DNA of 64,000 nucleotides from Gammaproteobacteria bacterium (GTDB taxonomy: Bacteria; Pseudomonadota; Gammaproteobacteria; Nitrosococcales; Methylophagaceae): assembly GCA_014859375.1 (NCBI GenBank), contig JACUUH010000003.1:1-64000 (forward strand), in the 5' to 3' direction. The notes under the pieces are model-generated. The model was not told where the DNA came from, searched no databases, and saw nothing but the letters and a program-made list of their open reading frames with translations. The position numbers and the translations under genes were made by a program. Below are positions 1 through 64,000 of the stretch, piece after piece (position 1 is the stretch's first letter; every line of letters begins with the position of its first letter).

Positions 1-27
1 GCAAATTCATTGATTACGGGTTTATGA
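1..27 (+). CDS. 3' end of the gene upstream of bioD (partial)
   Basis: The first 27 bases read as eight codons (ANSLITGL) and a TGA stop that overlaps the bioD start codon in an ATGA arrangement, which is typical of co-translated operon genes. In many gammaproteobacteria bioC precedes bioD, so this may be the end of bioC, but eight residues are too few to identify it. The bioD frame is also open to the left edge, so the assignment is only contextual. Confidence 0.3.
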   Translation, partial: ANSLITGL

Positions 28-689
28 CCAGTTTATTTGTAACAGGAACTGATACCGACGCTGGCAAAACAGTGGTTAGCGTTGCTCTTATTGATTTACT
101 CAAACAACAAGGGCTTAGGGTTGCTGGCATGAAACCCATTGCCAGTGGCTGCGAGTTAACCGAAGTCGGTTTGCGTAATGATGATGCAATGCAACTGGCT
201 CAACATGCCAATGTGCATTTACCGTACGACATGATCAATCCTTATGCTTTTCAGCCAGCGATTGCGCCACATATTGCAGCAGAACAAGTTAATGTTGCTA
301 TTGACCTGGATGTCATTAAACACAATTTTGAACAGATACAGCAGCAAGCAGATGCTGTTGTGGTTGAAGGTGCTGGTGGCTGGTTAGTGCCAATCAATCA
401 GCAACACACTATCGCTGATATTGCATCGACACTTAATCTGCCGGTGATACTTGTAGTGGCTATCCGCTTGGGTTGTATCAATCATGCCTTGCTTAGCGTC
501 AATGCCATCGCTCAATCAGGGTCAAGGCTGGTAGGGTGGGTGGCTAATAGTGTTACAGCGAGTAATGAACAAGATGAAATAATTGCTACATTAAAACAAC
601 GGATTGAGGCACCCTGTCTAGGTATCGTGCCAACACTGGCAGCACAACAAGATGCTAAAGATTACATTGAGCTTGGAGAGCTATCATGA
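24..689 (+). CDS. bioD: Dethiobiotin synthetase
   Basis: This cytosolic enzyme closes the ureido ring of dethiobiotin from 7,8-diaminopelargonic acid, CO2 and ATP, the penultimate step of biotin synthesis. The 221-residue product has the family's modified P-loop GTDTDAGKT at residues 8-16, the MKP lysine (Lys37) and the VEGAGGW motif whose Glu115 helps bind the substrate. Length is normal for BioD. The ATG at 24 overlaps the stop of the preceding frame, so it is probably the last intact gene of a bio operon whose other members lie left of the window. A small broken reading frame follows, also overlapping by ATGA. Confidence 0.95.
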   Translation: MTSLFVTGTDTDAGKTVVSVALIDLLKQQGLRVAGMKPIASGCELTEVGLRNDDAMQLAQHANVHLPYDMINPYAFQPAIAPHIAAEQVNVAIDLDVIKHNFEQIQQQADAVVVEGAGGWLVPINQQHTIADIASTLNLPVILVVAIRLGCINHALLSVNAIAQSGSRLVGWVANSVTASNEQDEIIATLKQRIEAPCLGIVPTLAAQQDAKDYIELGELS

Positions 690-852
690 CAAAACTGCTG
701 ATAAGTTTTCTGTTGGTGATTCAAGCCGAATTAGCCTATGGCAACAAGTGATTCATCGGATGGATGTCGAAGCCGCTGATGAAAGAGCCATGATTTGCTT
801 GTATCAGTATTATGATTTGCCGACTTCAGTTGCTAAAACCAAGTGTTCTTAG
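686..852 (+). pseudogene. Small secreted-peptide gene after bioD, apparently frameshifted
   Basis: An ATG at 686 overlaps the bioD stop (ATGA) and starts MTKLLISFLLVIQAELAYG, a convincing signal-peptide sequence, but the frame stops after 21 codons at 751. The neighbouring frame then continues without a stop to 852 as VIHRMDVEAADERAMICLYQ and about 14 further residues. Joining the two by a one-base shift near 745 would give a secreted protein of about 55 residues. An ATG at 652 opens the second frame on its own but lies inside bioD and gives an unlikely N-terminus. The family is not recognised. The alternatives are a genuine 21-residue peptide or a sequencing error. Confidence 0.4.
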
Positions 853-890
853 TTTGGTAGTCTAATCTGACTTGATAGCCGCCGCTGGGC

Positions 891-1045
891 GTTCGTTTCT
901 TTTGCATGCCCAAAAGAAACGAACCAAAGAAAAGGGCACCCGGAATTGCCTTAACTCCAAAAACTAGACTGATTTTATGGCGTGGTCGAAAACTCGCTAC
1001 GCTCAAACACTCGACCACCTTCTCCATAAAATCAGTTTAGTTTTT
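891..1045. repeat. Compound palindromic repeat element
   Basis: Three nested or adjacent inverted repeats lie in noncoding sequence. A perfect 14-bp stem (891-904 with 911-924, GTTCGTTTCTTTTG, 6-nt loop) is followed by a 22-bp stem with one mismatch (959-980 with 1024-1045). Inside the second sits an 8-bp stem GTGGTCGA (982-989 with 1011-1018). The layout resembles short mobile palindromic repeats found between genes and on plasmids in many proteobacteria. I infer that it is a non-autonomous repeat, because no transposase is nearby. It separates the bio operon from the nuclease-like gene. The rest of 853-1150 has no credible gene. Confidence 0.65.
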
Positions 1046-1150
1046 AGCGGCAATTGGCGGGAAAGTGAAGTTCATGATCACCAGTTAAGCAAAGCTGAAC
1101 CCGACTGCTGGCAGAGCGAGCGATCTGGGGCAGCCGTTTATGAGAGGTCA

Positions 1151-2101
1151 TTAGCCACCAACCTTGTTGTACGCCATAGTAATAAACTCTTTGACTGACT
1201 CAAACTCTGATTCCGTCGAAATGGTAAATTCAATATCACCAGTACCGTAATGACCTATTGACGTTACATCTCGATAATTTTTGGTTCCATCAGGAATGTC
1301 AGAGGGTTTGAGCTTTAAAAACAGTTTAATAGTTTTGCCTTTTATTTCCATGCAGACAATGTTCTGCGAGATTTTGTACGCAACATAGAATTTTTTTGGC
1401 ACTTCTTCTATTGACTCATCCAAACCAAGAATAAATTCGCGAATTGTCGCTGTTAGCTCCCGAATTTCCTCACTTTTCCCTTCAAGTCTTTCATCGAATG
1501 TATACGTTGCTGTGGCACGAGTTAGAGCAGCTTTTTTACCCGCCTCAACCATAACTGGATTTTTATATCCATTCTCAGTTGAATTAATAGATGACGAAGA
1601 TACTGTTGTCTTGGAAGTATGAAAAACTTCTTCAAGGTAAAGTGAGTTATTGGAAAATAAGCGATATTTCCATAGCTCGATATTTGCCCCCATGACTTGT
1701 ACAGCATGCAAGTCGTACTTTTTATAGTTTGGCGCAATACAAATAACCCTAACGTCAGACCAATCTATCTTGACTTTACTTCCCAATTTTTTTTGTACAG
1801 CAATTTCAAAATCACCCTTGTGATCTTGTATCCAGTGCAAATAGAAAAGACTTTGATTGATCAACTCTGATGATTCGACTTTTTTGTATTCGATAATGAC
1901 GGGATTATCTTCTTCTGATAAGGCAAGACTATCGATTCGTCCAGCATGTTGAGCGCCAGTTGAAAACTCACTCGCAACAAATCGGCAATTAAATACTGTT
2001 TCGAGGTTTTTCTCAATCAGTGACTGCAAGTCCTTTTCCAGTGCGAAGTTCTTCTGCTCTACGGCAGACAACTTGTCACCTAAAATATCGAAAATTGGCA
2101 T
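1151..2101 (-). CDS. PD-(D/E)XK nuclease-like protein with C-terminal DUF5655 domain
   Basis: The 316-residue protein has two parts. Residues 1-110 look like a PD-(D/E)XK fold: a helix with Glu22, then GRIDSLAL with Asp57, then VIIEYKK giving Glu71-x-Lys73, the classic D...ExK catalytic pattern of NucS/restriction-type nucleases. Residues from about 210 to 316 match DUF5655, including KGKTIKLFLKLKP and a YRDVTSIGHYGTGDIEF segment. Such proteins are often annotated as predicted transport proteins or endonuclease-like proteins, and no activity is established to my knowledge. The gene stands alone, is AT-rich relative to bioD, and abuts a palindromic repeat, which suggests recent acquisition. 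A role in DNA cleavage or defence is inference only. Confidence 0.75.
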   Translation of the reverse strand: MPIFDILGDKLSAVEQKNFALEKDLQSLIEKNLETVFNCRFVASEFSTGAQHAGRIDSLALSEEDNPVIIEYKKVESSELINQSLFYLHWIQDHKGDFEIAVQKKLGSKVKIDWSDVRVICIAPNYKKYDLHAVQVMGANIELWKYRLFSNNSLYLEEVFHTSKTTVSSSSINSTENGYKNPVMVEAGKKAALTRATATYTFDERLEGKSEEIRELTATIREFILGLDESIEEVPKKFYVAYKISQNIVCMEIKGKTIKLFLKLKPSDIPDGTKNYRDVTSIGHYGTGDIEFTISTESEFESVKEFITMAYNKVGG

Positions 2102-2209
2102 GTGATGATTACTCCATTGTTTCTTTGGTTTCTAACATGTCATTAAGGGGAATAAAAATCCCCTGCAACTCTATACTTATACGGACAATAATTCTTAGTA
2201 ATTTAATAA

Positions 2210-2866
2210 TCAAGCTAACACTGGGAATAGGGTAATGTCATCACCCAACTGCCAAGCAGGATATTTAGTCATAATGCTATTGAACAACTCTGACTCAATA
2301 AATTGGTTTAACCATTTTTGAATATGCGGGTAGGGGCTTTGATCAAACCAAGCTTTATCAGAAAAGGCGAATTGACGAATAAAAGGCAGGATAGCCATAT
2401 CAGCATAGGTGATGCGATCACAGATCAAATAACCATTCTTTTCTAATTGCTGTTCTAAGTTGATTAAGGTTTTTTCAGCCTGTTGGCGATAATAGTCTTG
2501 TGTGTGCTCGGGGTAACGATCAGCATATTTATAACGATCTAAATAATATTTAAATTCACCATCGTTTTGGGCAATAAGTTCTTGGCTGAGTTGCTGTTGT
2601 GATTCTGTTAGATCGTGATACCACTGGTCAGGGTCACGTTGATTAAGCGCCCATTTCATAATATCTAAACTTTCTTCAATTACTCTGTTGTCAGCAGTGA
2701 GTAATACTGGCACGGTGGCTTTGGGTGATAGTTCAAGGAGTTGTTGTGGTTTATTTTTTAATTCGATTTCGCGTAATTCAAGCTGAATCTCGCTGTTAGC
2801 AATGGCTAAACGTGCTCGCATAGCATAAGGGCAGCGACGGAAACTATATAAAATGGCATTATTCAT
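2210..2866 (-). CDS. Glutathione S-transferase family protein
   Basis: The 218-residue product has the two-domain GST layout: a thioredoxin-like N-terminal domain (about 1-80) and an all-helical C-terminal domain. Residues 12-15 are CPYA within RRCPYAMRARL, which places a cysteine where tyrosine or serine GSTs have their catalytic residue, as in omega-class and glutaredoxin-2-like enzymes. The segment KATVPVL carries the conserved cis-proline and EES follows further on for glutathione binding. It probably works as a thiol transferase or glutathione-dependent reductase in the cytosol; the substrate cannot be told. It is divergently transcribed from the RND efflux genes and has no operon partner. 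Confidence 0.85.
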   Translation of the reverse strand: MNNAILYSFRRCPYAMRARLAIANSEIQLELREIELKNKPQQLLELSPKATVPVLLTADNRVIEESLDIMKWALNQRDPDQWYHDLTESQQQLSQELIAQNDGEFKYYLDRYKYADRYPEHTQDYYRQQAEKTLINLEQQLEKNGYLICDRITYADMAILPFIRQFAFSDKAWFDQSPYPHIQKWLNQFIESELFNSIMTKYPAWQLGDDITLFPVLA

Positions 2867-2920
2867 GGTTATGTATTGTACGTAGAGTTAAGACGCTGAG
2901 CTAGTTATCTGGTATTAAGT

Positions 2921-2936
2921 ATTAGCGTTTGCTAAT
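2921..2936. promoter_or_regulatory. 16-bp palindrome upstream of the RND efflux operon
   Basis: ATTAGCGTTTGCTAAT is a perfect inverted repeat (6-bp arms, 4-nt centre) about 67 bp before the efflux adaptor start, in the 136-bp divergent region shared with the GST gene. It runs into an AT-rich TAATATATAG stretch that could contain a -10 element. The shape fits an operator for a TetR-like or similar repressor, but no regulator gene is adjacent. This is a structural observation with inferred function. Confidence 0.35.
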
Positions 2937-3002
2937 ATATAGCTTTGCATCTTTTCAAATCTGGGTGCAAGCTACCACTGTCTATCTTAAAAGGCTATTG
3001 CT

Positions 3003-4106
3003 ATGAAAGTGCGTATGAAAGGATTGAAAACAGGGCTTTTAACTGCTGTCTGGTTAGTAACCGTGTTGGTTAATAGTGCACATGCTGTAGATGAGTTAGC
3101 CATTGTTGCTGTTGAGGATAAAGCGTTTCCACACTATGAGGTGTTTGATGCTGTGGTCGAGGCAGTACATCAATCAACCGTATCATCACGCATTGCTGGT
3201 GAAGTGATTGAGCTCAATTTTGATGTGGGTGATGTTGTACCCAAAGATGCCATCATCATGAAATTTAGGGATGAGGAATTTCGAGCGCGTGTTGCCCAAA
3301 TTGAGGCTAATTTAGTCGCTGATAACGCATCAAATCGTGAGGCAACTGCCCGTTATAAAGAGGCTTCAGCCGAATCTGAACGGGTGTCTAATTTGTTTAA
3401 ACGTAAACTGGTATCGCAAGCTGCATTAGATAAAGCTGAGGCTGATTTAAGTGCTGCCCGTGCACGGATGCAGGCGCTTGCTGCTCAAATAAAATCACGT
3501 CAGGCTCAGTTAGATGAAGCCAAAGTCAATTTATCATATACCCAAATTAAAGCGCCTTATAGTGGTGTTGTCACCGAACGTTTAATTGAGTTGGGTGAAA
3601 TGGCGAGCCCCGGCCAGCATTTAATGACAGGGATCTCACTGGATGATACCCGTGCGGTTGCCTATGTACCTCAGTATCTTCTTAATCAGGTGTTACAGGC
3701 TAAACATCCCGTTTTAGAGTTAGTTGATGGCAGACAAATACAAGGCCAAGACATCACCTTGGTTCCTCATGCCGATCAGATCAATCATAGTTTTAAGGTA
3801 CGGGTTGCTTTGCCAGTATTGCAACAGCCGATTTATCCTGGTCTATTTGGCAAACTTCGATTTGAAACTGGTGATGAACGTATTCGCGTTGTGCCTAAAA
3901 CAGCGTTGGTACAGCGTGGTGAAGTCAGTGCTGTCTATGTGGTCACGGGCGATCAGATACGATTACGTCACATCCGTTTAGGCCGTGTTGTTTCATCAAC
4001 CCAACAACAAGTGCTTGCCGGTTTATCTATTGGTGAAGCTGTTGCTATTGAACCAGATAAAGCTGTTCTGAAAGTGAACTCAAATCGTGTTGGAGCTATA
4101 CAGTGA
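3003..4106 (+). CDS. RND efflux periplasmic adaptor (membrane fusion protein)
   Basis: This 367-residue protein bridges an inner-membrane RND pump and an outer-membrane channel. It begins with a signal peptide (hydrophobic core at about 10-25) with a probable cleavage after AHA at residue 28. A half-lipoyl motif follows (SRIAGEVIELNFDVGDVV), then a long coiled-coil hairpin rich in Ala, Glu and Lys (about 90-175), the second lipoyl half (KAPYSGVVTERLIELGEMAS) and a beta-barrel domain. No lipobox cysteine is present, so it is not a lipoprotein. Its TGA overlaps the GTG start of the pump gene, showing translational coupling. Substrate is unknown and no TolC-like gene is in the window. Confidence 0.9.
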   Translation: MKVRMKGLKTGLLTAVWLVTVLVNSAHAVDELAIVAVEDKAFPHYEVFDAVVEAVHQSTVSSRIAGEVIELNFDVGDVVPKDAIIMKFRDEEFRARVAQIEANLVADNASNREATARYKEASAESERVSNLFKRKLVSQAALDKAEADLSAARARMQALAAQIKSRQAQLDEAKVNLSYTQIKAPYSGVVTERLIELGEMASPGQHLMTGISLDDTRAVAYVPQYLLNQVLQAKHPVLELVDGRQIQGQDITLVPHADQINHSFKVRVALPVLQQPIYPGLFGKLRFETGDERIRVVPKTALVQRGEVSAVYVVTGDQIRLRHIRLGRVVSSTQQQVLAGLSIGEAVAIEPDKAVLKVNSNRVGAIQ

Positions 4107-7100
4107 GTCAAGCAAAATTGGGCATTTCGGGTCGTATCGCAGCCTCATTTCAAGACTCGGAGATCACACCTTTATTGGCGTTACTAGCTATTTTATTAGG
4201 CGTGTTTGCTCTGATGGTGACACCGAGAGAAGAAGAGCCACAAATTGATGTCACTTTTGCCAATATTTTTGTGGCTTATCCCGGTGCCTCTGCCAAAGAA
4301 GTTGAGCAACTTATTTCTACACCGGCAGAACAAGTCATTTCTGAAATTCCGGGTATTGAACATGTTTATTCCGTGTCAAAACCGGGGATGTCAGTGTTGA
4401 CAGCGCAATTTGAAGTGGGTGAACAAGCGACTGAGTCTATCGTTAATTTATATAACAAAATTTATTCAAATAGTGATTGGTTGCCAGCACAACTTGGTGT
4501 CGCACAACCGATAATTAAACCTAAAGGTATTGACGATGTACCTGTGGTGACGATGACGCTTTGGAGTGAAGATAAAACACAGACAAGTTATGAGTTACAA
4601 CAGGTTGCTCATGCACTGGAGGTCGAGTTAAAGCGAATTCCTGGAACACGTGATATTTATACTGTGGGAGGGCCAGATCATGTGGTTCGCATTCAACTCG
4701 ATCTTGAACGATTAGCCGGTTATGACATTGATCCACTCGAATTAAAACAGGCGTTAATGGCAGCCAATGCTTCAGCTGAAGCTGGCATCTTAATCAACAA
4801 TGATAAGACCAGCTCTGTGCAAGCTGGCGAATTTTTAACAACAGTAGATGATCTTTATCAACTGGTTGTAGGTGTTCGTAACAATGCACCGGTGTATTTG
4901 ATTGATGTTGCTTCTGTTATGGAAGGTGCTGATCAAGCTCAACGTTATACATGGTTTGGTACGGGCATGGCAGCGGCGGATAAAGGAGTTGCTGCATCGG
5001 GCGAGTTTCCCGCTGTTACGTTAGCCATTGCCAAACAACCAGGACAAAATGCTGCTGATATTGCAGATGCGGTGATTACACGCTTTGGTGAGCTGCATAA
5101 TGTGGTCGTGCCGGAAGGGGTTGAGATGACCGTGACTCGGAACTATGGTCAAACTGCTAATGATAAGGCTCAAACCTTAATTAAAAAATTAATCTTCGTC
5201 ACCCTTGCTGTAGTGGTGTTAGTGTTAGTTACCTTAGGTTGGCGAGAAGCGATTATTGTCGGCGTTGCTGTGGTCGTGACCTTAATGTTGATGCTATTTG
5301 CATCATGGGCATGGGGCTTTACTCTCAATCGAGTGTCATTATTCGCTCTTATATTCTCGATTGGTATTTTGGTTGATGATGCCATTGTGGTGGTTGAAAA
5401 CATTCATCGACACCATCAGCTTGGCGGAAAGTCGTTACGTGAAGCCATTCCACTTGCAGTTGATGAAGTCGGTGGCCCGACTATTTTAGCCACCTTTGCC
5501 GTTATTGCTGCGTTATTACCAATGGCGTTTGTCACTGGTTTAATGGGGCCGTATATGAGTCCTATTCCAATTAATGCCAGTATTGGCATGATCTTATCGT
5601 TGTTTGTTGCCTACATTTTAACGCCCTGGATGGTGTTTAAAATGATGGCTAAAACCAAACATAATGCAGCTTCGAGTGACTTATCTACACCGACTTCGAC
5701 ACGACTGTACAGTTTGTTTCATCGTATCATTGGCTTATTTGTATTAAGACCTAACAGTAGACTTTGGCGATGGCTGTTATTGATGGCAATGATTGGCTTG
5801 ATTGTAGTGTCTGTTGGTTTGGCAGCAATGAAATTGGTCGTATTAAAAATGTTGCCGTTTGATAATAAATCCGAATTTCAAGTTGTGGTTGATATGCCAG
5901 AAGGAACCAGTTTGGAACGCACAGCAGGTTTGATGCGAGATTTAGCTGCCTATATCGCAACGGTGCCAGAAGTCACTGATTATCAAATTTATGTTGGTAC
6001 TGCAGCACCAATCAACTTTAATGGTCTGGTCAGACAATATTATTTAAGGCAGGGGGTTGAGTTTGCTGATATTCAGGTTAATTTGACTGATAAACACTTA
6101 AGATCGAGACAAAGTCATGATATTGCACGTTCAGTTAGGGAGCCTTTGCAACAGATAGGTCAACATTGGGGTGGTAATATCAAGATTGTTGAAGTGCCGC
6201 CTGGCCCACCAGTGCAAGCGCCACTTGTTGTTGAAGTTTATGGTTTGGATTATGACAATCAGTTGGCTTTAACAGGTCAAATTCGAACCGTGTTTGAGCA
6301 AACAGAGGATATTGCTGATAGTGATGATAGTATCGAATTTGCAGCGGTACGCAAACGACTCCGTATTGATCAACAAAAAGCGGCGCAATTAGGTTTAAGC
6401 CAGCAACAGATAGTGAATGCCATTTCATTAGCATTGGCAGGTGATGATGTTGGTTTTCTTCATAACGAAACAGCTAAATATGCAGTGCCATTACGAGTGC
6501 AATTGCCGACTGCTGATCTAGCTGATATCTCATCTATATTGAAATTACGCTTACGTAATATTCAGGGACAATTGATTGCTATTGGTGATGTGGTCAAGGT
6601 GTTTGATAGTAAGCGCGAGCAAACCATTTATCATAAAGATTTATTGCCCGTGAGTTATGTCACTGCCGATATGGCAGGAGAATTGGATAGCCCGCTTTAT
6701 GGCATGTATGCACTTTATCAACAATTTGAGCAATTAGGCATTGAGCAGTTTTTAGTTAAGGCACCATTGTTGCCGATTAACGGCAGCATTAAATGGGATG
6801 GTGAATGGCAAGTCACTTACGAGACCTTTCGTGATATGGGCGCGGCTTATGCTGTCGGTATTATTTTGATTTATCTCTTAGTTGTCGCTCAATTTAAATC
6901 GTATTTAGTGCCTTTGGTGATTATGGCGCCGATACCATTAACTATTATTGGTGTGATGCCGGGTCATGCTTTATTGGGTGCACAATTTACGGCAACCTCA
7001 ATGATAGGGATGATCGCGATGGCGGGGATTATTGTGCGCAACTCAATCTTGCTGGTGGACTTTGTTAATCAAGCTATTAAACAAGGCACACAATTGGAGC

Positions 7101-7309
7101 AAGCGGTAATTCAGGCGGCAGCAATACGGGCGAAGCCGATCATGCTGACTGCTGTTGCAGCGATGTTAGGCGCTTTATTTATTTTGGATGATCCAATATT
7201 TAATGGTTTAGCCGTTGCATTATTATTCGGAATTTTAGTTTCAACCTTGCTGACGCTATTAGTTATTCCTGTTATGTACTATGCGTTGATGAAAACACGC
7301 TTAACATGA
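4103..7309 (+). CDS. RND efflux pump, inner-membrane permease
   Basis: The 1068-residue protein has the AcrB-type duplicated plan: a first membrane helix (LLALLAILLGVFALMV), a large periplasmic loop, a bundle of five or six helices, a second periplasmic loop and a final bundle. The proton-relay pair is seen as IGILVDDAIVVVENIHRH in the fourth-helix region. The conserved N-terminal PGASAKEVEQLISTPAEQ is typical of the heavy-metal/multidrug RND superfamily, though length and the DD motif favour a drug or solvent (HAE1-like) pump over a metal pump. Start is GTG at 4103, overlapping the adaptor stop. Cargo is unknown. Confidence 0.9.
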   Translation: MSQAKLGISGRIAASFQDSEITPLLALLAILLGVFALMVTPREEEPQIDVTFANIFVAYPGASAKEVEQLISTPAEQVISEIPGIEHVYSVSKPGMSVLTAQFEVGEQATESIVNLYNKIYSNSDWLPAQLGVAQPIIKPKGIDDVPVVTMTLWSEDKTQTSYELQQVAHALEVELKRIPGTRDIYTVGGPDHVVRIQLDLERLAGYDIDPLELKQALMAANASAEAGILINNDKTSSVQAGEFLTTVDDLYQLVVGVRNNAPVYLIDVASVMEGADQAQRYTWFGTGMAAADKGVAASGEFPAVTLAIAKQPGQNAADIADAVITRFGELHNVVVPEGVEMTVTRNYGQTANDKAQTLIKKLIFVTLAVVVLVLVTLGWREAIIVGVAVVVTLMLMLFASWAWGFTLNRVSLFALIFSIGILVDDAIVVVENIHRHHQLGGKSLREAIPLAVDEVGGPTILATFAVIAALLPMAFVTGLMGPYMSPIPINASIGMILSLFVAYILTPWMVFKMMAKTKHNAASSDLSTPTSTRLYSLFHRIIGLFVLRPNSRLWRWLLLMAMIGLIVVSVGLAAMKLVVLKMLPFDNKSEFQVVVDMPEGTSLERTAGLMRDLAAYIATVPEVTDYQIYVGTAAPINFNGLVRQYYLRQGVEFADIQVNLTDKHLRSRQSHDIARSVREPLQQIGQHWGGNIKIVEVPPGPPVQAPLVVEVYGLDYDNQLALTGQIRTVFEQTEDIADSDDSIEFAAVRKRLRIDQQKAAQLGLSQQQIVNAISLALAGDDVGFLHNETAKYAVPLRVQLPTADLADISSILKLRLRNIQGQLIAIGDVVKVFDSKREQTIYHKDLLPVSYVTADMAGELDSPLYGMYALYQQFEQLGIEQFLVKAPLLPINGSIKWDGEWQVTYETFRDMGAAYAVGIILIYLLVVAQFKSYLVPLVIMAPIPLTIIGVMPGHALLGAQFTATSMIGMIAMAGIIVRNSILLVDFVNQAIKQGTQLEQAVIQAAAIRAKPIMLTAVAAMLGALFILDDPIFNGLAVALLFGILVSTLLTLLVIPVMYYALMKTRLT

Positions 7310-7328
7310 TTTAAGCCTGAACTTAATT

Positions 7329-7928
7329 CTACTCTTTTGATAGCCGCAGAATTTCTGCTTGTCTTGTGAAGGTATGTTTAACGAGCAGATTGCGATCATG
7401 TTCTGTCATATGACTAAACACGAGACGTAATAAATAAGGTGTTTGTTGGGGTGCATCATAGGGTTGACTACAACCGATGACACTGGCGATACCTTGAATG
7501 GTCGCACCCGAAGGGCGTAATTCAATTTTGAATTCAAAAGCCTGTTTGTTCTGATATTGATGTTCAGACATTAGTGCAAGACCGCCACCACTTAAATTAA
7601 CATCAACTGAAACACAGTCAGAAGGGCGTGTTTTTTGACGATTGACTAGTTGTGATATCAAAGTGATTTTGTCGTTAAGTAAACGCAGGGCGCGTGCAAC
7701 TTCACGATCGGTTTGGTTGATCTGATCAACAACATGACTGAACGCATTTTGTAGCGTTGTTAATTGTTGCTGTTCGGAATTTGTATCGTCAGTATTTTTA
7801 TTGCGTAACACAGTAATAAAATTGGCAACATCAGTTGGGTCTATGGGGGTTAGTATTAGGTAAACAGTGTCATTTATCCGGAAAAACTCGCGGCGATCAT
7901 CATTAAATTCAGGTAAATTTTCCAACAC
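7329..7928 (-). CDS. PilZ-domain protein with long insertion
   Basis: The 199-residue protein carries both halves of the c-di-GMP-binding PilZ signature: RREFFR with R13xxxR17, and NLSGGG (N111xSxxG116). They are separated by nearly 95 residues, whereas compact PilZ domains have them about 20-30 apart. The intervening sequence is mostly polar and probably helical (for example AFSHVVDQINQTDREVARAL). This resembles the non-canonical PilZ proteins that oligomerise through a heptad helix, described in xanthomonads and present in pseudomonads. It probably transmits c-di-GMP signals to motility or adhesion. It is convergent with the RND pump gene, and the partner is unknown. Confidence 0.8.
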   Translation of the reverse strand: MLENLPEFNDDRREFFRINDTVYLILTPIDPTDVANFITVLRNKNTDDTNSEQQQLTTLQNAFSHVVDQINQTDREVARALRLLNDKITLISQLVNRQKTRPSDCVSVDVNLSGGGLALMSEHQYQNKQAFEFKIELRPSGATIQGIASVIGCSQPYDAPQQTPYLLRLVFSHMTEHDRNLLVKHTFTRQAEILRLSKE

Positions 7929-8053
7929 ATTACTCCTTCGTTAATACTCAGAGGTTATATTCCTATGACACGTCAATTTGCACAAAATCATCTTTTGTCA
8001 TCCCAGCTTTTACCTGGATGACAGGTTCGATTAATTTAGCAGCAAATCCAATA

Positions 8054-8181
8054 TATACCCAAAGTACTTGAAGCTGCAGGTAGGCGGCAACTAAGCGAGT
8101 CCCCATGAGCATAGATAAACTATGTGATTGGGGTGAGCGAACGTAGCCAACACCGCTGCAGCTTCAAGTAGGAAGGGTATA
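8054..8181. repeat. ERIC-like (intergenic repeat unit) element
   Basis: A 128-bp imperfect palindrome runs from TATACCC at 8054 to GGGTATA at 8181. Its 26-bp ends match each other except for five central positions (8054-8079 versus 8156-8181). Its core matches the Enterobacterial Repetitive Intergenic Consensus: 8118-8139 agrees with the ERIC2 primer sequence at 19 of 22 positions and 8095-8116 with the complement of ERIC1R at 17 of 22, by hand comparison from memory. Length is almost exactly that of the ERIC consensus. It lies 10 bp beyond the phoH stop codon, so it probably ends up in the 3' untranslated region. Confidence 0.88.
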
Positions 8182-8191
8182 GTATGCCAGA

Positions 8192-9610
8192 TCAGAGATG
8201 CTCTGATGCAAAGTCTGCGAGTCGAGAGCGTTCACCTCGTAACAAGGTGATATGTCCGCTGTGAGGCCAGTTTTTGAAACGATCAACAACATAGGTCAGA
8301 CCAGATGTGGTTTCACTTAAATACGGTGTATCAATCTGAGCAATATTACCTAAACAAACAACTTTAGTGCCTGGACCTGAACGCGTGATCAGGGTTTTCA
8401 TTTGTTTGGATGTCAGGTTTTGAGCCTCGTCGATAATGATGAAGCGATTAAGGAAAGTACGTCCACGCATAAAATTGAGTGAACGAATTTTAATGCGGCT
8501 TTGTAACAAATCGTTAGTGGCTTGTTTGCCCCATTCACCAGCGCTAATATCAGTTTTGTTTAGCACTTCTAAGTTATCCATTAATGCACCCATCCACGGT
8601 GTCATTTTTTCTTCTTCTGTACCTGGTAAAAAACCAATATCTTCACCAACAGGCACGGTAACACGAGTCATGATAATTTCGGCATAGCGTTTGTGTTCGA
8701 TGGTTTGCGTCAGAGCCGCAGCCAAAGTTAATAGCGTTTTACCTGTACCTGCTTGTCCAAGTAAGGATACAAAATCAACATTAGGATCCATTAATAAATT
8801 AAGGGCAAAATTTTGTTCGCGATTGTGAGCAGTAATGCCCCAAACAGCATGATTTTCTTTACGATAATCATGGGTTAATTCAATTTTTGCTGAAGCGTCG
8901 GTGATCTCACGAACAACTGCTTCAATCGTGTTATCTTCACCTGGCGAATAGATTAGCTGATTGGGATGCCAGTCTTTAACAACATCACCTTCAATGCTGT
9001 AGAAGGTGCGTCCATCTTCTGTCCATGACTCCAAGCGGTTAAGATCATTCCAGAAATCAGCTTCAAGCTCGACCGAACCACGATAGAGTAGATCAACGTC
9101 ATCTAACACTTTATCGTTGTAATAATCCTCAGAATGTAAACCTAATACCGAGGCTTTTATACGCAGGTTTATGTCTTTTGAAACTAAGGTAACGGTAACA
9201 TCAGGATGTGATTTCTGAAGGCTACTAACGATGCCTAAGATGGCATTATCGGCCTGATGACCAGGTAATTCTTTTGGTAAATCCTGAACCATTTGGGTTG
9301 TTTGGAAAAATAAACGTCCACTTGCTTTAGGATGATCTTCATTTAATTCGGTAGAAGGTAAAGGTATGCCGTTGGCAATCGCTTCACTATCACCAATTTC
9401 CATCATCAAGTCATCTAAAAAACGACTGACTTGGCGTACATTACGAGAAACTTCGGACAGGCCTTTTTTACCGGCATCAAGCTCTTCTAATACCACCATC
9501 GGCAGAAAAATATCATGTTCATCAAATCGAAATAATGCTGTTGGATCGTGCATCAAAACATTGGTATCTAAAACCAGAAGACGTTTTCCAGTTATGATTT
9601 TTTTGATCAT
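8192..9610 (-). CDS. PhoH family protein with N-terminal PIN domain (PhoH2 type)
   Basis: The 472-residue protein joins a PIN ribonuclease domain to a PhoH ATPase/helicase-like domain. The PIN part opens with LLVLDTNVLMHDP, whose Asp15 begins the acidic catalytic set, and continues with VVLEELD and DNAILGI. The ATPase part, from about residue 270, has Walker A GQAGTGKT and Walker B IIIDEAQN. Proteins of this architecture are reported to act as RNA-unwinding ribonucleases in some bacteria; here RNA turnover is a family-based inference. It is monocistronic and divergent from metH. An ERIC-like repeat follows its stop. Confidence 0.9.
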   Translation of the reverse strand: MIKKIITGKRLLVLDTNVLMHDPTALFRFDEHDIFLPMVVLEELDAGKKGLSEVSRNVRQVSRFLDDLMMEIGDSEAIANGIPLPSTELNEDHPKASGRLFFQTTQMVQDLPKELPGHQADNAILGIVSSLQKSHPDVTVTLVSKDINLRIKASVLGLHSEDYYNDKVLDDVDLLYRGSVELEADFWNDLNRLESWTEDGRTFYSIEGDVVKDWHPNQLIYSPGEDNTIEAVVREITDASAKIELTHDYRKENHAVWGITAHNREQNFALNLLMDPNVDFVSLLGQAGTGKTLLTLAAALTQTIEHKRYAEIIMTRVTVPVGEDIGFLPGTEEEKMTPWMGALMDNLEVLNKTDISAGEWGKQATNDLLQSRIKIRSLNFMRGRTFLNRFIIIDEAQNLTSKQMKTLITRSGPGTKVVCLGNIAQIDTPYLSETTSGLTYVVDRFKNWPHSGHITLLRGERSRLADFASEHL

Positions 9611-9730
9611 GTTGATATTTTCCTTAGGTTATTTAATGAGGAACACTAGCTCGATTATGATCTAAGTTAAGCAACGATGGAAGACCTTAGACAACCTTGT
9701 TTTTTACAAGGAAAAATAATGGCTATTTTC

Positions 9731-9739
9731 TGATATAAT
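9731..9739 (+). promoter_or_regulatory. Probable extended -10 promoter of metH
   Basis: TGATATAAT contains a perfect TATAAT hexamer (9734-9739) with the upstream TG of extended -10 promoters. It lies 42 bp before the metH start. No good -35 hexamer sits at 16-18 bp, which is compatible with an extended -10 promoter. An A/T-rich run precedes it. Confidence 0.6.
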
Positions 9740-9781
9740 GAGCGGTCATTTTTAGGCTTTTCGTCAATAGGAACCACCACT

Positions 9782-12700
9782 TTGACTGCGACAACTCACC
9801 AAATTCACCAACTTCTACAGCAACGTATTTTGATTCTTGATGGTGCTATGGGCACCATGATTCAAAGTTATAAGTTAGAAGAAGCAGATTATCGTGGTGA
9901 ACGTTTTGCAGATCATCCCTGTGATCTTAAAGGTAACAATGACTTATTGTCGCTGACTCAACCTAAGATTATTAGTGATATTCACCGCGCTTATTTTGAA
10001 GCAGGTGCCGATATTGTTGAGACTAATACCTTTAATGGCACCTCAATTGCGATGGCAGATTACCAGATGGAAGATCTGGTGTATGAGTTAAACAAGGCAT
10101 CAGCACAATTAGCCCGTGTCATTGCCGATGAATTTACTGCCGCAAATCCCGATAAACCACGTTTTGTAGCAGGTGTATTAGGTCCAACAAATCGTACTGC
10201 CAGTATCTCGCCTGATGTGAATAATCCGGGATTTCGCAATGTCAGTTATGACGAGTTAGTTGAAGCTTATTTAGAAGCAATTTCTGGCTTGGTTGATGGC
10301 GGAGCTGATTTGTTATTAGTTGAAACTATCTTTGATACCTTAAATGCCAAAGCAGCGTTGTTTGCGATCGAAACCTATTTTGATCAGCATCATGTACACA
10401 TGCCTGTGATGATTTCCGGTACGATTACTGATGCCAGCGGCCGAACTTTATCCGGTCAAACGACTGAAGCATTTTATAATTCATTAAATCATGTTCAACC
10501 GATAAGTATTGGTTTGAACTGTGCATTGGGTGCAGCCCAATTACGTCAATATATTGAAGAATTATCAACGATTGCTACCTGTCATGTCAGTGCCCATGCC
10601 AATGCTGGTTTGCCAAATGAATTTGGCGAATATGATGAATCGGCTGACGTTATGGCCGCACAAATGAAAGAGTGGGCGCAGTCTGGCTTTTTGAATATTG
10701 TTGGTGGCTGTTGTGGTACGTCACCTGCCCACATCAAAGCCATTGCTCAAGCAGTTGAGGGTATCAAGCCTCGCGTACCAGTAGAAAATAAACATCATTG
10801 CCGATTAAGTGGTTTAGAACCATTTAACATCACGCCTGACAGTTTGTATGTCAATGTCGGTGAGCGCACTAACGTAACCGGTTCAGCTCGGTTTGCCCGA
10901 TTGATTAAAGAAGGCGATTATGACGCAGCCTTAGATGTGGCGCGCCAACAAGTTGAAAGTGGCGCACCCATTATCGATATCAACATGGATGAAGGCATGT
11001 TGGACTCGAAACAGGCGATGGTAACTTTTCTCAACTTAATTGCATCAGAACCTGATATCAGTCGTGTACCGATCATGATTGACTCATCAAAATGGGAAGT
11101 GATTGAAGCGGGTTTAAAATGTATTCAAGGTAAAGGCATCGTCAACTCGATCAGCATGAAAGAGGGCGAACAAAAATTTATCGAACAAGCCAAGTTAGTT
11201 CGTCGTTATGGTGCGGCTGTGATCGTGATGGCATTTGATGAAATTGGCCAAGCCGATACGCGTGAACGTAAACGCGAAATTTGTACCCGTTCGTATGAGA
11301 TTTTGACCAAACAAGTAGGCTTCCCACCGGAAGATATTATTTTTGACCCCAATATCTTTGCGATAGCAACTGGTATTGAAGAGCATAACAACTACGCTGT
11401 TGATTTTATTGAAGCAGTTAAAGACATCAAACAGGCATTGCCCCATGCCATGATCAGTGGTGGAGTCAGTAACGTCTCGTTCTCATTCCGTGGTAACAAT
11501 CCAATTCGTGAAGCAATTCATGCGGTGTTTTTATACCATGCGATTCGAGCTGGTATGGATATGGGGATTGTTAATGCAGGTCAACTCGCGATCTATGATG
11601 ATTTGCCAGCAGAATTACGTGAATTGGTTGAAGATGTCGTATTAAACCGTCGTGATGATGCAACAGAACGATTATTGGACGTTGCCGAACAATACAAAGG
11701 TGATGGCAAAGCGGTTGAGAAAAAAGAAGATCTTGAATGGCGTAGCTGGCCGGTCGCAAAACGCCTAGAACATGCCTTAGTTAAAGGCATCACCGACTAT
11801 ATCGACGAAGACACCGAACAAGCACGTCAAAATGCTGAAAAACCACTGCATGTCATTGAAGGGCCGTTGATGGACGGCATGAATGTGGTTGGTGACTTGT
11901 TTGGTGAAGGCAAAATGTTCTTACCACAAGTTGTAAAATCTGCTCGCGTGATGAAAAAAGCCGTGGCGTATTTGATGCCGTATATCGAAGCTGGAAAAGA
12001 AGAAGGCGACGAAAGTAAAAACAACGGCAAAATCTTGATGGCGACTGTAAAAGGTGACGTACACGATATTGGTAAAAACATTGTCGGAGTGGTGTTGCAA
12101 TGTAATAACTTTGAGATCATTGATCTTGGGGTCATGGTTCCTGCCGCCAAAATTTTAGACGTCGCTAAACAAGAGAAGGTCGATATTATCGGTTTATCTG
12201 GCTTGATTACACCATCATTAGATGAAATGGTGCATGTGGCCAAAGAGATGGAACGTCTAGGCTTTGATATTCCATTGATGATTGGTGGTGCCACTACATC
12301 ATTGATTCATACTGCCGTTAAAATTGAGCATAACTATCATGGCTGTAGCGTTTATGTGAAAGATGCGTCACGTGCGGTGGGTGTTGCTCAAAGTTTGGTT
12401 GGGCCTGATACACGTGATGCCTTTATCGCCAAAGTCAAAGCTGATTACGAAGATAAACGTGCTCGCCATAAGGGCAAGAAAAATACACGTCGTCAACTGA
12501 TGATTGCTGATGCACGTGCTAATAAAACTAAAATCGACTGGCAAAGTTATCAACCAACAGTGCCTAAAAAGTTAGGTATTCAAACCTTGGATAACTACCC
12601 ACTTGAAGAGTTAATTGAGCGTATTGATTGGACACCTTTTTTCAAATCATGGGAATTAGCAGGCAAGTATCCTCGCATTTTAGAAGATGAAATTGTCGGT

Positions 12701-13483
12701 GAACATGCGACTAATCTATTCCGTGATGCACGGGCAATGCTAACTAAAATTGTTGACGAAAAATGGCTGACAGCACGCGCTGTATTTGGCTTGTTCCCAG
12801 CAAATAGTGTGATTGACGATGATATCGAAGTTTATACCGACGAGTCGCGTAATGACGTATTGATGACCTTACACAGCTTACGTCAACAAACAGAACGTCC
12901 ACCAGGTCGCCCCAATGCGGCGTTAGCAGACTTTGTAGCACCAAAAGACAGTGGCATTAACGACTATATTGGTGCGTTTGCGGTGACAGCCGGTATTGGC
13001 ATTGATGAGCATGTGGCGCGTTTTGAAAATGATCATGATGACTATCAAAGCATCATGCTTAAAGCCTTGGCCGATCGTTTGGCCGAAGCCTTTGCAGAAC
13101 GGTTACATGAACTGGTACGTAAAGATTATTGGGGTTATGTACCGGACGAGATCTTGGATAATGATGCTTTGATTGATGAAAAATATCAGGGTATTCGTCC
13201 AGCTCCGGGTTATCCTGCTTGCCCAGACCACACTGAAAAAGGGCTGTTGTGGCAATTAATTGAACCTGAAAAAAATGCAGGTATGACCATTACTGAAAGT
13301 TATGCCATGTTACCGACGGCCGCAGTCAGTGGCTTCTATTTCGCCCACCCTGAATCACGTTATTTTGGTTTGGGTAAAATCGATCAGGATCAAGTTGAAG
13401 ATTATGCGGTACGTAAAGGCTGGACGATGGATGTCGCTGAACGTTGGTTATCACCAGCTTTATCGTATGATGGTGACGATTAA
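9782..13483 (+). CDS. metH: Cobalamin-dependent methionine synthase
   Basis: It transfers a methyl group from 5-methyltetrahydrofolate to homocysteine via enzyme-bound cobalamin, making methionine in the cytosol. The 1233 residues match the usual four-module enzyme of about 1227. The homocysteine domain has zinc ligands Cys247, Cys310 and Cys311; a pterin-binding domain (about 355-640) includes [14 protein letters not shown]; the B12 domain has D759-x-H761-x-x-G764; and a C-terminal AdoMet reactivation domain has [15 protein letters not shown]. Start is TTG, supported by AGGA at 9769-9772, nine bases upstream. No cobalamin or SAM riboswitch was recognised upstream. Confidence 0.97.
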
Positions 13484-13494
13484 GCGTTCGATTT

Positions 13495-13512
13495 GTTCGA
13501 ATAAATTCGAAC
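13495..13512. promoter_or_regulatory. 18-bp palindrome, first of a pair
   Basis: GTTCGAATAAATTCGAAC is an 8-bp perfect inverted repeat around a 2-nt centre, eleven bases after the metH stop. There is no downstream T-run, so it is not an obvious intrinsic terminator. A second palindrome of the same geometry lies 44 bp further on. Function is unknown; a protein-binding site or transcript hairpin is possible. Confidence 0.45.
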
Positions 13513-13538
13513 CCACAGGCTATTATGGATCGATCGAG

Positions 13539-13556
13539 ATCGGAATTTATTCCGAT
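13539..13556. promoter_or_regulatory. 18-bp palindrome, second of a pair
   Basis: ATCGGAATTTATTCCGAT has the same 8-2-8 layout as the palindrome at 13495, sharing the AAT-NN-ATT core and CG pairs in the arms. The centres are 44 bp apart, close to four helical turns. It sits 33 bp before slyX, where it could act as an operator or leader hairpin. Confidence 0.45.
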
Positions 13557-13589
13557 ACAGGTATCTAAATAACAAAGAAGTGTTGCCGT

Positions 13590-13796
13590 ATGAATAATGA
13601 GATTGTTGATTTACAGATGAAGTTATCTTTTCAGGAAGCTTTGCTCGACGACTTGAATCAAGTGATTATCGATCAACAACAGCAAATCTCACGATTGGAA
13701 TTAGCGATTGAAACGATCAAAGTACAGATGCGAACAATGCAAACCTCAATCCACCAGGAAAACGGGCAACAACATGAAATTCCACCACATTATTGA
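13590..13796 (+). CDS. slyX: SlyX family protein
   Basis: A 68-residue, almost wholly coiled-coil protein of the SlyX family, recognised from its heptad pattern (LQMKLSFQEALLDDLNQVI, then QQQQISRLELAI) and the conserved C-terminal PPHY. Length is typical. The function is not established; the name comes from a locus next to slyD in enteric bacteria. The tight spacing after metH and the methyltransferase frame beginning at its stop suggest one transcript. Confidence 0.9.
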   Translation: MNNEIVDLQMKLSFQEALLDDLNQVIIDQQQQISRLELAIETIKVQMRTMQTSIHQENGQQHEIPPHY

Positions 13797-13810
13797 GAGG
13801 TAAAATCAAG

Positions 13811-14467
13811 TTGGCTGACTCCTTGATATTGTTGATATTGCAAGATTGTCTTTTGTGTGAGTTTCCATCCAATCATTACATGACTATTGGAAATCGCGTC
13901 TATTACAAATGCACTAATTGTTCGAGTATTTTTCTAAAAAAAGAATGTCGATTAGATGAGACTAGTGAGAAAGACAGATATTTAGAACATAACAATGATG
14001 TATATGATGAGCGATATCGTGAGTTTGTCTCTCCTATTACAAACTACATTATGAAAAAATATACAAGAGCATCTAATGGTCTTGATTATGGCTCAGGAAC
14101 GGGGCCTGTGATCTCTACTGTTTTGACCGAGAATGACTATTCTGTAAGTCAGTATGATCCGTATTTTTCACCTGATAAATTAGTTCTTGAAAATAACTAT
14201 AATTACATCGTATGTTGTGAGGTGATTGAACATTTCTATCAGCCAAAAAATGAATTCACTAATTTGAGAAATAGACTCAAAAGTAATGGAGAATTAATTT
14301 GCAAAACAGAAATATATGATGAGAGCATAGAATTTAGTCAATGGTATTATAAAAATGATCCGACACATGTCTTTTTCTATTCGGAAGATGCATTTGAATG
14401 GATTAAAAACAATATTGGATTTAGCAAGCTAACAATCGAAGGACGAGTTGTTATTTTAAAAAAATAA
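13811..14467 (+). CDS. Class I SAM-dependent methyltransferase with N-terminal zinc ribbon
   Basis: The protein of about 218 residues starts with a CLLC ... CTNC pair of cysteines, a likely zinc ribbon, followed by a class I methyltransferase core with motif I DYGSGTGP, an acidic QYDPY after strand 2 and the motif IV region YIVCCEVIEHF. The frame opens at a TTG at 13793 that overlaps the slyX stop. The in-frame TTG at 13811 is preferred because GAGAGG lies ten bases upstream. It is strikingly AT-rich: a hand count of 14161-14340 gives 49 G+C of 180. That points to horizontal acquisition. Target unknown; small molecules, sugars or RNA are all possible. Confidence 0.8.
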   Translation: MADSLILLILQDCLLCEFPSNHYMTIGNRVYYKCTNCSSIFLKKECRLDETSEKDRYLEHNNDVYDERYREFVSPITNYIMKKYTRASNGLDYGSGTGPVISTVLTENDYSVSQYDPYFSPDKLVLENNYNYIVCCEVIEHFYQPKNEFTNLRNRLKSNGELICKTEIYDESIEFSQWYYKNDPTHVFFYSEDAFEWIKNNIGFSKLTIEGRVVILKK

Positions 14468-14520
14468 AGCATCGAACAGATGTTGATGATAGATCTAAAT
14501 CATGGCGTCAGCTAAGGTGA

Positions 14521-16587
14521 TTGCCCAACTTTTATTATTACGTTGCTAAAACAATGATGACTCAACGCCAATGTGTTTTTTTAAAAGGCGATGTTGATTG
14601 GTGTCGACATTCGGCTCGCACCTTATTGGCAGGCTTTGATCAAAAAAGTGTTTTTTATTTATCAGACTATGTTGAGCCAGATTCTCCTTATCAAACCATC
14701 ACTCAAAAACACGCTCAACAGCAATTAGGCAAAGAGTTTGATGCGGTTGTGTTTGATGCGACTAATGCCTTTAACGTTGATAGCTTTGGTGCGATTGTCG
14801 GCACGATTAAGGCGGGCGGTGCTTTATTAGTCTTGTTGCCTAACACTATGCCCGAGTCCTTATGGCTCAAGCGATTTAGTCATATTGTCGAACTGTTTTG
14901 TTCACAGCATGAATTCATTCATAGTATCCAGCAAGGTGATGAACTGCCAACACTGACAGTTCCATATTCAAATCCAATATCAGATGAAGTTTTAGCCACC
15001 CCAGATCAAACTGCTGCAATTAATGCCATATTAACGGTAGCGCATGGTCATCGCCGTCGGCCTTTGGTTTTATCCTCTGATCGCGGGCGCGGTAAATCTG
15101 CTGCATTGGGCATGGCGGCAGCCGAACTGATTAAGCAAGGTAGGCAATCGATTATTGTGACTGCGCCAAGCTTGGCGACGGTGGCAACGGTGTTTGAACA
15201 TGCCGGCCGATTATTGCCTGACGCAAGCGTATCAAAAAATCAGATTGAACTTGATACCGCTCACATACGCTTTATTGCTCCTGATGCCTTACTGGAATCT
15301 GACATAAAAGCAGACTTAGTGCTGGTCGATGAAGCGGCTGCGATTCCGGCAGCGATGTTAGCCCGATTACTGGATAAATTTTCACGGATTGTGTTTGCCA
15401 CGACCTTGCACGGTTATGAAGGAACCGGTTTGGGTTTTGCCATACGCTTTAAACAGACATTAGACAACACCACACCGAGTTGGCGTAAAATGAACATGAC
15501 CAAGCCGATTCGTTGGGCTGAGGATGATGCCTTGGAAGCGTTTAGTTTTAAGGCTTTATTGCTTGATGCTGAACCTGTTAAAGATGAGTTTATTTTAGAC
15601 TGCGAGCGTGATCAGTGTCGTTTTGAGCCAGTTGATAGAAAATCGCTTGTGAACGATGAAACAAGCTTAAGTCAGCTGTTTGGTTTGATGGTGTTGGCAC
15701 ATTATCGCACTCGTCCCTCCGATCTGATGATGATGCTAGATCGGGATGATATTTCCGTTTATGTGATGCGTTTTCAGGGGCACATTGTGGCAAGTGCATG
15801 GTGTGTATTTGAAGGTGAGCTTGATTCTGAACTTGCCGAGGCAATTTATGCTGGGCAACGTCGATTAAAAGGCCATTTATTACCACAGTCATTGTTGGCT
15901 CATGTTGGCATTGCTGGTGCAGGGGAGTTATCGTATCAACGAATTATCAGGCTTGCGGTTGATCCTGCGGTTCAAAGTAGGGGAATAGGCCATCAATTTG
16001 TACAACATATTCTACAACATGCTGCCAAAGCTACTATCGATATCGTCGGTGCAAGTTTTGCTGCCAGTGTTGAGCTGATTCAATTTTGGTCAAAAACTAA
16101 TTTCCAGCCGATGCGGCTTGGTTTCCATCATGATGACGTTAGTGGTAGTCATGCTGTCATGATGTTATCGGCATTATCAGGCGCTGGTCAAAATAGTGTG
16201 CAACAGGGTCATCAACGTTTCAGTCAACATTGGCCACTGTTATTGCAACAGCAGTTTCATCATCTTCAGCCACAGTTAGTCGTGACTATTTCACAACTAT
16301 TACCAATATCAGATGTTGCTCTATCTGTCTCCGAACGGCATGAGCTATCGGCTTTTGCATTTAAGCAACGTGGGTTTGAGGTGTGTCAGATTGCTTTATG
16401 GCAGACCATATCATCATCGATCAGACAGGAAAAATTCTTAACATTATCAGAACAACAGCAGGCGCTATGTGTCATGTTGGTTTTGCAACAACGAACAGTT
16501 AAAGAGATAGCTCAACACCTGAATTATGGTGGTAAAGCTGAGATTATTGCTGACTTACGTCAGGCTGTTGCCACTTTGTTGTTATAG
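14521..16587 (+). CDS. tmcA: tRNA(Met) cytidine acetyltransferase
   Basis: TmcA makes N4-acetylcytidine at the wobble base of elongator tRNA-Met, using ATP and acetyl-CoA, to prevent misreading of isoleucine codons. The 688 residues (671 in E. coli) include an N-terminal DUF1726-type domain, a helicase-like ATPase with P-loop DRGRGKSA and Walker B VLVDEAAAIPA, the conserved GYEGTG and PIRWAEDD segments, a GNAT domain with RLAVDPAVQSRGIG, and a C-terminal tRNA-binding domain. Start is uncertain: TTG at 14521 gives the longest frame, while ATG at 14554 is an alternative. It ends convergently, overlapping the Rieske gene by six bases. Confidence 0.95.
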   Translation: MPNFYYYVAKTMMTQRQCVFLKGDVDWCRHSARTLLAGFDQKSVFYLSDYVEPDSPYQTITQKHAQQQLGKEFDAVVFDATNAFNVDSFGAIVGTIKAGGALLVLLPNTMPESLWLKRFSHIVELFCSQHEFIHSIQQGDELPTLTVPYSNPISDEVLATPDQTAAINAILTVAHGHRRRPLVLSSDRGRGKSAALGMAAAELIKQGRQSIIVTAPSLATVATVFEHAGRLLPDASVSKNQIELDTAHIRFIAPDALLESDIKADLVLVDEAAAIPAAMLARLLDKFSRIVFATTLHGYEGTGLGFAIRFKQTLDNTTPSWRKMNMTKPIRWAEDDALEAFSFKALLLDAEPVKDEFILDCERDQCRFEPVDRKSLVNDETSLSQLFGLMVLAHYRTRPSDLMMMLDRDDISVYVMRFQGHIVASAWCVFEGELDSELAEAIYAGQRRLKGHLLPQSLLAHVGIAGAGELSYQRIIRLAVDPAVQSRGIGHQFVQHILQHAAKATIDIVGASFAASVELIQFWSKTNFQPMRLGFHHDDVSGSHAVMMLSALSGAGQNSVQQGHQRFSQHWPLLLQQQFHHLQPQLVVTISQLLPISDVALSVSERHELSAFAFKQRGFEVCQIALWQTISSSIRQEKFLTLSEQQQALCVMLVLQQRTVKEIAQHLNYGGKAEIIADLRQAVATLLL

Positions 16588-16920
16588 CTTCAGCCACAGT
16601 TCATCATTATTACGCAGTTCAATGGTCAAGCTATTCAAACTTTGGCCACTGCATGGGCCGGCTACACAATGACCTTGTTCGAGTGTAAATAAGGCGCCAT
16701 GAGTTGAGCATTGGATATGGGTTCCTTCTAATGACATAAATTCATCGGGTTGCCAATTAAGCGCAATACCAAGATGGGGACACTGATTTTGATAGGCGTG
16801 AACCTCATCGTCCAGACGTACGGCAAATAATTCTAATTTGCCATCAGGTGTCTCTATGTCAAAACCACGTGCCTGATAATTGGGAATATCGTGTCTATTG
16901 CAAAGAAAATACTGTGACAT
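16582..16920 (-). CDS. Rieske-type [2Fe-2S] ferredoxin-like protein
   Basis: A soluble 112-residue Rieske domain. The cluster ligands are seen as C47-P-H49 and C71-S-T-H74 in the motifs CPHLG and CSTHGALF. There is no signal peptide or membrane helix, so it resembles the small ferredoxin subunits of dioxygenases or NirD-like proteins rather than the bc1 Rieske subunit. The ATG at 16920 is preferred over one at 16950 because it lies just after the stop of the upstream kinase gene. No oxygenase or reductase gene is adjacent, so the electron partner is unknown. Confidence 0.85.
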   Translation of the reverse strand: MSQYFLCNRHDIPNYQARGFDIETPDGKLELFAVRLDDEVHAYQNQCPHLGIALNWQPDEFMSLEGTHIQCSTHGALFTLEQGHCVAGPCSGQSLNSLTIELRNNDELWLKL

Positions 16921-16924
16921 AAGC

Positions 16925-17803
16925 TTATTTTTGGAAAGTGAAATCAGCAACTAAATTATTAAAACCACGTTGGCCACATTTGTGACTAGCCAGTTGATTA
17001 GCATAACTGACTGCGGTGACTAAGTCATCACCATTTACAAGTCGGTGGATGAGTCCTGCATTAAAGGTATCACCAGCACCCAATGTATCAATAACATCTG
17101 TTTGACTTGGAGTGGGGATATGACGTGGTAAGGTGTGATTGGTTTTGACCCATGCCCCTGATTCGCCCCAAGTACATGTTGCAGTTAGTTTATCAGCTAG
17201 TGAACTCAGTAAGTCGCTGGCACTGGCAAAACCTTTTTCAACAGCATAGTGTTTTGAAAACAAGAGGTAATTTGGCAAATCAAACAGACTTTCAATCTCT
17301 GGCCGTGCTTTTTCAACTTCGAGTGAACAAGGCAGATTGGGAAAATGCTGTTTAACATGTCGCAACATCATGTTGGTGTCATCAATCGCCCGACCTTCAA
17401 AATGAATCCAGTCAAACACGCTTAGATCTATCTTTCTAAAATCATCAAAGCGATATTCGGGACAATCGCGGTAATGCACGATAGTTCTACTGCCATTTTG
17501 TTGATTACGAGTGATGTAGGACGTTGGCATTTTGCCGTGTTGTAATCGACGACAATTGTTTGTATCAATGGTGTGATCTTGTAAATCATTCAGGATGGTT
17601 TGACTGTCAGCTTCGTCAATTAAAACACCAGCCCAAGCGCTGTTATGACCAAGCTGATTTAATACAACCAAGGTGTTAGTTGCATTACCACCGCGAGATT
17701 TGTACTGGTGAAGGGCACGGTGTTCACTGTCTTCGCTCGGATAGCTTTCGACGGTATTGACGATATCTAAGGTTGCGATACCTACTGCTAGGATAGTTGC
17801 CAT
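16925..17803 (-). CDS. PfkB-family sugar kinase (ketohexokinase-like)
   Basis: The 292-residue protein is a ribokinase-fold kinase. It has the N-terminal GGN substrate signature (SRGGNATNTLVVLNQLG, residues 37-53) and the C-terminal ATP/anion-hole motif DTLGAGDTFNAGL with GAGD at 242-245, whose aspartate is the catalytic base. Overall similarity, including HFEGR and CSLEVEK, is closest in my judgement to ketohexokinases, which phosphorylate fructose at C1; the true substrate could be another ketose or a nucleoside. It is followed four bases later by the Rieske gene and preceded by a strong hairpin separating it from adk. Confidence 0.8.
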   Translation of the reverse strand: MATILAVGIATLDIVNTVESYPSEDSEHRALHQYKSRGGNATNTLVVLNQLGHNSAWAGVLIDEADSQTILNDLQDHTIDTNNCRRLQHGKMPTSYITRNQQNGSRTIVHYRDCPEYRFDDFRKIDLSVFDWIHFEGRAIDDTNMMLRHVKQHFPNLPCSLEVEKARPEIESLFDLPNYLLFSKHYAVEKGFASASDLLSSLADKLTATCTWGESGAWVKTNHTLPRHIPTPSQTDVIDTLGAGDTFNAGLIHRLVNGDDLVTAVSYANQLASHKCGQRGFNNLVADFTFQK

Positions 17804-17812
17804 AAATGTAAG

Positions 17813-17852
17813 TTCAGCCTCTTGCTCAGAGATAACAGGGCAAGAGGCTGAA
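17813..17852 (-). terminator. Strong hairpin between adk and the PfkB kinase
   Basis: A perfect 13-bp stem (TTCAGCCTCTTGC, 17813-17825 paired with 17840-17852) encloses a 14-nt loop, starting 10 bases after the adk stop codon. There is no clear U-tract on the minus strand, so it may be a weak terminator, an attenuator or an mRNA-stabilising element rather than a full terminator. Confidence 0.5.
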
Positions 17853-17862
17853 TAAATGAGGC

Positions 17863-18510
17863 TTAGATAGTATCGAAGATAGCACCGACAGCAGCAGTAA
17901 TATCATCAACATTGCCTGTGCCAGTAATAGAATGTAATTTACCTTGCTGTTGGTAGTAACCTATCAACGGTTGTGTTGATTGTTGATAGACATTTAAACG
18001 ATTGCCGATAGTTTCTTCATTATCATCAGCACGTTGAAACAATGGGCCTCGGCAGACATCACATTCATCGTAATTTTTAGCTGGTGAGTAATAGATATTG
18101 TAGATAGAACCACAGTCTTTGCAGGTACGACGGCCGGTTAAACGTTTTAATAAATCGTCAAAGGCAACATCAAGCAATACAACGCCTTGCAGCGGTTGAC
18201 CTAGTTCTGCCAACATGGAATCAAGCGCTTCTGCCTGGGCAATATTGCGAGGGAAACCATCCAAAATATAGCCATTTTTAGCATCATCTTGTGACAAACG
18301 TTCACGAATTAAGCCAATAACGATGTCATCAGATACTAACGCACCAGCATCCATCGCTGATTTTGCTTTTAAACCAAGTTCAGTTCCAGCGTTGACGGCT
18401 GCTCGTAGTAAGTCACCAGTAGAGATTTGTGGGATGTTATATTTTTTTGATAACACTACACCTTGTGTGCCTTTGCCTGAGCCGGGTGCGCCTAATAAAA
18501 CTGTTCTCAT
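17863..18510 (-). CDS. adk: Adenylate kinase
   Basis: It interconverts ATP + AMP and 2 ADP in the cytosol and is essential for adenylate balance. The 215 residues match the long form (214 in E. coli). The P-loop is GAPGSGKGT at residues 7-15, the AMP-binding region includes STGDLLRA, and DGFPRN is present at 84-89. The LID domain carries four cysteines (Cys130, Cys133, Cys150, Cys153), so it is a structural-zinc type, unlike the E. coli enzyme. Confidence 0.97.
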   Translation of the reverse strand: MRTVLLGAPGSGKGTQGVVLSKKYNIPQISTGDLLRAAVNAGTELGLKAKSAMDAGALVSDDIVIGLIRERLSQDDAKNGYILDGFPRNIAQAEALDSMLAELGQPLQGVVLLDVAFDDLLKRLTGRRTCKDCGSIYNIYYSPAKNYDECDVCRGPLFQRADDNEETIGNRLNVYQQSTQPLIGYYQQQGKLHSITGTGNVDDITAAVGAIFDTI

Positions 18511-18560
18511 AAATTGCCTCTCTCAATTATGTTTGCTTAGCTAAAAGCCATTTTTGTTGG

Positions 18561-19409
18561 TTAAGATTGTAATGATGCGGTTAAGGCATCAAGTTGTTGT
18601 GCAACGTCGTGCAGTATTTCAGGGATGACGTCAGCAGGAAGTTGCAAACGTTGCCATGCTACAGGGTTAAGTGGTGGAACATGATGATCACCACTGTGAC
18701 CAAATTCACCAGTAGCGGTTACCATAATGTCGGCAACGTGGATTATAGCCACGTGCATTGGGTCGTTTACGGCCAATTCAGGACTATGATGAAAGCGTGT
18801 AGGTTCAATTAATGACTCAGGCAAGCGCCATTTCTTGATAAGTGCTTCACCGACTTCACTATGATCAAAACCGAAAATTCGACGTTCAGCTTGATAGATA
18901 AGCTCTTGCCCAAATTGTGCTGCATTAATAGCCTCACGAGCCAGTTCTGGCATAGACTGATACATGACCAGGCAACCAATATTGTGTAATAAACCACTGG
19001 TAAAAAACTGCTCTGTTGCTGGAAGATTGCAGCGTTTTGCTATGTGCTTTGCCGTGAGTGCACAGGCAAGACTATGACGCCAAAATTCATCCAGATTAAT
19101 TAAAGAACTTGGAATGCCCTTAAATGCATTAATCACTGAAGTAGCCAAAACAAGTTGAATCAGTTCTTTGGTACCAACAATTGTAATCGCCCTTGCAATG
19201 GTATTAATTTGCGACGGGAAACCATAATAAGGACTGTTGACAATTTTAAGCAAACGCGTGGTTAATGCTGGGTCGGTATTAATCACTTCGCTAATGTCAT
19301 CTGCGGAGGCATTGGCTTGTTGAATTAAGGTGCTTAGTTGAGCATAGGTGCTCGGTGGAGAAACTAATTCCAGTGATTTTGTGAGCAATGTATCGGCTGA
19401 TAAAGTCAT
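18561..19409 (-). CDS. HDOD-domain signalling protein
   Basis: The protein of about 282 residues is mostly one HDOD domain, a catalytically inactive relative of HD phosphohydrolases used in bacterial signalling and regulation. The opening LVSPPSTYAQLSTLIQQANA and the segment DPALTTRLLKIVNSPYYGF are typical, as are FFTSGLLHNIG and a later FDHSEVGEAL. There is no attached output domain. An ATG at 19424 is possible, but the one at 19409 follows the stop of the upstream small ORF by a single base, suggesting coupling. Its role may be in motility or surface behaviour, by family analogy only. Confidence 0.85.
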   Translation of the reverse strand: MTLSADTLLTKSLELVSPPSTYAQLSTLIQQANASADDISEVINTDPALTTRLLKIVNSPYYGFPSQINTIARAITIVGTKELIQLVLATSVINAFKGIPSSLINLDEFWRHSLACALTAKHIAKRCNLPATEQFFTSGLLHNIGCLVMYQSMPELAREAINAAQFGQELIYQAERRIFGFDHSEVGEALIKKWRLPESLIEPTRFHHSPELAVNDPMHVAIIHVADIMVTATGEFGHSGDHHVPPLNPVAWQRLQLPADVIPEILHDVAQQLDALTASLQS

Positions 19410-19410
19410 C

Positions 19411-19566
19411 TTAGTCAAAACCATGTTGAGTGGTTGATTTGGATTTTAGTTTAAAGTTTATTAGCTGTTGCATCACAGGATGGCTTAAATCACAAAATCG
19501 AAAACGGTCAAGCTGTTGCGCCTGCTGTTGTTTTAATTGGTTATGATGTGATTGCTGTTGTGTCAT
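19411..19566 (-). CDS. 51-codon hypothetical protein coupled to sppA and the HDOD gene
   Basis: The ATG shares its A with the sppA stop codon (TAATG), and its TAA stop is one base before the preferred start of the HDOD gene, so it fits seamlessly between two genes of the operon. It begins MTQQQSHHNQLKQQQAQQL, glutamine- and histidine-rich and probably helical, followed by DRFRFCDLSHPVMQQL and a basic tail. There is no signal peptide or membrane segment. I do not recognise the family. The fit at both ends argues that it is translated, but conservation has not been tested. Confidence 0.55.
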   Translation of the reverse strand: MTQQQSHHNQLKQQQAQQLDRFRFCDLSHPVMQQLINFKLKSKSTTQHGFD

Positions 19567-20546
19567 TAACGTAGACTCACAGATGATGATTCAGTAAACA
19601 ATTGACTGATTGTAGCGCCTAGTCTACCAGCAAAACGATCTAGGTAATTTGGTCTAGGGGTATAATCAATAATCTCTTCTGCACCAATTATGTCACGGGC
19701 AACGGTGCTAGTGTTGGCTAAGCCATCAATTAAGCCAAGCGGTAAAGCTTGTTCACCGGACCAAAATAAACCAGTGAACAGGTCTGGATTATCAGTTAAT
19801 CGATCACCGCGACCTGCTTTGACCACATCAATAAATTGTTGATGAATAGTATTAAGCATCGTGTGTGCATGATCTATGTCTTTGTCTTTCATAGGAAGGA
19901 AAGGATCAAGAAAGCCTTTGTTTTCACCGGCAGTCAGCGAACGACGTTCAACACCTAATTTTGCAATGGTATCGGTAAAACCAAAACTATCCATTCGTAC
20001 ACCAATTGAGCCAACAATGCTGGCTTTATCAGCATAAATTTCTTTGGCAGCAACAGCGATATAATAACCACCCGATGCACATACATCCTGAATTACAGCA
20101 TAGAGAGGAAAGTTGGGACGTGTTGCTTGAAGTCGTTTGATTTCATCATTGATGATGCCTGCCTGAACCGGGCTACCACCGGGTGTATTCAGTCTTAAGA
20201 TCAAACCCTTGGCATGTTGATTGTCAAAAGCATTACGGATACCTGTTACGATTGTGTCAGCATTGGCTTCGGCATCGGCAGCAATTGCACCATTAATTTC
20301 GACCAAAGCCGTATGCGCTGTTTGATGAGATGTTATATTGCCGGATGGATTTGCCATGATCACAATGGCGACCAGATAAAGCACAATAAAGCCCTTAAAA
20401 ACATAACCCCAGCGGCGACTGGCCCGTTGCTCCTTTAACGCTGCAAAGGCAAGATCTTCAATGATTTTTCGTTCCCAAGTCGATGATGTCGCTTTAGTTT
20501 GATTAGTGTTATCACTCGATGATGGAAACTCACCAAATATTGCCAT
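19566..20546 (-). CDS. sppA: Signal peptide peptidase, S49 family
   Basis: This membrane-anchored serine protease degrades cleaved signal peptides. The 326 residues are the short, half-size form. They include one transmembrane helix (about 50-65, FKGFIVLYLVAIVIM), the conserved LRLNTPGGS, nucleophile Ser158 in CASGGYY and the general-base Lys210 in AGENKGFLDPF of the Ser-Lys dyad. GSIGVRMDSFGF is also typical. It lies with rluC and a HAD phosphatase, an order I associate with pseudomonads. Confidence 0.93.
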   Translation of the reverse strand: MAIFGEFPSSSDNTNQTKATSSTWERKIIEDLAFAALKEQRASRRWGYVFKGFIVLYLVAIVIMANPSGNITSHQTAHTALVEINGAIAADAEANADTIVTGIRNAFDNQHAKGLILRLNTPGGSPVQAGIINDEIKRLQATRPNFPLYAVIQDVCASGGYYIAVAAKEIYADKASIVGSIGVRMDSFGFTDTIAKLGVERRSLTAGENKGFLDPFLPMKDKDIDHAHTMLNTIHQQFIDVVKAGRGDRLTDNPDLFTGLFWSGEQALPLGLIDGLANTSTVARDIIGAEEIIDYTPRPNYLDRFAGRLGATISQLFTESSSVSLR

Positions 20547-20608
20547 AATTATCAGTTCCGTTTAGTTGGTTGTAGAGTCAGAATCGGCAGTAAATCACAA
20601 CCGTCAAG

Positions 20609-21262
20609 CTAGGACAAGTTGTTTAGCCATTGTTCAACTTCATATAAGTTGTTGACCAAGCCTTTCGGCTGGCATACTTGTAGTGTGTCTTTACTATGGG
20701 CACCATGGGTAATTGCAAGGCTATCAGCGCCAGCGTTATGTGCCATTTGTAAATCAAATTCGGTATCGCCAATCATTAATGTTGCCTTGGGTACGACACC
20801 TAAAAAGTCCATTAATTGTTCTAACATTTGAGGATGAGGTTTTGAATGACATTCATCAGCGCAACGTGTCGCGTCAAAAAAAACATCCAATTCAGTTTGC
20901 TTGAGTACTTTAGTTAAACCACGCCGACTTTTACCTGTTGCGACGCCCAGAAAATAATCTTGTTGAGCCAGTTTTGTTATAAGTGTGTGGGCATGATCAA
21001 ATAAAGGTGTGTGATGCGGGCTGTTTAGCCATACGTCACGATAGCCATCGGCAAGTGCTGTTACCAGACTCTCACTGGCACCGGGATAAAGCGTTTGCAC
21101 TGCTTCGTTTAAGCCCAAGCCGATAATATGTTTGATAGCATCATTGTCTAGCGGTTCAAGATCTAAGTGCAGTATTGCTTGCTGCATGCAATCAACAATA
21201 TGGCCTGTGGAATCCATCAAGGTGCCATCCCAATCAAATACAATCAGTTCATATTGGCTCAT
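20609..21262 (-). CDS. HAD superfamily phosphatase (subfamily IA, Gph-like)
   Basis: The 217-residue protein has the HAD nucleophile motif DWDGTLMDS (Asp10, Asp12), a helical cap, the motif II/III region TGKSRRG ... KPHPQ and the magnesium-binding GDTEFDLQMAHNAG. Phosphoglycolate phosphatase is one possibility, but the substrate cannot be assigned. Its ATG overlaps the rluC stop by four bases, so it is coupled to rluC. Confidence 0.88.
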   Translation of the reverse strand: MSQYELIVFDWDGTLMDSTGHIVDCMQQAILHLDLEPLDNDAIKHIIGLGLNEAVQTLYPGASESLVTALADGYRDVWLNSPHHTPLFDHAHTLITKLAQQDYFLGVATGKSRRGLTKVLKQTELDVFFDATRCADECHSKPHPQMLEQLMDFLGVVPKATLMIGDTEFDLQMAHNAGADSLAITHGAHSKDTLQVCQPKGLVNNLYEVEQWLNNLS

Positions 21263-22218
21263 GACACATCTCTCAAACGATCAACAACATTCTGTAATGT
21301 TTCAGGTAGCGGTGCTTCAAGCAATAGTTCTTGACCTGATGTTGGGTGAGTTATGCCCAGTTTCCAAGCATGTAAAAATAGACGTTTTAAACCGAATTTT
21401 TTCATATCTTTGTTAAATTGACGATGACCATATTTATCGTCACCAGCTAAAGGATGGCCGGTATGAGCAGCGTGAACGCGAATTTGATGAGTACGTCCGG
21501 TAAATAAAACAACCTCGACCAATTGGGCAATACTAAATTGCTCAACGGGGATAAATAAGGTTTTTGCCTGTTTACCTTCTGGATCGACACGAACCATACG
21601 TTCACCAGAGGAGACAGTATTTTTGAGTAAAGGTTGTTCAATCAGTAGTTGCTCGGTGCATAAGTTGCCTTTAACAACCGTCAAATAACGTTTGTTCAAA
21701 TCATGATTAATCATTTGACTCTGTAGCTTAAGCAAGGCATCTCGATTTTTTGCCAGCAATAAACAACCAGAAGTATCACGATCAAGACGATGCACCAGTT
21801 CAAGATAGGGTAATTCTGATCGTGTTACGCGCAAGGCTTCAATTACGCCTTGATTGATATTACTACCAGCATGAACAGCGAGTCCAGCAGGTTTATTTAA
21901 CACCAATAAATCATCATCTTCCAATAAAACACACTGTTGCAATTGTTGGCGAAGATGATCGTTGACGGTGGTGGGTGTTGTGACTTCTGCAACGCGAAGA
22001 GGAGGTACGCGAAGGCTATCACCAGCTTGTAATTTATAGGTTTGTTTGATACGTCCTTTATTGACTCTGACCTCACCAGTACGAATTGCACGATAAATTC
22101 GACTTTTGGGGACTCCCTTTTCCAAGGTCAGTAAAAAGTTATCGATACGTTGACCTGCTTGTGCAGCTGTTATGTCAATGAATTGGACGCAAGGCATGGT
22201 ATTGCTGGTAGATGTCAT
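21259..22218 (-). CDS. rluC: 23S rRNA pseudouridine synthase
   Basis: RluC isomerises uridines 955, 2504 and 2580 of 23S rRNA. The 319-residue protein has an N-terminal S4 RNA-binding domain (about 21-75, RIDNFLLTLEKGVPKSRIYR) and the RluA-family catalytic motif HRLDRDTSG with Asp146, plus TGRTHQIRVH. The assignment to RluC rather than RluD rests on its divergent position next to rne, which is also seen in E. coli and Pseudomonas. Confidence 0.93.
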   Translation of the reverse strand: MTSTSNTMPCVQFIDITAAQAGQRIDNFLLTLEKGVPKSRIYRAIRTGEVRVNKGRIKQTYKLQAGDSLRVPPLRVAEVTTPTTVNDHLRQQLQQCVLLEDDDLLVLNKPAGLAVHAGSNINQGVIEALRVTRSELPYLELVHRLDRDTSGCLLLAKNRDALLKLQSQMINHDLNKRYLTVVKGNLCTEQLLIEQPLLKNTVSSGERMVRVDPEGKQAKTLFIPVEQFSIAQLVEVVLFTGRTHQIRVHAAHTGHPLAGDDKYGHRQFNKDMKKFGLKRLFLHAWKLGITHPTSGQELLLEAPLPETLQNVVDRLRDVS

Positions 22219-22792
22219 AAAAAGTCAGAATTATATTGCTGATAAAGCACCAGACTGTTATATTCGGCCGGTGGTCTATTTAATAAAGAGTCAAGTATAC
22301 CGACTTTTGTTGAGTTAAACCTGAATTTGGCATAGTCGCGCCTTCGCAAATAAGAAGTCGAGGCGGCAATCTGCCCCCCAAAGTTTTGAATGAAACGTTT
22401 GACATAGGTCAGACGTGATTTGGTGCTCGAAAATGATGAGCATGAAGATAAGTGGTTCCCGCGTCTTGGTTATAAAGAAACAATAAATGTACCAGACAGG
22501 ACAGTGACAAAGTAATTAATAAAAATGTAGGTATCTGGCCAGCTACACCAGGGGGTGAAGCGCTGATGCTGAGAAGTAAGTCGCAGCACATTATTGCGAC
22601 AGTGGTTAAATCGAAAGCGCTGAATACAGTGCGAAACCACAAGGTAGGGAAAAACAATGCGCATATCTAAGACGTATTGAACTATTAATTGCAGTGATGG
22701 GTTATGTCGTCCTGTATTAAGTCAGAATTGACTTTTTAAGTCCTTTTAAAAAGGATTAGCCAGCGTGAGAACCTCAATTATGAGGTTAATGC
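22219..22792 (+). promoter_or_regulatory. Long rne leader and rluC/rne divergent region
   Basis: This 574-bp gap has no credible gene. In E. coli the same interval is the long structured rne leader through which RNase E shortens its own mRNA. Here too there are hairpin-prone stretches, including CCTTTTAAAAAGG near 22742 and a hairpin over the ribosome-binding site (listed separately). No promoter stands out: TTGACA at 22399 lacks a matching -10. The autoregulatory role is inferred from position. Confidence 0.6.
22770..22787 (+). promoter_or_regulatory. Hairpin occluding the rne ribosome-binding site
   Basis: AACCTCA (22770-22776) pairs perfectly with TGAGGTT (22781-22787) across a 4-nt loop. 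The GAGG Shine-Dalgarno at 22782-22785, seven bases before the rne ATG, lies inside the stem. This should lower translation initiation unless the hairpin is opened. Confidence 0.6.
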
Positions 22793-25165
22793 ATGAAGCG
22801 AATTTTAATTAACGCAACACATGAAGAAGAGTTGCGCGTAGCGATGGTCGATGGCCAACGTTTGTTTGATCTGGATATTGATGTTCCTTCTAGGGAGCAA
22901 AAAAAAGGCAATATCTACAAAGGTAAAATCACCCGAGTTGAACCTAGTTTAGAAGCTGTTTTTGTTGAATATGGTTCAGAAAGACAAGGTTTCTTACCCC
23001 TTAAAGAAATTTCACCAAACTACTTTAAACAACATGACAAAAAAGACAATGAGTCTGGACGTATTAACGTGCAAGACGTATTGTCAGTCGGCCAAGAATT
23101 GGTTATTCAAGTTGAAAAAGAAGAACGTGGCAATAAAGGTGCTGCACTGACAACCTTTATCAGTTTAGCTGGACGTTATTTAGTATTAATGCCAAATAGC
23201 CCTCGTGCTGGCGGTATTTCACGTCGAATTGAAGGTGATGACCGTGCTGAGTTACAAGAAGCACTGCGATCCTTAGATATTCCTGAAGGTATGGGCATGA
23301 TTGTTCGTACTGCTGGTGTGGGTAAACAAGCTGAAGAATTGCAATGGGATTTAGAATATCTCGTGCAATTATGGACGGCTATTGATAAAGCAACACAAGA
23401 ACGTAAAGCGCCATTCTTAGTCTATCAAGAAAGTAATATTATTATCCGTGCCTTACGTGATTATTTGCGTAAAGACATTGGTGAAATCTTGGTCGATTCA
23501 CCAGAAGTTTACCAAACAGGTTATGACTTCATGCGGATGGTGATGCCACATGAGCTCAATAAATTTAAACTGTATCAAGATAAAGTACCTTTATTTACTC
23601 GCTACCATATTGAAAGCCAAATCGAGACAGCATTTCGTCATGAAGTACGTCTACCATCAGGTGGCGCATTGGTTATTGATCCAACAGAAGCGCTTATTTC
23701 AATTGATGTTAACTCTGCCAGAGCCAATAAAGGTGGCGATATTGAAGAAACGGCATTTAATACCAATCTTGAAGCCGCCGAAGAAATTGCACGTCAATTA
23801 CGTCTTCGCGATTTAGGTGGTTTAGTTGTTATCGATTTCATTGATATGGGGCCAAGTCGTCATCAACGTGAAGTCGAAAATCGATTACGTGATCATTTGA
23901 AAGTCGATCGGGCGCGTGTTCAGGTCGGCCGTATCTCGCGTTTTGGTTTGCTTGAAATGTCACGCCAACGTTTACGTCCGTCATTAGGCGATGCACACCA
24001 GGAAGTGTGCCCGCGTTGTGCTGGTTTAGGCCATGTTCGTGGTGTCGAATCACTTGGTTTAGCCGTGCTTCGCTTGGTTGAAGATGAAGCTTCACGTGAC
24101 AATATTACTAAATTGGTAGTGCAATTACCTGTACCTGTCGCCACCTTTATGCTTAATGAAAAACGGGTACAACTTGATGTAATTGAACGACGTCATGGCG
24201 TGAAATTATTGTTGATACCTAATCCTCATCTTGATACACCTCATTATGATATCGAACGTATTAAAGAGGGTGGTGATCGTGCTGAAGTTAGTCATCACCT
24301 AATGGTTACGCCTGCACCAGAAGTACCGGTTTCGTTAAAAGATAGACCCGTTGTTGAACAAGCTGCGGTCACCAGTATATCGCCAACTGCACCACCACCT
24401 GTAATGAAACCTGCTGAGCAAGTAGTCGAGAAAAAACCAAACTTATTGAAACGACTATTAAATGTATTGTCAGGCAAAGCAGCAGATGAGCCGCAACAAA
24501 AAGTTGAAACAGAACAAGCTCCGACAGAACAAGAGTCTGAACCTGATCGTGACCTTAATAAGCGTCCACGTAATCGAAATAATCGTCGTAATGTACGCAA
24601 GCCAAAGCCAGAGCAAACCAATGACGCTGTGAAAGAGGCTGCTCAGGTTGTTGAAAAAATACAGCAATCTCAGCCTGAATCTAATCAAGATGACGGTGGT
24701 GAGCAAGGACAAGGTCGAAACAATAATGCTAGACGTTCACGTCGTGGTGGTCGTCGTCGTCGTCCTAAAAATGAAAACGATGTAGCGGTAATTATTCCAG
24801 ATGATGCAGGTAACCGTCTGCCTCCTGAGAAAAAAGAAGTCGATGGCAATGCTATCCCACAACAGGTCGAGCCTGAGATTAACGGCAATGCGATTCCACA
24901 ACAGGAAGTGAAAGAAGTCGATGGCAATAAGCCGACTGACAATGAGGTCAAACCTAAACCAAAATCAAGGCCTAGTAAGACTGCAACTGGAACACCTCGT
25001 CGCCGCCGTCCATCACCTAAAAAAGACAGTGATAGTGGCGATGTAGTTAATGCCAGTACAGGGGTAGAAAAATATATTACATCAGCAGATAATAGTGGTG
25101 AAAACAAAGATGCTTCTCAAACCACTAGTAAGGCTGCGAACACAGAAGATGGTAACCAAGGATAA
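22793..25165 (+). CDS. rne: Ribonuclease E
   Basis: The main endoribonuclease for mRNA decay and rRNA/tRNA processing. Of 790 residues, the first 410 or so are the catalytic half: S1 domain (about 39-119), 5'-sensor/RNase H-like part, magnesium ligands Asp305 in DVNSAR and Asp348 in VIDFIDM, and the zinc-link CPRC (Cys406, Cys409). The second half is disordered, with arginine-rich RNA-binding segments ([27 protein letters not shown]) and a near-repeat of GNAIPQQ. At 790 residues it is shorter than the E. coli protein (1061), so its degradosome-binding sites probably differ. Confidence 0.96.
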
Positions 25166-25451
25166 ATTCTCGTCTGAACACCTGTTGACCCTTATTGGTC
25201 AACAGGTGATTTATCAAAATCAGCAATGTGAAATTATTGAACTGCTTGATGGGTGTCAACTTGTGTTGCAAGTCTTGAAATCGGATAAGAATATTCAGGC
25301 AACACAATATGGTGAAGGCCATAGAACAGTGCCCATTACCCATATTCTCACTGTTTTTGATGGTGAAGGGTTCTTACATAGCGATTTGGCTGCTGCTGGC
25401 TTAGAACACTTATTACTTGATATTTGCAAGCAGCTCTCGCACGGCAATTAA
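25149..25451 (+). CDS. Conserved-looking hypothetical protein downstream of rne
   Basis: A 100-residue frame whose ATG at 25149 lies 17 bases inside the 3' end of rne and whose end overlaps kdsB convergently by 39 bases. The longer frame from 25095 would lie deep inside rne and is less likely. The segment [19 protein letters not shown], followed by CQLVLQVL, looks like a small beta-barrel (SH3/KOW-like) domain. There is no signal peptide. The family is not recognised; position suggests translation with rne. Confidence 0.6.
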
Positions 25452-26174
25452 ATCTTGTTCAGTATCGACACCATGACCACTGCTTATTGTTGCGGCAGTA
25501 AGATGTATTTTTTTCCCATGAAATAATGCTCGCAATTGTTCTAAGGATTCTTCTTGTTCTAACACACAGGGTGTCAGTTCAGAATAATGTGTTAGAAAGC
25601 TTGCACGGTAACCATATAAGCCAATATGGCGATAGTGAGGCAATTGCGGTGGTAGCGTTGATTCTTTATTAAAATGATCACGCATCCATGGAATAGGCGC
25701 ACGACTGAAATACAAGGCATAGCCTTGGCTATCCATCACAACCTTAACGACATTGGGATCAAATACGTGTTTTTCTTGTTGTATTTGACAGTATAAGGTC
25801 GCCATATCTGCATCGGTATGTAGCTGCAAATCATCTGCTACCTGATTAATCAAAGTGGCGGGTAAACAGGGCTCATCGCCTTGTACATTGACGATAATGT
25901 CATCAGCAGCAAAGCCGCGAGCTGCGGCGACTTCAGCCAAACGATCAGTGCCAGAAGGATGATTGGCATTAGTCATACAGACATCAGCACCAAACTGGCT
26001 GGCTACACGTTCAATTCGTTGATCATCTGTGGCAATAATAACTTCTGACGCATGGCTTTCTTGAGCTCGCTCATACACGTGCTGAATCATCGGTTTGCCA
26101 GCAATATCTAATAACGGTTTGCCTGGGAGTCGGCTCGATGCATAACGTGCCGGAATAACGATTTTAAAGCTCAT
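25413..26174 (-). CDS. kdsB: 3-deoxy-manno-octulosonate cytidylyltransferase
   Basis: Activates Kdo to CMP-Kdo for addition to lipid A in the cytosol. The 253-residue protein starts with the nucleotidyltransferase signature IPARYASSRLPGKPL, followed by GTDRLAEVA and VNVQGDEP, which binds metal and CTP. PIPWMRDHF and the GIDTEQDL-like HGVDTEQDL near the C-terminus are also characteristic. It is last in an operon with trm112 and lpxK, all with tight spacing. Confidence 0.97.
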   Translation of the reverse strand: MSFKIVIPARYASSRLPGKPLLDIAGKPMIQHVYERAQESHASEVIIATDDQRIERVASQFGADVCMTNANHPSGTDRLAEVAAARGFAADDIIVNVQGDEPCLPATLINQVADDLQLHTDADMATLYCQIQQEKHVFDPNVVKVVMDSQGYALYFSRAPIPWMRDHFNKESTLPPQLPHYRHIGLYGYRASFLTHYSELTPCVLEQEESLEQLRALFHGKKIHLTAATISSGHGVDTEQDLIAVRELLANIK

Positions 26175-26354
26175 TTAGATCGCTTCATCATCGGCTAGTT
26201 GGCGCGCTTCATCGGTTAACATAACCGGAATATCATCACGAATAGGATAGGCCAAACGACAGGCTGGACATACTAATTCTTGTTGTGACTTTTTATAAAG
26301 CAGGCCACTTTTACAGCTTGGGCACGCGAGAATATCGAGCAGGGTTTTATCCAT
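26175..26354 (-). CDS. Trm112 family protein (YcaR-like)
   Basis: A 59-residue zinc-ribbon protein with CPSC and CPAC pairs ([15 protein letters not shown] and [21 protein letters not shown]). The ATG at 26354 is preferred because [12 protein letters not shown] is the usual start; it overlaps the lpxK stop by eight bases. Eukaryotic Trm112 activates methyltransferases. The bacterial homologue between lpxK and kdsB has no firmly established function. Confidence 0.9.
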
Positions 26355-27339
26355 AGTAATCTGTTCCGGCAAGTTTAATAATGAGTTGGTCTAAGAGTTT
26401 ACCTTGAATTGTGGCTTCAATGGGAACGAACCACATATTAGGTTTGGCAAAGGACTGACATTTTACCGCATCTTTCTCAGTCATTAGTATTGGTAAATCA
26501 TCACCAAATTGGAGATCTGACTCGCGAAAACAATGATGATCAGTAAAGCTATGTTCAATCACGGATATGTTGTGTTGGCGTAATTGTTCAAAAAACCGTT
26601 GAGGATTACCGATAGCTGCAACCGCATGGATGGTTTTAGCACTGAATTGATCAAGCGATTTTATCAGTGCTGAATCGCTCAGATTTAGTGCTGCACCTTG
26701 TTCTAATTGCATTGAAAAATCAGTGCTGGTCAGTGATGAATTAACTACAATAAAATCACTTTGCTTTATCCTGTTAAGCGGTTCACGTAATGGTCCTGCC
26801 GGTAGACAAAGTTGGTTACCAAATTGGCGTTGACCATCGACAATAACGATTTCGATATCACGTTTTAAAGCATAGTGTTGCAGGCCATCATCAGAAATTA
26901 TGATATTACAATTGTGCTGTTCAACTAGCAGTCTTGCTGCAGCAACGCGATCTGGCGCGACAGCCATTGGACAAAGTGTATGGCGATAGATCAGCACAGG
27001 CTCATCACCAACCAGCCTGGCAACACTGTTTTTATCGACAAGTTGAGGATAATGTTGAGCATGACCACCATAACCTCTGCTTATTATGCCCGGTCGATAG
27101 CCTGTATTTTTTAGTTGAGTGGTTAACCAGATCACAAAAGGCGTTTTACCGGTACCACCCACTGTTATATTACCAACAACAATGACTGGCACTGAGATCT
27201 GATGTTGTTTAAACACACCTCTGACATAGAGTTGTCTTCGCACGCTAATAATGAGCTTATAAAATACTGATAATGGCCACAATAGCCAACGAAGTGGGTG
27301 TGGTTGGTACCAACTGTCAACTAAGCATTTCATGATCAT
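26347..27339 (-). CDS. lpxK: Tetraacyldisaccharide 4'-kinase
   Basis: Phosphorylates the 4' position of the lipid A disaccharide at the inner membrane. The 330-residue protein has an N-terminal hydrophobic helix ([17 protein letters not shown]) and a P-loop within [25 protein letters not shown] and the Walker B region [11 protein letters not shown] are typical of LpxK. ATGs at 27339 and 27333 are both possible starts. It lies downstream of msbA, which exports the finished lipid. Confidence 0.96.
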
Positions 27340-27370
27340 GTTAAAACGTGATTGAAAAATCAGTCATGAT

Positions 27371-29152
27371 TTAAGCCGATATTCCACTGGGTATGGCAGC
27401 TTTGTCTTGAAACTGTAAGCGATGCAATTCAGCATAATGTTGACCTTTTTTAATCAACTCAGCATGGGTGCCTGTTTCAATAATGTGGCCATTATGCATT
27501 ACGATTATGTGATCTGCTTTTTCTATCGTGGATAAACGATGTGCTATGACTAGGGTCGTACGTTGCCTCATCAAACGTTCTAAAGCGGCTTGAATATGGC
27601 GTTCTGCTTCGCTATCTAAAGAAGCGGTTGCTTCATCTAAGATTAAAATTGGCGCATCGCGTAATAAAGCACGAGCAATAGCAATACGCTGGCGTTGTCC
27701 ACCAGATAACAGCACACCATTTTGACCAATTTGAGTGGCCAAGCCTTCAGGCAATGCCTCGATAAAACCCCAGGCATGGGCCGCTTTTGCAGCGGCGATG
27801 ATGTCATTATTTGATACATGTTGTTTTTGACCATAGGCAATGTTATTAGCTACGGTGTCATTAAATAACACAACATTTTGATTGACCAAGGATATCTGCT
27901 GCCTCAGATTAGTCAGGCTTAACTGGTTAATATCAATGCCATCTAGTTCAATCTGACCTGATTCAATGGCATAAAAACGAGCTAATAAACTGACCAGAGT
28001 GGTTTTACCACTGCCAGAATGGCCGACAAAAGCAATTGTTTGCCCAGGTTTTACATGAAATGAAATATCATTGAGAACAGGCTTGTTTTTGCCACCATAA
28101 CTAAAGCTGACATGTTTATATTGGATATCACCTTCAGCACGAGCAATGGTTAAGGTGCCATTATCCTGTTCAGGTTCTTGATCAAGTAAGTTAAAAACAC
28201 TTTGGGCAGCAGCAATACCGGCTTGCAGTTTGGCATTAACTTTAGTTAATCTTTTTAACGGTGTTAGCAGCATGAACATGGCTGTTACAAACGAGATGAA
28301 ACTGCCTACCGAAATTTGTCCGAGCATATCTGGCAACGTTGCCAAATAGATAACACCTGATAAACCTAATACCGAAATAAGTTGGATAATCGGCTGGCTA
28401 ATGGCATTTGTTGTAATCATCTTCATACGTTGGCGACGATTTTGTTGATTGGTTATATCAAAACGTTTGCTTTCATAAGCCTGACTGCCGAAAGTTTTAA
28501 CCTCACGCTGGCCTTCGATGATTTCAGAACAAATATGTCCAACATCGCCCATAGAGCCTTGAATATTTTGACTTATTTTTCTAAAACGTAAACTGATTTT
28601 GATAACGATCAGTGCAATGAGTGGCACAGTCAGTAAAATGATCAATGCCAAGGTGCCGTTAAGATACACCATCCAGGCAAGCAAGCCTAATACTGTCAAA
28701 CTGTCTCGGATAAGTGTCAACACAGCATCAGTTGAGGCTTCAGCTACCTGTTCAACATCGTACAGCAACTTGGACATCAATTGCCCAGAGTTGCTTTGGT
28801 CATAAAAATGCGATGGCAGGGTAATGAGATGGTCAAACATTTGAGCACGTAAGGTTTTAATGACATTACGTGCAATCCAACCTAAACCATATTCGGTCAT
28901 AAAGTTGGCTGCACCGCGTATTAAAAACAGACCGATTAACAGCAATGGGATCAGTTTGATGGTGTCAGGATCACGTTCAACAAAACTGCCATCCATCAGC
29001 GGTTTCATTAATGCTGCCAAACCTGTTTCTGTGCCTGCATATAAAGCCATAGCCAATATAGCCGCGACAAACACTAACCAATACGGTTTTACATAACTGA
29101 GTAAACGGCGATAAATAGTCACCGCATTGATGGGCTGTTGCGTAGGAATCAT
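27371..29152 (-). CDS. msbA: Lipid A export ABC transporter (permease plus ATPase)
   Basis: MsbA flips core-lipid A across the inner membrane. The 593-residue half-transporter has six transmembrane helices (about 1-320) and an ABC ATPase with Walker A GHSGSGKTT, Q-loop, signature LSGGQRQRIA and Walker B LILDEATASLDSEAE. Its position with lpxK and kdsB supports MsbA over other exporters of this family. Its start overlaps the exbD stop by four bases. Confidence 0.94.
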   Translation of the reverse strand: MIPTQQPINAVTIYRRLLSYVKPYWLVFVAAILAMALYAGTETGLAALMKPLMDGSFVERDPDTIKLIPLLLIGLFLIRGAANFMTEYGLGWIARNVIKTLRAQMFDHLITLPSHFYDQSNSGQLMSKLLYDVEQVAEASTDAVLTLIRDSLTVLGLLAWMVYLNGTLALIILLTVPLIALIVIKISLRFRKISQNIQGSMGDVGHICSEIIEGQREVKTFGSQAYESKRFDITNQQNRRQRMKMITTNAISQPIIQLISVLGLSGVIYLATLPDMLGQISVGSFISFVTAMFMLLTPLKRLTKVNAKLQAGIAAAQSVFNLLDQEPEQDNGTLTIARAEGDIQYKHVSFSYGGKNKPVLNDISFHVKPGQTIAFVGHSGSGKTTLVSLLARFYAIESGQIELDGIDINQLSLTNLRQQISLVNQNVVLFNDTVANNIAYGQKQHVSNNDIIAAAKAAHAWGFIEALPEGLATQIGQNGVLLSGGQRQRIAIARALLRDAPILILDEATASLDSEAERHIQAALERLMRQRTTLVIAHRLSTIEKADHIIVMHNGHIIETGTHAELIKKGQHYAELHRLQFQDKAAIPSGISA

Positions 29153-29574
29153 TGTTGTCCGTTATTGGTTTGTCGAGTAGCCAGTGTTAAGCGAGTATAG
29201 CCAAGTGCTTGCGCCGTATCCATTGCTGTGACGATGTATTGGTATTCTGCGCCTGCATCGGCACTGATAATAATGTGAGGATCACGGTTATCACCTACGG
29301 TTCGACCTAATTCAGTCGATAATTGCTCTTTAGTAGGCTTGGTTAAAACTACATTATTAATCGTAAACCTACCATCTGTATTGATTACGATATCAATAGG
29401 ACGTTCTTGTTCAACCAGAGCTTCTCCGGTTGCTTCAGGTAAGTCTACTTTGAGTGAACTTTCACGAATAAAGCTGGTTGAAACCATAAAAAATAATAAT
29501 AGAAGAAATACCACATCAATCATTGGCGTTAGATTGACATCTGGCTCCTCTGGTTTTCTGGGTGATAACTTCAC
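29149..29574 (-). CDS. exbD: Biopolymer transport protein ExbD/TolR family
   Basis: A 141-residue inner-membrane protein with one N-terminal helix preceded by LTPMIDVVFLLLLFFMV, where the aspartate is the proton-pathway residue of ExbD/TolR/MotB-type stators. The rest is periplasmic. It pairs with the ExbB homologue upstream (four-base overlap). As there is no TonB or TolA nearby, the device it energises is unknown; the same pair precedes lpxK in pseudomonads. Confidence 0.9.
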   Translation of the reverse strand: MKLSPRKPEEPDVNLTPMIDVVFLLLLFFMVSTSFIRESSLKVDLPEATGEALVEQERPIDIVINTDGRFTINNVVLTKPTKEQLSTELGRTVGDNRDPHIIISADAGAEYQYIVTAMDTAQALGYTRLTLATRQTNNGQQ

Positions 29575-30245
29575 TTTTCAGTCACTCGATTGACGTCATG
29601 AGCTTGATCGGTTTGGATCATACCCTCATCCAGATCGAATGAACGTTGACCATGTAAGATTTCGATTAATTTCATCGCTTGTTCTTCCATATCAACCACG
29701 AGGATATTAATTTTTCCTCGGAAATAGCGATAGAAAATAAGACTAGGAATGGCGATGACCAAGCCGGCTGCAGTTGTTATCAATGCCTCAGAAATACCAC
29801 CGGCCAAGGTTTCAGGGTTACCGACACCTTGGGCAGTGATAACTGCAAACACTTTAATCATGCCGATAACGGTACCTAGTAAGCCGAGTAGTGGTGAGAC
29901 GGCTGCAATCGTGCCAAGCGTATTAAGGTTGCGTTCTAATTCCAAGGTGACATGTCTACCAACGTCTTCGATACCTTCTTTGGTAATGTCTCGCGTGCAA
30001 TCACGATGTACTAAACCTGCAGCTAGAATTTGACCTAAAGGTGAGTTATTGCGCATGGCTTTGATGCGATTATCGTCAACTTGTTTATAACGCAGCCATT
30101 GCCAAATCTGAGTCAGAAGATCAGGTGGCGATATCCGCTTGGCTTGCAAACTCCAGAAACGTTCGGCAATGATCGCCATTGCAAGTACAAGGCAAATAAA
30201 CAGTGGAAACATTAATAATCCACCGGCTTTAAATAGCTCTAACAT
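29571..30245 (-). CDS. exbB: Biopolymer transport protein ExbB/TolQ family (MotA-like)
   Basis: A protein of about 224 residues with three membrane segments: one near the N-terminus (LLMFPLFICLVLAMAIIAE) and two after the cytoplasmic domain. These include the conserved TLGTIAAVSPLLGLLGTVIG and GGISEALITTAAGLVIAIP. It forms the proton-channel stator with ExbD. The ATG at 30245 is preferred over a TTG at 30260. It begins a tightly packed set exbB-exbD-msbA-lpxK-trm112-kdsB. Confidence 0.9.
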   Translation of the reverse strand: MLELFKAGGLLMFPLFICLVLAMAIIAERFWSLQAKRISPPDLLTQIWQWLRYKQVDDNRIKAMRNNSPLGQILAAGLVHRDCTRDITKEGIEDVGRHVTLELERNLNTLGTIAAVSPLLGLLGTVIGMIKVFAVITAQGVGNPETLAGGISEALITTAAGLVIAIPSLIFYRYFRGKINILVVDMEEQAMKLIEILHGQRSFDLDEGMIQTDQAHDVNRVTEK

Positions 30246-30299
30246 AAAGTTGCATCTCAATGACCAATAAAACTGCGACCATGATACGTGAAAATGATC

Positions 30300-32579
30300 T
30301 TAGTCTGTAGCATCAGGCTGCTGAGTCCAGATTTTTCGTGCTTGCTGACGCCATCCAATCACGTCATTTAATTTGTCATCATTAAATTTGACTAAAATTG
30401 CGCCATGATCGGCACTGTTGGCAACACGAGCGCCAGCATGTTGATAGCGTGTCACAACCTCCTTCGCAGGAAAATGATAGCGATTGGCATAACCTACAGG
30501 AAATAAAACAGTATGTGGCTGAACCTGTTCGATAAAAGCTGCACTTGATGAGGTTTTACTGCCATGATGCGGTGCAACTAATAGAGATGAATTTAGCGTA
30601 TTACCATAGCGTTTAACCAAGCGTTGTTCAGTCTTAAATTCAATATCACCTGGCAATAATACACTGCCACTAGCGGCTGATACTTTGAGTACACACGATA
30701 AATTATTGTCACTATCCATATCATCTGGATAGGGATTTAACATAGAAAATGTGATGCCATCCCATATCCATGATTGGCCAGCGAGGCAGGGCTGAGATCT
30801 GCTAAATAGATCGGGATCACTGCTATAAATCTGGTCGATAGTGAAGGCATCAATCAAGGCTTGTGCACCGCCTTTATGATCATTATCGCCATGACTCACT
30901 ATTAAGCTATCTATATGTGAGATCCCTTGATGTTTTAAAAAAGGGCTAACAATCGTCTTGCCACTATCAAAACTGTCACTGAATTTGGGGCCTGTATCAA
31001 ATACTAAGGTATGGTGCTGTGTTTGTATCACCGCCGATAACCCTTGCCCGACATCTAATAAATAAAACCAGAAAGTATTTGCTTGCGGTCGCTCAGGACT
31101 TGTCAGAAAAAGAGGTGCGAAACCAACAAATCCTAACCATTTGGCTGGCGTCGCCTTGGGCATTAATAAAATGATTGTGGCAATGATAATACTTAGCCAA
31201 TGGAAAAATGACAGTTGAGGACCAGACCACGATGCAAGTGGTAATGTACCAAGGTAAGTCAGTATTAGCCAAAAATGGCTGAGTAAACTATCGGCAATTT
31301 GAAATAACACGATACCAAGCGGCTCTATAACCCACATAATGACAGAGGCGAGTAATACAAGAGGCACAATAATAAAGCTGATGAAGGGCACAGCTATTAA
31401 ATTGGCTAGTGGTGCAATGAGCGAGGTTTGCATGAAAAATAGCAATAATAAGGGGCTGATGCCTAAAGCAATTAAATAATGTATTTTTAGCCATTGCCAT
31501 ACTATGGCTGGGAAACGATTCTGACTGACAAAAATAATAATGGCGACAGCGCTAAATGATAACCACAGACCAGCAGACAAGATCGATAATGGATCCCATA
31601 TTAAAACCAGAAACAAACTTAACGCTAAAATGCGTTTGGTATCAATAGGTCTTCTAATAAGCAAAGCCAACATCGCGGTGGCAACCATGATTAATGCACG
31701 TTGGGTTGGCAGCGAAAAACCCGCCATAGCAGCATAAAACAATGCTGTAATAAAGCCTGCAATTGCCCCCATTTCATTGGCAGATAATAGTAATAAATTG
31801 GCAGATCGTAATGACCATAATCGACGAAAGCAGACAAAGCCAATCATCGCTGCCAACCCAATATGTAAACCGGATATAGCTAATAAATGTGCAGTACCTG
31901 TTGCACGTAATGTCTGCCATTGAGTTTGACTTATATCGTTTTTAATGCCGGTAGTCAGTCCCTGGATAAGGCCATAAAACTGACTGTCTTCTAGGTGGAA
32001 TTTGATCTTATCAGCTAAGTTTTGTCTGAGTTTATTGATCGAATAAAATGGTGGGTTAGCTAGTTTATGATTAGTGTCGGCTGTGCGAACATAAGCCGTT
32101 GCGCCAATATGATGTTGAAATAGCCACCCTTCATAATCAAAGCCACCGGGATTCATAGTGCCATAGGGCTGTTTTAACTTAACGCGCAGCTGCCAGCTTT
32201 CACCGGCAGTTAGCCTATCAGGTAAAGGTGAATACCACGATATGCTGAGTCGTTTAGGTAAGGCGTATTGCGAAGATGGAATCGGACTAAATTCAAAGCG
32301 AATTTTGTGTTGATCTCGTACAGGGACGGTTGCAATAATGCCTTTTATGGTCAATTCTTGTCCTGCTAAATTAGGTGATAAACGATCATTGATGATCTGA
32401 TGACTGTAGAATAGACACCACAACATGCCTAAACTTGCAATGGCGAGATAGCGCGTTGGCGCAAACCTTACTAACACCAGGGCGGGAATAGTTAGCCACA
32501 GATAGTTAGCCGAAGGTAAATCAGCAAGCTGTAATAGCAAAGCACATCCCAGTGCAAATGACATAGCAGTTTTAATCAT
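30300..32579 (-). CDS. comEC: DNA internalisation protein ComEC/Rec2
   Basis: The inner-membrane channel that imports single-stranded DNA in natural transformation. The 759-residue protein has an N-terminal DUF4131/OB region, a multi-helix Competence domain (GTAHLLAISGLHIGL is diagnostic) and a C-terminal metallo-beta-lactamase domain with LDVGQGLSAVI, SHGDNDHKGG and APHHGSKTSSS, the metal-binding motifs of a putative nuclease. Its presence, intact, implies that DNA uptake could occur if the other competence genes are present elsewhere. Confidence 0.94.
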   Translation of the reverse strand: MIKTAMSFALGCALLLQLADLPSANYLWLTIPALVLVRFAPTRYLAIASLGMLWCLFYSHQIINDRLSPNLAGQELTIKGIIATVPVRDQHKIRFEFSPIPSSQYALPKRLSISWYSPLPDRLTAGESWQLRVKLKQPYGTMNPGGFDYEGWLFQHHIGATAYVRTADTNHKLANPPFYSINKLRQNLADKIKFHLEDSQFYGLIQGLTTGIKNDISQTQWQTLRATGTAHLLAISGLHIGLAAMIGFVCFRRLWSLRSANLLLLSANEMGAIAGFITALFYAAMAGFSLPTQRALIMVATAMLALLIRRPIDTKRILALSLFLVLIWDPLSILSAGLWLSFSAVAIIIFVSQNRFPAIVWQWLKIHYLIALGISPLLLLFFMQTSLIAPLANLIAVPFISFIIVPLVLLASVIMWVIEPLGIVLFQIADSLLSHFWLILTYLGTLPLASWSGPQLSFFHWLSIIIATIILLMPKATPAKWLGFVGFAPLFLTSPERPQANTFWFYLLDVGQGLSAVIQTQHHTLVFDTGPKFSDSFDSGKTIVSPFLKHQGISHIDSLIVSHGDNDHKGGAQALIDAFTIDQIYSSDPDLFSRSQPCLAGQSWIWDGITFSMLNPYPDDMDSDNNLSCVLKVSAASGSVLLPGDIEFKTEQRLVKRYGNTLNSSLLVAPHHGSKTSSSAAFIEQVQPHTVLFPVGYANRYHFPAKEVVTRYQHAGARVANSADHGAILVKFNDDKLNDVIGWRQQARKIWTQQPDATD

Positions 32580-32624
32580 ATATCCCTATAATGGCGACCG
32601 ACTTAATAATCAAGATGACAGTGA

Positions 32625-33158
32625 ATGCCACGTAAGTTCCTTAAACGCATCATGCCTGATCATAAAACAATGCGTGACCATCCGCATCTGCAAAAATTCG
32701 GGCAACTACTTGCTGAGCCCAAAATATGGCATTTGAATCGCCGGTCGGTCGCTGGTGGACTTGCTTTGGGGTTATTTATTGCCTTTATGCCAATACTCGG
32801 CCAAATGTTTGTTGCAGCAGCTTTAGCAATTGTCTTTCGCGTCAATTTACCTATTGCTGTGATGGGAGTTTGGGTAACTAATCCATTAACCTTGGCACCT
32901 CTTTATTATTTTACTTATAAAATTGGTGCATGGCTTCTGGGTATTCCTGTTGGGCACTATGCTTTTCAGATGTCTTGGGAATGGTTTAGCGGTGAGTTTC
33001 TATTAATATGGCAACCACTTGTTCTGGGAAGTTTGATCTGCGCGGTTATGGCTGCAGTATTGAGTATTATCTTTGTAAGGCTGGCATGGCGTTTAATCGT
33101 TATTCGTAGCTGGTTATTACGACAACGTAAAAATAAAAAACCAGATATCAACTCGTAG
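32625..33158 (+). CDS. DUF2062 membrane protein
   Basis: A 177-residue protein with the DUF2062 core: [19 protein letters not shown], then a hydrophobic stretch and [18 protein letters not shown], and two more membrane segments ending in a basic tail. It is divergent from comEC and overlaps the end of lolD by 11 bases in convergent orientation. It sits between comEC and the lol genes, as in pseudomonads. No function is known. Confidence 0.88.
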
Positions 33159-33831
33159 ACAAATAGCCATCAATCAGCGTTAAGGTTTTATCCATTCTGG
33201 CAGCAAGTTCAATGTCATGGGTCACAATCACTAACGCGGTACCAAACCTTGCATTTAATTCCAAAATTAAATCAAAAATAGTTTGGGCAGTACGATGATC
33301 TAAATTTCCCGTTGGTTCATCAGCCAACAAACAGTCAGGTTGAGTAATCAGAGCGCGAGCTAATGCAGCACGTTGACGCTCACCACCCGATAATTCACTT
33401 GGTTTATGAAGCAGACGATGTCCAAGTCCTACTTGTACAAGTAGGTCAGATGCTTGTTGCTGAGCCTGTTTTGGTGTTATCCCTGAAATAACGAGTGGCA
33501 TTGCAACATTTTCAACAGCTGTAAATTCGGGCAATAAATGATGAAATTGATACACAAAGCCCAGACTTTGATTTCGCAATTTGCTTAATGCGTTTACCGA
33601 TAGGTTATTGATGTCTTGACCATGAATTAACACTTGGCCTTGCGTCGGTTCATCCAAGCCACCGAGTAAATGTAACAAGGTACTTTTGCCCGAGCCAGAA
33701 CTACCGACGATGGCCAATCTATCGCCCTTATTAACAGTTAAATTAATATCCGTTAACACGTCAGTTTTTAAATTGCCATCAGCAAATTGCTTGGCAAGAT
33801 GTTGGCATTGAAGCACACTAGAATTAGTCAT
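33148..33831 (-). CDS. lolD: Lipoprotein-releasing ABC transporter, ATPase subunit
   Basis: LolD powers extraction of outer-membrane lipoproteins from the inner membrane for LolA. The 227 residues carry Walker [10 protein letters not shown], signature [15 protein letters not shown] and Walker [13 protein letters not shown]. The LolD-type [19 protein letters not shown] is also present. The frame is open further upstream, but the ATG at 33831 gives the family start and overlaps the permease stop by eight bases. Confidence 0.95.
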
Positions 33832-35071
33832 AGCGTAATGCCTCCGCAGGGCGAATTTTTGCTGCTCGCCAAGATGGGTAGATTGTTGATAGCAAGGATA
33901 AAATAAAAGAGGTAATGCCAATAACAGTGACATCACTCCACTGCAAATCAGATGGCAAACTACTAATGTAATAGACATCGGCTGGCAAAAAGTTATAGCC
34001 CAACATATTTTCTAAGCTGGCGATAATGGTTTCAACATTGAGTGCTAAAGTAACCCCACCAATAACACCAATCAAGGTGCCAAACAATCCAATCAAGGTG
34101 CCTTGTACCATGAACACCGCCATAATATCGCGTGGTGTCATACCCAAGGTGCGTAATATCGCAATATCAGCCTGTTTATCCGTTACCATCATGATTAATG
34201 TTGAAACAATATTAAATGCGGCAACAGCAACAATCAGTAGCAAAATAACAAACATCACAGTTTTTTCTGTTTTTAATGCACGAAAAAAATTAGCATGCTG
34301 GTAAGTCCAGTCGGCCGCTAGATACGTAGCTGGTAGGGTTGCCAGCAACTCTCTGGTAATACGAGGCGCTTGATAAACATCATCATATTCTAAACGTAGC
34401 CCTGATACCTTGCCTTGAATTCGAAATAATTTCGCGGCATCACTGACATTCATAATCGCAAGACCGCTGTCGTATTCATACATGCCGATTTCAAATACAC
34501 CAACGACATTGAGTCGTTTTAAACGTGGTATCACGCCAGCCGGAGTAGGCGTGACATGAGGGGTGATCATAGTGATCTTGTCGCCAGTACTGACACCCAT
34601 CGCCATCGCCAGATCTTTACCTAAGATGATGCCAAAACTGCCTTGTTTAAGATCATCAAATTGACCTTGGATAATTTTGTCACCGATAGTAGAAACGTGT
34701 CTTTCAAGTTGAGGATCAACACCTCTAACCAAGGTACCTCGAACGCGACTGCCTTGGCTTAACATAGCCTGACCTTCGACAAAGGGTGCTGAATCAAGTA
34801 AGTCAGGGTAGTCTTTCACTAGCTGTTGTAGTTCACGCCAATCTTGTAATGTACCGTCAGCTCCGGTGATAAAGGCATGTGATGTCATGCCTAAAATACG
34901 TTCGCGTAATTCTTTTTCAAAGCCATTCATAACCGATAACACCGTGATTAATGCAGCAACACCAAGTGCGACACCAAACATGGACGTTAAGGATATAAAT
35001 GAGATGAAATGATTTCGGCGTTTAGCGCGGGTATAGCGTAGGCCGATGAAGACACTTAAAGGTCTAAACAT
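33824..35071 (-). CDS. Lipoprotein-releasing ABC transporter permease, LolC/LolE family
   Basis: A 415-residue MacB-fold permease: an N-terminal membrane helix ([21 protein letters not shown]), a large periplasmic domain, then three helices near the C-terminus, with the family's [22 protein letters not shown]. It starts [20 protein letters not shown], a typical LolC/E beginning. Only one permease accompanies lolD here; E. coli has lolC and lolE. It may be a LolF-type subunit that works as a homodimer, or a second permease may lie elsewhere. Confidence 0.92.
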
Positions 35072-35110
35072 AGAATTTGATTACTTCAAAGAGTGAGTGA
35101 ACGTGTAAGT

Positions 35111-35134
35111 GCTGTCTAGGACATGCTAGACAGC
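35111..35134. terminator. Hairpin between rpiA and the Lol permease gene
   Basis: GCTGTCTAG (35111-35119) pairs perfectly with CTAGACAGC (35126-35134) across a 6-nt loop, 15 bases beyond the rpiA stop. No T-run follows in either direction, so terminator function is possible but unproven. Confidence 0.45.
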
Positions 35135-35148
35135 GCATAGTTTCACTA

Positions 35149-35820
35149 TTATTCTGCGTAAACGGTTTTAGTACCAGAGCCACTACCTAGTAATAAAACA
35201 TCAGCAGGACGCATTGCAAATAAGCCATTGGTGACGACACCAACGATATTATTTAATTCTTTTTCTAATTTAATCGGTTCCATGATGTCCCAGCCATGCA
35301 CATCCAGGATCACGTTGCTGTTATCAGTGATAAAACCTTGACGGTAAACAGGTTGTCCACCCATTTTGACGATTTCACGCGCGACATAGCTGCGCGCCAT
35401 TGGCACAACTTCAACCGGTAGAGGAAATTTACCTAATACATCGACTAATTTACTTTCATCAGCGATACAGACAAATTTATCTGCGGCTGCTGCGATAATT
35501 TTTTCGCGTGTTAACGCACCACCACCACCTTTGATTAAGGTTAATTGGTGATTTGATTCATCAGCGCCATCAACATAAACTGCTACGTTGCCTACTTCAT
35601 TCAAATCAAACACATGAATGCCATGCTCTTGCAAACGTTTCGTAGAAACAATCGAACTGGAAACAGCACCTTCAATACGCCCTTTGATGGTTGCGAGCGC
35701 GTCAATAAAGTGATTTACGGTTGAGCCTGTGCCTACACCGACAACACCATCAGTTGTGATATGTTCAAGTGCAGCCCAAGCTGCTTGTTTCTTCATTTCA
35801 TCAGCGGTCATTTGCTTCAT
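35149..35820 (-). CDS. rpiA: Ribose-5-phosphate isomerase A
   Basis: Interconverts ribose 5-phosphate and ribulose 5-phosphate in the non-oxidative pentose phosphate pathway. The 223-residue protein shows the phosphate-binding [15 protein letters not shown], the substrate loop VDGADESN and the [12 protein letters not shown] segment with the catalytic acid region. The length matches the usual 219-220. It is divergent from ilvA across a short region with an inverted repeat. Confidence 0.96.
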
Positions 35821-35826
35821 CCTTAT

Positions 35827-35855
35827 TTGTTTAGAGTGAATTTTATCCTAAACAA
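35827..35855. promoter_or_regulatory. Inverted repeat in the rpiA/ilvA divergent region
   Basis: TTGTTTA (35827-35833) and TAAACAA (35849-35855) form 7-bp arms around 15 bases, directly upstream of rpiA and about 85 bp before ilvA. The spacing of the half-sites (22 bp between their centres, two helical turns) suits a dimeric regulator. No regulator can be named. Confidence 0.35.
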
Positions 35856-35939
35856 TTATAGAGATAAATGAGTGGCAATGGTAACGTTACACGATTGATC
35901 AAGAAAATTAATGTTATTTACCTAAGAACTAATGATGCA

Positions 35940-37454
35940 ATGCTGAACAAATATGTAGAGAAAATCCTAACGTCACACGTTTATGATGTGGCTATAGAAA
36001 CGCCGTTAGATGTGATGCCAAGGTTGTCACAGCACCTTGATAATACAATTCTGCTCAAACGAGAAGATTTACAGCCAGTGTTTTCATTCAAGTTACGTGG
36101 TGCGTATAACCGAATGAGTCAGTTGTCTGTTGAAGAATCAAGAGCGGGAGTGTTAGCCGCATCTGCAGGTAATCATGCCCAAGGTGTGGCATTGGCAGCT
36201 AAAAAAATGGCTATTTCTGCATTAATCGTAATGCCAAAAACGACACCGGCGATCAAGGTTGACGCTGTTCGAGCTTATGGCGCGGAGATTGTTCTTCATG
36301 GCAATAGTTATGATGATGCTTATAGCTATGCTTTAGAACTGTCTAAAAAACAGGGTCGCACCTTTATTCATCCCTATGACGATCCTGACGTCATTGCCGG
36401 CCAAGGTACGATTGCAATGGAGATCTTGCGCCAACATGCGGATCCGATCCATGCGGTCTTTATTCCAGTTGGTGGCGGTGGCTTGATTGCGGGTATGTCG
36501 GCTTATATCAAAGCAATCAGACCCGAAATTAAAGTGATTGGCGTTGAATCAGATGATGCAGCCAGTATGAAAGCAGCATTAGAGGCCGATCAACGTGTCA
36601 TTTTAGAGCAAGTTGGCTTATTTGCTGATGGTACAGCGGTTAAACAGGTTGGTGCTGAACCGTTTAGAATCGCTCGCAAAACAGTCGATGAAATAGTCAC
36701 AGTAGATAGCGATGAATTATGTGCGGCTATTATGGATATATTTGACGACACACGTTCAATTGCCGAGCCTTCTGGCGCGTTAGCCGTTGCTGGTGCTAAA
36801 AAATACATTGCGCGTGAACAGCTTCAAGGCCAAACGATAGTGGTTATCGATAGTGGTGCTAATATTAATTTTGATCGTCTACGTCACGTTGCTGAACGAG
36901 CTGAATTAGGTGAGCGCCGGGAAGTGCTATTTGCAACGACGATAGATGAAAAACCAGGGAGTTTTAAACAGTTTTGCCAGGCATTATCTGATCGCAGTAT
37001 TACCGAATTTAATTATCGTTATGCTGACAATCAACAAGCCCATGTGTTTGTTGGTGTGCGACTTAGTGGTGGTGATAGCGAACGGCAAGCCTTATTCAAA
37101 AGCCTGGATGATGCAGGCTACGATTGGGTTGATTTTAGTGACAATGAGATGGCAAAGCTGCATGTGCGTTATATGGTTGGTGGCCATGCTCCCCAAGTTG
37201 AACATGAACAGCTTTATCGTTTCGAATTTCCTGAACGGCCAGGTGCCTTACTTCGTTTCTTAACACGGGTTGGACATCGTTGGAATATCAGTCTATTCCA
37301 CTATCGCAATCATGGTGCAGCTTATGGTCGCGTATTAGTTGGTGTTCAAGTAAAAGATGATGATCAAACTGAGTTTCAAGCTTTCTTAGATGCATTAGGT
37401 TACACATTTACACAAGAAACCAAAAACCCTGCTTATGAAATGTTTCTGAAGTAG
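35940..37454 (+). CDS. ilvA: Threonine ammonia-lyase, biosynthetic
   Basis: Deaminates threonine to 2-oxobutanoate, the first committed step of isoleucine synthesis. It has a PLP-dependent catalytic domain with the Schiff-base lysine in SFKLRGAYN, the glycine-rich PVGGGGLIAG loop, and two C-terminal ACT-like regulatory domains (about 325-504), expected to bind isoleucine or valine. The frame is open from 35868, but the ATG at 35940 gives MLNKYVEKILTSHVYDVA, the usual start in related proteins, and a normal length of 504. Confidence 0.95.
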   Translation: MLNKYVEKILTSHVYDVAIETPLDVMPRLSQHLDNTILLKREDLQPVFSFKLRGAYNRMSQLSVEESRAGVLAASAGNHAQGVALAAKKMAISALIVMPKTTPAIKVDAVRAYGAEIVLHGNSYDDAYSYALELSKKQGRTFIHPYDDPDVIAGQGTIAMEILRQHADPIHAVFIPVGGGGLIAGMSAYIKAIRPEIKVIGVESDDAASMKAALEADQRVILEQVGLFADGTAVKQVGAEPFRIARKTVDEIVTVDSDELCAAIMDIFDDTRSIAEPSGALAVAGAKKYIAREQLQGQTIVVIDSGANINFDRLRHVAERAELGERREVLFATTIDEKPGSFKQFCQALSDRSITEFNYRYADNQQAHVFVGVRLSGGDSERQALFKSLDDAGYDWVDFSDNEMAKLHVRYMVGGHAPQVEHEQLYRFEFPERPGALLRFLTRVGHRWNISLFHYRNHGAAYGRVLVGVQVKDDDQTEFQAFLDALGYTFTQETKNPAYEMFLK

Positions 37455-37511
37455 TATGATTCAACTATGCCAGGTTATAAAGTGACTGGATGATGGATTA
37501 AGGAATTCAAT

Positions 37512-39026
37512 ATGACGGGTTTTTCAGATGAGTTGGCGTTGATACTGTCATCAGCAATAAAGCTGTTTTCAGTTTTAATGCTTATTACACTTATTGTTTT
37601 TATTGTCTGGCTGATTGCTGCTTATATTATCGATCGCAGTCAAACCCAACAAACTATTCGCCATAATTACCCTGTTATCGGTCGCTTTCGCTATTTTTTT
37701 GAGCATCTTGGCGAATTTTTTCGACAATATTTCTTTGCAATGGATCGAGAAGAATTGCCTTTCAACCGTGCTCAACGTTCTTGGGTCTATCGTGCATCAA
37801 AAGACATAGATAGCACCGTTGCATTCGGTTCTACCGATAATATTCATGGTGCTGACAGAGTGTTATTTGTAAATTGTTTTTTTCCGACTTTAGGCCAAGA
37901 TGCCGTTCCAATAACACCCGTGACGATTGGTGAAGCCTGCCAATATCCTTACAGTGCAATATCGCTGATAAATATTTCAGGTATGAGTTATGGCGCTATC
38001 TCAAAACCTGCAATATTAGCTTTGTCCGCTGGCGCAAAAATGGCTGGTTGTTGGTTAAATACAGGCGAAGGTAGTTTGTCACCCTATCATCTTGAGGGTG
38101 GTGCCGATATTGTCTTTCAAATTGGAACTGCCAAAAATGGTGTGCGTAATGTCAATGGCGATCTGAGTGATGAAAAGCTGCTTGAAATTGCCGCTCATCC
38201 ACAGGTTAAGATGTTTGAAATCAAAGTCAGTCAGGGTGCAAAACCGGGCAAAGGGGGTATTTTGCCCGGTGATAAGGTTACAGCTGAAATTGCCAAAATC
38301 CGTGGTATAGAAATTGGGAAAGATGCATTAAGCCCTAATCGTCATGTTGATATTACTAGTTTTAATGATCTACTTGTGATGATAAATCATGTTCGCAAAG
38401 TCACTGGCAAACCCACCGGTTTTAAGATGGTGCTGGGGGCACCGGATCAGCTTGATGATCTATTCAGATTGGTTAAGCGGCAAGGTTTAGATTCTGCTCC
38501 TGACTTTATCACGATCGATGGTGCTGAGGGTGGAACAGGTGCTGCTCCAATGGCATTAATAGATTCAGTTGGTATGTCTCTTCGTGAAAGTTTGCCTATT
38601 CTGGTTGATAAATTGAATTATTACGGTCTGCATGACCGTATCAAAGTGATCGCATCGGGTAAATTGATCACTCCAGCGGCAGTTGCCTGGGCATTGTGCA
38701 TTGGTGCTGATTTCATCACTACAGCTCGAGGATTCATGTTTTCTTTAGGTTGTATACAAGCATTGCAATGTAATAAAAATACCTGTCCAACCGGTATTAC
38801 GACTCACAATATCAAATTGCAACATGGTTTAGATCCTGCTTCAAAATCGCTACGAGTAGCCAATTATGTAAAAAATCTGACCAAAGAAGTGGGCATTATC
38901 GCCCATTCCTGTGGTGTAACTAATCCTAGGGCGTTAAATCGATCACATGCACGGATCTCACAAGGCAATGGTAAAGCAATTGGCATGGATGAGCTTTATC
39001 CCAATGTTACGGCTGCTGAACAATAA
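37512..39026 (+). CDS. Membrane-anchored FMN-binding glutamate synthase family protein
   Basis: The 504-residue protein begins with a transmembrane helix (about 12-38, LFSVLMLITLIVFIVWLIAA) followed by a glutamate-synthase-type TIM barrel. It contains ISGMSYGAISKPAI, the FMN site region IDGAEGGTGAAP and the cysteines CIQALQCNKNTCP that in glutamate synthase bind a 3Fe-4S cluster. The glutaminase and GXGXG domains of true glutamate synthase are absent, so the reaction is unknown; related archaeal-type proteins are also uncharacterised. It is monocistronic, downstream of ilvA. Confidence 0.88.
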   Translation: MTGFSDELALILSSAIKLFSVLMLITLIVFIVWLIAAYIIDRSQTQQTIRHNYPVIGRFRYFFEHLGEFFRQYFFAMDREELPFNRAQRSWVYRASKDIDSTVAFGSTDNIHGADRVLFVNCFFPTLGQDAVPITPVTIGEACQYPYSAISLINISGMSYGAISKPAILALSAGAKMAGCWLNTGEGSLSPYHLEGGADIVFQIGTAKNGVRNVNGDLSDEKLLEIAAHPQVKMFEIKVSQGAKPGKGGILPGDKVTAEIAKIRGIEIGKDALSPNRHVDITSFNDLLVMINHVRKVTGKPTGFKMVLGAPDQLDDLFRLVKRQGLDSAPDFITIDGAEGGTGAAPMALIDSVGMSLRESLPILVDKLNYYGLHDRIKVIASGKLITPAAVAWALCIGADFITTARGFMFSLGCIQALQCNKNTCPTGITTHNIKLQHGLDPASKSLRVANYVKNLTKEVGIIAHSCGVTNPRALNRSHARISQGNGKAIGMDELYPNVTAAEQ

Positions 39027-39031
39027 TACGG

Positions 39032-39724
39032 TTAATCTGAAAGCAATTCGATCGTTCCGTTGATATGAACGCTGACATTATCAGTGCCTGCTGCCAGGGC
39101 TGGTGGTGCAGATTCAGCATCTGCCAGCATCATAACGCGACCCATTTTGGCTTGTGGTTGATAATAATTACTGTCAATAGTGACATTGACAAGCTCATAG
39201 TCTGCTTTATCAAATTGTTGCGCTATCATCTTGGCTTTATTTTTAAAGTTGCTGATTGCCTGTTTTGTTAACTCGTCTTTTATGTCATCAATTGCTTGCT
39301 CGGAAATACTAAAGGTCATTGATTGTACGGTTGCCAATTCATTTAACTGACCGACAAATTCAGCTAAGGCATCGAAGTCTTGGCTGGTCAACATAAGGTT
39401 TTGACTTACCTGCCATGATTCAATGACACCATTTTTATAGATAGGTTGGGTCGTGTAGCTGCTTGTTTTGGTTTTAATGGCATTAAAGGCATGAGATTTT
39501 TCGAGGATCATAGCCATCTTTTTATTAACCTGATTTGCTAGCTTTGCGGTATTTCTACCGGATTGTTGCACCATTAAATGTGCCGTTAGCTGATCATTAG
39601 CAAGCTGTTGTGAGGCCGAAGCCTGGATAGTAATCTGATTGTACCGTGGCATTTGTTCGGCGTGTGCTGGACTAGTCAAAACTGCAACTAATAGGCTTAG
39701 TGTAAAAATACGAAAAACGGTCAT
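39032..39724 (-). CDS. SIMPL (DUF541) domain secreted protein
   Basis: About 230 residues: signal peptide ending AHAEQ, then one SIMPL/DUF541 domain, with the opening YNQITIQASASQQLANDQL and a C-terminal DNVSVHINGTIELL. Family members (YggE-type, periplasmic) are linked to oxidative-stress responses but have no defined activity. The ATG at 39724 has AAGGA eight bases upstream and is preferred over that at 39745. It is convergent with the FMN protein. Confidence 0.85.
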   Translation of the reverse strand: MTVFRIFTLSLLVAVLTSPAHAEQMPRYNQITIQASASQQLANDQLTAHLMVQQSGRNTAKLANQVNKKMAMILEKSHAFNAIKTKTSSYTTQPIYKNGVIESWQVSQNLMLTSQDFDALAEFVGQLNELATVQSMTFSISEQAIDDIKDELTKQAISNFKNKAKMIAQQFDKADYELVNVTIDSNYYQPQAKMGRVMMLADAESAPPALAAGTDNVSVHINGTIELLSD

Positions 39725-39902
39725 GTTTTTATTCCTTGTTGTCATTGGCTTACTATCGAGACTGTGGGTTGAATAAAATAGTTCAACTAGTTAGCGCTGA
39801 TTAAATTAGTGCATTATCTCACCGATTGCTAGCTGATTAGGACTTTCGGAAATCAGGTATTATTATGTTTTAATCGCAATCTAAATAAATTCGAATTAAT
39901 CA

Positions 39903-39919
39903 AACCGTGTCACACGGTT
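39903..39919. promoter_or_regulatory. 17-bp inverted repeat upstream of pgl
   Basis: AACCGTGTCACACGGTT has perfect 7-bp arms around 3 bases, about 50 bp before the pgl start and followed by AT-rich sequence with a TTATAC -10-like element. It could be an operator controlling the pgl-glk pair. It does not match the HexR consensus as I know it. Elsewhere in 39746-39968 I see nothing definite. Confidence 0.4.
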
Positions 39920-39968
39920 AACTATACCTAAATTATACGGTATGTTTTTGTAAAAATTGAGGAAAGAA

Positions 39969-40679
39969 ATGAAACCTGAACAAAAAATCCTGGCAGATTC
40001 TGCCAGCTTAATTGACGCTGCAGCAGAACACTTTGTCGCAGCAGCGCGTGCAGCAATTGCCAAGCGAGGTGTATTTCATGTTGCATTAGCAGGCGGCTCA
40101 ACACCCAAAGGTTTATATCAAAAATTAGCAACATCACCTTATATGGAACAAATTGATTGGGCACGGGTGAATTTATTTTTTGGTGATGAACGTTGTGTGT
40201 TGCCAACACATGCGGATAGTAATTTTAAAATGGTACGCGAAGCGATGATTGATCGCTTACCTATTCCTCATAAAAATGTACATCGTATGCCAACAGAAGA
40301 GGGCGTGGCCCCTGATGTTGCAATACGCTATGGACGAAAAATGCAAGAAGTGTTGGCTGATGCACCGCTTGATTTGGTGTTGTTAGGCTTAGGTTCTGAT
40401 GGTCATATCGCATCACTATTCCCTGAAACCGCAGCCTTGGAGGTTGTCGATGCGATGACAACCAGTGTTTATGTCGAAAAATTTGATTCATGGCGAGTCA
40501 CCATGACCTATCCAGTTATTAATACAGCGCGTCAGGTGATTGTGTTTATAGCAGGCCAAGCCAAAGCAGATATCGTTAAAGATATCACTACCGGTGCTGT
40601 ACAAGGCTTACCTGTTCAGCGCTTAGATCCGCAAGGTGAGTATTACTGGTTTATGGATGCAGCGGCAGCAGGTCAATAA
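39969..40679 (+). CDS. pgl: 6-phosphogluconolactonase (DevB/SOL type)
   Basis: Hydrolyses 6-phosphogluconolactone to 6-phosphogluconate, between Zwf and Edd/Gnd. The 236-residue protein has ALAGGSTPKGLYQKL (sugar-phosphate binding), FFGDERCV, and LLGLGSDGHIASLFP, which holds the catalytic histidine. The ATG at 39969 follows GAGGA closely. glk follows after three bases. zwf and edd are not in the window, so the downstream route (oxidative pentose phosphate or Entner-Doudoroff) is not shown. Confidence 0.95.
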   Translation: MKPEQKILADSASLIDAAAEHFVAAARAAIAKRGVFHVALAGGSTPKGLYQKLATSPYMEQIDWARVNLFFGDERCVLPTHADSNFKMVREAMIDRLPIPHKNVHRMPTEEGVAPDVAIRYGRKMQEVLADAPLDLVLLGLGSDGHIASLFPETAALEVVDAMTTSVYVEKFDSWRVTMTYPVINTARQVIVFIAGQAKADIVKDITTGAVQGLPVQRLDPQGEYYWFMDAAAAGQ

Positions 40680-40682
40680 GTT

Positions 40683-41669
40683 ATGGCTTATATACTCGCA
40701 GTCGATATTGGTGGCACAAAAACACTATTTCAACTTAGTTCTGATAACAATGACATTGTTTTGGAATTGTCATTTGCCAGTGCAGGCTACGCGAGTTTTG
40801 ATGATGCATTATCAGCATTTTTAAGTCATGAAAAAATCAAATTGATATCGATAGCGCGGGCCTGTTTTGCGGTTGCAGGCCCGGTATTAGGACGTGATGC
40901 CTATGTAACCAATCTACCTTGGCAACTCAATGCTGATGACTTGGCGGAAAAGTTTAATATTGGTCACGTACAGCTATGTAATGACTTTGAGGCAGTGGGA
41001 TATGGTATTGATTATCTTACTGAAGAAGATATCGTTTCCTTACAACAGGGGCAGGCTGTACAGGGTACACCGCGCGCCGTTATCGGTGCTGGCACTGGTT
41101 TAGGTCAGGCTTTGCTGATACCTGTCAATGGTGATTGGCGGGTTTTGCCTACAGAAGGCGGTCATGTTGATTTTGCGCCAACCAGTAAAGTGCAAATTTT
41201 ATTGCTAGAACATATGATGGAACGATTTGGTCAGGTGTCATATGAGCGATTAGTGTCTGGTATAGGCTTAGTTTCAATTTATGAATTTTTGCGCGCATAC
41301 AGACAACATGATGAAGATCCTGCTTTACGCCAAGCAATGATCGAACATGATGCCAGTGCAGCGATTAGTGCTTATGCGTTGAATCATACTGATAGCCTAG
41401 CATCAGAAGCGCTGGAGTTGTTTATTACGATTTATGGATCACAAGCGGGCAATCTGGCCTTATCTGTCTTGCCTAGAGCCGGTTTATATATTGCCGGTGG
41501 TATTGCTGCTAAAAATTTACAACGGTTTCAAACTGGCGCGTTCATTAATGCGTTTAATGCAAAAGGCAAAATGGCCGAACTAGCTCAGACCATTCCAGTT
41601 AGATTAATTGTTCAACCTAAAGTGGGATTAATCGGTGCTCGACATTTAGCGCAACAAAGCGCTGTATAA
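40683..41669 (+). CDS. glk: Glucokinase
   Basis: Phosphorylates glucose with ATP. The 328-residue protein is of the proteobacterial Glk family (E. coli 321 residues). It opens with the phosphate loop LAVDIGGTKT, and has the substrate aspartate region LCNDFEAVGYG, GAGTGLGQALL, TEGGHVDFAP and the C-terminal IAGGIAAKN. It is not of the ROK type. It directly follows pgl and precedes apaG, with spacing suggesting co-transcription. Confidence 0.95.
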   Translation: MAYILAVDIGGTKTLFQLSSDNNDIVLELSFASAGYASFDDALSAFLSHEKIKLISIARACFAVAGPVLGRDAYVTNLPWQLNADDLAEKFNIGHVQLCNDFEAVGYGIDYLTEEDIVSLQQGQAVQGTPRAVIGAGTGLGQALLIPVNGDWRVLPTEGGHVDFAPTSKVQILLLEHMMERFGQVSYERLVSGIGLVSIYEFLRAYRQHDEDPALRQAMIEHDASAAISAYALNHTDSLASEALELFITIYGSQAGNLALSVLPRAGLYIAGGIAAKNLQRFQTGAFINAFNAKGKMAELAQTIPVRLIVQPKVGLIGARHLAQQSAV

Positions 41670-41676
41670 TACCAGT

Positions 41677-42060
41677 ATGACTATAGAAAAAAATAATGAC
41701 ATTTCTGTTGATGTGAAAGCGACCTATCTTGAGCAAGAATCAGAGCCTGCAAAGTCACGGTATTTGTTTTCCTACACCATCACAATTAAAAATAGTGGTC
41801 TGATATCAGCTCGACTATTATCACGTTATTGGAAAATAACAGGAGGTGACGGTCATGAACAAGAAGTTGAAGGTTATGGTGTTGTTGGGGTTCATCCTTA
41901 TTTAACTCATGACCAGGAGTTCACCTACACCAGTGCGGCAATGCTGGACACACCGGTGGGTATGATGCAAGGACACTATTTGATGGTGACGGATGATGGT
42001 GAGCGTTTTGAAGTTGATATTCCTGCTTTTACTTTAGCTGTTCCTCAAAGATTGCATTAA
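41677..42060 (+). CDS. apaG: ApaG protein (CO2+/MG2+ efflux-associated DUF525)
   Basis: A 127-residue fibronectin-III-like DUF525 protein, with YLEQESEPAKSRYLFSYTIT, the glycine-rich VEGYGVVGVHPYL and MQGHYLMVTDDGERFEVDIP, all typical of ApaG. It normally sits with ksgA and apaH, but here it follows glk. Function is uncertain; links to divalent cation handling are reported in enteric bacteria. Confidence 0.93.
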   Translation: MTIEKNNDISVDVKATYLEQESEPAKSRYLFSYTITIKNSGLISARLLSRYWKITGGDGHEQEVEGYGVVGVHPYLTHDQEFTYTSAAMLDTPVGMMQGHYLMVTDDGERFEVDIPAFTLAVPQRLH

Positions 42061-42062
42061 TC

Positions 42063-42677
42063 ATGTCGACGCGTAGCGAATTAAGAGCATGGTTTTTCTT
42101 GGTTCTATCGTTGTTAATTATTTCTGGCATTGATCCGGTTGCTGATCGCTTAACCTGGTTGTTAGAAACCTTCCCTACCATGATAGGTTTAGCAGTGTTG
42201 TTCAGATTTTATTCAACTTTTCCGCTGACGATACTGAGTTATCGATTGTTGGCGATATTTGGCCTTATTCTGATCATCGGTGGTTATTACACCTATGCTG
42301 AAAATCCATTGTTTAATTGGATTCAAGATCAATGGGACTTATCTCGAAATCATTATGATCGTTTAGGGCATTTTATGCAGGGTGTCGTACCAGCGATAGT
42401 TGGGCGAGAATTACTGTTAAGGACATCGCCTTTAAAGCCCGGCAAGTGGTTGTTTGCGATTGCCTGTGCGATCAGCTTATCGATTAGTGCATTTTATGAA
42501 CTGATTGAGTGGTGGGTTGCGTTGATTAATAAAGAAGCTGCAGAAGCATTTCTTGGAACACAGGGCGATGACTGGGATACACAGTGGGATATGTTTTTAG
42601 CGCTGACTGGTAGTATCTTGGCGCAATTGAGTCTGCGAAGGTATCATGATAAACAACTTAAGGATTTGATTCGCTGA
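42063..42677 (+). CDS. DUF2238 inner-membrane protein (YjdF-like)
   Basis: A 204-residue protein with about five membrane helices and the DUF2238 signatures DRLGHFMQGVVPAIVGREL, FYELIEWW and GTQGDDWDTQWDMFLA. It begins two bases after the apaG stop, so it is likely the last gene of the pgl-glk-apaG group, and overlaps the next gene convergently by 20 bases. No function is established for the family. Confidence 0.88.
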   Translation: MSTRSELRAWFFLVLSLLIISGIDPVADRLTWLLETFPTMIGLAVLFRFYSTFPLTILSYRLLAIFGLILIIGGYYTYAENPLFNWIQDQWDLSRNHYDRLGHFMQGVVPAIVGRELLLRTSPLKPGKWLFAIACAISLSISAFYELIEWWVALINKEAAEAFLGTQGDDWDTQWDMFLALTGSILAQLSLRRYHDKQLKDLIR

Positions 42678-43551
42678 CAACAATACAGTGATCAATTGAG
42701 TTAATTGCACATAATTGACCATTGGTCCAAATAGCATTATCAAAACGTGTATTTTTAAAAATACTACCGCCAATATTGGCATTACGCAGATCGGCAAATG
42801 ATAGATCTGCATCAGTTAGATCAGCATTACTTAAATCAGATTGTTTTAAATTAGCACCCAGCAATAATGCGTTTTGAAGTTGGCTATAGCTGAGATTGGT
42901 AAAACGTAAATCAGCATAGGCCAGATCAGCACCATTGAGTTTGCTGTTCATTAAATTAGAGCCAATAAGTTGGCTGTTGCGTAATTGCATTGCTGTTAAA
43001 TTTTTATTGTGAAGATCAATCTTCGGTTTTAAACAATTATTCCAATTAACTTCTGGTGCAGCTGGAGTAGTGCAATTGGGCAAAGGTGTCGGAAGCTGGC
43101 TAGGATAGATAAGTGCTAATACAATTGCCGCACCCAATATAGAAAATGTTGCAACCATAGGCCAAAAAATACGCTGTTTTTGATGCCGTAGTTTTTGCAT
43201 TGAAAGCGTATGTAATCGCCTATGTTCTATTTCTTGATCTGATTCTTCACAGCGACGCTCTTTTTGTTGACGTTTAATTGCAATTTCAGCGCTTTGTGTT
43301 GTGGTTTCACGTCGATCGAAGCCATTACGTTCATCAAGTTGTTTCTTAGTTTTTACATGTTGTTCACCATTATGTGGAGAATGTAATTCGGGTACATTTA
43401 AGATAGCTTGCCAGTGAGTTTGATTTTGACTGATTTCATCAGTCATGCGTAGACGACCAAGCGTTAGAGTATTGGTAATAATCGCGCTGGTGAAAGGACC
43501 TTTAATGACACCGTTTTTGCGGGTGTACCAGAGTATTTGTTTGTTTTCCAT
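42658..43551 (-). CDS. GYF-like (DUF4339) and pentapeptide-repeat membrane protein
   Basis: The 297-residue protein has three parts. Residues 1-55 (ILWYTRKNGVIKGPFTSAII) form a GYF_2/DUF4339-like domain, often a protein-interaction module. A charged linker and one transmembrane helix (about 130-148) follow. From about 180 to 280 there are pentapeptide repeats of A(D/N)Lxx type (LNGADLAYADLRF, ANLKQSDLSNADLTDADL), predicted to form a right-handed quadrilateral beta-helix outside the membrane. Target and function are unknown. It is divergent from the FliK-like gene. Confidence 0.8.
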   Translation of the reverse strand: MENKQILWYTRKNGVIKGPFTSAIITNTLTLGRLRMTDEISQNQTHWQAILNVPELHSPHNGEQHVKTKKQLDERNGFDRRETTTQSAEIAIKRQQKERRCEESDQEIEHRRLHTLSMQKLRHQKQRIFWPMVATFSILGAAIVLALIYPSQLPTPLPNCTTPAAPEVNWNNCLKPKIDLHNKNLTAMQLRNSQLIGSNLMNSKLNGADLAYADLRFTNLSYSQLQNALLLGANLKQSDLSNADLTDADLSFADLRNANIGGSIFKNTRFDNAIWTNGQLCAINSIDHCIVVSESNP

Positions 43552-43579
43552 TAGCCATTGTCTAACTTAATCACATGCT

Positions 43580-43588
43580 TGCTATACT
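43580..43588 (+). promoter_or_regulatory. Probable extended -10 promoter of the FliK-like gene
   Basis: TGCTATACT contains the -10-like TATACT with an upstream TG, 36 bases before the GTG start at 43625. A TTGTCT lies upstream but at a 19-bp spacing. It is a reasonable sigma-70 candidate for the FliK-like/FhlB-like pair. Confidence 0.45.
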
Positions 43589-43624
43589 AACACTGTAACT
43601 TCTTTATGTGGGCTGAAATTTATC

Positions 43625-45208
43625 GTGATTATTCAGCAATCTGCTCAAACTGCTATTGGCATCATTCAAGATAGTCCCAAGCAATTGCTTGCTGATTTAA
43701 CAGTTGGACAACGTTTAGAGGCTGTTATTATCAAATCGGCCTTGGCAGCGGAACGTGTTCAAATTCGACTGGCGGATAGTGTGTTAAACATTCGTACTCC
43801 TCAGGCATTGCAAAGTGGGCAAACAATTAAACTTGAGGTTGTGCTCGAACATGGCAAACCTGCGTTAAAGTTTATAGCGGCTGATCCCATTGTTAAGGCA
43901 ACTGACGCTTTGGCAAAGGCACAATCTAATTTGATTGATATGATTAAAATTGGTCAGCAACTGCCGGTGGAGGTGGTTAATATACTGGCTGATAATAAAA
44001 TACTGGTTCGGGCAGCATTAAATCAGCTTAAACAAGCCATTGAAGTTGATGTTTCACGGCTACTGAAGCAGTATAAAGTGGGTGATAAAGCTACGTTAGA
44101 AGTGGCTGGTCTTAAACCGTTACAGATCTATATTCAGCCTGATAACATTGCAAATAAACAGTATATTATCGCAGACAAAATACAGCAGCTAGTCAGGCAA
44201 CAGGGTGTTAAACCAAATTTAAGCCAGTTGATTGCGGCCTCTCAACAAGAACATGTTCCAGAGCCAGTAAAACGTGAAATTCAATCGTTGTTGCGTCATA
44301 CATTAGATAAATCAGCTTTGACCGAGGGCCATGCATTTAAGCAAGCGTTGATTAACTCGGGTGTTTTTACAGAAAAACAATTAATGTCAGATCCTGTAAC
44401 AATCAAGCAAGACTTTAAAGCCAATATTATCAAGCTGATGGTGGTGCTTAAAACAGTGATTGATCAAGGAAATCTTGCAAACAATGATGAGCTAAGAAGC
44501 CTACTTAACAAGCTACCAGCTCAAGTTCAATCTGCTTTGGCTTCAACAGGTCGAACTCCGCAACAATTACTTAGTGTTTTATTATCGGCCAATCGATTAC
44601 CGACAGAAACATCATTGTCTCCTCCAGTTTCACCCATTATTTCCGATCCTAAACAGGCTGTTTTACTTACTCAGTTAATGACGGCGAGTTTAAATAAGCA
44701 ACTAGAGACTACGATCAGCCAACTTCAAATGCTGATGAAGGATATGGTAGCTGTTCATAATAAATTGCAACTTAATCAATTAGCGATGTTAAAAGAGCCT
44801 GATTCAACAGCGACCACAACACCAGCAAGTTGGTTATTTGATCTACCTATCAAAGATAAGCAAAATCTGGATTTAGTGCAGCTTAAAATTGATCGAGACA
44901 ACGATCATCGGCAATCTGAGCAGCAAGGTGAGGATATCTGGAATGTTAAGCTACGTTTAGACACGCAAAACCTTGGTCCTGTAGAGGCAACATTAACCCT
45001 AGATCAACAAGACTTAAAGATTGTGTTACGAGCAGAAAGGGCCAGCAGTGCAGTATTACTGGAACAGAATCTCCCACTCCTGCAACAGGCACTCGTTAAA
45101 ATGGACCTTACTATTTCGCATATAAGTTGCAGTTGTGGTGAGATTTCACCACGGTCATTAACTGAGAGTGCAATCCAGTCATCCTCTTTATTGGATGTAT
45201 CAGTATGA
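43625..45208 (+). CDS. Flagellar hook-length control (FliK) C-terminal domain protein
   Basis: The 527-residue protein has a long N-terminal region of lower complexity and a C-terminal Flg_hook domain (about 430-510: WNVKLRLDTQNLGPVEATL, then AVLLEQNLPLLQQAL), as in FliK. It starts at GTG 43625. It is separate from the main flagellar operon and paired with an FhlB-like gene, an arrangement I know beside flagellar clusters in pseudomonads. Whether it measures hook length itself or is a paralogue is unclear, since the usual fliK location is outside the window. Confidence 0.82.
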   Translation: MIIQQSAQTAIGIIQDSPKQLLADLTVGQRLEAVIIKSALAAERVQIRLADSVLNIRTPQALQSGQTIKLEVVLEHGKPALKFIAADPIVKATDALAKAQSNLIDMIKIGQQLPVEVVNILADNKILVRAALNQLKQAIEVDVSRLLKQYKVGDKATLEVAGLKPLQIYIQPDNIANKQYIIADKIQQLVRQQGVKPNLSQLIAASQQEHVPEPVKREIQSLLRHTLDKSALTEGHAFKQALINSGVFTEKQLMSDPVTIKQDFKANIIKLMVVLKTVIDQGNLANNDELRSLLNKLPAQVQSALASTGRTPQQLLSVLLSANRLPTETSLSPPVSPIISDPKQAVLLTQLMTASLNKQLETTISQLQMLMKDMVAVHNKLQLNQLAMLKEPDSTATTTPASWLFDLPIKDKQNLDLVQLKIDRDNDHRQSEQQGEDIWNVKLRLDTQNLGPVEATLTLDQQDLKIVLRAERASSAVLLEQNLPLLQQALVKMDLTISHISCSCGEISPRSLTESAIQSSSLLDVSV

Positions 45209-45492
45209 CTAATGATGAACCATTAAAAGCGATTGCCCTGCAATATGATGGTGAAAATGCACCGATAGTAACAGCGGCAGGTGAGGGTGCTATTGCCAAA
45301 GAAATCATACGAATTGCCAAGGAACATGGTGTTCCGTTACGTGAAGATGCCTCTTTAGCCGCATTATTAAGTGATTTGGATTTGGGTGATGAAATTCCTG
45401 AACATCTCTATCGAATCATTGCCGAAGTGATAGCGTATGCTTACCTGATTTCAGGTAAAGTCCCTGTTATTCAACAAAAAAATAAATCCTAA
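45205..45492 (+). CDS. FlhB C-terminal-like protein (EscU/YscU/HrcU family)
   Basis: A 95-residue protein similar to the cytoplasmic C-terminal part of FlhB. AIALQYDGENAPIVTAAGEG and IAKEIIRIAKEHGVPLRED match FlhB after its cleavage site, but the NPTH motif and the membrane domain are missing. Such proteins (FhlB/YlqH-like) can substitute for the FlhB C-terminal fragment in some species. It overlaps the FliK-like gene by four bases. As FliK and the FlhB C-terminus interact during the export switch, the pair is functionally coherent. Confidence 0.88.
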   Translation: MTNDEPLKAIALQYDGENAPIVTAAGEGAIAKEIIRIAKEHGVPLREDASLAALLSDLDLGDEIPEHLYRIIAEVIAYAYLISGKVPVIQQKNKS

Positions 45493-45657
45493 TCATTCAA
45501 TTATCGAAGCTAACTTTGCTGTCGCAAGTAGTGTCAAAAATACAACACTTTATAAGTTGCATTATAAAAAATGCATTAAGTATTGATTTTAATAAATAAA
45601 ACGGATATTGTCTTTTGTAGCTAAACGTGACGTTAGTAATAATAGTGAACGAGAACC

Positions 45658-47502
45658 GTGACGATAATTGACGCAAAACAGTTTGAACACCCATTTGGTG
45701 TTTCAGATATACAACAAGGCGATCCCCTGATCGGTTCGACGATTGATCTGTTGCTACATTCGAAAATTATTATTGCTGGTGCCAAAGAATCTGATGTTGC
45801 GTTTATGAAAACAATGCTTCAAATCAGTGGCTTTACCACTATTTTATCGGCACATTCCGGTGAGGGTGTCATGGATCATCTTCGACATGGTATCCAAGAT
45901 GAGTTGTGCGATGTCGATCTGGTTATTCTTGATAGAAATTTGACTGACATTAATGCCCAATCATTAAGAACGATTATGGACAGATTTGATGAATGGCGAT
46001 TGATTCCTATTATTTCTCTTACCCAGGAATCGCAGTGGGATCATGCTCAAGCCCTAACCGATCTAGGTCACGGTGTGACAACCTTACTTTATAACCCACT
46101 CACTGCGGAATCCTTTCCACCATCGGTCATGACTGCACTTGCAGTTAAAAAAGAACGCGATAAAACATTTCAACAGCAGCAACAGCTAAAAGATGAAGTT
46201 GCCCGTTTAAAAATGATGGAAGCGCGTTTGCAGTTTTCGGTTGAACATGATGATTTAACAGGCTTATCTAATCGCCGAAAACTTGAACAAGCACTGGATA
46301 TTAGTTTAATTCAAGTCCGTAATTTTGGTGTAAATGGGGTCTTGCTTTATGTCGATCTTGATCGTTTTAAAGTGCTCAATGATGCCGAAGGTCATGTTGT
46401 TGGTGACTCGTTATTAGTCCAGATTTCAAATACATTTCGCGGTTTCTTTTCACCACAAGATACCTTGGTTCGAATTGGTTCAGATGAATTTGCAATCTTG
46501 ATTGATAATATTGATGGTAGCCAAGCAATTAAAAAAGCGGAAGAGTTACGTTTTATGCTTGATGGCTATAGCTTTGAGCATATGGGTAATCAATATCATT
46601 TATCAGCGAGTATCGGGGTTAAAATTATCTCGTCAGATAGTAATAAGCTCATGGCCGGTGACATTTTAGCGCATGCCAATCAAGCCTGTTACACCGCTAA
46701 AAAACGTGGTCGCAATCGTGTTCATATTTACAGTGCTGAAGACCGTGAGATGGATATCTTACGTCATAGTGTGCAATGGGCTCCTCGCATTAGATCGGCA
46801 TTGAAACAAGAAGATTTTCTATTAGAATTTCAACCGATTTATGCTGTTGCAAGCAATGACATTAGACATTATGAATGTTTAATTCGAATGCGTGGCGAAG
46901 ATAAAATAATGTATTATCCAAATGATTTCATTCCCGTTGCTGAAGCGATGGGCTTGATTCAACAAATAGACTTGTGGGTAGTCAATCATGTGTTTGATTT
47001 ATTGCGTTCTATGCCGACACATTTATCTTTTACGATAAATTTATCAGGTAATATTTTCCTTGATCACAAGCTGTATCCACTGGTAGAAACAAAGCTTGCT
47101 CAAACAGGTGTCGATCCAGCAAGAATCGTGTTTGAAATTACCGAAACATCGGCAATATCTAATTTTGAGCAAACTAAAGTCATGGTTAAGAAGCTTCGAT
47201 CTTTAGGTTGTCGCTTTGCACTAGATGATTTTGGGGCAGGCTTTAATTCATATAGCTATCTTAAACATTTTCCAGTCGATATATTGAAGATAGACGGTGG
47301 TTTTATTATCGATTTAGAAAGTGATCCGGTTGATCAACTATTGGTGAAATCAATGATTGATATTGCCCATAGTCTTGGTAAAAAAACAGTCGCAGAATAT
47401 GTTGAGAATCAAAGTACGATGGATCTGTTAAAAGAATTTGGCATCGACTATATTCAGGGATTCCTGGTCGGTAAACCTAAAGTTAAGTTACTTGATGACT
47501 AA
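45658..47502 (+). CDS. Receiver-GGDEF-EAL protein (c-di-GMP turnover)
   Basis: The 614-residue protein has a receiver-like domain (about 35-160, with LVILDRNLTD as the phospho-acceptor region), a GGDEF domain (about 195-360) and an EAL domain (about 370-610). The GGDEF signature reads RIGSDEF and the EAL signature ECL, so both are variant. The EAL domain still shows NLSGN, FEITET, DDFGAG, LKIDGGFI and QGFLVGKP, consistent with phosphodiesterase activity; cyclase activity is uncertain. Start is GTG at 45658. It is convergent with the chemotaxis cluster and may set c-di-GMP for motility. Confidence 0.9.
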   Translation: MTIIDAKQFEHPFGVSDIQQGDPLIGSTIDLLLHSKIIIAGAKESDVAFMKTMLQISGFTTILSAHSGEGVMDHLRHGIQDELCDVDLVILDRNLTDINAQSLRTIMDRFDEWRLIPIISLTQESQWDHAQALTDLGHGVTTLLYNPLTAESFPPSVMTALAVKKERDKTFQQQQQLKDEVARLKMMEARLQFSVEHDDLTGLSNRRKLEQALDISLIQVRNFGVNGVLLYVDLDRFKVLNDAEGHVVGDSLLVQISNTFRGFFSPQDTLVRIGSDEFAILIDNIDGSQAIKKAEELRFMLDGYSFEHMGNQYHLSASIGVKIISSDSNKLMAGDILAHANQACYTAKKRGRNRVHIYSAEDREMDILRHSVQWAPRIRSALKQEDFLLEFQPIYAVASNDIRHYECLIRMRGEDKIMYYPNDFIPVAEAMGLIQQIDLWVVNHVFDLLRSMPTHLSFTINLSGNIFLDHKLYPLVETKLAQTGVDPARIVFEITETSAISNFEQTKVMVKKLRSLGCRFALDDFGAGFNSYSYLKHFPVDILKIDGGFIIDLESDPVDQLLVKSMIDIAHSLGKKTVAEYVENQSTMDLLKEFGIDYIQGFLVGKPKVKLLDD

Positions 47503-47888
47503 TGTAGTTCTTGTTTGGTGCTTTGCTGATGTGTGCCATGGATACGACTAATCAAATGGGCCTCTTCATCACTTAAATTACAGTTATCGATCAGTTGATG
47601 AATAGCTACGCCTTTTTTTGCTAAACGAATTGCATGGTCATAACCAGGCTGTGGTGATAAACCTAAATCCAGAGTATTTTGATGTTCTTTTAAGTATGAC
47701 AGTGTTTGTTCAAAACGAATGATACGTTCATCTGTTCCTACTGCACCAGCACATAAGATCGATAATTGGTTTTGTAAACCGGCAATTTTTTCTGTTTGTT
47801 GCAAGTTTAGTTTAAATAATCGGTAACAGGCACTGGCAACAAGCAATGCCATAAAAACACCTACACCAGCCATGATAAGTGATGTCAT
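47499..47888 (-). CDS. DUF2802 protein
   Basis: A 129-residue protein with an N-terminal membrane helix (LIMAGVGVFMALLVASACYRL), a short coiled coil (LNLQQTEKIAGLQNQLSIL), and a C-terminal DUF2802 helix-turn-helix-like segment (AIRLAKKGVAIHQLIDNC and SDEEAHLISRIHG). It is at the 3' end of the chemotaxis operon downstream of cheW, its usual place in polar-flagellated gammaproteobacteria. The role is unknown. A GGAG ribosome-binding site precedes it. Confidence 0.85.
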   Translation of the reverse strand: MTSLIMAGVGVFMALLVASACYRLFKLNLQQTEKIAGLQNQLSILCAGAVGTDERIIRFEQTLSYLKEHQNTLDLGLSPQPGYDHAIRLAKKGVAIHQLIDNCNLSDEEAHLISRIHGTHQQSTKQELH

Positions 47889-47915
47889 AGTTTTAGCTCC
47901 TTTGTTATCGAATAA

Positions 47916-48092
47916 TTAAACGTATTCATCAAATAATCCTTGATGCTGTCTATCTTTTGGCTCATTTTGTTGTGTTGTACCTTGTTCTGATTTGTTCTTA
48001 TTTTTTTCCGAGTGACGTCTTTTATCATCCGGTGGTGGATTAACTGGCAGAGAAGGAGATAGCGGCTGTGTGGGAACAATATCTTCTGCCAT
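47916..48092 (-). CDS. Small charged, proline-containing protein between cheW and DUF2802
   Basis: This 58-codon frame starts 12 bases after the cheW stop and fills the gap to the DUF2802 gene. It begins MAEDIVPTQPLSPSLPVNPP, continues with the basic DDKRRHSEKNKNKSEQ, and ends HQGLFDEYV. It is probably disordered, with no membrane segment. I recall comparable small proteins ending in an acidic-aromatic tail beside cheW in pseudomonads, but I cannot check this. The competing frame on the same strand is less plausible because it has no resemblance to a flagellar protein. Confidence 0.6.
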   Translation of the reverse strand: MAEDIVPTQPLSPSLPVNPPPDDKRRHSEKNKNKSEQGTTQQNEPKDRQHQGLFDEYV

Positions 48093-48104
48093 AACATCAC
48101 ATAC

Positions 48105-48581
48105 CTAAAAACTTGAAAAATCAGACATCTCTTCTTCGGTTAAAAACTTATCGACATCAACAAGAATGAGTAGCTTGTCATCTTGACTACTTACACCCTG
48201 AATAAACCGTGAACCATCATCATTACTGACATTCGGTGCTGTTTCAATTTGAGATTGATGCAGATAAACCACTTCAGCAACACTATCTACCAACATGCCG
48301 ATGACATTACCATCGACTTCTGCAACGATAATTCTAGCCATATCGTCTGGTTGTTTCGAACTCAAACCAAAGCGACGGCGGGTATCAATAACGGTAACAA
48401 CATTGCCACGAAGATTAATGATCCCTAATACATAGTCAGGGGCTCCTGGTACCGGAGCTATTTCTGTTATACGAAGTACCTCTTGTACTTGCATTACATT
48501 CATACCGTAGGTTTCGTCTTCTAACTGAAATGTGACCCATTGCAATATAGGATCATTCGCTAATTTATTTTCTTCGCTCAT
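48105..48581 (-). CDS. cheW: Chemotaxis coupling protein CheW
   Basis: CheW links chemoreceptors to CheA in the polar arrays. The 158 residues form a single CheW domain (WVTFQLEDETYGMNVMQVQEVLR, APDYVLGIINLRGNVVTVID, and ETAPNVSNDDGSRFIQG). The ATG at 48581, with AGGAC eight bases upstream, is preferred over one at 48602. It is in the 3' part of the chemotaxis operon, with about 100 bp separating it from the second CheW-domain gene. Confidence 0.95.
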   Translation of the reverse strand: MSEENKLANDPILQWVTFQLEDETYGMNVMQVQEVLRITEIAPVPGAPDYVLGIINLRGNVVTVIDTRRRFGLSSKQPDDMARIIVAEVDGNVIGMLVDSVAEVVYLHQSQIETAPNVSNDDGSRFIQGVSSQDDKLLILVDVDKFLTEEEMSDFSSF

Positions 48582-48683
48582 TATTTTTGTCCTAAATATC
48601 ACCTAGATAATGAAGTGATTATTGTCAATTTGTTGTCAGTAATAGTTACTAAAAATAAATGCATAATTGATGCCACTGTTTGA

Positions 48684-49286
48684 TTATGGTGTCTGTGCTA
48701 ATTGTTTAGACAGCATCGTTACGTTAAGAATACTACACATTTGCTTGAGTGCAGTACCTGCTAACCAAGAGCGACTACCAAGCTGTTTTCGCCATTTCAC
48801 ATCATCTGGAGATAGTGTTATGACTTCAAGAATAGTATTACAGCTTAATCCCCAGTTATGATTATCGATAAGAATAATGTATTTTGGAGGGATATGTGCG
48901 TGATTAAACCCTCCTGGCATGATGATATGAGCTGTATCTACTACTTGTGCTCTATATTCTTGATGTTGATACAGTCCGAGATACCATGCTGGTTTGCCTG
49001 GCAGTTTAGGTAACTTGGTTTCAGGATAGCTAAATATGCCATTTAATTGATGCAATGGCAGCGCCAATTTTAAGCCTTGAACCTCAAACAAAAGCGCTTG
49101 AAATGGACTTTGTCGCCAATCTTTAGAAGCATCTTGTGTAATAACAACTTTATTGGGTTGATCCAACGTGTGTTGGATTGCAGGTTCATCACTGATCAGT
49201 ACTTCCAGTGAGCTGGTCAACATATCGTTCATATAGAGCGATAAAGCATCTTGTTGGTCAACTATAGGCGATGGTGGCTTAGACAT
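48684..49286 (-). CDS. Second CheW-domain protein
   Basis: A 200-residue protein: about 60 N-terminal residues with no recognised fold, then a CheW-like domain (ALLFEVQGLKLALPLHQLNGIF, PAWYLGLYQHQEYRAQVVDT, and WGLSCNTILEVITLS). Its sequence is quite different from CheW. Similar proteins next to ParA in polar flagellates act in array assembly with ParC/ParP; this one may have that job (ParP-like), by position. It overlaps parA by eight bases. Confidence 0.78.
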   Translation of the reverse strand: MSKPPSPIVDQQDALSLYMNDMLTSSLEVLISDEPAIQHTLDQPNKVVITQDASKDWRQSPFQALLFEVQGLKLALPLHQLNGIFSYPETKLPKLPGKPAWYLGLYQHQEYRAQVVDTAHIIMPGGFNHAHIPPKYIILIDNHNWGLSCNTILEVITLSPDDVKWRKQLGSRSWLAGTALKQMCSILNVTMLSKQLAQTP

Positions 49287-50076
49287 GGGGTAATGATGTT
49301 ATATCGTGTTGTTGAGTAAGTAATTGATCTAGCATTTTACTATATGCGAGTGAGCCGCGGGCACTTGGATTTAAGATCGGAAGCGGGATGCCAGCCTTAC
49401 TTGCATCGCGGAACTGAGTATCAACAGGAATAACATCTTGCCATACACCGTCAGCATATTTATTTTTAAGACTGGCAAGTGTTTGAGTTGAGGCACGTGT
49501 GCGTTTATCAAACATCGTTGGCAAGATGAGATAAGGCAAGCCTTTACTACGTGAATGATTAATCATACCTAATGTATGTAACATTCTCTCTAAACCCTTC
49601 AGTGCCAAAAACTCGGTTTGAACAGGAATGAGTAGTTGATCACATGCAGCCAAGGCATTAATCATCAACACTCCAAGCATAGGAGGACAGTCAATCAAGA
49701 CATTGGGAAAGCGATCTTTTAAGTGTTCCAGCGTCTTTTTTATGACAAGACCTTTACCCGCTTGTGCACCTAATTGCCGATCCAGCGTTGCCATTGCCGT
49801 CGACGCCGGCAATAAATATAAATTTTCCTGATTGGTTCTTTTTAGAGTTTGAAAAATCGCACTATTTGGCGAATTATCCATTTTTTGAAATAAGGTATAA
49901 ATACTTGATTCCAGTGTGTCTGGATCATAGCCAAAGTAGGTTGTTAATGAGCCATGTGGATCCATATCCAATATCAAGGTAGGTTTGCCTTGTGCTGCTA
50001 ACAGGCTTGCGAGGCTAACAACCGTAGTCGTTTTACCAACACCACCTTTTTGATTCGCAACAGCCCATATTGTCAT
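49279..50076 (-). CDS. ParA-family ATPase of the chemotaxis cluster (ParC-like)
   Basis: The 265-residue deviant Walker A ATPase has KGGVGKTTTVVSLA near residue 10-23, DMDPHGSLT and LIDCPP, as in ParA/Soj proteins. In Vibrio and Pseudomonas, the homologue in this position (ParC) localises chemoreceptor arrays to the cell pole and is not a plasmid or chromosome partition protein. No parB is near, supporting the array-positioning role. Confidence 0.88.
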   Translation of the reverse strand: MTIWAVANQKGGVGKTTTVVSLASLLAAQGKPTLILDMDPHGSLTTYFGYDPDTLESSIYTLFQKMDNSPNSAIFQTLKRTNQENLYLLPASTAMATLDRQLGAQAGKGLVIKKTLEHLKDRFPNVLIDCPPMLGVLMINALAACDQLLIPVQTEFLALKGLERMLHTLGMINHSRSKGLPYLILPTMFDKRTRASTQTLASLKNKYADGVWQDVIPVDTQFRDASKAGIPLPILNPSARGSLAYSKMLDQLLTQQHDITSLPHV

Positions 50077-50996
50077 GGTGATGTCTCACCTAAAGGTGGC
50101 GTAACAATATCAATGTTATGCTCAATTGTTGAGCTTGATGGTGGAAGCGAAGAAGTAGTGTCATCAGGACTGATTTTTTCAGTATTAAATAGGTCAATAT
50201 CTCGGCGACTCTCTTTGCTGCCAAGTACGACTAAAACAACACGACGATTTTTTTGTCTTCCTTGTTCAGTAGCATTGTCAGCAATAGGTTTAAATTCGCC
50301 ATAGCCTATAGCTGACATGCGTGATGGTTCAACGCCATAACGATTAAGTAAATGAACTACACTGGCTGCACGTGCGGCTGATAACTCCCAATTTGATGGA
50401 AATTTTGGCGTATTAATCGGGTTATTATCAGTGAAACCCTCAACCTGAATGGGGTTAGCAGAGGTGTTGAGTATTGTTGCTATTTTACCGACAACAGGCA
50501 CGGCTGTGTTTTCAAGTCGTGATTCACCACTTTCAAATAACACATTTGATTTGATTTCTAACTCAAGCCAATCTTCACCCTGTTTGATAGAGACATCTTC
50601 ATTTTCAATCATATCGGCAAGTGCAGAGTTAAATTGTTTGGAAATGTCATCAATGGTTTGAATAACGTCTTCTGATACCGGTGGTGGCGTATAAGTTTCA
50701 ATAACAGGGAGCTCGATCGCATTGGGAGGCTGATCTGCTTTTGAAGCACCTGGTTCTGGCGATTGTTCGCCATGACCACGGCGAATGTCACCAGCTTGAA
50801 TTGGTTCCATACTACGAGGTGTTTGAGAAAAAACCGCTTCTAACGTATCCGATAAAACACGATATTTTCCTTCATTAACTGAAGAAATCGAGTACATAAC
50901 AACAAAAAATGCAAACAATAGGGTAATAAAGTCAGCGTAAGAAACGAGCCAACGTTCATGATTTACATGTTCTTCGTGTTTTTTTCTGCGTGCCAT
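50073..50996 (-). CDS. motD: Flagellar stator protein MotB/MotD
   Basis: The 307-residue protein has one N-terminal helix with the proton-binding aspartate in WLVSYADFITLLFAFFVVMY, a periplasmic plug/linker and a C-terminal OmpA/MotB peptidoglycan-binding domain (VEGFTDNNPI, NWELSAARAASVVHLLNR, and GYGEFKP). It forms a stator with the MotA homologue upstream. The position after cheB and motC matches MotD of pseudomonads, hence the symbol. Confidence 0.92.
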   Translation of the reverse strand: MARRKKHEEHVNHERWLVSYADFITLLFAFFVVMYSISSVNEGKYRVLSDTLEAVFSQTPRSMEPIQAGDIRRGHGEQSPEPGASKADQPPNAIELPVIETYTPPPVSEDVIQTIDDISKQFNSALADMIENEDVSIKQGEDWLELEIKSNVLFESGESRLENTAVPVVGKIATILNTSANPIQVEGFTDNNPINTPKFPSNWELSAARAASVVHLLNRYGVEPSRMSAIGYGEFKPIADNATEQGRQKNRRVVLVVLGSKESRRDIDLFNTEKISPDDTTSSLPPSSSTIEHNIDIVTPPLGETSP

Positions 50997-51009
50997 AATT
51001 AGTAAGCTG

Positions 51010-51750
51010 CTAATTTAAGTAGGCTTGTAAACGGCTTTCTATATTGCGCGGATTATCACCTAGAGCGACACCAATTAAACCTTCAATTAACATCATTTGA
51101 ACACGACTTCGTAACAGTATGATGGCTTTGAGCTTACTGGCAATAGGTAAAAATAGTAAGTTTGCTAATGCAACACCATAAATAGTGGCAACAAAGGCAA
51201 CGGCAATGCCTGAACCCAGCGATGACGGATCTGCCAAATTTCCCATGACATGAATTAATCCCATTACTGCACCAATGATACCAATTGTAGGAGAGTATCC
51301 GCCCATCGCTTCAAATACTTTTGATGATTCGAGATCATTACTTTCCTGGATGTCCATATCTACTTCCATAATTTCACGAATCATTTCAGGCTCTGCACCA
51401 TCGGCAATCAGCTGTAGCCCTTTTTGAATAAAGAGATCTTCTTCATCCTGAGCGATAGATTCTAATCTGACTAGACCTTCTTTACGTGCTACCTGATTCC
51501 AACCAAGTATTTTATCCAGTGTCTCTTCAGCCGACATTTTGGGCGGGATAAAAATCCATGAGACGATTTTAAGGGCGCGCAGAAATGTTTTGAGCGGAGT
51601 TTGTAGCATGACTGCTCCAAGCGTTCCGCCCAGTACAATCAAAAAGGCAACGGCATTTAGTATGGTCTCCAGGTGACCACCCTCCAAGTGTTGACCACCT
51701 AGAATGGCACCAAAGCCAACGAGTAGACCTAAGATACTTAATATATCCAC
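51010..51750 (-). CDS. motC: Flagellar stator protein MotA/MotC
   Basis: A 246-residue four-helix membrane protein: two N-terminal helices (ILSILGLLVGFGAILGG and TILNAVAFLIVLGGTLGAVM), a cytoplasmic charged domain that contacts FliG, and two C-terminal helices (YSPTIGIIGAVMGLIHVM and GIAVAFVATIYGVALANLL) with MotA's channel residues. It is followed by motD after 13 bases. Confidence 0.93.
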   Translation of the reverse strand: MDILSILGLLVGFGAILGGQHLEGGHLETILNAVAFLIVLGGTLGAVMLQTPLKTFLRALKIVSWIFIPPKMSAEETLDKILGWNQVARKEGLVRLESIAQDEEDLFIQKGLQLIADGAEPEMIREIMEVDMDIQESNDLESSKVFEAMGGYSPTIGIIGAVMGLIHVMGNLADPSSLGSGIAVAFVATIYGVALANLLFLPIASKLKAIILLRSRVQMMLIEGLIGVALGDNPRNIESRLQAYLN

Positions 51751-51751
51751 G

Positions 51752-52807
51752 TTATTTCAATCCCGATAAGTGTTTGGCAATATCTGTCAGACTGAGGATT
51801 TTATCGGCTAATCCGGCCTTGGCAATTGCCATCGGCATACCATAAATTGTACTGCTGTGTTCATCTTGAGACCAAATACAAGCGCCCAGCTGTTTTAGTT
51901 TGCTACAGCCGTCACGTCCATCGCTACCCATGCCTGTAAGAATAATAGCTAAGGTGTCAGCAGGACAAATCTCAGCGATAGAGCTAAGTGTGATATCAAT
52001 ACAGGGTCTGTAGGTTTGCTCTGGTTTACTTGCTTGTAGTTCGATCCGAAGCTGGCTTTTTGTGCCTTTTAATAGCATTTGTTCGCCACCAGGGGCGAGG
52101 TAAGCTGTTCCAGCAACCAGAACATCGCCATTTTCAGCTTGTTTGACCTTGATTGCACATTGGTTGTTGAGGCGTTCTGCAAATGACGGTGTAAAGGTCC
52201 CAGGCATATGTTGAATAAGCAAAATAGGATAAGGGAAGTGTGCTGGTAATTTGGTCAATATTTCTTGTAAAGCAACTGGGCCACCAGTTGATGTACCAAT
52301 GGCTACCAGTTTTAGTGCTTTATTGATTTTATTGGAAACAATATGATTAGTAGCTTTAGGTTCGGGTGTTCTAGGGCTTGTTGATGGCCTTGATGTTATA
52401 CCTTTACGGAAGTTTGTTGCTAAATAGCGCAATTGCAGACAGAGCTTTTGCTGTGCAAGATCATGATCACTCGATATCTCTGAAAATCGTTTAGGCATAA
52501 AGTCAACAGCACCTGCTTCCAATGCATCCAATGTTGCTTTGGCGCCTTCAGTTGTCCATGTTGAAAGCATTAATATTGCCGTGGGTGATTGCGCCATAAT
52601 CTGACGTGTTGCGGTAATGCCATCCATTTCTGGCATTTCTATATCCATGGTAATGACATCAGGTCGTAATCGTTTAGCCTGCTCTATGGCTTGGAGGCCA
52701 TTTTCAGCAATACCAACGACCTCAAGATGAGGATCTGATGAAATTATTTCAGTAAGTCGTCTCCGGAAGAACCCCGAATCATCAACAATTAATACACGTA
52801 CCGCCAC
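51752..52807 (-). CDS. cheB: Chemotaxis response regulator and protein-glutamate methylesterase CheB
   Basis: Demethylates chemoreceptors for adaptation. The 351 residues comprise a receiver domain (RVLIVDDSGFFRRRL, phospho-acceptor Asp55 in ITMDIEMPEMDG), a variable linker, and a methylesterase domain with GTSTGGPVAL (catalytic Ser), QHMPGTFTPSFAERL (His) and TGMGSDGRDG (Asp). No cheR is in the window, so the partner methyltransferase is presumably encoded elsewhere. Confidence 0.95.
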   Translation of the reverse strand: MAVRVLIVDDSGFFRRRLTEIISSDPHLEVVGIAENGLQAIEQAKRLRPDVITMDIEMPEMDGITATRQIMAQSPTAILMLSTWTTEGAKATLDALEAGAVDFMPKRFSEISSDHDLAQQKLCLQLRYLATNFRKGITSRPSTSPRTPEPKATNHIVSNKINKALKLVAIGTSTGGPVALQEILTKLPAHFPYPILLIQHMPGTFTPSFAERLNNQCAIKVKQAENGDVLVAGTAYLAPGGEQMLLKGTKSQLRIELQASKPEQTYRPCIDITLSSIAEICPADTLAIILTGMGSDGRDGCSKLKQLGACIWSQDEHSSTIYGMPMAIAKAGLADKILSLTDIAKHLSGLK

Positions 52808-52815
52808 GGTGCTCC

Positions 52816-54792
52816 TTAGTATCCTCTTCGAGCATAGGTATTCATTAATTCTGGAAAGTCGAGTATCAAAGCGATTCGACCGTCACCAGTAATAGTAGCA
52901 CCTGCAAGCCCTTTTGTACCCTGAAGCATGGCACCTAAAGGTTTAATAACGACTTCTTCTTGTCCAAGAAGTTGATCTACGACAAAGCCAACACGTTGTG
53001 TCCCCACCTGTACAATGACCACATGTTCCATTTTGGGTTGTTCTGTTTCGACAAACGTATCAGCTAACCAACGTCTTAAATAAAACAAAGGTAATGCACG
53101 ATTGCGCACAGTAATTGTCTCTTGACCATCAACCATATTGGTTTTAGACAGATCTAAATGGAATATTTCGTTGACACTGACTAATGGGAAGGCAAAGATC
53201 TGGTTACCTAACATCACCATTAACGTTGGCATAATAGCTAAGGTTAACGGTACTTTAATCGATAGTAGTGTGCCTTTACCGACATCTGATTTGATATCAA
53301 TAACACCATTGAGTTTGGATATACTGGTTTTGACCACATCCATACCGACGCCTCGACCAGAAATATCAGAAATTTCCTGTTTCATTGAGAAGCCTGGCGC
53401 AAAAATTAATGCATAACATTCAGGTGGTGTTAGTCGAGAAGCTGATTCTTCATCCATCATGCCTTTTTCAACGGCTTTTTTTCTTAGTACATCAGCATCC
53501 ATTCCTGCGCCATCATCGGAGATGGTGAGGAGGATATGATCGCCTTCTTGTGCAGCACCGAGAACAACGAGTCCAGTACGTGGTTTATTGGCTTTTTCAC
53601 GAACATCAGGCATTTCAATACCATGATCAACGGCATTACGAACTAAATGCACTAAAGGATCTGCGAGTGCCTCTACCAAATTTTTATCCAGGTCAGTATC
53701 TTCGCCACGTAGCTCTAAATTGATTTCTTTTTTAAGACTACGAGCAAGATCACGTACAACGCGTGGAAAACGGCCAAAGACTTTCTTAATTGGCTGCATC
53801 CTTGTTTTCATAACCGCAGTTTGCAAATCGGCTGTTACCACAGTCAGATTGTTAACAGCTTTAGCCATTTCTTCATTTTCTAAAGCGGTTTCCAAGGTGC
53901 TGATACGATTACGAACCAGAACAAGCTCACCCACCATATTCATGATTTCATCGAGACGACTGGTATCAACGCGGACACTGGTTTCCGCTTGTTTGGCTGC
54001 AGGGGCAGGTTTTGCCGGAATTTCCTGTTTTCCTACGGCTTGTTTGTGTTCTTCTGCTTGCACTTTAGGTAGCGGTGGCGGGGTTGATTCCACTGGTGCA
54101 GGTGTTAGCTCTGGTGTCTTAATAACGTCAGTTTTGTTTTTGCCCTGAAGTTGGTCTAATAGCGCTTCAAATTCGTCATCAGTAATATCATCGCTATCAG
54201 ATGAGGTTGTTGCTGTAGGAACTGGTATTGGTGCGGCACCAACTTCTGTAGTGCCAGGTGGAGCAGAGCCATGTAGTTGATCTAATAGCGCTTCAAACTC
54301 TTCATCGGTAATATCATCACCAGCATTTGCATCTGTAGTTGGTGCTACAGGTTCAGGTTCTGGCTCAGGTGCTTTTACTGGTTCTGGTGCTACAGGGGAC
54401 ACGTTTGGATTTAAATAAGTCGCCAAATTTTCGAGAATTTCCGGGTCAGCAGGAGTTGGATATTGCCCCGCTTTTACTTGTGCAAACATCGCATTGAGCG
54501 CATCCAACACTTTGAGGAATGTATCCATCATTTCAGCATCAACGACGCGTTCACCTTGCCGAAGAATGTTGAAAACATCTTCACCTTTATGACACAAGGC
54601 AACCATTGCATCTAGACTTAGAAAGCCAGCTCCGCCTTTGATAGTATGAAAACCACGAAAGATTGAGTTGAGAAGATCACTGTCTTGTGGTGCGGATTCC
54701 AGTTCTACCAGCTGTTCGTTTAAGCCTTCTAATATCTCATCAGCTTCAACTAAGAAGTCTTGTAGAATTTCATCATCAGTGTCTAATGCCAT
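52816..54792 (-). CDS. cheA: Chemotaxis histidine kinase CheA
   Basis: Of 658 residues, the HPt domain (P1) has phosphorylated His49 in GFHTIKGGAGF; the dimerisation helices (about 270-330), the ATPase domain (VRNAVDHGIE, DDGAGMD, GRGVGMDVVK) and a C-terminal CheW-like domain follow. The 130-residue linker between P1 and P3 is Pro/Glu-rich and contains the acidic motif DDITDEEFEALLDQL twice (159-173 and 201-215) instead of a clear folded P2 domain. The motif copies probably dock a partner such as CheY. It is in the operon between cheZ and cheB. Confidence 0.96.
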   Translation of the reverse strand: MALDTDDEILQDFLVEADEILEGLNEQLVELESAPQDSDLLNSIFRGFHTIKGGAGFLSLDAMVALCHKGEDVFNILRQGERVVDAEMMDTFLKVLDALNAMFAQVKAGQYPTPADPEILENLATYLNPNVSPVAPEPVKAPEPEPEPVAPTTDANAGDDITDEEFEALLDQLHGSAPPGTTEVGAAPIPVPTATTSSDSDDITDDEFEALLDQLQGKNKTDVIKTPELTPAPVESTPPPLPKVQAEEHKQAVGKQEIPAKPAPAAKQAETSVRVDTSRLDEIMNMVGELVLVRNRISTLETALENEEMAKAVNNLTVVTADLQTAVMKTRMQPIKKVFGRFPRVVRDLARSLKKEINLELRGEDTDLDKNLVEALADPLVHLVRNAVDHGIEMPDVREKANKPRTGLVVLGAAQEGDHILLTISDDGAGMDADVLRKKAVEKGMMDEESASRLTPPECYALIFAPGFSMKQEISDISGRGVGMDVVKTSISKLNGVIDIKSDVGKGTLLSIKVPLTLAIMPTLMVMLGNQIFAFPLVSVNEIFHLDLSKTNMVDGQETITVRNRALPLFYLRRWLADTFVETEQPKMEHVVIVQVGTQRVGFVVDQLLGQEEVVIKPLGAMLQGTKGLAGATITGDGRIALILDFPELMNTYARRGY

Positions 54793-54805
54793 TACTATTT
54801 ACCCT

Positions 54806-55543
54806 TTAGAAGCCAAGACTTGATAATAAATCATCGACCTCATCTTGATTATTGACAACGTTAATGTTGTTTTCCTGATTAATTTGCGGGCCTTCAGCCT
54901 TAATCGGATCAACCGTTTTGTTAGCGTTATTGTTATGTTCTTTTTGTTTGCCCGACACTTTAATCAGGCGCACTAAATTATCTTCAACCTCTTCAACCAA
55001 ATTAATAACCTGGCTGATTACTTGACCAGTCAGATCCTGGAAACCCTGGGCTAACATCATTTCTGATAAATTAGCGTGGATTTGATCTGAATGGCTAGTG
55101 ACTGACGGCAAATAAGATTCAATTTCTTTGCTCATTGAACGAAATTCGTCAGCAGTCATTTCTCTCATGCGAAAACGATGCCAACTTGCGTTAATTTTTT
55201 CTGCTGTTTGTTTGAGTTCTGAGGCGAGAGGCAGTGTTTTATCGATATAGCTCAAGGTTTTATGTGCCGCTTCTTCGGTTGTTCGGATAACGTAATTGAG
55301 TCGCTCACGTGTATTTGGCATATCGTTTGCCGTTAAGTCGGCCAATCTGTTATCCAAATTGAAATTGTTCAGCGCTTCATGTAGTTCACGAGTCAATTTT
55401 CCAACTTGATGAAACAGATCACTTTCTTGTGTTTGTGTTAGCAGTGCTAGTTGTGATGCTGATTCCTCTTTATCGCCAGCTTCTAATGCGTTAACAAGGG
55501 CGCGAGCGGCTTCTAATTGGATGGCTTCATTTGTTGGATTCAT
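54806..55543 (-). CDS. cheZ: Chemotaxis phosphatase CheZ
   Basis: Dephosphorylates CheY-P. The 245-residue protein is a long helical hairpin with LAQGFQDLTGQVISQVINLV, which includes the catalytic glutamine. A disordered linker then leads to a CheY-binding tail ending EVDDLLSSLGF. Length is slightly greater than that of E. coli CheZ (214). It follows cheY. Confidence 0.94.
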   Translation of the reverse strand: MNPTNEAIQLEAARALVNALEAGDKEESASQLALLTQTQESDLFHQVGKLTRELHEALNNFNLDNRLADLTANDMPNTRERLNYVIRTTEEAAHKTLSYIDKTLPLASELKQTAEKINASWHRFRMREMTADEFRSMSKEIESYLPSVTSHSDQIHANLSEMMLAQGFQDLTGQVISQVINLVEEVEDNLVRLIKVSGKQKEHNNNANKTVDPIKAEGPQINQENNINVVNNQDEVDDLLSSLGF

Positions 55544-55556
55544 GACTCACCTTTAA

Positions 55557-55949
55557 TTATTGTTGAGCTTCGATACGTTCGAAAATTTTATCAATCTTCT
55601 CTTTTAATGTTGCAGCTGTAAATGGTTTCACAATATAGCCATTAACGCCAGCTTGGGCAGCAGTAATAATTTGTTCACGTTTGGTTTCAGCTGTCACCAT
55701 CAAAACCGGTAACGAAGACAATTTTTCATCAGCGCGAACTGTTTTGAGTAAATCGATGCCTTGCATACCAGGCATATTCCAGTCAGTCACCAGAAAATCG
55801 ATACCACCAGCTTGCAGGATAGGTAGAGCAGTTAAGCCATCATCTGCTTCAACAGTATTGTTGAAACCCAAGTCACGTAATAAATTTTTTATGATCCTTC
55901 TCATAGTAGAAAAATCATCCACAATCAGGATCTTCATATTTTTATCCAA
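55557..55949 (-). CDS. cheY: Chemotaxis response regulator CheY
   Basis: A single receiver domain of 130 residues with acidic pair Asp11/Asp12, phospho-acceptor Asp56 in [12 protein letters not shown], conserved Thr in VTAETKRE and Lys108 in [11 protein letters not shown]. Start is TTG at 55949: GGAGG at 55956-55960 is six bases upstream, while the first in-frame ATG is 18 bases from that ribosome-binding site. It links CheA to the flagellar switch. Confidence 0.96.
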
Positions 55950-55970
55950 GATATACCTCCAATAACTCTT

Positions 55971-56702
55971 TTAGTGTAACCAATCATTTAATTTTGAACG
56001 AAGTCTGATAATCGTCTGGCTATGAATTTGACTGACGCGTGACTCACTAACGCCAAGAACCTCACCAATTTCTTTTAAATTTAGCTCTTCATTATAGTAC
56101 AAGCTCATCACCAAACGCTCTCGCTCTGGCAATGTATCTATCGCATTCTTTAAAGCGTGTTGAAAACCAGTTGATTGTAATTCTTGTTCTGGTTCTGACT
56201 GTTGTTCAGTAATGGGCATTGCCCTTGTTTCATCATTATCATTAAAGTCATCAAGGCTAAATAATTGATGTCCTGAAGAATCAAATAATAGTTGATGATA
56301 TTCTTCAACAGAAATATTCAATGCACTTGCTATTTCGTTATCGTGTGCATTTCTACCTTTTTCCTGTTCAATTTGTTGCATTGCTTTTGAAATATCACGT
56401 GCTTTTTTATGCACTGAACGAGGCGCCCAATCATTTCGTCGGATTTCATCTAACATTGCACCCCGGATCCGGATCCCGGCATAGGTTTCAAAGCTGGCAC
56501 CTTGTTCCGCATCATAGTGTTGTGCCGAATCTAATAAGCCAATCATGCCCGCCTGGATTAAGTCTTCCACATCAACGGTATGGGGCAGGCGAGCGATAAG
56601 GTGATAGCCGATACGTTTAACTAAGCCAGCATGTTGAAGCACCAGGTCAGATTGCGACTGATGTGATGTATTTATTTGTTCATACATCTTAACGGCGTTC
56701 AT
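55971..56702 (-). CDS. fliA: Flagellar sigma factor sigma-28
   Basis: FliA directs RNA polymerase to late flagellar genes. The 243 residues have the region 2 sequence VEDLIQAGMIGLLDSAQHYD, RIRGAMLDEIRRNDWAPRS, region 3 and region 4 (LPERERLVMSLYYNEELNLKEI without a gap, then LGVSESRVSQIHSQTIIRLR). Its position before cheY and after flhG is the usual one. Confidence 0.96.
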   Translation of the reverse strand: MNAVKMYEQINTSHQSQSDLVLQHAGLVKRIGYHLIARLPHTVDVEDLIQAGMIGLLDSAQHYDAEQGASFETYAGIRIRGAMLDEIRRNDWAPRSVHKKARDISKAMQQIEQEKGRNAHDNEIASALNISVEEYHQLLFDSSGHQLFSLDDFNDNDETRAMPITEQQSEPEQELQSTGFQHALKNAIDTLPERERLVMSLYYNEELNLKEIGEVLGVSESRVSQIHSQTIIRLRSKLNDWLH

Positions 56703-56703
56703 A

Positions 56704-57576
56704 TTATGCGATTTCCAAACTTGCTTCTATTAAACGTTCAACGAAAAATTCCATGTGTCCACGGGGTTGTTTTTTGACTGGCCAATGTTCTACTTTTTTA
56801 GCTAAGTGGTTGAATGCAGTTGCAGATTTACTTCGGGGGATATAGTCAACAACCGCACGTTGTTTTTTAACTGCACGTCGAAGATCATCATCAAACGGCA
56901 CGATGCCCATAAAGTCCAGATTCACTTCCAGAAATCGTTCACAGACCATAGCAATTTTATCAAATAACTCTCGGCCTTCCTGAACGTTAGGTGCCATGTT
57001 GGCAATAATATGAAAATGATCAACATTGTGTTGGCGGCTGAGTAATTTGATCAGAGCATAAGCATCAGTGATTGATGCTGGCTCATCACAGACTACAACA
57101 ATCACTTCTTGTGCCGCACGAGTAAAACTGATGACACTATCGGCAATACCAGCAGCACTATCGATCATTAATATATCAATATGCTGGTTGAGTTCACTAA
57201 ATGCCTGAATCATTCCAGCGTGTTCAGCCGGGCTGAGTTCAGCCATTTTTTGAACACCTGATGCGGCAGGGATAATTTTTAAACCGGCAGGTCCTTCAAC
57301 AATGATTTCTTGTAAGGTTTTACTGCCATCAAGTACATGTTGGAGATTGTATTGAGGATGTAAGCCCAACATGACATCAATATTGGCTAAACCAAGATCG
57401 GCATCAAGTAATAATACTTGTTTACCCATTGATGATAATGCAACACCGAGGTTAACTGTAATGTTGGTTTTACCTACACCACCTTTGCCACTTGCAACAG
57501 CAATCACTTTTACTGGGCGTGGTGGTGCAGCCATTTTACGTAACCCACTGGCTTGATCATGTGATGTTTCAGCCAT
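56704..57576 (-). CDS. flhG: Flagellar number regulator FlhG (FleN, MinD-like ATPase)
   Basis: FlhG limits flagellar number by antagonising FlhF and, in many species, the master regulator FleQ. The 290-residue MinD-like ATPase has deviant Walker A ASGKGGVGKTN, DADLGLANIDVMLG and IDSAAGI. The frame opens at 57630, but ATG 57576 follows GGAGG and overlaps flhF by only eight bases, so it is preferred. The three-gene order flhF-flhG-fliA fits polar flagellates. Confidence 0.93.
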   Translation of the reverse strand: MAETSHDQASGLRKMAAPPRPVKVIAVASGKGGVGKTNITVNLGVALSSMGKQVLLLDADLGLANIDVMLGLHPQYNLQHVLDGSKTLQEIIVEGPAGLKIIPAASGVQKMAELSPAEHAGMIQAFSELNQHIDILMIDSAAGIADSVISFTRAAQEVIVVVCDEPASITDAYALIKLLSRQHNVDHFHIIANMAPNVQEGRELFDKIAMVCERFLEVNLDFMGIVPFDDDLRRAVKKQRAVVDYIPRSKSATAFNHLAKKVEHWPVKKQPRGHMEFFVERLIEASLEIA

Positions 57577-58777
57577 ATGCGGCAAAGCCTCCATAAGTGG
57601 ATACCGTTTGAGGATCCACGTGTTGTTCATTTATAAGCTCACTGGCTTGTCTTACCAGCGTATTTGGACGTGCCAGACTGAGGTCTTCAGGCACTTGTTG
57701 GCCATTACATTCGTAAGCTAATGGTAGCTGATGACGAATCAGAGCTGAAATTGCGCCACCCAAGCTGCTGGTTTCATCAGTCTTTGTCAAAATACATCCG
57801 CTTAATTCAAGGTGTGAGAAAGCGCTAATAATATCATTGAGTACACTAGCTTGTGTGGTTGCTGATAGCGTTAAATAGTTTTTAATGCGATGCGATTGAT
57901 TTTTTAGTACTGCAAATTTCTCTGTAAGTTGCATATCACGTTGGTTCATACCGGCAGTATCTATCAGGATAAAGCGACGATCAAGTAAGTCGTTCAATGA
58001 CTCATTTAACTCGTCATGAGTGCGTGCAACGCGGACAGGAACACCTAAAATTCGGGCATAGGTGCGAAGTTGTTCCTGACCACCAATGCGGTAACAATCT
58101 GTGGTAATTAAAGCCACATTCTTAGCGCCATGTTTCAGTGCGCATCGTGCGGCTATTTTAGCGATGGTTGTTGTCTTGCCAACGCCAGTAGGTCCAACAA
58201 GGGCAGTGATACCACCTGTATTAATAATATCTGTTGTTGGTACATCGATTTGGCTAGCAAGTGCGCCGAGTGAATGTCGCCATGCCGTTTCAAGATCATC
58301 AGCCGGATTAGTTTGGCTGGTTAATTTTTTAGCAAGTTCGACTTGTACACCCATTTGTAAATGACGTTGTAATAATTGCACCTGGGTTGGACTGCTACGT
58401 TCCATATCTTTCCATGCCAGATCAGAAAGTTGAGTTTGTAACATATCTTTTAGACTAGAAATTTCCTTACGCATTTGGACTAAGGTTGGTTCTTGCGACC
58501 ACACATTTTGAGTGGTACGGGTAGGTGTTGGTTCGACGTTTCTAAAGGAATCAACTGATGGATTTATTTCCACTTTAGGTGAATCATTATGCGATGATGA
58601 ACGTGCTACTGGCGCAGCTCGTCTAAATTCAGCTTCGTCATAATCCGTTGCAGCAACGATTTCAATACCGCCATCAACCCGTGTATTCGACAAAATGACG
58701 GCATCAGGACCGAGCACATCTCGTACCTCTTTAATGGCTTGTCGAACATCTGCAGCTTGGAAACGTTTTATTTTCAT
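57569..58777 (-). CDS. flhF: Flagellar biosynthesis GTPase FlhF
   Basis: An SRP-type GTPase that marks the site of the polar flagellum. The 402 residues start with the FlhF N-terminal pattern MKIKRFQAADVRQAIKEVRD, followed by a linker and NG domain with GPTGVGKTTTIAKIAA, the TTDCYRIGGQEQL motif, LIDTAG and LTKTDET. It lies between flhA and flhG. Confidence 0.95.
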   Translation of the reverse strand: MKIKRFQAADVRQAIKEVRDVLGPDAVILSNTRVDGGIEIVAATDYDEAEFRRAAPVARSSSHNDSPKVEINPSVDSFRNVEPTPTRTTQNVWSQEPTLVQMRKEISSLKDMLQTQLSDLAWKDMERSSPTQVQLLQRHLQMGVQVELAKKLTSQTNPADDLETAWRHSLGALASQIDVPTTDIINTGGITALVGPTGVGKTTTIAKIAARCALKHGAKNVALITTDCYRIGGQEQLRTYARILGVPVRVARTHDELNESLNDLLDRRFILIDTAGMNQRDMQLTEKFAVLKNQSHRIKNYLTLSATTQASVLNDIISAFSHLELSGCILTKTDETSSLGGAISALIRHQLPLAYECNGQQVPEDLSLARPNTLVRQASELINEQHVDPQTVSTYGGFAAYG

Positions 58778-58794
58778 ATTGCTATCCTCTGAAA

Positions 58795-60879
58795 CTAACG
58801 ACCAACGTTAGCTACGATTCTAATTTGTTTATTATCTGGAATTTCGTTGTATGACAGTACATTTAACGCTGGAATAGAATGGCGGATAAAGCGAGAAATC
58901 CATGTTCTTAAACCGGCTTGTACAACCAAGATAGCTGACTCTCCAGCCATTTCTTGTCGTTGTGTAGCATCATTTAAGTTCTTATGCATTCTCTCAGCCA
59001 GTCCTGGTTCTAAACTAGCGCCACCATCACCAGTAGCGTGTAGAGTCTGAAGCAATATCTGTTCCAGTTCAGGGTCTAATGTAATAATTGGCAGATCTTG
59101 TTTTATACCATTGACGTGTTGCACGATAGAATGACTCAAAGCCATACGTGTTGATGCCGTAATTGCTTCAGGATCCGGGTTGCGAACAGCTTGTTCTGAT
59201 ATCGCTTCGACGATGGTACGAATGTCGCGAATCGGGATATTTTCTTCGAGTAAATTCTGTAGCACTTTTTGAATTCCACCTAAAGGAATGGTGTCTGGAA
59301 CCAGACCCTCAACCAGTTTAGGTGCGACTTTGGCCAAATTATCAAGCAGTTGCTGTACTTCTTCACGCCCCAGTAATTCATGAGCGTGTGTTTGAAGAAT
59401 TTTGCTCAAATGAGTGGCAATAACCGTATCAACATCAACCACAGTGTAGCCTTGGGCTTGTGCATGTTCACGTTGACTAGGATCTATCCATACAGCATCC
59501 AGATCAAATGCTGGATCTTTAGCTTTGATGCCATCCAAGTCGCCAAAAACTTGACCCGGATTAATTGCCATCATCCGATCTGGATAAATTTCAGCTTCAC
59601 CAAAAGTCACACCAAACAAGGTTATTTGGTAGGCGGTAGGAGATAAATCCAGATTGTCTCTGATATGAACTGGTGGAATAAGAAAACCTAATTCTTGTGA
59701 TATTTTTTTACGAATGCCTTTGATTCTATTCATTAATTGACCGCCTTGATTTTTATCGACAAGCGGTATTAAGCGATAGCCAATTTCCAAGCCGATAGGA
59801 TCAACAGGACTTAAATCATCCCAACTTAATTCTTTTTGTTCACGTGGTTTTTCGGTTTCAGGTGTAGGTTTGACAAGAGCTGCTGCTGCGACAGCTTTTT
59901 GACGTTGCGCTATCATCCATGCACCGCCGCCGCCAAGTCCCGCCAAGATTAAAAAAGGAATATTGGGCATGCCGGGAATCAAACCCATGCCACCGACAAT
60001 ACCTGCCGTAACACCTAAGGTTTTTGGATCATTAAATAGCTGACCAACAATCTGTTCGCCCATATCTTGTTCTTTGGTTGAACGGGTAACGAGTAAACCA
60101 GCGGCTGTTGCCAGTAACAATGACGGTATTTGAGCAACCAGACCATCACCAATAGTTAACAGCGTATAGTTATGTGCGGCTTCGGCAAAACTAAGATCAT
60201 GTTGGGCTACACCAATGATAAAGCCACCAATGATATTGATGAATAAGATCAAGATACCAGCGACAGCATCACCACGAACAAATTTACTGGCACCATCCAT
60301 AGAACCATAGAAATCGGACTCTTGCATGATTTCTTCACGACGCATTCTGGCTTGATCCTGATCGATAAGACCGGCATTTAAATCGGCATCAATCGCCATT
60401 TGTTTACCTGGCATTGAATCCAGGGTGAAACGTGCGCTTACTTCAGCGATACGGGTTGCACCCTTAGTTACCACCACAAAGTTGATAATGACCAGAATGG
60501 CAAATACCACAAAACCAACCGTGTAATTACCACCAATAACGAATTCACCAAATGCCTCGATAACATTACCTGCTGCAGAAGTACCGGTGTGACCTTCCAT
60601 TAATACAATACGGGTTGAAGCGACATTTAACGCCAGGCGAAGCAGGGTTGCGATTAACAGAATACTTGGGAAAGAAGCAAAATGAAGCGGTTTAAGTACA
60701 TAGATACTCGCCAACATAATCGTGAGCGATAAGGCGATATTAAAGCTGAATAGTAAATCTAACATGAATGCTGGTAGAGGTATGACCACCATTGCGAGCA
60801 GGGCAACCACCATGACGGGGGCTCCCAGGTTGCCGCTTATCATGGGTTTTAAACGGGCAAAAAGATCATTATTTTCCAT
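58795..60879 (-). CDS. flhA: Flagellar export gate protein FlhA
   Basis: The 694-residue protein forms the nonameric export gate. It has about eight membrane helices in the first 330 residues, with the FHIPEP-type signature in RFTLDSMPGKQMAIDADLN, and a long C-terminal cytoplasmic domain that binds chaperone-substrate complexes. Length matches FlhA of other species. It follows flhB after six bases. Confidence 0.96.
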   Translation of the reverse strand: MENNDLFARLKPMISGNLGAPVMVVALLAMVVIPLPAFMLDLLFSFNIALSLTIMLASIYVLKPLHFASFPSILLIATLLRLALNVASTRIVLMEGHTGTSAAGNVIEAFGEFVIGGNYTVGFVVFAILVIINFVVVTKGATRIAEVSARFTLDSMPGKQMAIDADLNAGLIDQDQARMRREEIMQESDFYGSMDGASKFVRGDAVAGILILFINIIGGFIIGVAQHDLSFAEAAHNYTLLTIGDGLVAQIPSLLLATAAGLLVTRSTKEQDMGEQIVGQLFNDPKTLGVTAGIVGGMGLIPGMPNIPFLILAGLGGGGAWMIAQRQKAVAAAALVKPTPETEKPREQKELSWDDLSPVDPIGLEIGYRLIPLVDKNQGGQLMNRIKGIRKKISQELGFLIPPVHIRDNLDLSPTAYQITLFGVTFGEAEIYPDRMMAINPGQVFGDLDGIKAKDPAFDLDAVWIDPSQREHAQAQGYTVVDVDTVIATHLSKILQTHAHELLGREEVQQLLDNLAKVAPKLVEGLVPDTIPLGGIQKVLQNLLEENIPIRDIRTIVEAISEQAVRNPDPEAITASTRMALSHSIVQHVNGIKQDLPIITLDPELEQILLQTLHATGDGGASLEPGLAERMHKNLNDATQRQEMAGESAILVVQAGLRTWISRFIRHSIPALNVLSYNEIPDNKQIRIVANVGR

Positions 60880-60885
60880 ACAGTT

Positions 60886-62019
60886 TTAATCTCGTTTTAA
60901 GTCATCTGGTATAGGCAGGTCCTCCGGGTTGATGTAGGGCTTATTGCCACCACGGGTATTATAGCGACGCAACTGGAAGACAAACGCTAACACTTGGGCT
61001 ACTGCAATATATAGACCAGATGGGATCTCTTGTCCGATTTCAGTACTAAAATAAACAGCACGAGTCAGTGGTGGTGCCGATAAAACAGGGACTTTATGGG
61101 CTTCACCTACTTGGCGAATTTGTTGTGCAATCAAGTCAGCACCTTTCGCAATCACCACAGGTGCACCTGCACCAGACTGGTCATAACGCAGGGCTACAGC
61201 ATAGTGAGTTGGGTTGGTAATAATCACGTCAGCCTGCGGTATATCTTGCATCATACGACGTTGTGACATCTCTATTTGTAGGCGTCTTATCCTGCCTTTA
61301 ACTTCGGGATTACCATCCGTTTCTTTGCTTTCATCCTTGACTTCTTGCTTGGTCATTTTGAGTTGACGAGTGTGATTCCAGTGTTGAAATGGCACATCAA
61401 TCAAAGCAATGAGGATGAGACTACTTGAGATAGCTAAAAACACCCATACAATCAAATAACCCAGATCAGCCATCGCGACATTGACCTCTTGCTTTCCGAG
61501 CGTCAATAATTGGTCACGTAAACTCCATAAAATTAATGTTGAAATGACACCAATTAAAATGAATTTACCTAAGGCCTTAGCCAGTTCAATTAAACCTTGT
61601 GGACCCAAAATACGTTTTATTCCCTTAATGGGGTCCAATTTATCTAATTTGACCCCCATTGCTTGTGCTGAAAAATTCCAGCCACCGATACTTGCTGGTG
61701 CAATCAATGCTGCCAGTACAGTAATCGCCAGGAATGTACCAACATCTAATGCGACAGTATTAAGTGAATATAAAAAATGGTGGGCAATAGCGGCAGGGTC
61801 AAACAGTTCTTTACGACTAAAACTGAACGATTTAATCATTACTTCAGCGACACTACGGACGATTTTTTCACCGATAAAAAGCATAGCAACAGCACTGGCA
61901 ATCAATACAATAACTGTTGTGAACTCTCTTGAGCGTGGAACTTGACCCTTTTCTCGTGCGTCATTAAGCCGCTTGGAAGAGGGCTGTTCCGTTTTTTCTT
62001 GTCCAGATTCCTCAGCCAT
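60886..62019 (-). CDS. flhB: Flagellar export switch protein FlhB
   Basis: FlhB controls the switch from hook to filament export. The 377 residues have four membrane helices and a cytoplasmic domain with the autocleavage motif N269-P-T-H272, at the same residue number as in Salmonella. The basic start EKTEQPSSKRLNDAREKGQ is also typical. It overlaps fliR by eight bases. A second, truncated FlhB-like protein is encoded at 45205. Confidence 0.97.
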   Translation of the reverse strand: MAEESGQEKTEQPSSKRLNDAREKGQVPRSREFTTVIVLIASAVAMLFIGEKIVRSVAEVMIKSFSFSRKELFDPAAIAHHFLYSLNTVALDVGTFLAITVLAALIAPASIGGWNFSAQAMGVKLDKLDPIKGIKRILGPQGLIELAKALGKFILIGVISTLILWSLRDQLLTLGKQEVNVAMADLGYLIVWVFLAISSSLILIALIDVPFQHWNHTRQLKMTKQEVKDESKETDGNPEVKGRIRRLQIEMSQRRMMQDIPQADVIITNPTHYAVALRYDQSGAGAPVVIAKGADLIAQQIRQVGEAHKVPVLSAPPLTRAVYFSTEIGQEIPSGLYIAVAQVLAFVFQLRRYNTRGGNKPYINPEDLPIPDDLKRD

Positions 62020-62794
62020 ACGGTTGCACCAATAAACGCACCATTTGCAACATGTGATCGGTCATTTCAACAAAATGATCCGATACATTGGGCAGGGTGA
62101 TTATCATAATGGCAAACCCAAGAATAATGGTCATAGGAAAGCCGATAGAAAAGGGACTAATTTGGGGTGCTGCTCGCGATAAGATGCCAAAAGCCAGATT
62201 GACACAGATAAGTGATCCGATTGCAGGTAGCGCGATAATGACACCTGCTGCATACATCCAACTTGCTTGCGCAACAAAATCACGAAAACTGGTGTGTGGT
62301 AAGCCAATAGGTGAGATTGGCAATGTTACAAAACTTTCGACCAACACTTGAATTAAAATGAGGTGACCATTCAAACTAAGAAAGACCAGCGTGACGAATA
62401 TCAAATAGAATTGACTGATAACGGGCACTGTTGTGCCATTTTGAGGATCTACCATAGAGGCAAAACCAAGTCCCATTTGCATCGCGATAATTTGTCCGGC
62501 GATGATGAAGGCATTAATTAATAATTGCAGCATTAAACCCATAGCAACACCAATCAGGATCTGTTGAGCAACAATTAGTAAACTGGTCGCACTCAGCGGA
62601 TCAACTGCCGGTGGAAGGTTTGGAATGGCTGGAATAATAACAATGCTAATGGCAATAGCTAATATCAGTCGAGATCGCATATTAACAAAGTTACTGCTGA
62701 AAATAGGTGCCGCCATTAACATGGCCGTGATTCGAAAAAAAGGCCAGATGTAACTTCCAATTAAGCCGGTTATTTCAGCAGTGGAAAATTCCAT
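62012..62794 (-). CDS. fliR: Flagellar export protein FliR
   Basis: The 260-residue membrane protein forms the helical export gate with FliP and FliQ. About six hydrophobic segments can be seen, with the FliR signature FRITAMLMAAPIFSS, a VP-type loop and an ending typical of FliR. It is encoded between fliQ and flhB as in most flagellar operons. Confidence 0.95.
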   Translation of the reverse strand: MEFSTAEITGLIGSYIWPFFRITAMLMAAPIFSSNFVNMRSRLILAIAISIVIIPAIPNLPPAVDPLSATSLLIVAQQILIGVAMGLMLQLLINAFIIAGQIIAMQMGLGFASMVDPQNGTTVPVISQFYLIFVTLVFLSLNGHLILIQVLVESFVTLPISPIGLPHTSFRDFVAQASWMYAAGVIIALPAIGSLICVNLAFGILSRAAPQISPFSIGFPMTIILGFAIMIITLPNVSDHFVEMTDHMLQMVRLLVQPYG

Positions 62795-62798
62795 GATG

Positions 62799-63068
62799 TT
62801 AGCCGATTAGAAAGGGAATATCTTCGAAAACACGTTGGGCATAGCCCGTAATTAAACTGAGCATCCATGGGCCTGCCATCACTAATACTAATATGGTAAC
62901 CAGTAGTTTTGGTATAAAACTGAGTGTTTGTTCATTAATGGAGGTTGCGGCTTGAAACATACTGACAAGCAGACCAACAAATAATGCTGGTAATAAGATG
63001 ACCGCTATCAATAACGTGATGACGTACAAGGTTTGTTGCATGATGGTGAGAACGGTTTCAGGTGTCAT
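62799..63068 (-). CDS. fliQ: Flagellar export protein FliQ
   Basis: An 89-residue protein of two membrane helices (LYVITLLIAVILLPALFVGL and LVTILVLVMAGPWMLSLI). MTPETVLTIMQQ is the expected N-terminus; the ATG at 63068 is therefore used in place of an open frame reaching 63116, which would overlap fliP. It completes the FliPQR gate. Confidence 0.95.
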   Translation of the reverse strand: MTPETVLTIMQQTLYVITLLIAVILLPALFVGLLVSMFQAATSINEQTLSFIPKLLVTILVLVMAGPWMLSLITGYAQRVFEDIPFLIG

Positions 63069-63070
63069 AA

Positions 63071-63808
63071 TTAAACGTAAAAGCTCGAAGCCAGGGTACC
63101 CATTAATAATGCCCAACCATCAATAAGTACAAATAACATCAGTTTAAAGGGCAGTGAAATCAGCATCGGAGATAACATCATCATACCCATAGCCATTAAA
63201 ACACTGGCCACGACCAAATCAATAATCAAGAAAGGTATAAAAATCAAAAATCCGATTTGAAATGCAGTTTTTAGCTCGCTCGTTACAAAAGATGGCAGTA
63301 ATAAACTAAACGGCACATCTTGTGATGTTTCTAGCTCAGCGTGGCCGGCAATGGTTGAAAATAACTGTAAATCACTTTCTCTTGTTTGAGCTAACATAAA
63401 GTGTTTAAAAGGATCAGAGGCTTTTTCTAACGCCGCTGTTACCTCAATCTCACCATCAAGATAAGGCTTAACACCATCTTGATAGGCGGTATCAAACACC
63501 GGATGCATAATAAAAAAAGTCAAAAATAAGGATAGACCTATTAATACTTGATTGGATGGTGTCGATTGCACACCCATCGCTTGTCTTAAGATCGATAACA
63601 CAATGATGATACGAGTGAATGATGTCATCATGATTAACGCAGCGGGTAATAGCGTTAATGCGGTCATCAACGCTAGAATTTGCAAGGTAACAGTATAACT
63701 TTCGCCGCCATCCTCTGCTGTAGTGACGGTCAAAGCAGGTACACCTGGTTCAGCGCTGACTAATGTTGGCAATAAAGCCAGGATCAATAACAAAATGAGT
63801 CGGATCAT
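63071..63808 (-). CDS. fliP: Flagellar export protein FliP
   Basis: The 245-residue protein has a cleavable signal peptide ([16 protein letters not shown], residues 4-19), then four membrane helices. It shows the FliP signatures [19 protein letters not shown] and [20 protein letters not shown]. Pentamers of it form the core of the gate. Its ATG overlaps the fliO stop (ATGA). Confidence 0.97.
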
Positions 63809-64000
63809 GATTGTCCTCGTTGTTGCAGGATCTGTTGTAAGCGTTCACCGAAATTTGGATTGTTTGACTCTGCTTTGTTAGCAACGAGCGGTGATTCTAA
63901 TACATGAAGTGTTTGTATTTGATGTGCTGTTACACCCACTAAAATTTGTTGCTCACCTACTTGTAATAGCATGGCACGTTCACGTGGACCTAAAGACAGT
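63805..64000 (-). CDS. fliO: Flagellar protein FliO, C-terminal part (runs off the window)
   Basis: The last 196 bases read on the minus strand as [35 protein letters not shown] and a tail ending [11 protein letters not shown] before a TGA that overlaps fliP. The pattern [12 protein letters not shown]...ILVGV is typical of the cytoplasmic FliO domain, and fliO normally precedes fliP. The membrane helix and start lie outside the window. Confidence 0.88.

Follow-up and report, generated by a model that had tools for sequence, protein, structure and literature searches.

The window analysed here, a stretch of 64,000 nucleotides from a gammaproteobacterium of the family Methylophagaceae (assembly GCA_014859375.1, contig JACUUH010000003.1), raises the question of how a lone gene for a nuclease-like protein came to stand among housekeeping genes and what its product might do there. 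The gene occupies 1151-2101 of the minus strand (ATG at 2101, TAA at 1153-1151) and encodes 316 amino acids. A GGAG at 2112-2115 on the same strand, 10 nt before the ATG, is by its sequence the likely ribosome-binding site and falls within the 5′ end of the cassette described below. A preliminary description had pointed to a D57 and E71-x-K73 pattern, to a C-terminal DUF5655 domain and to an isolated, AT-rich position next to a repeat. All of these residues are present in the translation, and Pfam bears out the domain: DUF5655 (PF18899), at residues 204-312 (E 3.2e-9; 37.2 bits, cut-off 24), is the sole Pfam family above cut-off in the protein. The gene is indeed isolated, its neighbours being bioD, a GST gene and what is left of a gene for a BTLCP protease, and the adjacent repeat does recur in the genome. 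The AT-richness turned out to be mild only: the GC content is 38.0%, the mean being 41.6%, and 15 of 316 segments of equal size have a value as low.

The protein can be assigned to a family over nearly its entire length. Three PDC-S18 models of the PADLOC collection span it (E 3.2e-114, 3e-70 and 8.8e-12), the best of them covering residues 2-314, and two are matched by every one of the 37 rows of our alignment, which comprises the window protein and 36 of 44 related loci. The eight other loci were dropped because of an internal stop (L019, L026, L028), a partial sequence (L031, L040, L044) or a frameshift (L041, L043). Three PDC-S11 models, also from PADLOC, gave weaker matches confined to residues 1-95. 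No Shedu family occurred among the Pfam and PADLOC matches down to E 1, the PHROGs search gave nothing better than E 0.16, and the NucS model of NCBIfam stayed below threshold at residues 20-97, with 12.9 of the 216 bits required. We take the family of the window protein to be COG3586. In PMC1189080, COG3586 is given as a family of putative PD-(D/E)XK endonucleases.

Sequence searches against solved structures returned nothing useful, and the fold was analysed on an AlphaFold2 model built with 37 sequences (mean pLDDT 79.5, pTM 0.65, low confidence at residues 162-198). An N-terminal domain (residues 15-158; 1628-2059, minus strand) was delimited from the model, from VIA-align and from conservation. 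The alpha-beta-beta-beta-alpha-beta core is present in the model, with helices at 22-31/33-37 and 78-93 and strands at 39-47, 55-62, 67-72 and 118-123. By VIA-align the domain resembles NucS/EndoMS (2vld: Z 11.9, rmsd 2.2, 106 residues aligned; 5gke: Z 11.8, rmsd 4.2, 111 aligned) and the Shedu protein SduA (8ps4: Z 9.5, rmsd 3.5, 136 aligned), and EndoMS also ranked at the top in Foldseek (E 1.1e-4). The C-terminal DUF5655 domain, extended by VIA-align to residues 200-315 (1157-1504, minus strand), has a YdhG/YjbR-like fold, with Z 10.6 to the YdhG-type chains 9t2w and 2oc6 (rmsd 2.7-2.8, 106 aligned) and 8.9 to YjbR; its resemblance to the DNA-binding domain of T4 MotA (Z 7.2) is middling by the tool's own scale.

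The preliminary description had named the PD-(D/E)XK fold and the conservation of the acidic residues and the lysine as the points on which its proposal could fall. AlphaFold2 and VIA-align gave this fold; D57 is invariant in all 37 rows, and E71, K73 and Q83 are each kept in 36. D57, E71 and K73 presumably correspond to the catalytic residues of EndoMS. The reading of the N-terminal domain as a PD-(D/E)XK nuclease is well supported, the cleavage activity itself being predicted from fold and residues, and the strong conservation provides clear residues for mutation. The single exception for E71, K73 and Q83 is L039 (938-1870), where these three and G54 are lost together and the remainder is kept; this is possibly a catalytically dead homologue.

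The origin of the gene can be read from its close relatives, fourteen loci (L001-L014) from 13 genomes and several families, with 85-93% identity. When the window was compared with the 44 loci by BLASTN, the similarity to these relatives was found to run from some 35 nt ahead of the start codon to some 14 nt beyond the stop codon. Their flanks are otherwise different, with the exception of the sister genome (L004), which matches throughout. The ends of the shared unit in the relatives resemble GTTAGAAGCC and GGCTTCTAAC, the complementary ends of integron cassettes; the core consensus of attC sites is GTTRRRY and RYYYAAC. Most members of the clade into which the window protein falls (16 rows, support 100/99) are carried on cassettes, and GTTA stands at the 5′ border in 13 of the 16 rows, the others being L002, L003 and L042.

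For the detection of attC sites a covariance model was adopted, since two hand-written scanners had failed. The first gave no match in 96,688 shuffled bases but also missed known sites, and the second produced about 0.9 matches per 10 kb of shuffled DNA at threshold 11. The model was built from 18 sites of these loci, picked with the second scanner, and 7 of them adjoin the gene. An Rfam search of five loci at the gathering cut-offs reported no attC family and only one guanidine-II riboswitch. Such a riboswitch lies at 51-95 of L005, where the stretch with the Alishewanella integron array begins.

Over 46 sources (639 kb) the covariance model gave 62 matches to E 0.1, located within 15 sources. 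An attC site adjoins the gene in ten of the fourteen close loci (L001, L002, L003, L005, L006, L007, L008, L009, L011 and L014), and in six of the fourteen (L001, L002, L003, L006, L009 and L014) at least one such site is outside the training set of the model. No gene-adjoining match was obtained in L004, L010, L012 and L013. L005, from Alishewanella aestuarii, alone holds 18 attC matches. Beyond this group, attC was also detected at L030, which is 75-77% identical, at the fragment L044 and on each side of a copy on a Saccharobesus plasmid, a two-piece match that is unannotated as a gene; in L101, L102 and L103, distant relatives from plasmids and phages, this model detected no attC. An integron integrase is encoded on the contig of the gene in four of the fourteen loci (L003, L005, L007 and L008), and 8 of the 13 genomes hold an integrase above cut-off, one of them with eight internal stops. 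Because attC adjoins the gene in ten loci and the integrase shares its contig in four, we regard the relatives as an integron gene cassette, and the cassette origin of the gene, absent from the preliminary description and our main finding, is very well supported. On the tree, the label 'attC-adjacent' (11 of 37 rows) requires 7 changes, a number as low being reached in 11 of 500 shuffles; it is clustered, yet it does not trace to one clean event. In L001, two tandem copies of the cassette occupy 6940-8948, with starts 1061 bp apart.

In the window copy, similarity to the cassette-borne relatives stops at about the 5′ border GTTAGAAACC (2127-2136, minus strand), whose core G|TTAGAA agrees with G|TTRRRY save for the seventh base, an A where the consensus has Y. 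Behind the stop codon lies a remnant of the size of an attC site (1064-1150, minus strand). Run without filters, the covariance model still fails to recognise it (best match 6.0 bits, E 1.2), and the same holds for the remnant of the sister. Folded as single strands, the two remnants are no better than shuffles (z 0.14 in the window, 0.71 in the sister) in a test that discriminates poorly, as the attC of L007 reaches only z -0.65 and that of L005 z -2.79. Since the attC is unrecognisable in both genomes, the cassette status of the window copy rests on its descent and its 5′ border. With the 5′ core kept and no recognisable attC, it looks domesticated, and it appears to be a cassette that is stuck in the chromosome outside an array. 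The host genome has an integron of its own: contig C89 encodes an integrase with no internal stops (453 bits against a cut-off of 265), the only one above cut-off in the genome, and the gene itself lies on contig C76 among housekeeping genes. The stretch of C89 (L056, 49-1807, genome G000) consists of the integrase, a first cassette with an ORF of 156 amino acids and no Pfam family, one attC and the contig end.

The insertion site could be defined by comparison within the genus. On the left of the gene stands the bioD-like gene (24-689, plus strand), followed by an ORF (652-852, plus strand) over the remnant of a BTLCP (Peptidase_C93) gene; on the right stands the GST gene (2210-2866, minus strand, as the cassette gene). 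The BTLCP remnant has an internal deletion of roughly 500 bp and the gene is full-length in the sister L004 (9253-9909) and in L063. An interspersed repeat (880-1063, plus strand), which recurs four times elsewhere in the genome (80-86% identity), adjoins the attC remnant. Its core is partly palindromic, and it also lies beside the cassette in L004. Among the 28 genomes of the same genus that were searched, the gene was found in the sister G021 only, and G021 and L004 appear to be one record. Of 29 genus loci around GST matches, two are the window and the sister, 12 are uninformative as their stretch has no bioD, and 15 loci from 14 genomes have both bioD and GST; none of these 15 carries the gene. 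In eight of them bioD and GST are within about 50 bp. In L063, bioD, full-length BTLCP and GST are consecutive, and 4 bp separate BTLCP from the convergent GST gene. Measured against L063, the surplus of the window is 853-2209, comprising the repeat, the attC-sized remnant and the gene. From this we infer a single insertion at a secondary site in the common ancestor of the window species and its sister, followed by decay of attC.

The gene has been under strong constraint. For 13 close relatives (L001-L014 without L004) the median dN/dS is 0.035 (range 0.012-0.080), calculated from 54 of 78 pairs, as the remaining pairs gave no dS and were dropped. Between the window and the sister, dN is 0.034 and dS 0.302 (ratio 0.11), and the identity of the product (92.7%) compares with 90.4% for GST, 89.4% for an RND subunit and 96.4% for bioD. 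Judged from the purifying selection and these identities, the window copy looks like a working gene in a new place. Across the class, its distribution is rare and patchy: in an even sample, 6 of 369 genomes match at E 1e-40, including that of the window, and of the other five matches one is interrupted by a stop codon, a second is broken into two pieces and a third is fragmentary. The E. coli genomes gave no match. In IMG/VR the single sequence found no relative, and the alignment as query found two at 49-50%, neither with an attC match.

With respect to function, the preliminary description had suggested a single-gene defence or nucleic-acid-processing protein. This suggestion is favoured by the full-length PDC-S18 match, and the defence role as such has the standing of a candidate. 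According to PMC12988326, PDCs are single-gene candidates obtained via guilt-by-embedding, mostly unvalidated. Anti-phage cassettes have become known from integrons: at least 16 of 179 cassettes of Vibrio cholerae are anti-phage (Darracq 2025, per PMC12409362) and mobile integrons carry them as well (Kieffer 2025, per PMC12409362). In cassettes of Xanthomonas, 20 defence genes are reported, Shedu being one of the systems, by PMC12444791, which also refers to attG insertion in E. coli. The neighbourhoods of more distant relatives are mixed and give no clear picture of defence. A scan of 102 ORFs from 27 loci, chosen among 160 ORFs of 31 loci, for the most part beyond the close clade (to which L010 and L042 belong) and including L030 with its attC, yielded both defence and housekeeping families among those listed (25 of 404 and 25 of 125), pooled over loci and with no background rate. 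The former include PtuA/PtuB, type II methyltransferase, Type ISP and ResIII, the latter LptF/LptG, IspD and chorismate synthase. We found no paper on DUF5655 or PDC-S18, nor any description of the family as an integron cassette, in the literature searched, which covered few subscription papers. Each ingredient is of a known kind, and their combination for the PDC-S18/DUF5655 family is unreported in that literature. A defence function of the gene is likely.

Taken together, we favour with moderate confidence a single-gene defence nuclease that was spread by integrons and of which one copy was domesticated in the chromosome of the window species. Its N-terminal PD-(D/E)XK domain would cut DNA, as fold and residues suggest, and the C-terminal YdhG/YjbR-like domain would probably sense or position the substrate; most likely this would amount to a one-gene defence against phages or plasmids by cleavage of foreign DNA. 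As the relatives show, the gene moves between bacteria as a cassette, in which a single ORF has a ribosome-binding site of its own and is followed by attC. Comparison shows that in the ancestor of the window species and its sister it came to lie in the chromosome outside an array, with BTLCP/bioD on one side and GST on the other; the integron integrase of the genome probably inserted it there, at a secondary site of the attG type. It would then have lost a working attC and become a fixed gene, one on which purifying selection continues.

The same constraint has to be weighed in the light of other functions. A median dN/dS of 0.035 is lower than expected for a fast-evolving defence gene, and a repair role would fit it too: the very strong purifying selection is the main point in favour of a NucS/EndoMS-like nuclease for mismatched or damaged DNA, carried as an adaptive cassette, and NucS/EndoMS (Z 11.9 and 11.8) is also the nearest solved fold. 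We nevertheless consider repair unlikely: the NCBIfam NucS score of 12.9 bits falls far short of the required 216; NucS has its nuclease domain at the C-terminus, the window protein at the N-terminus; the C-terminal domain differs; and the gene occurs rarely and patchily, in 6 of the 369 genomes sampled from the class, that of the window included. Integron arrays hold toxin-antitoxin cassettes, and with the tandem duplicate in L001 this would agree with an addiction or toxin-like cassette that stabilises arrays instead of serving defence. However, in the close relatives the shared unit extends only some 35 nt ahead of the start and some 14 nt beyond the stop, too little for a separate antitoxin ORF of the usual size, and the lone window copy is still under purifying selection outside an array, so that we give this idea little credence. 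For a catalytically dead or moonlighting DNA-binding protein such as a regulator, which would have kept the nuclease fold, one may point to L039 without E71, K73 and Q83 and to the middling resemblance of the C-terminal domain to T4 MotA; against it, all but one of the 37 rows retain the active-site residues, which makes it very unlikely.

A bolder version of the defence reading, possible in our view if rather doubtful, sees in the gene an ancient cassette encoding a host-independent, DNA-sensing defence nuclease with a very general target, which could be domesticated into the core chromosome. A target so general would account for a protein that is 85-93% identical across families at dS values from about 0.8 to above 2.5. 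If this were true, integrons would be a source of permanent, not merely exchangeable, immunity.

Returning to the integron-spread defence nuclease that we favour, several known systems offer themselves for comparison. The C-terminal domain shares its fold with YdhG/DUF1801 and YjbR/DUF419; YdhG/YjbR-type chains comprise 118-124 residues with the domain alone, whereas in the window protein it is fused to a nuclease. NucS/EndoMS is alike in the fold of the nuclease domain and differs in domain order, in the partner domain and in a family score far below cut-off. Shedu SduA is a single-gene defence nuclease; its nuclease domain has a similar fold, but the accessory domain is different and no Shedu sequence model matches here. 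With the anti-phage integron cassettes the gene has in common the single small ORF with attC and, in relatives, arrays with an integrase, whereas the window copy is outside an array, its attC is unrecognisable and its activity is a predicted one. It presents a traceable case of a cassette that is found outside its vehicle and has been retained by selection. PDC-S18 of PADLOC is matched over the full length; that family is an unvalidated candidate, to which the clade of mostly cassette-borne members and the integron as their vehicle are added here. An uncharacterised candidate defence family is now tied to a definite mobile vehicle, as a one-kilobase unit that is simple to clone and assay.
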